This document shows positions 1-22,988 of a DNA stretch of 22,988 bases, one piece after another (the stretch's first letter is position 1; each line of letters opens with the position of its first letter). The DNA comes from a virus. A program made the translations under genes and the position numbers. The notes beneath the pieces are model-generated. The model was not told where the DNA came from. It was given only the letters and a program-made list of their open reading frames with translations, and searched no databases. Location of the stretch: positions 1-22,988 of the IMG/VR virus record IMGVR_UViG_3300031963_000971. The stretch is one strand, 5' to 3'.

Positions 1-13
1 ACTCTCGTTTGAA

Positions 14-45
14 GTCCTAACTCAATATAAATAGTTGAGTTAGAC
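14..45 (-). terminator. Hairpin beginning at the SbcDC stop codon, loop CTATTTATA
   Basis: A perfect 9-base stem (arms 17-25 and 35-43) encloses a 9-base loop, and three more pairs (14-16 with 43-45, one base bulged) can extend it. On the minus strand the arms read CTAACTCAA and TTGAGTTAG and the loop CTATTTATA. The TAA of the gene lies in the first arm. No U-run follows within the window, so it is not a textbook intrinsic terminator. Its loop is shared with the hairpin after the sigma gene at 21202-21230. The remaining bases to the window edge hold nothing else I can see. Confidence 0.6.
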
Positions 46-3000
46 GTTAATATACGAGAATCCGTCCTCCCGTTTGATTTCAATTACCTTGTCCACCATA
101 TCCCGAGCCGTGTCTAAATGGCTGATAAGGACGATAAAATCAAACTGCGATTTCAGGATACCCATCATCGTACCCATAGAACTGAGGTTTTCTGCGTCCA
201 AAACCCCCAATCCTTCGTCAATAATCATAAAGTTCGGCTTCGGGAGGTTGGACGCGTTCAACAAAGCCACTCGAATGGCGAGACTACTGATGAACCGTTC
301 CATGCCCGATGAGTTCTCCAACGGCCAAATACGTTCGTGGTCGTAGTTCAACTTACCGACGATGTTCTTTCCGTCCACTTCAAGAGAAATAGTAAACTCT
401 ACGATTTGGGTCAAGATATTATTGATTTCTGACTCAATTGCAGGAATGGCGCGGGACATCAACTCATACGGAATACCATCACGACATACCGCTTCCATAT
501 AATACTTGTAGGCTTCATAGGTATCTTCAAGTTCTTCGGCTTCCTTGATTTGATTCATAATATCAGTCTTGGTTGCCTCCAACACCTTGATTTCACCGTG
601 AAGTTCCCGAAGTGCCTTCTCTAACTTATCAACTTCCTTTTTGTTGACCGCAATATCTTTAAGGACGCCCTGAATCCGTCCCTCTATAATGAGATTATGT
701 TTGATACTTTCTTCATTGACCTTATGTAATTCAATATCCTTCTCAATCTGTTCCCGATTGCGGTCGCACTTTTCAATACTGGTAATCAACTTCTGGATTT
801 CCAGTTCTATTCCACTTGCTTTCTTTTGAAATTGTTGAATTTCGTTCTGTAACTTTTCATAGTATGCACACAGGTTAACCTTATCAACCAACGGTTCCAT
901 TTGTTGTTTGATTTCGTTGACCGCATCGTTTTGCTTGGATTGAAGTTCCCACAAGTTAATCAATTCGTGGGTAACTGTCTCCATATCTTCAATAATTGAC
1001 TTGTTGTTTTCTACGCAGACATTACAATCTGGATTATACTTGTAACTTTCCAGTTTAGTCTTGAACTTTTCTTTTTCAGTGACTTTTGAGGTAGTCAACT
1101 TTAATGCACTACCACCCTTGTTAAATAAAGTAGAAAGTCTGTTGTACTCTTCAACCGAGTGACGCAGTTCTGGAAGATTTGCGTCTACTAATTCTTCTGT
1201 CTTTTCTCTAATAATATTTTGTATTGATTGAAGTCTATTTTCTTCTTCCGATTTACGAGTTTTATACATCCCAATCAGATTATTGACATCCACCAATGCT
1301 TCTTGTAACTTATCCATATCCAATTCAATATTAGGAAGTGGACGTTTTTGGTCTTGTTGTTCCTTTAACTTAGCATCAAGAATATCTCGTTCTTCCTTAT
1401 ACTCTTTAATCTTTTCTTCCAAGTTATAATGGTCTACCTTGGTCGTATCCAACTTGGTCTGAGTATCGGACAGCAGTTGACCGAAATCCATCTTCTTGAA
1501 CTTCTTCAAAGCACCAGTGAGTTCCTTACTTTCCTCATTTGCAGAATCAAACAACTTATCAAAGATGTTTAATCCCATAAACTGGATAAGTAAGTCCTTC
1601 CGTTCGGAATGTGACTTGTCAATGAATAACGCGTTTGCCGTCTGACTACTCAACGTGGTCAGTACGAAATCCTCGTAACTACCGACATAGTTACGGATGT
1701 TGGCATTGGTATCACGACGGTCTTCACCATTTAATGAAGTATGGGTACCGTCCGAATGTTCCTTCCAGAACGATACGTCTACCTTGACATCACCCGTCTT
1801 TCTACGAGTACCCATCCGACGAATATAGTAAATCTCTTGGTTGATTTCAAACTTCAGTTCACACTCAAACTGGTCCCGACGATTGTTCATAATATGGTCA
1901 CCACGGAACGCACGTGGCGTCTTATCGTAGAGACAGAAGATAAGCGCATCCATAGACGAACTCTTCCCAGTTGCGTTTTGGGCAAAGATGCCGTGGATAC
2001 CGTGCATATGTTCAAAGTCAATCTCGTTATTCTCACCATACGAGAACATATTGGAGAACGTGAACTTCAACGGACGCCAGTGGATATTCCGTGACTGGTC
2101 GTCGTGACTGACTTGTGCGTTCAACATCGTGTTGACATTGATAATCTTCTTCATCAACTCGTCATCAACGGTTTCGTGATTCCGTTGAATCCAATCTTGA
2201 ATCAGCGTATTTTGCGTATTGACGTTTGTTACGTCTGTGGTAATATGATTGACCTTTCTATCGGTCATCTTATTTTGGTTGAATCGGTTCTTGTTGATAC
2301 TCAAATCAATAATGTTATACCGTTTCCGTAGTGCTGCGGTGGTTTTCTTAATAAGTGACGTATCGGCGTTCCCTGTGAACAACCGAAGTCTGACATTCTT
2401 CGGCATATCCGTTGGAAACGCAATCTTCCCTTCTTCCAGTTCAAGGGTATAATATCCGTATGCGTTTGGTAGTTCATTGAACACATGCGTACAATCGTCC
2501 ACATTCCACGAACACCATCCGTGATTCCGTAGGGTTTCTCCGTGGTTCTGTTGAATAAGTGATGAGGAATAGACGATGACGGGATTACTTTCTTGGAGAA
2601 TCTGATACTTGTGGATGTCACCGAGTAATACGATATCGTATCCCGCAAACGTGTCAACACTTACGTGACGATTGGTAATGACGTACTTGATATCAGTCTG
2701 TGCGCCGTGGACTGGTCCGTGGTATAATGCAATCTTTCGTGCGTTCTTCCGACAGTCTTGGACATCGGGCCATTGTTCACGGTCATCCAAGATAGAAAAC
2801 ACTGCAAAGTCTACATCAGCAACTTCGTAAATGCCAGAATGCTTGAAGTAGTGGAGATTGGGATGATTCAGATTCTTGATAATTGGTGTCAAACTATCCA
2901 ATCGGTTCATATTGGACAGATTGAGGTCGTGGTTACCTGCGATGACGAACGTAGGAGCGATGTCCGCAAGATTACGGAGGAACTCGGACGCAAGTTCCAC

Positions 3001-3204
3001 CATCTCTGGACTCATATCGGTCTTGGCGTGGAGGATGTCACCTGCAACGACAATCACCCCGTCAGTTAAATCTTTCTGACGGAGTTGTTCGTAGAATGTA
3101 TTAAACGCTTCCCGATATTCGTCGTGACGCTTAAACAATCTGATGTGGATATCTGCGGTATGTTCTATTTTTCGTAACTTCTTAAATGGGACTTCAATCT
3201 TCAT
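40..3204 (-). CDS. Fused SbcD-SbcC (Mre11-Rad50; T4 gp47-gp46) recombination nuclease/ATPase
   Basis: 1054 residues in one uninterrupted frame. Residues 1-300 are the Mre11/SbcD phosphoesterase: HTADIH (D18, H20), GDILH (D56), AGNHD (N91, H92), YHGPVHG (H162, H166) and LLGDIHK (D196, H198). A linker (about 300-375) leads to the Rad50/SbcC ATPase: FSNMFSYGENNEIDF, Walker A AQNATGKSS (408-416), coiled coils with a CNVC zinc hook (C727, C730), signature SSGMER (965-970), Walker B MIIDEGLG (993-1000) and H-loop H1029. T4 has separate gp47 and gp46. The complex resects DNA ends for recombination-dependent replication and host DNA breakdown. All catalytic residues of both halves are present. It is ATGA-coupled to primase; a hairpin starts at its stop codon. 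Confidence 0.93.
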   Translation of the reverse strand: MKIEVPFKKLRKIEHTADIHIRLFKRHDEYREAFNTFYEQLRQKDLTDGVIVVAGDILHAKTDMSPEMVELASEFLRNLADIAPTFVIAGNHDLNLSNMNRLDSLTPIIKNLNHPNLHYFKHSGIYEVADVDFAVFSILDDREQWPDVQDCRKNARKIALYHGPVHGAQTDIKYVITNRHVSVDTFAGYDIVLLGDIHKYQILQESNPVIVYSSSLIQQNHGETLRNHGWCSWNVDDCTHVFNELPNAYGYYTLELEEGKIAFPTDMPKNVRLRLFTGNADTSLIKKTTAALRKRYNIIDLSINKNRFNQNKMTDRKVNHITTDVTNVNTQNTLIQDWIQRNHETVDDELMKKIINVNTMLNAQVSHDDQSRNIHWRPLKFTFSNMFSYGENNEIDFEHMHGIHGIFAQNATGKSSSMDALIFCLYDKTPRAFRGDHIMNNRRDQFECELKFEINQEIYYIRRMGTRRKTGDVKVDVSFWKEHSDGTHTSLNGEDRRDTNANIRNYVGSYEDFVLTTLSSQTANALFIDKSHSERKDLLIQFMGLNIFDKLFDSANEESKELTGALKKFKKMDFGQLLSDTQTKLDTTKVDHYNLEEKIKEYKEERDILDAKLKEQQDQKRPLPNIELDMDKLQEALVDVNNLIGMYKTRKSEEENRLQSIQNIIREKTEELVDANLPELRHSVEEYNRLSTLFNKGGSALKLTTSKVTEKEKFKTKLESYKYNPDCNVCVENNKSIIEDMETVTHELINLWELQSKQNDAVNEIKQQMEPLVDKVNLCAYYEKLQNEIQQFQKKASGIELEIQKLITSIEKCDRNREQIEKDIELHKVNEESIKHNLIIEGRIQGVLKDIAVNKKEVDKLEKALRELHGEIKVLEATKTDIMNQIKEAEELEDTYEAYKYYMEAVCRDGIPYELMSRAIPAIESEINNILTQIVEFTISLEVDGKNIVGKLNYDHERIWPLENSSGMERFISSLAIRVALLNASNLPKPNFMIIDEGLGVLDAENLSSMGTMMGILKSQFDFIVLISHLDTARDMVDKVIEIKREDGFSYINV

Positions 3205-4112
3205 ATAAGTTGTAACCTTTCGCTGATATAGCCTTTAAGGGAAGTGGATTCTCCTGTTTCTATACACTTCCACGTTTCATTGAAACCTAACTCCGATGGG
3301 TCTTTCTTGTCAAGATTGACCAACTTCACATGCATACCGTGTGAGGTCAACTGACGTTCCATTTCCATTGCTTCAGTTCGTGCATCATTATCCAGTACAA
3401 CATAGACTTCTTTGACATTGTTCTTGACCATCTGCTTCAACAACTTTTTGGGTATGAATTTACCCAAAATGGGTACGGCGTTCCGACGAATGGCGATAGC
3501 ATCAAACACCCCTTCACAAAGAACCAACGGCATCTTCCAGTTGATTTGATTCTCAAACATCACCACGTTCTTTGAGACTGGTGGATTTTTGTATTTCATT
3601 CCATCTTCATAAAAACTACGGGCGATGAAATAGTTCAACTTGTTGTTCGCATCGTAAGACGGAATGATAATACGATTGGCGTATGGACCTTCTACCGTAT
3701 ATCCCATCTGATACCGAATAATGTCATATCCCGTGATTCCTCTATTCTTCAAGTATCTAATAGCGTGATTATAATGGATACTCTTGGTCGGAATCCATAA
3801 CGGTTTGAATCCCGGCGGGAGATACAAGTCCGTCACTTCATCTGCAGTTTCTACATAATTCCGTACTTGGTCATCGGAAAGGAGTGACCGCAGTTCCTTC
3901 ATCTGCGACGGAGATACATCCAGTCTCTTAAATAGTGTTATTAAAGAACGTCCCTTGGCTCCACAATGCCAACAATGGAACATATTCTTCAATATATTAA
4001 TAGCAAATTTTCTCTTGTGATTATGACAGAAAGGACATTGGAAATAGTGTTCACCATTCCCAAACTGTTTAAAATCACCTAATATTTGCGACAAAAGAGA
4101 GATTAGATTCAT
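3201..4112 (-). CDS. DNA primase, CHC2-type zinc finger plus TOPRIM domain (T4 gp61-like role)
   Basis: 303 residues. The N-terminal zinc finger is CPFC (C26, C29) and CWHC (C47, C50), with KFAINILKNMFHCWHCGAKG typical of DnaG-family fingers. A central region (about 100-180) holds GYTVEGPYANRIIIP and FIARSFYEDGMKYKNPP. The TOPRIM core is VLCEGVFDAIAIR (E200, D204), then VYVVLDNDA (D241, D243) and KKDPSEL (D271). These are the expected metal-binding positions for RNA primer synthesis at the replication fork. Length is near T4 gp61 (342). Starting at the next methionine (44) would remove half the zinc finger, so the 4112 start is kept despite its poor ribosome site. Its stop overlaps the SbcDC start as ATGA. 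No helicase domain is fused. Confidence 0.9.
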   Translation of the reverse strand: MNLISLLSQILGDFKQFGNGEHYFQCPFCHNHKRKFAINILKNMFHCWHCGAKGRSLITLFKRLDVSPSQMKELRSLLSDDQVRNYVETADEVTDLYLPPGFKPLWIPTKSIHYNHAIRYLKNRGITGYDIIRYQMGYTVEGPYANRIIIPSYDANNKLNYFIARSFYEDGMKYKNPPVSKNVVMFENQINWKMPLVLCEGVFDAIAIRRNAVPILGKFIPKKLLKQMVKNNVKEVYVVLDNDARTEAMEMERQLTSHGMHVKLVNLDKKDPSELGFNETWKCIETGESTSLKGYISERLQLI

Positions 4113-4126
4113 AATATAGAATCTAA
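4103..4126 (-). repeat. Perfect inverted repeat enclosing the primase start codon
   Basis: Arms TTAGATTC (minus strand, 4119-4126) and GAATCTAA (4103-4110) are perfect reverse complements around an 8-base loop TATATTAT. The primase ATG (4110-4112) straddles loop and second arm, and the candidate -10 boxes lie within the element. It could be an operator or, in RNA, a hairpin that limits access to the start codon. The eight-base arms exceed what is expected by chance at one chosen site, but AT-rich DNA makes short palindromes common. Confidence 0.5.
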
Positions 4127-4148
4127 CCCCTCTTCGTCAAGTTGTCAA
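4113..4148 (-). promoter_or_regulatory. Overlapping sigma70-like promoter candidates before primase
   Basis: The 46-base gap before the primase gene contains the tandem AACTTGACAACTTGAC on the minus strand, which gives two overlapping pairs of boxes. One is TTGACA (4143-4148), 17 bases, TAGATT (4120-4125); the other is TTGACG (4135-4140), 16 bases, TATATT (4113-4118). A start from the first pair would begin at about the primase ATG and leave no leader. There is no well-placed ribosome site before this gene (AGAGGGG lies 14 bases away). Confidence 0.4.
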
Positions 4149-4158
4149 GTTTTTCTTT

Positions 4159-4509
4159 TTATTCAACGGTCTTTTTATTGACCAATTGGAAGAAGTGTTC
4201 TGCGGGAATAACCGCGTACACTGGTGTATTATTTCTCTTAAAGAAAAGAACGGGAGTCGTTCCGTCTTTCGTATTCCCTTCTGCTTGTTCCAGAGAAGCC
4301 CAGATGTTCATCTTTTCTTGGTTCTTACATTCTGGAGAGTAGGGAAATACCTTACGCGCCGCAGGTGACAACTTGATATCTGTCCCACTGTCACCCATCA
4401 GCGTTGAAACCACATCATCTGGTTCCAACTGTGTGAAGTTTTCTAAAATCATGTCTCGTACTGCATTTTGTAACCGTTTACCTTTATTTTTAGCCGAACG
4501 TGGCTTCAT
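4159..4509 (-). CDS. PD-(D/E)XK nuclease superfamily protein (Holliday-junction-resolvase-like)
   Basis: 116 residues with GAGG six bases before ATG. The N-terminus is basic (KPRSAKNKGKRLQNAVRD, residues 2-19). The nuclease core is MGDSGTDIKLS (38-48, D44 a candidate metal ligand), then PECKNQEKMNIWASLEQAEG (59-78) with E60 and K62 forming the E-x-K of the fold, Q64 next to it and E74-Q75 on the following helix. PVLFFKRN and PVYAVIPAEHFFQL complete the expected strands. The CKNQE---W-ALEQAE pattern is frequent in small phage nucleases, often annotated as resolvase- or endonuclease-like. Probable role: branch removal or repair during replication/packaging. It starts the DNA-processing group with primase and SbcDC. 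Confidence 0.82.
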   Translation of the reverse strand: MKPRSAKNKGKRLQNAVRDMILENFTQLEPDDVVSTLMGDSGTDIKLSPAARKVFPYSPECKNQEKMNIWASLEQAEGNTKDGTTPVLFFKRNNTPVYAVIPAEHFFQLVNKKTVE

Positions 4510-4525
4510 AATAACCTCTTTATTT

Positions 4526-4533
4526 TATTTATA
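4526..4533 (-). promoter_or_regulatory. T4-late-type TATAAATA box before the nuclease gene
   Basis: The minus strand reads TATAAATA at 4526-4533, in the gap between the structural gene and the nuclease, overlapping the structural gene's stop codon. T4 gp55 directs transcription from exactly this box. Transcription would begin about five bases further on, leaving a very short leader with GAGG six bases before ATG 4509. The same 8-mer also occurs inside coding sequence in this AT-rich DNA, so the intergenic position is the main support. Confidence 0.45.
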
Positions 4534-4993
4534 GACTAGTTGGACGTGCGTTTTTTCTACTTCTTGCATCACTAAATTTATTTATATATCCGCCGGTTGA
4601 ACTTGCATCATAATTTGCTGCAGGTATGTAGTTGTGTATGTTGGCAGTGGTGTCTCCTGCTCTTGCTACACGAAATCTTGTAGTATTGTAATACCCGTTT
4701 GGTAATGATGTAGGACCATCATTTTCAAATGCAATTTTCAGTGCCTTATCTTTCCATCTGGATGGCGAATATGAAGTTGGTACTGTGTGGTTTGCACCAC
4801 TACTTTTATTTGCTCCTGCTGCATACTTTTTAAACTCTTCTTGAAATAGGTCTTGGCTAGTTGGTGTTGGACGAGGGCCACCGTCCATGAAGTCTACACC
4901 ATACACATTTCCAGTACCAGATGCTTGGTCACCGATTTTTTTCAGTGTACCGTTTGGTGTTGTGGCAGCTTCATATATTTCTTTCAATCCCAT
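4529..4993 (-). CDS. Small Gly/Pro/Asn-rich protein of the structural block, function unknown
   Basis: 154 residues with GGTGGAG seven bases before ATG. It opens MGLKEIYEAATTPNGTLKKIG, then Gly/Pro/Thr-rich segments and a short helix around residues 48-57 (LFQEEFKKYA). The C-terminal half is low in hydrophobics and rich in Asn, Tyr, Arg and Ser (ARAGDTTANIHNYIP, NKFSDARSRKNARP). There is no membrane segment, cysteine or enzyme motif. It is the last gene of the structural block and precedes the nuclease by 19 bases. A minor virion or neck-associated protein is likely from context only. Confidence 0.72.
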   Translation of the reverse strand: MGLKEIYEAATTPNGTLKKIGDQASGTGNVYGVDFMDGGPRPTPTSQDLFQEEFKKYAAGANKSSGANHTVPTSYSPSRWKDKALKIAFENDGPTSLPNGYYNTTRFRVARAGDTTANIHNYIPAANYDASSTGGYINKFSDARSRKNARPTSL

Positions 4994-5008
4994 GTTAATT
5001 CTCCACCA

Positions 5009-5857
5009 TTAGGTATCAAATTTGATTATAAATGTTTGCGTACTATCAAATGTACGTTGAATTGGGTTTGAAACCTTTGCTACTGCTAATAATTCGTTAC
5101 GTTCATTATATAACCCTATTCCGGTTATATATGGTGCTAAATAAGTTGTATCTTGTGGATACATACTACGTGTTACCATTTGTTGTAACGGTGTTTTTGT
5201 TGACCCGGTATAAGGTGTGTTTTCTACTGTCGGATTATATAAAGAAAAATTAAATTCTGCTGGATTTATTTTAACTTTAATAGAATGTTCATATAATCTT
5301 ACTGATGATGTAAAATTAACTGCTACATTGGTTCCACTAACTATACATATACCGTTTCTAGTTAAACCACCACTCACTATACTTTCTGTGGGTCTGAGTA
5401 GTGCTATTCCTTTATCGTAAAAAATACTACCTATCGTTGAGCCTGTTCCTGATTGGGATATGATTAGATTTCCTTTACCGTCATCATATGACGAGGACGC
5501 CCCGACCGAAATAGACAATGTACCTGGTTTAATTTCTTCTCCGTACACATCTTGTGTAACACTGACAATAAACACTGACCCGCTGGGTTGGTATGAAGAG
5601 GAATTAATTCCATATTGTGTATAAGGTAATGCAGAATAAAACGTTTGCATAACCGAATCATACCATTCATACGTTGAATTTTCAACACGAACATTAAGAC
5701 TACCTGCGTATTCTACGCCATATGTAATTTGTACGTCATTAGAATTACTATTGGACCCAGATATGTACGTGTATCTAAATGATGAATATGCAGGAAATTC
5801 TGTTATGGTATATTCATTTGGTCCTAACGACTTAAATGCCGTAACAAGGTTTGTCAT
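5009..5857 (-). CDS. Virion structural protein, paralogue of 5881-6939
   Basis: 282 residues with GGTGG six bases before ATG. It opens MTNLVTAFKSLGPNEYTITEF, unlike its paralogue, so the N-terminal part differs while the C-terminal half is shared. Shared segments are GSIFYDKGIALLRPTESIVSGG (about 143-164) and the final PYITGIGLYNERNELLAVAKVSNPIQ (about 242-268). It is beta-rich with many Ser/Gly turns, and has no signal peptide, cysteine pattern or enzymatic motif. The shorter length and altered N-terminus suggest it binds a different partner through a common assembly module. It lies 23 bases after its paralogue and 15 bases before the next gene. Confidence 0.74.
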   Translation of the reverse strand: MTNLVTAFKSLGPNEYTITEFPAYSSFRYTYISGSNSNSNDVQITYGVEYAGSLNVRVENSTYEWYDSVMQTFYSALPYTQYGINSSSYQPSGSVFIVSVTQDVYGEEIKPGTLSISVGASSSYDDGKGNLIISQSGTGSTIGSIFYDKGIALLRPTESIVSGGLTRNGICIVSGTNVAVNFTSSVRLYEHSIKVKINPAEFNFSLYNPTVENTPYTGSTKTPLQQMVTRSMYPQDTTYLAPYITGIGLYNERNELLAVAKVSNPIQRTFDSTQTFIIKFDT

Positions 5858-5880
5858 ATATTTCCACCTTTGTTAACGGT

Positions 5881-6939
5881 TTAGTAATCTAGTCGTACGC
5901 GAATCAATGCTTCCTTATCTGTGCTTTTTTGAATTGGTCTACTGAGCTTTGCTACCGCCAACAATTCATTTTCATCATTATACAATCCAATTGTAGTTAT
6001 GTATGTTACTGGCTTTGCTCTAAATGGTTCCAATACTTGCTGTGGATTTGAGCCTGTGTAATATGTTGGATTGTTTGAATAGTTATATTCTGTATTTTTT
6101 ACTCTGACGAAGTAGTTAGTAGATGTGATTGTTTCTGCTGAACGAGCAACGAATGTACTTCCTACCCGCATTGACCCAGAAATAGACCGTACCAAACCTT
6201 CATGTTGATATTGATATGTACTAACTGCTGACCCAGTATAAGGTGCAAACGGTGAATTTGTTCCACTTCTCATATTAGGTGAATCAACAGAACCACTGAA
6301 TCCTACGGAAGAACTTATTGCCGATGGGTTTAATACAATTACTCCGTAGTCAGGGAATACCAATCCGAAGACCGTATTTGATGCTGTATTTGTTACATTT
6401 AATGAGCCTGATTTTACATTATACACATTGTTTGCAACTAAGTTACCTACCACTGCGGTTGTTAATCCACTATCATCAATGAAAGTACTAATACCGTTTG
6501 AACCAGACAATCCCAACTGCCAATTACCTGGGTCTAACGCCTGCTTTAAACGTGAACGTTGAAAATTAATTACATAAATATCATCCGATTCTGCTGTACC
6601 AAATGTAAACTTTTCAACTCCCTTTGCCAACAATATATTTCTATATTGTGCATACACAACTTGTGTTGGCAATGTTGATGTATTTAGTGTAGATAATGGT
6701 GGAGAACCACCGCCGTCAACATGACCATAAGCAACAGAGAATTGAATATCTGATGTGGCTATATTTGACCCGTTATATAAATCGTAATAATATTCGCCGG
6801 AGTTTGCAATCTGTACGCTTGAACTGAATACGGTGGATAAACTTCCCGTATCGTTTGACCACAATCCTGTAGTAACTTCCGTTCCGGTCAGTTCCGATAT
6901 ATCACCATCTTCAAAATCTGTAAATATTTTGTATGCCAT
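5881..6939 (-). CDS. Virion structural protein with shared C-terminal module (paralogue of 5009-5857)
   Basis: 352 residues with AGGA before ATG 6939. Residues about 1-50 open with IFTDFEDGDISELTGTEVTTGLWS, then the protein is beta-rich and Ser/Gly/Thr-rich throughout. VYAQYRNILLAKG (about 94-106) is followed by FTFGTAESDDIYVINFQRSR. The last 40 residues (VTYITTIGLYNDENELLAVAKLSRPIQ) match the end of the next gene (YITGIGLYNERNELLAVAKVSNPIQ), and a middle segment (GLVFPDYGVIVLNPS vs GSIFYDKGIALLRPT) matches too. The pair therefore arose by duplication and divergence. From memory, the YxTxIGLYN-ENELLAVAKLS-PI ending recurs in myovirus structural proteins. Probable decoration or fibre-base protein; exact role unknown. 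Confidence 0.75.
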   Translation of the reverse strand: MAYKIFTDFEDGDISELTGTEVTTGLWSNDTGSLSTVFSSSVQIANSGEYYYDLYNGSNIATSDIQFSVAYGHVDGGGSPPLSTLNTSTLPTQVVYAQYRNILLAKGVEKFTFGTAESDDIYVINFQRSRLKQALDPGNWQLGLSGSNGISTFIDDSGLTTAVVGNLVANNVYNVKSGSLNVTNTASNTVFGLVFPDYGVIVLNPSAISSSVGFSGSVDSPNMRSGTNSPFAPYTGSAVSTYQYQHEGLVRSISGSMRVGSTFVARSAETITSTNYFVRVKNTEYNYSNNPTYYTGSNPQQVLEPFRAKPVTYITTIGLYNDENELLAVAKLSRPIQKSTDKEALIRVRLDY

Positions 6940-6955
6940 AAGTTATTCCTAGAAG

Positions 6956-7612
6956 TTAAGCTACAGTTGATAGTGTAAAATTATATACTGCACCAGTTGC
7001 GCCACCATATACTGTAACAGATGTGGTTCCAGTCTTTTGTTTTGATGTCAACTTGAATACAGTTCCTAACGCAACAATAGAACCTCTGTTATTTACAGGT
7101 ACTACTCCTGCTACAGACTTACCTGCTAATGGAGTAACTATTTCTACTGTTGCTAGACTTGCGTCTGCTAATGTAAGAGTGTAACCGAGTGATTCGGCTG
7201 TTCCCGTACCACCGGTTACGTATGTTGTTACGGGTCTAATTGTCAATTCTTTTTGCTGACCACTTACTGGTGCATAGTATAAAGTTTGTGATGTATACCC
7301 TATTCCTGTAATTTGTGGAATTACCACGGTGCCTTCTGCATCGGTTCCTGATACCGTTACTAGTTTGTATCTCATAATTTGCGTATCATCGGGAGTTGCT
7401 TCTAATACAGGCATATTTTCAATAATAGCCCCATAATAATTAGAACCCAATGGATGCGCAGTATTATAAAGACCGTAATCTACTTCATCGTCAGCTACAG
7501 AAAATTTTGTAATTTCAAAATTACCAGTTCCAGTTCCTTTTGCAAGTAGCTCACGGCCACGGTTAGTTAAAATAGCGTCCACCGTGATTGTGGATTTATC
7601 TAGATATCCCAT
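6956..7612 (-). CDS. Conserved virion structural protein (MGYLD... family), function unknown
   Basis: 218 residues with AGGAG about ten bases before ATG. The N-terminal third has a recognisable set of motifs: MGYLDKSTITVDAILTNRGRELLAKG (1-26), ITKFSVADDEVDYGLYNTAHP (34-54) and GSNYYGAIIENMPVLEA (57-73). From memory, proteins with this start are frequent among structural genes of marine and Bacteroidota-infecting myoviruses, with no assigned role. The C-terminal part is rich in Val, Thr and Gly with strand-forming repeats and looks like a beta domain (about 118-218). It is first in a new group of four structural genes behind the promoter-like gap, and is likely a tail-associated or fibre-attachment protein. 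Confidence 0.75.
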   Translation of the reverse strand: MGYLDKSTITVDAILTNRGRELLAKGTGTGNFEITKFSVADDEVDYGLYNTAHPLGSNYYGAIIENMPVLEATPDDTQIMRYKLVTVSGTDAEGTVVIPQITGIGYTSQTLYYAPVSGQQKELTIRPVTTYVTGGTGTAESLGYTLTLADASLATVEIVTPLAGKSVAGVVPVNNRGSIVALGTVFKLTSKQKTGTTSVTVYGGATGAVYNFTLSTVA

Positions 7613-7648
7613 ATTTGTTAATCTCCTGAGTAAAGTACATCTACTATA

Positions 7649-7676
7649 AGTATAAAGTATTTTAAGTTTACGTCAA
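7649..7676 (-). promoter_or_regulatory. Sigma70-like promoter before the 7612 gene
   Basis: In the 68-base gap (7613-7680) the minus strand reads TTGACG (7671-7676), a 16-base spacer, then TATACT (7649-7654). Both boxes match the bacterial consensus in five and five of six positions. Transcription would start near 7642 and give a leader of about 30 bases, containing AGGAG ten bases before ATG 7612. It is the widest intergenic gap in the window, which supports a regulatory function. It lacks a TATAAATA late box. Confidence 0.5.
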
Positions 7677-7680
7677 CTTA

Positions 7681-10600
7681 TTATTCTATTCCCAAAAATC
7701 CGCCACCACCAAACGTAATATTTTCCGTAGATGGTATGTTGTTATTGGTATCCGTTGCTCTCATTGTGTATTCTCCAGACGGACCCACCTTAAACGGAGG
7801 ACACGGTGACCACGGACATCCAGGTGGTGGTATTTCGTCAGTACCTTTTGTGCCTAGGTAATTCTTCCGTTTTAACCCTATGTTATTTTCTCTACTAAAT
7901 TTATAATGACGAGGTAAATATCCTAATGGTATTGAATTAGCAGGTTCGTACGCAAAGTAATGTATTTGAACTTGGGTATTTATATCCGTTCCCGTGATAT
8001 TATCTATTACATAGTAAACCGTTGAATTTATAGTTTGTATTAGTGTGTATGGGAACACATCGGATATTCCGTCTAATTCAGCATCAAACAGTACACCAGA
8101 ATTTATTGCGGGGGCCTGTGCGAAACTTCTACCTGAATCTTGTGAAACTGATGTTGCGTCTCTGTACAACCGTATTCTAAGTCCAGCCGGACCAGTAATA
8201 CCTAATATAGACGCAATATTTGCTATATTAATTGTACCGATAACTGATGAGTTTGCTAAGTACGTGGTTGTAGAAATAGTACTGGTTTGTCTTGCAATCT
8301 CCGGTAAAGTTGCTGGGTCCAGTAACGTAATTTTTGCATACAGTCTGTCAATCGTAGATGATAGTTCTGTATCCAGTTTTACCAAGTATGGTGTTTTATA
8401 TAATGTATAAATATCATACGAATAAATTCCATTACTCTTGTGAAAGTATGTTGTTGTCCCAACATCTGAGAAATCTGCCCGTGGTGGAATAACATACAAT
8501 GGTCCTAGTGTATTATCTTCGCTTGGTATTCTTGCGGGGATGGACCCCGAACTTGGTATTCCAACGAATGCGTTTCTTGGATATGGCGAATTTAAGTGCT
8601 CTAATGGTTTTGCATAAAGTCTCGGGGCTTCCAAATAATTGAAACTGCTACCTTCGTTAAATATTGAAGAAGTTACTAACCCTCCGTCGTTTACTAACAT
8701 TGATGAAGTGTTAAGGTATTGTAATACCCGACGATGTGATGGCAGTAAAGAGGATTTAGTACTTGGTATAACTCGGATTTCCCCGGTCATGTCCAGCGTA
8801 CCAGATAATGGTAATGTATCAGACGTTACCGTTCTCTGTGCTGCTATATCATATGTTACACTGAACGGGTATGCCCCCATATCAATTGAACCAGAGCCCG
8901 AAATGTATGATGCTAATTCTTTTGTTTCTGTTCCATCTACTTTAGTGGAACGAAGTAAATAAGTTTTATTTCTATTGATGATAGGAGATTCAATTACGAT
9001 ACCTTCTATTAGTTTGGTTCTTGCCGGGACCGATGCCTTTGCTATCTCCGTCGGCGATTGTATTAAGTTTTGGAAAAATCTTATATATTGATTTGGATTT
9101 ACCGTTTTATTGAAATACTCTTTAAACTTGTAATTTATTTCATTCAAATTAGTATATTGCGTATTTTCAATATAACGTGGACTCCCGATTATATTATTTA
9201 TATCAATAGTACCCATAGACCTCATAATAGTTTGATTTATAAAGTCAGTAGGAGATACTGCAAACGATACTACATTTTTACCTTGTGTATATATCTTTTC
9301 ATTATTTGATTTGATACTAAATGCTTTATGTAATAATTTAGACCCACTTGTGTCTACGAATCTATAGTCAAACGTCGGAGGTGGTGCAACGTGTACCTTT
9401 TTGTCGGTGTAGATAGTGGTACCTACCAGTGGAGTAAACTGCTTAATAGTTCTGCTTAGTCTACGATACGACGATGTTAAAAATCCTGTTGCTGGCAGAT
9501 TTGAAACTATAGAAATATTACTGTATGGACTTTCATTATATGCTGACTGTGTTATTGATGAGTATGGCTGACTAAAGGATAAATTTACATAAAGATTATT
9601 ATATGAGGATGTATACGTTGCTCCGTAATAAGCAGCCGGGTCGTATACTCGTTGTAAGAAATTTTCACTTGATATATTTTCTCCCCAAACTTGTACTTCG
9701 TCTACTATACCATCAAAATCACTAAGTTTAATTGAACTAGCGGAAATACTTGCACTAACATTAAATTCGTGTATTGACCAGTAATTTCCGGTTCTGGGGT
9801 TAACAATACGTAACCGTAGTTGTGAAGCTAATGTTGGACTTGCAAAACTATAACTTGTAATTGTTGACCCAGAAATTACATCTATCGGTGTCCACGTTGT
9901 TCCATCCAAAGAAGAAGATATACTAAATGTTCCTGGATAGTCATTCGGTGTGCCCGTAGTATCCATTGTAAATGAAACTAATGTTAATTGCTGATTAAAA
10001 TTTACAGAATATATAAGTCCTGCGGATTGGAACTGATTGGTGTCCCATCTTGTACCAGCATTTCCATCAATACTGCTTGAAAAGAACGCTATGCTTGTGT
10101 TTAACGCGCCTGCGGTCCATGAACTTCTTGGAGCTACAGCATTAATTGAACTTGATGCCGGGCCACCGCCTATGTATAAAAATTGGGTTGAATTCCACTG
10201 AGATGATAAATTTACCGACATAGATTCTTCAAAAAGAATCTGGTCACCATCAGTCTGTACTATAGTCAAATCACCCGACTGACTTCGTAACATTATGTTA
10301 GTATAATCATCACTAAACAGTGGAAAATAACTACTGGTTGCTACTATAGTTCTATTTGACCCACTTACTACGTGGATTCTACCATATTCCAACTTGTTGG
10401 CGGTATTTACTCCAAAGATATTATTTATGGAGCTTGTCAAATAATATGTTCTACTGGATGCGGAAGGGTGCGGTACTATATCAATTGCCCATCGTGTGTC
10501 TCCTACTGCAATTGAACTACTTTTCCGTGTTGTGGGAATAAATCGCATCTGTATGGTTGATGCAGTAATTGATGAAGAAACAAATGGAAGTCTGATATGA

Positions 10601-13047
10601 TTATTTAAAGACGAACTAAATTGAAGTCCGTAAGTAAGTTCATCGGATTGTATATAGTTACCGGCATCTGCATAAGAAGTTTCTTTTACCTGTAAGATTG
10701 GCGAATTTATACCGTATAGATTCAATATTGTATCAGTTGAACTTTTTGACCCCTTTATCTTATTCAAGAAAATCATACTATGTAAGAAACGTTTCCATGT
10801 CTCGGCAACCATAGAACGTCCATCACCATCAGACGATGCTAATACAAACTGCTGTAATCTATCCAATCCATATGCGTTTGGTAAGTTCAATCCAAACGAT
10901 TTTGCAACTTCATATACTTGGTCCATCGTCAATTCATCTGTTGGCGATGGATTTGTAGAATATATATTTGGGAACTGGTCTATGTATACTTTTATATTAT
11001 CAAATACGTGACCCACCATTTCAACCAAATCTATAAATTCTTGTGAGTCCGTATCTTCTTGAAGATAGATAGGTAACTGTGACGACAGTTTATTCGGATT
11101 AAATTCATCATATCGTTCTGCTATAGCAGATTGTATCGGATACCACGAATTAGACACCACGGGATGTGATGGACTATATGGTTTATTGTTTGCATCTTTT
11201 GGCCAAGACCCTGTTGCATTATATTCTGTTCCTTCATCGGAGTAGTAAGCACTACCAGAATATGCAATTGCTGACCCAGACTCAAAGTACAAAAATTGCT
11301 CATACGGGTCAAAATTTCTAATGATATTTTCTTTTTCTAAAGCTTTAAGTGATGCGCCTGTATTTTCACTTGTTGTACTTCCGCTAGAAAGTATATCTAG
11401 TTCTTGTATTTTTATTAATTTTTGTGAGAATGTTTCTAATCGTTTTAGTGCCGACCCAAAACTAACGAAATTTTTATAGTCAGAAAAATCTATATTAAGT
11501 TCCGATGATTTGAAATCTGCTGTTAACCATTTACGGAATACTTTATCTTCGTATGTTATTACACTATTAGACAGTTCTCCTTGGAATCCAGTTAATAGTT
11601 GTAAATTTGTTAGCGTTGCATTATTAACACTTGCTCCAGTGGTACCAAATTTGTTCGGTGCGGCCATCGGCCGTAAGTATAATGTATTGTCTTGTTCTGG
11701 ACCTAACTGGAATTCAACTGTATCTATAACAGATTTTGCTACTTCTCTACTGATGTATGCAGGAGAATTTATACCTATGGTGGTTTCTAAACTAGTTAAT
11801 AATTTAAATTGTACTTTGTTTTTTGTTTCATCCGAGGGACTTATTCTCCAAGATTGTGCTACATATTGTCTATCATCACCAAAGTTCAATATTGTTTTAA
11901 ATTCTCTTGTTTCATCAAAAAATGTCAATACTTTTTCTTCTATTACATTTCTTGCCGTAGTCTTAATTGCATCAAACAGACCAACGGTTGCGGTTGACAG
12001 AGAAACTCGTAGTGGTACAGTTATTGTTGCTGTTTCTAGGTCAGGTGTTCTTGAAAGGGATGAATCTTGTAATTCTAATGCGTTATCAATAAGTGTAATA
12101 TAATTTTGAAGATATATAACTGCATTAACATATGTACGTTCGTTTAAATCTGCGCCCGTGTTAACAAATGTAAATGGAAAATGTCTTGCAAGTGCATCCT
12201 TACTTATCCATTTTTCAGCATTACCATTGCCTCCAGGACCAGGATGACTTGATGGTGTTGTTGCAGTTCCATTTGGATTAGATGTACAAAATAGTGCATC
12301 TGCTAAGCATTCACGGACAAGTAGTGCAATTGCTTGTTGTGTGGGTACCTGTTTACTTTTCGTTGCAAGGTCAATCTCGTTTCTAGAATCGTATAAACGT
12401 TCTATTGACCGACGTGTTGGTGAATTTTGAATTGCTTGTGCAGTAATATTAGGAAAATCTGCACGAGTCATCTTCCATGGCGCAGCATTATCTTCTCTAC
12501 CTTCTTGTCTACGTTGTGCAGCAAGTTTTATTCCTGCAAGGACGACTGCTGCAAGTCCTGCGTATCTTGCTATAAGTTTTGCTGCTGCAGACGTTGTGAA
12601 TGAGAGTAATCCACCACCACCTGCGGCCGTCGTGCCACCGGAAGTTATTGCAAAGTTTAAAGAAGAATTAAATGCTACGGCCCCAGTTGCACCAAACCCT
12701 GCGGCACCAACTACACCAGCAGTTGTTAAATTTTCAAAATTGTTGTTTGCTACAATTCGTTGGGCTTCCAGTTGTAAATCATTTATATATTTCTCAACTT
12801 TGTCAATTTTAACAGCGCCGTCACCAAAAAACCGTGGGTCAGTGAAACTATCCAGTACTATTTGTAACTTTCTTTTCTTTTCTCGTAAATCTGCAGCAGT
12901 GTAATATAATTCTGCTACTTTGAGTTCCTGTTGTTCTGATGGACTCAATGTAGAAGTAGTTCCTAACCCGTATTCAAATCCTTTTGCATTTTGGGTTATT
13001 GCTCTGTAACTTTCATTCAGTTGATTTACGAATATTCTATGACTCAT
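7681..13047 (-). CDS. Giant baseplate/tail protein with LamG-like domain interrupted by an F5/8 type C-like domain
   Basis: 1788 residues; gp7 candidate by position after gp6 (T4 gp7 is 1032 residues). N-terminal helix (36-104) precedes a Gly/Ala-rich hydrophobic stretch (about 107-177). A helical core around 640-790 (AERYDEFNP, LPIYLQED, FLNKIKGSKSS) looks like a tail/wedge scaffold. Residues about 800-960 and 1100-1138 fit a LamG-like jelly roll, ending in FDGIVDEVQVWG...FLQRVYDP. Between them lies an F5/8 type C (discoidin)-like domain (about 970-1100): DGNAGTRWDT, SFTMDTTG, SISSSLDGTTWTPI, LRLRIVN and YWSIHEFNVS. Both domain types bind glycans or cell surfaces in known proteins. The C-terminus has a PPPGCPWSPCPPF segment. 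Ribosome site is weak (GAGA). The gp7 identity is tentative; the tail-protein call is firm. Confidence 0.82.
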   Translation of the reverse strand: MSHRIFVNQLNESYRAITQNAKGFEYGLGTTSTLSPSEQQELKVAELYYTAADLREKKRKLQIVLDSFTDPRFFGDGAVKIDKVEKYINDLQLEAQRIVANNNFENLTTAGVVGAAGFGATGAVAFNSSLNFAITSGGTTAAGGGGLLSFTTSAAAKLIARYAGLAAVVLAGIKLAAQRRQEGREDNAAPWKMTRADFPNITAQAIQNSPTRRSIERLYDSRNEIDLATKSKQVPTQQAIALLVRECLADALFCTSNPNGTATTPSSHPGPGGNGNAEKWISKDALARHFPFTFVNTGADLNERTYVNAVIYLQNYITLIDNALELQDSSLSRTPDLETATITVPLRVSLSTATVGLFDAIKTTARNVIEEKVLTFFDETREFKTILNFGDDRQYVAQSWRISPSDETKNKVQFKLLTSLETTIGINSPAYISREVAKSVIDTVEFQLGPEQDNTLYLRPMAAPNKFGTTGASVNNATLTNLQLLTGFQGELSNSVITYEDKVFRKWLTADFKSSELNIDFSDYKNFVSFGSALKRLETFSQKLIKIQELDILSSGSTTSENTGASLKALEKENIIRNFDPYEQFLYFESGSAIAYSGSAYYSDEGTEYNATGSWPKDANNKPYSPSHPVVSNSWYPIQSAIAERYDEFNPNKLSSQLPIYLQEDTDSQEFIDLVEMVGHVFDNIKVYIDQFPNIYSTNPSPTDELTMDQVYEVAKSFGLNLPNAYGLDRLQQFVLASSDGDGRSMVAETWKRFLHSMIFLNKIKGSKSSTDTILNLYGINSPILQVKETSYADAGNYIQSDELTYGLQFSSSLNNHIRLPFVSSSITASTIQMRFIPTTRKSSSIAVGDTRWAIDIVPHPSASSRTYYLTSSINNIFGVNTANKLEYGRIHVVSGSNRTIVATSSYFPLFSDDYTNIMLRSQSGDLTIVQTDGDQILFEESMSVNLSSQWNSTQFLYIGGGPASSSINAVAPRSSWTAGALNTSIAFFSSSIDGNAGTRWDTNQFQSAGLIYSVNFNQQLTLVSFTMDTTGTPNDYPGTFSISSSLDGTTWTPIDVISGSTITSYSFASPTLASQLRLRIVNPRTGNYWSIHEFNVSASISASSIKLSDFDGIVDEVQVWGENISSENFLQRVYDPAAYYGATYTSSYNNLYVNLSFSQPYSSITQSAYNESPYSNISIVSNLPATGFLTSSYRRLSRTIKQFTPLVGTTIYTDKKVHVAPPPTFDYRFVDTSGSKLLHKAFSIKSNNEKIYTQGKNVVSFAVSPTDFINQTIMRSMGTIDINNIIGSPRYIENTQYTNLNEINYKFKEYFNKTVNPNQYIRFFQNLIQSPTEIAKASVPARTKLIEGIVIESPIINRNKTYLLRSTKVDGTETKELASYISGSGSIDMGAYPFSVTYDIAAQRTVTSDTLPLSGTLDMTGEIRVIPSTKSSLLPSHRRVLQYLNTSSMLVNDGGLVTSSIFNEGSSFNYLEAPRLYAKPLEHLNSPYPRNAFVGIPSSGSIPARIPSEDNTLGPLYVIPPRADFSDVGTTTYFHKSNGIYSYDIYTLYKTPYLVKLDTELSSTIDRLYAKITLLDPATLPEIARQTSTISTTTYLANSSVIGTINIANIASILGITGPAGLRIRLYRDATSVSQDSGRSFAQAPAINSGVLFDAELDGISDVFPYTLIQTINSTVYYVIDNITGTDINTQVQIHYFAYEPANSIPLGYLPRHYKFSRENNIGLKRKNYLGTKGTDEIPPPGCPWSPCPPFKVGPSGEYTMRATDTNNNIPSTENITFGGGGFLGIE

Positions 13048-13059
13048 ATTTACGTCTCA

Positions 13060-13854
13060 TTAAAGTCCAGTTTTACCATCACTACATACTCCACCTGCAC
13101 AATAACTACATTCGCCAGAGCAATCTTCGTCCGTTGTACACTGTTTACCACATGAACCTATATTAGACGGTGTTTTACCAGGAGTTATTGTTGTACTAAC
13201 CGTAACTGTAGTTTGTGCTGTTTTTCCATTTGCGTCATATAAAATCCGTGTTGTACCTGGTGATATTCCTCTCACTCTACGTCTATCTAAACTATCTACA
13301 TTTGTGCTTTCGTATGTTAGTTGAGCAATACTCATGTTTTCTATTTTCCACTCTACTTGACCACCATCTTCTTCATTTCCTGTTACATCGTATGTTTTTA
13401 TAGTTACCACTTGTGTTTCACCAATATTTAAATTAATATCTGTCGGAGCTATTATTATATTCTGTGGTTTACCTTGTGTTGTTTCTGGTACCACAATTAG
13501 TCTACTACCCGAAGTTAAATTAAATGTTATTGATGGATATATTACAGTTTCAGGTCGTGATTCTATGTCAGGTGGTAAATCCAACTTAACATATACCAAT
13601 TGACTAGAAGATGGCTGTAAAACTACGTTACCACTTGGATATCGTAAATCTTTATTTGTTTGTGGGTCTACAATACGTAACCAACTATCTGTAGTAGTCA
13701 TATCAACAGTCATAGCTAGTGTATCATCCAAATTTGTCAACAACATAGGAATGTTGGTAACTGTGGCCGTATTAAAGTTATAGTTTCTTACGTAGTCTAT
13801 ACTACTGGTAGTAAGATTATATACGAACTTTTCTCGAATATTATATACACTCAT
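13060..13854 (-). CDS. Ig-like structural protein with a six-cysteine knottin-like C-terminus
   Basis: 264 residues. Residues 1-125 are strand-rich with no known match. Residues about 130-220 look like a bacterial Ig-like (BIG2-type) domain: IIIAPTDINLNIGETQVVTIKTYD, later RVRGISPGTTRILYDANG and TVTVSTT. The last 30 residues hold six cysteines (235, 239, 245, 249, 252, 257) with spacing C-x3-C-x5-C-x3-C-x2-C-x4-C and a TDEDCSGEC core; the rest of the protein has no cysteine. This looks like a small disulfide-knot module, unusual for a phage assembled in the reducing cytoplasm. It may be an exposed host-contact tip. Start is within an ATGA overlap. The gene lies just upstream of the giant tail protein. 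Confidence 0.78.
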   Translation of the reverse strand: MSVYNIREKFVYNLTTSSIDYVRNYNFNTATVTNIPMLLTNLDDTLAMTVDMTTTDSWLRIVDPQTNKDLRYPSGNVVLQPSSSQLVYVKLDLPPDIESRPETVIYPSITFNLTSGSRLIVVPETTQGKPQNIIIAPTDINLNIGETQVVTIKTYDVTGNEEDGGQVEWKIENMSIAQLTYESTNVDSLDRRRVRGISPGTTRILYDANGKTAQTTVTVSTTITPGKTPSNIGSCGKQCTTDEDCSGECSYCAGGVCSDGKTGL

Positions 13855-14723
13855 ATGATATTATATCTGTATTTTTCTGGTGTGGTTTCTGCTTCGTAAT
13901 ATACATCGTCAAACCCTTGGTCTAGTGCATCGTTTACGATAGATAGTAGCGTTTCTTTGTCTATAAACGTGTTTCCCTCCTGTAAATACTCCGTCACCTT
14001 TTCCACTGCTAATGGATATGCAATGTCTAGTACGGTTTGTGCAACGGTGTATACTCCGGGTCGTTCATTTTCATCAACATCAAATCCATATTTATTTATC
14101 AAGTTTACAGCCGTTGTACCTAATGTGGATTGTATTGACTCTGTATCAATTTTTGCAGGACTTGTTGGTGGTAATTCGTCCTCAATTGGTTGATTAAATA
14201 TTTGCTTTAAAACTTTATCAATCCAATCATCTGTAATTTTTGGAGTGACTAAATTAAGCATTTTTTGTTTCTGTGCTGTATCAGTTATAAGTAATTCTAC
14301 TTCCGTGCGTGATGGAGAAATTCTACTTACTTTTAAAACTGGTTCTTCAGCGGAACCCAATTCATTAACTAAGAAGGATAGTGTTAATGAAAATGTACCT
14401 ATAGGAAACGTATCGTCACGAAATTTTGTAAAATCAATTATAACAAATTTTCTTTGAGAACCATCTTCATATTGTAATGTCTTGGTGACAAATGTAGATG
14501 GTTCTATATTATTTAAATTTCTATAAAAAATTAGTGTATTATCAACCAAACTATACAACCCAAGTTCAACAGTAGCATTCAATAAGTTATTTGGAAATTC
14601 TGCCGGAACTTCCATATCTATTAACGCATCCTGAGGAGTCTCTACTATTCTGGATACGGAAAATCTTATGAAACTTTGTTGGGCTTCGGTTATGTCAGTT
14701 TTATAATTATTTTGATTTGCCAT
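13851..14723 (-). CDS. Virion structural protein, family not recognised (gp8-like position)
   Basis: 290 residues, sharing one base with the previous stop codon. The first 150 residues are beta-rich, with NLLNATVELGLYSLVDNTLIF and FPIGTFSLTLSFLVNEL. KVSRISPSRTEVEL (about 145-158) resembles phrases I recall from structural proteins of marine T4-like phages. The remainder (170-290) is more helical, with VLKQIFNQPIEDELPPTSPAK and an acidic C-terminal helical region. It lies between gp6 and the giant tail protein, where T4 carries genes 7-10, so a wedge role such as gp8 is possible but not shown by sequence. ATGA overlap couples it to the Ig-like/cysteine-rich gene. Confidence 0.72.
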   Translation of the reverse strand: MANQNNYKTDITEAQQSFIRFSVSRIVETPQDALIDMEVPAEFPNNLLNATVELGLYSLVDNTLIFYRNLNNIEPSTFVTKTLQYEDGSQRKFVIIDFTKFRDDTFPIGTFSLTLSFLVNELGSAEEPVLKVSRISPSRTEVELLITDTAQKQKMLNLVTPKITDDWIDKVLKQIFNQPIEDELPPTSPAKIDTESIQSTLGTTAVNLINKYGFDVDENERPGVYTVAQTVLDIAYPLAVEKVTEYLQEGNTFIDKETLLSIVNDALDQGFDDVYYEAETTPEKYRYNII

Positions 14724-15013
14724 TATGTAAGTTCGTTAAAATTTTTATTAACTGTGTTCAGCCACTCATCATACTTAATTTTTTCTGTATATAATGGAGT
14801 GTAGTATGAGGTACCTGTAGTAGTTTCCGTCCCGTCATCTGCTATTGTAATTACTTGAAATGTACTTGAGTTTGCTACTTGTATTGCGTTTGATTGCGAC
14901 CCAAGTAGATTGAGTATATCTAAATTAGAAATTGTATAACTAATCTCAGTTTTTTCCGACACACTTTGTATATCCGGATTTTCTATACTTACTACTATTA
15001 TTTCATCTGTCAT
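14723..15013 (-). CDS. Small structural protein of unknown function
   Basis: 96 residues, started two bases after the DNRLRE-like gene's stop (TAACTATG). The N-terminal two-thirds look strand-rich (EIIVVSIENP, VQVITI-like stretch around residues 50-57). The last 20 residues (YTEKIKYDEWLNTVNKNFNEL) look like an amphipathic helix. No signal peptide or known motif. The next gene begins inside its stop (TAATG), so it is translated as part of the baseplate block. I do not recognise the family. Confidence 0.7.
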   Translation of the reverse strand: MTDEIIVVSIENPDIQSVSEKTEISYTISNLDILNLLGSQSNAIQVANSSTFQVITIADDGTETTTGTSYYTPLYTEKIKYDEWLNTVNKNFNELT

Positions 15014-15015
15014 AG

Positions 15016-16059
15016 TTAATTAACCTTAAATAAGGTGTCCGTACTTATTACTCTCGTGTAGTCTCCTAATATTACCTTGAACAACAATGTATAGTATCTG
15101 CCCGTATATAGTGAATTGGTATCCAGTACTATATAAGAACCGTTGGTGTCCGTATTTATTTTTGACGCATCATCAAATCCAACAATTGTTGTATTACTTT
15201 GTGTATCTACAATAGAATAATATGATGATGTTGGTAAATAATATTTATTTTTGTATCTGAGAGTACTATCAAATGATTTCAATGGAAATTGGTCACGAAC
15301 TACAAGAGATACTCTGGATACATCTCCTTTTGTATAAGCTTCCTTTAAGTTACTTGGAACGATTTTAACATCTAACGAAGATAATCCAGATAGACTTCCT
15401 GTATTGAATGTTTGATTATCCCAAGATATTTCTAGTGTAGGTTGATATATTGTGTGCGTTTGTGTTGAAAATACTTTAATATTTCCTTGATTAATTGAAC
15501 TGGTTTCGTCCGCTCGGGGGAACTGAACCGCCAATCCATAGAATGTATTTTGGATTGATTGACTAACATACGGCCTAACTATATTAGTTACATCAATACG
15601 TAAGTCTGGTAGTGGGTATGTACTCAATGATATACTACCCGAAACAGAACTGGTTATTAAGTCTCCACCGGCATTACTCCAGGATGTAAATCCATTCAAT
15701 CTTACCCAAGACACTCCATCTTCAACGTTTCTTGCATTTTGATATAGATATCCACTACCTTCTACCCAAGAACGAGATACCGGATACACCAATACTTCTT
15801 GGTTTCTTATTACGTTTGACGCATTTGCTATACGTAAATTCAAAAAATAATTTGCTGTTGGTGAAACACTTGCTGTTGTTGGTAAATCAAAATATAGTAA
15901 CGACCGTGCGGACCCACTTGCATATGCAGTTGAACTGGTAACATTTACATTTGCATTTATTAGTTTACCTATCTCTAGTATTTCATCCAACCCCGCATTA
16001 CTATTAGGATATGCCCTGTATATAGTAGCGTCTTTACTCGCCGTAAGAAATTTTTTCAT
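15016..16059 (-). CDS. DNRLRE-like structural protein, probable baseplate or fibre accessory
   Basis: 347 residues, ATGA-coupled to gp6. Residues 1-215 resemble a DNRLRE (jelly-roll) domain: DATIYRAYPNSNAG (10-23), ILEIGK, ARSLLYFDLP (51-60), NYFLNLRIANA (70-80), VYPVSRSWVEGSG (91-103) and a later TLEISW strand. These match the A-I----PN-N-G----L-VG, R-LL-FDL and V-R---SW-EG pattern of that family, which occurs in surface and adhesion proteins. The C-terminal part (about 225-347) is strand-rich and Ig-like. Its genomic position suggests a virion part attached to the wedge. Whether it is a fibre, a decoration or a baseplate arm cannot be decided from the sequence. Confidence 0.75.
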   Translation of the reverse strand: MKKFLTASKDATIYRAYPNSNAGLDEILEIGKLINANVNVTSSTAYASGSARSLLYFDLPTTASVSPTANYFLNLRIANASNVIRNQEVLVYPVSRSWVEGSGYLYQNARNVEDGVSWVRLNGFTSWSNAGGDLITSSVSGSISLSTYPLPDLRIDVTNIVRPYVSQSIQNTFYGLAVQFPRADETSSINQGNIKVFSTQTHTIYQPTLEISWDNQTFNTGSLSGLSSLDVKIVPSNLKEAYTKGDVSRVSLVVRDQFPLKSFDSTLRYKNKYYLPTSSYYSIVDTQSNTTIVGFDDASKINTDTNGSYIVLDTNSLYTGRYYTLLFKVILGDYTRVISTDTLFKVN

Positions 16060-17978
16060 TGGGATGCGTTTCCTATTATATCAGTTTGTGGATATTTTAA
16101 CTCAAAAATACTTGGGTCAAGACTTGGGTAAATAACACCATCTACGGTTGCATCTTGTATTGAATACCTATAATTTTGATAGTTTGCGCCATCTTTAAAT
16201 TGGTACTTGTTAAATATTTCTAAGTTTCTTACAATACGTACACCGTCTACCATGTTTATTTTTGCAGTTAAATCAGACAATATTATAGGTTGACCAATAT
16301 TCCACTTTTGAATATTGAAAAAATCAGATATTGTTCCTATACATCTTGTTAGTACTTCATAAATGTTATAATTGGGTAGTACGGCAACATTAAAATTTAC
16401 ACCGATGTTAATTATAAATGCATCTAGTATATTAATGTCATCTGTTAACATTCTATATTGTTCTAGGTACTTTGCTAAATTATTTTTTGTTATAGTATTT
16501 AATGTTGTTAATTTTCCAGTGGTATCATATCCAAGAGTGTATATGTTTATTGCGTTTGGTCTGACTGGATTGTTAACATATAACGGATTATTGATTGATT
16601 GAATTACGCTTATTTGTTCATCTCTAACTGCGTAGGCTTTTGATACTCTTCCATATTTTGCGGGTAATGCGTAAGTACGTACAGCATAATCTTCTACTGT
16701 AACTACACGATTTTGTGCATTAAAATATGCAAGTGCATTTTGTTTTATTTCGTCTAATGGTTCGCTGTCTGAACCACCGAGGGCCGGAAAATTATTTATT
16801 ACTGATATACTTGACAACGCCGTATCAAACGCACCGAGTTCACTTGCTGCATATGCCGACGTATCATTATATGTTATTATATTATTTACCTTATTAATTC
16901 TATTTGATGGTACGTTACTTTCAATTCCGCCACCGACAGAGTAGTTTACTGTTAGTGTAGTATTTGCCGGCGCAATTCCATATGCGTTAGAATTTAAGAA
17001 GTTCACATTATTTACTGCAACATTTCCTAGTATGTTTTGTGTAACATTACCGTATTGAGAATTAGCAATTTGTCTTGAATCAAGTATTTCATCAACTTCA
17101 GCTTCGTTGCCAGTTCCAGACCCAAACATTAACTCTACCTTAAAATCTCTAGTTATTCTAGTGACAAATCGTCTTGGCACTTTCTTCAGACGTAAACGTG
17201 CAGATGGTAGTTCACCACTTTCATTATTTGAAACAACTGCCGCATCGTCCATTACAACATCTTGTGCAAGATAATCAACTTCATACCACTTATTACCATT
17301 ACTATCTGTTACACTGTCAACACCTATTACGTTTTCATCTGGTAATACTATAGTGTTAAACCTTTGTGCCGTTCCAAAACTGAATGTTAGAGTTTTTGGT
17401 AAGCTAGCAACCAACTGTGCTTGTTTACTTACCACGAATTCTGTAACATTACCACCACCGTCAGTTTGAGATATAATATATTCTGAACTCGTAAGTTTTG
17501 TAAAATCCAAATCTTCTACTAATTTAAATATTACCGATGGAGAGTCAGAGGAAAACGTACTTCCTGCACGAATCTTTAACAAATATTTGGTATCAGGAAT
17601 ATATGTACCCGATGTTGTAATTATTGAAGGAACACGTTGATATATAGTTGCTATGGTAGTTGCGGGAGATGTAAGTTTTGGCTTGTATCCTAGAAACTGG
17701 GAAATGGTTATGATATTTTCTGGTTGTTCTGCGTAAGCGAGTAAATTTTCTTTGTATTGATTATCAATATAAAATGACAGCACATCACCGACATACGCAG
17801 CCATTTCAATAAACATCATACCTGGTGATGATTCATTAAAATCTGCATAGGTATTTGGATAATATGATTTCGTAAATTCTATAAGATTTTGTCTAAAATC
17901 GGTAAATGTTTTGGCAATGTAATTTATTTGCCGTACATTTGGTTGTGGTTGTGTATTTATCGGTTGGGTTGATGACAT
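16056..17978 (-). CDS. gp6: gp6-like baseplate wedge protein (baseplate J family)
   Basis: 640 residues with TTGGAG seven bases before ATG. The N-terminal region matches gp6 of T4-like phages: INYIAKTFTDFRQNLIEF (about 18-35), YADFNESSPGMMFIEMAAYVGDVLSFYID (44-72) and a QFLGYKP segment (94-100). This is the family's typical start. The middle and end fit a baseplate J-like fold, including AYFNAQNRVVTVEDYAVR and a later region discussing wedge contacts by analogy. In T4, gp6 dimers form the continuous inner ring of the baseplate, and length (T4 gp6 is 660) agrees. It lies directly after gp25 and before accessory structural genes, the usual order in this phage group. Its stop overlaps the next start as ATGA. 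Confidence 0.9.
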   Translation of the reverse strand: MSSTQPINTQPQPNVRQINYIAKTFTDFRQNLIEFTKSYYPNTYADFNESSPGMMFIEMAAYVGDVLSFYIDNQYKENLLAYAEQPENIITISQFLGYKPKLTSPATTIATIYQRVPSIITTSGTYIPDTKYLLKIRAGSTFSSDSPSVIFKLVEDLDFTKLTSSEYIISQTDGGGNVTEFVVSKQAQLVASLPKTLTFSFGTAQRFNTIVLPDENVIGVDSVTDSNGNKWYEVDYLAQDVVMDDAAVVSNNESGELPSARLRLKKVPRRFVTRITRDFKVELMFGSGTGNEAEVDEILDSRQIANSQYGNVTQNILGNVAVNNVNFLNSNAYGIAPANTTLTVNYSVGGGIESNVPSNRINKVNNIITYNDTSAYAASELGAFDTALSSISVINNFPALGGSDSEPLDEIKQNALAYFNAQNRVVTVEDYAVRTYALPAKYGRVSKAYAVRDEQISVIQSINNPLYVNNPVRPNAINIYTLGYDTTGKLTTLNTITKNNLAKYLEQYRMLTDDINILDAFIINIGVNFNVAVLPNYNIYEVLTRCIGTISDFFNIQKWNIGQPIILSDLTAKINMVDGVRIVRNLEIFNKYQFKDGANYQNYRYSIQDATVDGVIYPSLDPSIFELKYPQTDIIGNASQ

Positions 17979-17999
17979 CTATTACTCCAATTAAATTTA

Positions 18000-18509
18000 T
18001 TACCCTAAACTACTCGGTGGCATTGGTGCCACTCCTCTGACACTACCTCTTACGTTTTTTTGTCGCGTAGTTATTGAACCTGATGACTCTAACGTAGTCA
18101 ACTGAGTCCCTAAATTATTTATATTCGTAATTATTACGGAATCAATTACATTAGGATTATTTAAAAATCTGTAAACGATTTGTATACTAATTAGATTTTC
18201 ATCTGGTAGTTGTTGTTCTACATTAAAATCTACCAATTCCAAATATGGTAAAAATTCTCTAAATGCTTCCACAACACTATTTCTGGCCTGTTCAAAAATT
18301 TCTGGTGTTAGTGGTTCAAAAATTATTTTCCATATATCACATCCAAGATTTTGTGATGGTGGTAATCTTTCACCCTTTTTAGTTAAAATTAAATTCTTAA
18401 CATTTGACCTAGTTTGTTCAATAACAGTCAACGACTGTTCAAACATTCCAGTTTGTCCCAGTCTTATTGGTAAAGTAACACCGATAAACTTCTTAGAAAA
18501 TACAGGCAT
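18000..18509 (-). CDS. gp25: gp25-like baseplate wedge protein (GPW_gp25 family)
   Basis: 169 residues. The family signature is at residues 36-66: NVKNLILTKKGERLPPSQNLG followed by DIW and FEP. This matches the conserved LLLT--GER--P-FG core of gp25 and phage P2 W proteins. The N-terminal FSKKFIGVTLPIRLG is the usual lead-in, and a VEAFREFLPYLEL region fits the conserved helix and strand. gp25 nucleates the wedge core together with gp6 and gp53 and helps start sheath polymerisation. It is longer than T4 gp25 (132 residues), mainly through a C-terminal Ser/Gly/Pro-rich tail. The start has no good ribosome site (TAAATAAAAATG), so translation probably depends on coupling to the gene ending two bases upstream; a start at M22 is a less likely alternative. 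Confidence 0.88.
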   Translation of the reverse strand: MPVFSKKFIGVTLPIRLGQTGMFEQSLTVIEQTRSNVKNLILTKKGERLPPSQNLGCDIWKIIFEPLTPEIFEQARNSVVEAFREFLPYLELVDFNVEQQLPDENLISIQIVYRFLNNPNVIDSVIITNINNLGTQLTTLESSGSITTRQKNVRGSVRGVAPMPPSSLG

Positions 18510-18511
18510 TT

Positions 18512-18850
18512 TTATTTAGACAATCCCATCTTTTTCATCATTTGAGAATAGTCTTTATTTATGGCTTGTAATGCAGGATTGTCTTCTGTTATCCCCGGTG
18601 GTGTAGGCATAACTACGTTTTTTGTTGTTGCAGTTATAGTATCACCATGTCGTTCAAGTCCCATCAGTTCTGCTAATTGTGACCGTGAAAACTTTGATTT
18701 AATTGGCTGAGGTGTATTTGTTGTCTCTTGTAGAGACTTGATTTCGCCTACCGCCTCTTGTAAAAGTTTCGGTAAGACTTTACCTACCTCTTCTTCTACC
18801 ATTTCTTTCACTAACTCTCTAATATATGCCTTGAATAATGCTTTGTCCAT
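18512..18850 (-). CDS. Small unknown protein upstream of gp25
   Basis: 112 residues with GAGG six bases before ATG. The N-terminal half is a charged helix (ALFKAYIRELVKEMVEEEV, residues 4-22, running to about 42). The C-terminal half is Pro/Thr-rich and probably extended, with a short FSRSQLAELMGLE helix near residues 54-66. No known domain is recognised. The gene lies in the baseplate block between a coiled-coil protein and gp25, and small proteins of this helical type occur at this place in other T4-like marine phages as far as I remember. A role in baseplate assembly is plausible but unproven. Confidence 0.73.
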   Translation of the reverse strand: MDKALFKAYIRELVKEMVEEEVGKVLPKLLQEAVGEIKSLQETTNTPQPIKSKFSRSQLAELMGLERHGDTITATTKNVVMPTPPGITEDNPALQAINKDYSQMMKKMGLSK

Positions 18851-18860
18851 ATAATCCTCT

Positions 18861-19427
18861 CTATGTTTGTGCTTTTCTTATTATTGTAGACAACTTTGTC
18901 GTCACACTTCTGGTGTTGTCTCTAAAAGCAAACGCATTTTTAGTTTCTTCTAATAAAGCTTCCTGTGACTTTATAAATGCTTCTTGTCGTACTCTCCTAA
19001 TTTCTTCTTTTTTACGTTCTATAAAATCTTTTATTTGTCCGTATGATAATCTTGGTACGGCTAACCTAGGTAACGTAGGTAAAAGAGAACTAACCGTAGG
19101 AATTTCTGGGATGGGTGGTAGGCCATTTACATATATATTTACTGCCTGTTGTAATTTAGCCTGTATCTGTTCATCTGTTCCCTGAAATAATCTATCTGGT
19201 AGCGCTATTTCCAATTCAGCGTATTTTTGTTTAAGGTCACTGGATAAATTTGTAAAACTTGCGGTTACTGCGGATATTGAGGGTACTGAAGTTGATAATC
19301 TATTTTTAAAGCTGTCTATACGGTCGGTATTTATAGAACTAACTGTAGATATCGTATTCTCTATTTCCCCGGTAAGTTGATTTATTTGATTTGTATTTAT
19401 AGGTAATAAATTTGTAGGTATTTTCAT
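18861..19427 (-). CDS. Coiled-coil baseplate-associated protein, function unknown
   Basis: 188 residues, starting in a 4-base ATGA overlap with the spike gene. Residues about 10-75 are Thr/Ser/Ile-rich and helix-prone (repeated SVSS, STSV patterns). A Pro-rich stretch (about 104-125, GLPPIPEIPTVSS) follows, then a strongly charged helix (130-165, KDFIERKKEEIRRVRQEA) likely to form a coiled coil. No signal peptide or enzymatic motif is seen. Translational coupling to the central spike and position before gp25 suggest a hub or tape-measure-chaperone-type role in the baseplate, which is inference only. Confidence 0.75.
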   Translation of the reverse strand: MKIPTNLLPINTNQINQLTGEIENTISTVSSINTDRIDSFKNRLSTSVPSISAVTASFTNLSSDLKQKYAELEIALPDRLFQGTDEQIQAKLQQAVNIYVNGLPPIPEIPTVSSLLPTLPRLAVPRLSYGQIKDFIERKKEEIRRVRQEAFIKSQEALLEETKNAFAFRDNTRSVTTKLSTIIRKAQT

Positions 19428-20806
19428 AGGTTATTTTGTTCAGTAGATTGATTTACTTTAGCAGTAAAATTACTGGTACTATTAAATGACGCTGCTTGTA
19501 ACCTACTTACATCTGCAAATAATTGACTCAACGTTGTTGTTATCTGAGTTGCTGCTGCTACTGCCGTTGGACTTGGTTGCGGCACATAAACTGTTGGTAA
19601 TAATTGTAGTACTGCTAACAACTGTTGTAAAAATAAAGACAGACTACCACCCAACACGATTGGTTCTGTGGGGTCACCTGCCGAACCTATAAATATCCGT
19701 TTTCCTGAAATTACGTTATTTCCATTTAATGCATTAATTGATATATCGCCTTTTGTGGCCACTATACCAATATTTGTTTCTGCCCGAATAAACGATTCCT
19801 GTAATGCGTTTAATTTGATGTCTACGTTTGACGATATACTTACAGACCGTTCTGACGCAATAGTAATCGTTTCTAATGCACTTAAATTTATCTCAGATTT
19901 GGCAAATAATTGTACTTCTGACTTTTTACTATTAATCACCACTCTGTCGGAATCAATAAATACCTGCGGACCTTGGTAATAATACTTACCTCGTGTTATC
20001 TGAGAGTCTCTCAAATGTGCTTTATTGGATGCTTGTGTTCTCAGTGTTGCGGGTTGAAACGGTACTAGTTGGTCGGTCACTAACCAAATACTTGCTGCGT
20101 TTGTTACAACATCTTCATACACCAGCGATTGGGGCGTGGTTTCTGTTCCTGTTGAAGTTGGCGTGGACAAATCCGATGATATCCCAACCGATAAAAGTAT
20201 GTTGGGTGATGGATACGAGTTACCATCTATAAATCTACTAGAACCAAATCTTATTACATTTCCAAATCTACCTTGGATAATTAAATCACCTTCTTCGGGA
20301 CTAACTGGCTGTACTCTCGGTATAAACTTACTACTTTTTGTGGGCAATGAATCATCAATTCTTCTAACACCAGCCAATTCTAATTCTGCATCTGTTTCTG
20401 GTGTATTTTGTTTATTTGGGTCGTAACTAAATGCTGCAGTTGTTATAGGTGATATATTACTGCCTATACTATGTTGTCTATTAAATGGTCTAGAGTACAC
20501 TAGTCCATCACCTAAGAACTCTACAACTACTTCTTCTCCTATTAATGGTAGTTGTAGTATATTTAAATCTTTTGGGGGAATCCAATTTAGTGCAATATTA
20601 CCACTTCCTTCATCATATGGTAAAATTTTTATTTTTGCGTATCCATAGTTTTCGCCAGTGACTTTATTGTATTCCTCGTGCTGATTATTAACAATAATAT
20701 CTACTACTAATCCAGTTTTTGTACCAGTAGGTTGCCGTGTTGCGACTCTTGAGTAATCTGATGTACCTATTTGGTTTATATCAAACCCATATGCAGTAAT
20801 TGTCAC
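19424..20806 (-). CDS. gp5: gp5-like baseplate hub / central spike protein without lysozyme domain
   Basis: 460 residues, started at GTG with GGAG upstream. Residues about 30-115 form an OB-fold-like hub domain (TGLVVDIIVNN, YAKIKILPYDEG, LPLIGEEVVVEFLGDG) as in T4 gp5 and VgrG spikes. A further strand-rich region (171-208, GDLIIQGRFGNVIRFGSS) precedes an alternating hydrophobic/polar repeat (about 280-380: VFIDSDRVVINS, EVQLFAKSEINLSA, DIKLNALQ, GDISINAL) typical of the triple-stranded beta-helix needle. It ends in EPIVLGG and a hydrophobic helical tail. T4 gp5 has a lysozyme domain between OB-fold and needle; none is visible here. Role: tip of the tail tube that pierces the cell envelope. 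ATGA overlap couples it to the next gene. Confidence 0.83.
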   Translation of the reverse strand: MTITAYGFDINQIGTSDYSRVATRQPTGTKTGLVVDIIVNNQHEEYNKVTGENYGYAKIKILPYDEGSGNIALNWIPPKDLNILQLPLIGEEVVVEFLGDGLVYSRPFNRQHSIGSNISPITTAAFSYDPNKQNTPETDAELELAGVRRIDDSLPTKSSKFIPRVQPVSPEEGDLIIQGRFGNVIRFGSSRFIDGNSYPSPNILLSVGISSDLSTPTSTGTETTPQSLVYEDVVTNAASIWLVTDQLVPFQPATLRTQASNKAHLRDSQITRGKYYYQGPQVFIDSDRVVINSKKSEVQLFAKSEINLSALETITIASERSVSISSNVDIKLNALQESFIRAETNIGIVATKGDISINALNGNNVISGKRIFIGSAGDPTEPIVLGGSLSLFLQQLLAVLQLLPTVYVPQPSPTAVAAATQITTTLSQLFADVSRLQAASFNSTSNFTAKVNQSTEQNNL

Positions 20807-21190
20807 TTATTTCTCCGCAAATACATCGTCTAAGTCTTTTACTTCTTCTTGGAGGTCTTCAATTTCTACTTTAATATCTCTCAGTAATGCCTCTTTTTCT
20901 GATTCAGATAACAATCCATCTATTGAAGTGTTAGATTTAACACCAACTGACACTATACGCTGTGCAATTTGAGCAACACGGACCAAGTGTTCGTCGTTTT
21001 TGACGTTCACTTCCAAGAATCCTTGCACAATAGGTCCAATCACAGCCGCGTCTTCTGGAGTACGGATGAGTTGGACCATTTTCATTATAAACGAGTTGAT
21101 TTGTGCTCGTTTACTATCTGTATTTTTGTGTATTTCTGAGAAAATGTCGGCCAGACTCTTCCCATCGTACAGTTCGGAATTGATATCCAT
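20807..21190 (-). CDS. Small helical protein of unknown function, between late sigma and spike genes
   Basis: 127 residues with an excellent ribosome site (AGGAGG four bases before ATG). The sequence is mostly helix-forming. The central part (about residues 30-85) is hydrophobic-patterned with VIGPIVQGFLEV. The C-terminal third (92-127) is rich in Glu/Asp/Lys and looks like a short acidic coiled coil. There is no signal peptide, membrane segment or catalytic motif. Its place directly upstream of the gp5-like spike gene, whose start codon abuts this stop codon, suggests a baseplate-assembly or chaperone role, but no family is recognised. The hairpin in the gap before it may separate its expression from that of the sigma gene. 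Confidence 0.78.
   Translation of the reverse strand: MDINSELYDGKSLADIFSEIHKNTDSKRAQINSFIMKMVQLIRTPEDAAVIGPIVQGFLEVNVKNDEHLVRVAQIAQRIVSVGVKSNTSIDGLLSESEKEALLRDIKVEIEDLQEEVKDLDDVFAEK
20813..20816 (-). promoter_or_regulatory. Ribosome binding site for the GTG-started spike gene
   Basis: GGAG on the minus strand lies six bases before GTG at 20806, inside the last codons of the preceding gene. It supports the rare GTG start of the spike protein. Confidence 0.6.
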
Positions 21191-21201
21191 AATACCTCCT
21201 A

Positions 21202-21230
21202 AAATCCTATACTATAAATAGATAGGATTT
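21202..21230 (-). terminator. Hairpin beginning at the sigma factor stop codon, loop CTATTTATAGT
   Basis: A perfect 9-base inverted repeat (arms 21202-21210 and 21222-21230) encloses an 11-base loop. On the transcribed (minus) strand the arms read AAATCCTAT and ATAGGATTT, and the loop reads CTATTTATAGT. The first arm overlaps the sigma TAA (21229-21231). No clean U-run follows, so it need not be a classic intrinsic terminator; it may be an RNA stability or processing element. The plus strand of the loop contains TATAAATA, the T4 late-promoter box, but pointing against the genes. A second hairpin with nearly the same loop lies at 14-45. Confidence 0.6.
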
Positions 21231-21969
21231 ATTTTTTATACTGGAAATACATTGTAGGGTCTGATAAATGTCCGTACCGTCTGAATTCTCCGAGCATCTT
21301 CAAAATTTGGGGACGCATCTTGTTGATAACTTTTGTGATATGGGCAGTTTTATAATTAGTCATTTCCCGAACCATTAAATACAGGGCTTTTTTGTTGAAA
21401 TTATCAATATTGTCAATTCTTTCTAGTAATTTTATTATTGCTGCTGCTATTTCACGGTCGCGTTTCTTTTTAAAAAATCGTTCAAGATTAAACTCCCAGT
21501 ACTCAACCAACAACTTTAAAAATTCTCGCATGTCTACCGTAGAATCCCGTGTTTCCGGCTCCACAATTAACATTTCTTCTAAAGTAAATGAATCTTCTGT
21601 TTGGTCCGAAAAATATAATACACGCTTTTCTTCTTTGTACGAGTTATTATTGTGTAGTATAAGATAATTTTTTGCAATTACGCTGAAGTACGAGAACGCC
21701 TTACCCTTATCTTCTGTAAATTTATGAAGATTGATAACAAGAAAGGAGACTACCTGCGCTTTGACCTCATCGAAGGTACCCTCCATATATGGAAATTTAA
21801 ACCGATTGATAACATTTTCTGCTAATTTATCAATAGGTCCGTATATTTTTTCTCTAAATAATTGCTCTCGTTCGTCTGCATCAAGCGACTTGTTGTATTT
21901 AATAATAGCTTGTTCAGTCTCTTCTGTAAAATAAACTTTATTGTTTTTCTTCCTCTGTTGTGTCACCAT
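21229..21969 (-). CDS. gp55: T4 gp55-like late-transcription sigma factor
   Basis: 246 residues from ATG 21969, chosen because GGAG lies seven bases upstream; a TTG-type extension of six residues to 21987 has no such site. A region-2-like core is visible at residues 82-118: LHKFTEDKGKAFSYFSVIAKNYLI followed by a basic KEEKR. It matches the KF-DP-KS--AFAYFTQIA-N pattern of gp55-family phage sigma factors. A helical C-terminal part (193-230, KALYLMVREMTNYK... MRPQILKML) could be the region-4/HTH-like end. In T4, gp55 works with the sliding clamp and gp33 to direct host RNA polymerase to TATAAATA late promoters. T4 gp55 is 185 residues, so this version is longer. It sits just upstream of the baseplate genes it would be expected to serve. 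Its stop codon starts a hairpin (see 21202-21230). Confidence 0.86.
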   Translation of the reverse strand: MVTQQRKKNNKVYFTEETEQAIIKYNKSLDADEREQLFREKIYGPIDKLAENVINRFKFPYMEGTFDEVKAQVVSFLVINLHKFTEDKGKAFSYFSVIAKNYLILHNNNSYKEEKRVLYFSDQTEDSFTLEEMLIVEPETRDSTVDMREFLKLLVEYWEFNLERFFKKKRDREIAAAIIKLLERIDNIDNFNKKALYLMVREMTNYKTAHITKVINKMRPQILKMLGEFRRYGHLSDPTMYFQYKK

Positions 21970-22225
21970 CACGAATCTCCGTAACAAAACCGTAAAGTTT
22001 ATCTACGGTTTCAACTAATAATTTGAATACTTCTCCTACTTCGTCATCCTTTTCAAACATTTGACGTTCATCAAGGAATCTCATATATCGTACCGTTGCA
22101 TTGGTACGAGCATAAAACATATTTATTGCCTGTTCTAGTTCTTCATTTTTCTTTAGTAGGTTCCAACATCCATATCCTAACGCACCAGAAAGAACTGACA
22201 ATAATATTACCAAAAATACTAACAT
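21938..22225 (-). CDS. Small single-pass membrane protein with a helical cytoplasmic-type tail
   Basis: 95 residues from the chosen ATG at 22225. A longer frame opens at 22300, but it overlaps the lysozyme gene by about 70 bases and lacks a ribosome site. The 22225 start has AGAGGA four bases upstream, directly after the lysozyme stop codon. Residues 2-18 form a strongly hydrophobic segment, followed by NLLKKNEELEQAI and a charged, probably helical tail ending in an acidic TTEEEKQ. There is no lipobox, so it is not an obvious outer-membrane spanin. Sitting directly after a lysozyme-like gene, it could belong to a lysis cassette (holin-like, inner spanin-like or regulatory), but that is inference. 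Its end overlaps the start of the sigma factor gene by 32 bases. I do not recognise a named family. Confidence 0.75.
   Translation of the reverse strand: MLVFLVILLSVLSGALGYGCWNLLKKNEELEQAINMFYARTNATVRYMRFLDERQMFEKDDEVGEVFKLLVETVDKLYGFVTEIRDGDTTEEEKQ
21977..21980 (-). promoter_or_regulatory. Ribosome binding site deciding the sigma factor start
   Basis: GGAG on the minus strand, seven bases before ATG at 21969. It selects the 246-residue product over the six-residue extension. Confidence 0.65.
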
Positions 22226-22226
22226 T

Positions 22227-22763
22227 TTATCCTCTAATTGGGGGTAAATTAAAATTACTGAAATAAGACATATACTTACGGAGAGATGTACCAAATCCAT
22301 CTACCGTTCCCGTATGATTGTCATTTGTTAAAAATTGTTTAACACCACTTGCACCAGCAAAATGTGCTCCTGCAAGAATTCCGGCACGGGTGACCTTTAC
22401 TCCTTTAACAGTACGACCGTCATACCGTTCAATATATCCAGACAATTCCTGTTCGTTCAACTCCATAAGACGAACCATTGCGGTGTCCTGTAACTCCCGA
22501 TTCCGTAAAAACTGTTGTCTGGTTGCTCTGATACCTACTACTTCTATAGTTGTAGGACTAAACTGATACCGTCCCATCATTCCATATTTATTTACTGTGT
22601 GGTACCCACCACCCGGCGTTTCAATTGCCGCAATACGTGCCATAAACTGCTCAATTGGTGTGGGTTCCGACATTACACTTCCATTTGGTACATATATTAC
22701 TTTTACTGATTTAAACCCAAGTACTGCAACCAACATAAATGAGATAATAGAAATCTTTCTCAT
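22227..22763 (-). CDS. Secreted or membrane-anchored lysozyme/transglycosylase-like protein
   Basis: 178 residues. A hydrophobic N-terminal stretch (about residues 4-16, after MRK) looks like a signal peptide or signal anchor. The body resembles lysozyme-like transglycosylases: IAAIE near residues 44-48, with E48 the candidate catalytic glutamate, then YGMMGRYQFSP (60-70), a fold-typical G.YQF.P motif, and an AGILAGAHFAG helix (127-137). From memory, the arrangement matches peptidoglycan hydrolase-like proteins common in Bacteroidota. Probable role: cleavage of peptidoglycan, either for lysis or to open the wall for tail entry. A strong ribosome site, GGAGG, lies five bases before ATG. The gene sits between a nucleotide-metabolism gene and a small membrane protein, whose ATG overlaps the final bases of this frame region. 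The spike gene nearby has no lysozyme domain, so this may be the phage's separate muralytic enzyme. Family assignment is from pattern only. Confidence 0.72.
   Translation of the reverse strand: MRKISIISFMLVAVLGFKSVKVIYVPNGSVMSEPTPIEQFMARIAAIETPGGGYHTVNKYGMMGRYQFSPTTIEVVGIRATRQQFLRNRELQDTAMVRLMELNEQELSGYIERYDGRTVKGVKVTRAGILAGAHFAGASGVKQFLTNDNHTGTVDGFGTSLRKYMSYFSNFNLPPIRG
22230..22235 (-). promoter_or_regulatory. Ribosome binding site deciding the 22225 start
   Basis: The minus strand reads AGAGGA, then TAAA, then ATG. This favours the 95-residue membrane protein over the longer frame that opens inside the lysozyme gene. TAA of the lysozyme gene (22227-22229) lies within the spacer, so the two genes are probably translationally coupled. 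Confidence 0.7.
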
Positions 22764-22774
22764 ATTTCCTCCGG

Positions 22775-22988
22775 TTATAGTAAGTGTGGTTTTGCCTCCG
22801 CCATACCTGCGTTGGTGACGACCACATATTCTGGGATAAACTCTTCAAGATTCCGTGCACCTGCGTAGGATAGTGCTGACCGTAATCCATCCGTAAGTCC
22901 ATCCACGACGAACTTTACCTTTCCCTTAAAAGGTACGATAGTTGATTCTCCTTCCACATTCCGTTTTGCTTGACCGTGGACACTCTTG
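22775..22988 (-). CDS. IMP dehydrogenase / GMP reductase family enzyme, C-terminal end (5' part outside window)
   Basis: The reading frame is open to the window edge, so the gene begins outside it. About 70 C-terminal residues are visible, ending in TAA at 22775-22777. They carry the tail features of the IMPDH/GMP reductase TIM-barrel family: an EGE segment, VPFKG, then GLRSALSYAGA and a final NAGM...KPH. In known IMPDHs the EG..V.YKG and GGLRS.M.Y.GA segments lie just after the catalytic flap. These enzymes act on purine nucleotides (IMP to XMP, or GMP to IMP), so a phage copy would adjust guanine nucleotide pools during infection. The catalytic cysteine and flap are not in view, so IMPDH and GMP reductase cannot be separated. 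The first in-frame GTG, at 22957, is an internal valine and not a start. The lysozyme-like gene follows 11 bases downstream. Confidence 0.85.
   Translation of the reverse strand, partial: KSVHGQAKRNVEGESTIVPFKGKVKFVVDGLTDGLRSALSYAGARNLEEFIPEYVVVTNAGMAEAKPHLL

Follow-up and report, generated by a model that had tools for sequence, protein, structure and literature searches.

Introduction

In canonical systems the Mre11/SbcD nuclease and the Rad50/SbcC ATPase are separate chains, and the initial annotation of the locus described here set it against that rule. The rule stands for those systems, but single-chain Mre11/Rad50 proteins were already reported in 2011 (Yoshida et al. 2011; PMC3175470). 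That study described fusions in Mimivirus (R555), Bacillus phage 0305phi8-36, plasmids, bacteria and eukaryotes, inferred that many aquatic fusions belong to phages, and noted that marine relatives of R555 adjoin phage primase and endonuclease genes. For its own set of proteins repeated fusion was inferred. R555 departs from the Mre11 motifs twice, at GDxxH and in the Asp that replaces the first His of motif V. The distance from the C-terminus of Mre11 to the N-terminus of Rad50 was put at about 28 Å, that is, 9–12 residues (Yoshida et al. 2011; PMC3175470).

How does a fused gene on a long phage contig compare with these? The stretch of DNA analysed, which we call the window, is a virus record of 22,988 bases from water.

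The fused gene and its neighbourhood

One uninterrupted, ATG-started frame of 1054 codons occupies positions 43–3204 of the minus strand, with its stop codon at 40–42; the plus-strand frame at 40–3204 is stop-rich and not open. Pfam Metallophos matches residues 13–200 of the translation (E = 7e-9) and the PHROG SbcC-like family phrog_77 matches residues 304–1053 (E = 3.7e-45). The NCBIfam models for SbcC, Rad50 and SbcD also match, with scores below their curated cut-offs, and sequence comparison with the PDB returns chains of SbcC, Rad50 and Mre11, each over the expected half of the protein. The metallophosphoesterase motif set of Mre11/SbcD (DxH, GD, GNHD, H and GxH) is complete, motif V reading GDIH. 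The Rad50/SbcC set (Walker A, Q-loop, signature, Walker B, D-loop, H-loop and CxxC hook) is complete as well, the signature reading SGME, not SGGE. The open frame, the two domain matches and the homologues described below thus bear out the proposal that both proteins are encoded as one fused chain, here on the minus strand, and the zinc hook lies where it had been placed (table 1).

Table 1. Features of the fused gene and of the two genes upstream of it (positions are those of the window; residues are those of the fused protein).
Feature	Residues	Position	Strand	Basis
Mre11–Rad50 fusion gene	1054 codons + stop	40..3204	−	frame, Metallophos and SbcC-like matches, homologues
Mre11/SbcD-type nuclease domain	10–240	2485..3177	−	Metallophos; motifs invariant in 54 homologues
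Nuclease motifs	DxH 18–20, GDxxH (GDILH) 55–59, GNHD 90–93, H162, GDIH 195–198			
Mre11 capping-like region (putative)	241–304	2293..2484	−	AlphaFold2 strands and helix; Mre11 architecture
Variable disordered segment	305–327	2224..2292	−	pLDDT <50 at 308–321; low conservation
Rad50-binding helix-loop-helix of Mre11 (predicted)	328–364	2113..2223	−	two helices; Q331 and N358 in 54/54 homologues
10-residue joint to Rad50	365–374	2083..2112	−	AlphaFold2 model and alignment
Rad50/SbcC N-terminal ATPase half	375–560	1525..2082	−	Walker A 408–415, Q-loop Q521
Coiled coil	about 561–890	535..1524	−	long helices in AlphaFold2 model
Zinc hook CNVC	727–730	1015..1026	−	both Cys in 54/54 homologues
Rad50/SbcC C-terminal ATPase half	891–1054	43..534	−	signature SGME 966–969, Walker B/D-loop 991–1003, H-loop H1029
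DnaG-type primase (CHC2 zinc finger + Toprim)		3201..4112	−	directly upstream of fusion
PDDEXK / RusA-like Holliday junction resolvase-like nuclease		4159..4509	−	upstream of primase

The stop codon of the primase overlaps the start of the fusion (ATGA, 3201–3204), and GAAAGG lies about 11 bases before the ATG of the fusion. The arrangement recurs: a primase is found upstream in 107 of the 108 loci that have room for one, at a distance of at most 600 bp in 99 (some contigs are counted twice). Elsewhere in the window, PHROG matches identify T4-type baseplate wedge genes and tail proteins, so the virus would be a contractile-tailed phage. In its tail region a protein of 1788 residues (7681–13047, minus strand) carries an F5/8 type C (discoidin-like) domain at residues 991–1094, likely a carbohydrate-binding part. 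The neighbouring 264-residue protein (13060–13854, minus strand) has a weak bacterial Ig-like match and a cysteine-rich C-terminal tail, CGKQCTTDEDCSGECSYCAGGVCSDGKTGL, whose knottin-like Cys spacing is odd in a phage tail-region protein.

The junction and the conservation of active sites

What lies between the two enzymes? An AlphaFold2 model built from 54 homologues reached a mean pLDDT of 82.7 and a pTM of 0.45, and because of the latter value the relative placement of its domains is uncertain. It contains a nuclease fold, capping strands up to residue 304, disorder at about 305–327, a long coiled coil reaching to about 906 and the second ATPase half at the C-terminus. Two helices follow the disordered segment (328–342 and 348–364), and the first Rad50 strand begins at 375. 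Only within 305–327 does pLDDT fall below 50. By position and architecture, residues 328–364 appear to be the helix-loop-helix by which Mre11 binds the Rad50 coiled coil at its base. The junction had been described as a linker of about 75 residues. It measures 70–75 residues in every one of the 54 aligned sequences, among which Q331, N358 and W376 never vary, but it is not a linker: it consists of the short disordered segment, the conserved helix-loop-helix, which makes up most of it, and a joint of about 10 residues. That joint (365–374) falls within the estimate of 9–12 residues, and a capping-domain/helix-loop-helix region followed by some 9–12 residues before Rad50, as in the fusions of 2011, is present (PMC3175470). 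When the model was compared with known structures by Foldseek, the top PDB matches were Mre11–Rad50 complexes and SbcCD. Against BFVD, full-length fusion proteins of giant viruses ranked highest (Tupanvirus, 26% identity), and those of the phages pT24 and PTm1 came tenth and eleventh.

The initial annotation held that the protein looks active rather than decayed, and the homologues agree. Among the 54, DxH, GDxxH, GNHD, H162 and GDIH never vary in the nuclease, nor do G413 and K414 of Walker A, SGME, the DE of Walker B, H1029 and both hook cysteines in the ATPase; Q521 of the Q-loop has a single variant. Metal use may differ, since motif V, as GDIH, lacks the first His that is canonical in Mre11. 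The Nei–Gojobori ratio of non-synonymous to synonymous change is about 0.04–0.07 across the gene, with its minimum in the two ATPase halves and larger values in the coil. For distant pairs it is only rough because synonymous differences approach saturation. These ratios point to strongly purifying selection, under which the helix-loop-helix and the joint also fall.

Single-chain relatives

IMG/VR was scanned both with the protein and with the alignment, the second scan confirming at least 588 relatives, the 80 best being retained. After removal of between-scan duplicates by contig name, 107 distinct contigs were fetched. Among these listed matches, 94 of 107 carry the whole protein in a single frame, at about 36–97% identity. 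As for the other 13, four end at a contig edge after the onset of the ATPase, eight are fragments beginning within the ATPase, and in one (L058) the gene is interrupted. Such lists are ordered by overall match and could hide two-gene relatives, so a further scan relied on the ATPase signature SGMERF(I/V)S alone. It gave 80 loci: nuclease and ATPase share one frame in 51, the upstream part is lost at the contig end in 24, the parts lie in separate frames in two, one has a closed short frame near the contig end and two do not match. Close two-gene relatives were absent from these 80 loci, save for two odd cases. One (L157) has a frameshift near the zinc hook. In the other (L218, 554–3691) an in-frame TGA within the helix-loop-helix splits the fusion into a nuclease and an ATPase frame. 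A scan of genome collections returned only five loci, mostly on short MAG contigs, which may be of viral origin, and the plasmid fusions of C. kluyveri and Deferribacter were not recovered from PLSDB with the window protein as query.

An isolated relative is Microcystis phage Mel-JY01, complete at 190 kb. Its protein WWT39521.1 (36% identity over 99%) is encoded in a single frame, labelled only ‘AAA domain containing protein’, with a primase upstream and a small ORF between the two. The genome has neither a second metallophosphoesterase nor a second full SbcC; therefore the fusion is its only such enzyme, and the idea of an extra copy beside a normal pair is ruled out in this phage. Our literature search on this protein, or on further phage fusions, returned nothing besides the 2011 paper (PMC3175470). 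Proteins of jumbo phages named ‘metallo-phosphoesterases’ (PAU gp288, pT24, PTm1 and MA9V-1; phrog_35725) are likewise a single-chain nuclease with a Rad50-like part. They are about 1300 residues long and very divergent, PAU retaining GHIH. Another distant fusion, of 1202 residues, occurs in a 735-kb phage (LR756501.1), which also has a second SbcC-like region at 670999–672753 with in-frame stops under the standard code.

Interrupted relatives

In an uncultured phage of 484 kb (L001, LR756508.1; 7971–12196) the fused gene is broken after codon ~206, just past GDIHK, by a 305-residue ORF in whose product a TnsA-like endonuclease domain accompanies zinc-finger-like CxxC motifs. L058 is broken at the same site (6600–6800), by only about 180 bases. 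Its in-frame tail, EYSVEEIEVDENEVEQYLKDGW, resembles EYEVEEMVVEEDELEKYLNSGW of L001, and a ribosome-site-like AAAGAGG precedes the next ATG; it looks like a decayed insertion that has left a split Mre11. Rfam gave no match to a group I intron in either locus, so the nuclease domain of L001 may be made as two chains. The topoisomerase genes 39/60 of T4 are a precedent for an interrupted gene made in this manner. A search with the L001 fragment found no further interrupted relatives.

Origin of the fusion

A concatenated tree of nuclease and ATPase was built from 16 fused phage proteins together with two-gene pairs, 8 from phages and 5 from bacteria. All 16 fused proteins form one clade with support of 100/100. 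It takes in Mel-JY01, the 484-kb and 735-kb phages and the jumbo phages of Tenacibaculum, Chryseobacterium and Sphingomonas, PAU, pT24, PTm1 and MA9V-1 among its members. In separate trees the fused forms occupy one side of a branch (68/57 for the nuclease, 98/97 for the ATPase). With five bacterial pairs sampled, the phage fusions fall outside the canonical cellular clades. The nuclease precedes the ATPase in all two-gene phage relatives fetched, and the genes overlap in D254 and Ceto; a pair in this order is the natural precursor of the fusion.

Many single-frame homologues in one clade confirm the suggestion that the fusion is a lineage trait, and one common in a large group of aquatic phages. 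Since the sampled phage fusions form a single clade, one old fusion is the simplest reading, and the tree favours a single event among the sampled phages; the reading leaves aside the 2011 fusions of bacteria, eukaryotes, Mimivirus and phage 0305phi8-36. A broader scenario is tentative, and we think it more probably wrong than right: that one old, non-recurrent fusion replaced the two-gene form across very many aquatic and jumbo tailed phages, passed to or from giant viruses, and was later cut again in the nuclease domain by insertion of an endonuclease gene, on two branches or more, so that a split but working Mre11 resulted.

Proposed function and alternatives

With a probability of roughly 0.88, judged from sequence, the gene encodes the phage's single-chain Mre11–Rad50 (SbcD–SbcC, T4 gp47–gp46) DNA-end-processing nuclease; it is probably the gp46/47 equivalent of this phage. 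An operon of nuclease then ATPase would have had its two cistrons merged into one gene. By analogy with the family, two chains would dimerise through their nuclease domains and ATP-bound heads. The helix-loop-helix would dock in cis, at the root of the coiled coil in the same chain, for which the 10-residue joint is about long enough, and the zinc hooks may hold two DNA ends together. Once ATP is hydrolysed, the heads would open and allow the nuclease to trim ends or open hairpins. If the role resembles that in T4, the resulting 3′ single strands would feed recombination-dependent replication and repair of the phage genome.

What might the phage gain from a covalent fusion? It had been proposed that fusion fixes a 1:1 stoichiometry. 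This adds little, because the unfused Mre11–Rad50 complex is already 2:2, but a single chain would ensure co-synthesis and local pairing. Co-translational pairing and tethering in cis are the likelier gain.

Could the fused frame instead be an artefact of assembly or sequencing, in which a stop or frameshift between two genes was lost? There is a precedent. Listeria phage LMTA-57 (L140, 1738–4767) has a joined frame of 1009 residues where A511 has two genes, through a single-base deletion just upstream of the sbcD stop; either the fusion is very recent or the sequence is in error. In the present case the same in-frame junction recurs in 94 further contigs and in the isolate Mel-JY01, which therefore excludes a missed stop or frameshift near residues 300–375, as well as homologues encoded throughout by two genes. 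The narrow range of junction length and the purifying selection on the helix-loop-helix and joint argue likewise, and we give the artefact practically no weight.

Nor does the frame have to remain one protein, for a chain translated whole could function as two after proteolysis in residues 305–327. This segment is poorly conserved and holds the only stretch of pLDDT below 50, but it shows no visible conserved cleavage motif and nothing else suggests processing; we regard proteolysis as improbable. Somewhat less so, though still unlikely, is a role in degradation of the host genome, defence or counter-defence instead of replication and repair. SMC-like ATPases with nucleases also build defence systems such as Lamassu, and T4 gp46/47 is annotated as also required for host-DNA degradation. 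PADLOC LmuB profiles match the ATPase half of the fusion, as expected since LmuB is itself Rad50-like. Against such a role, the gene lies directly behind the primase and is itself conserved throughout its clade.

Comparison with known systems

The Mre11/Rad50 fusion as a kind has been known since 2011, and single-chain forms of isolated phages sit in databases under vague names. What the present analysis adds is the extent of the fusion across long phage contigs, the grouping of the sampled phage forms in one clade, and the relatives in which the gene is interrupted. What short reads had suggested, that fused genes are common in aquatic viruses and probably in part belong to phages, now takes the form of whole genes, found on long phage contigs and in Mel-JY01, an isolate in which the function of the fusion could be tested. 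A natural single-chain Mre11–Rad50 is also a handy construct for structures of the nuclease seated on the ATPase. That the tree backs one origin over recurrent fusion among sampled tailed phages is a modest revision.

With the pairs of T4 (gp47/gp46), of the SPO1/A511 type and of T5-like phages (D12/D13) the window shares gene order, domains and replication-gene neighbours, but those are two proteins whereas the window encodes one chain. Motif V is GHxH in T4, S-SKS1, X1, A511 and EalM-132, in contrast to the GDIH of the window. The Mimivirus R555 type has the same order of nuclease, helix-loop-helix, short joint and ATPase, and both motif departures of R555 are matched by GDILH and GDIH of the window. 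Like the aquatic relatives of R555, the fusion stands beside primase and endonuclease-type genes. It differs from R555 (1351 residues) in belonging to a tailed phage and in its length of 1054 residues, with a shorter coiled coil.
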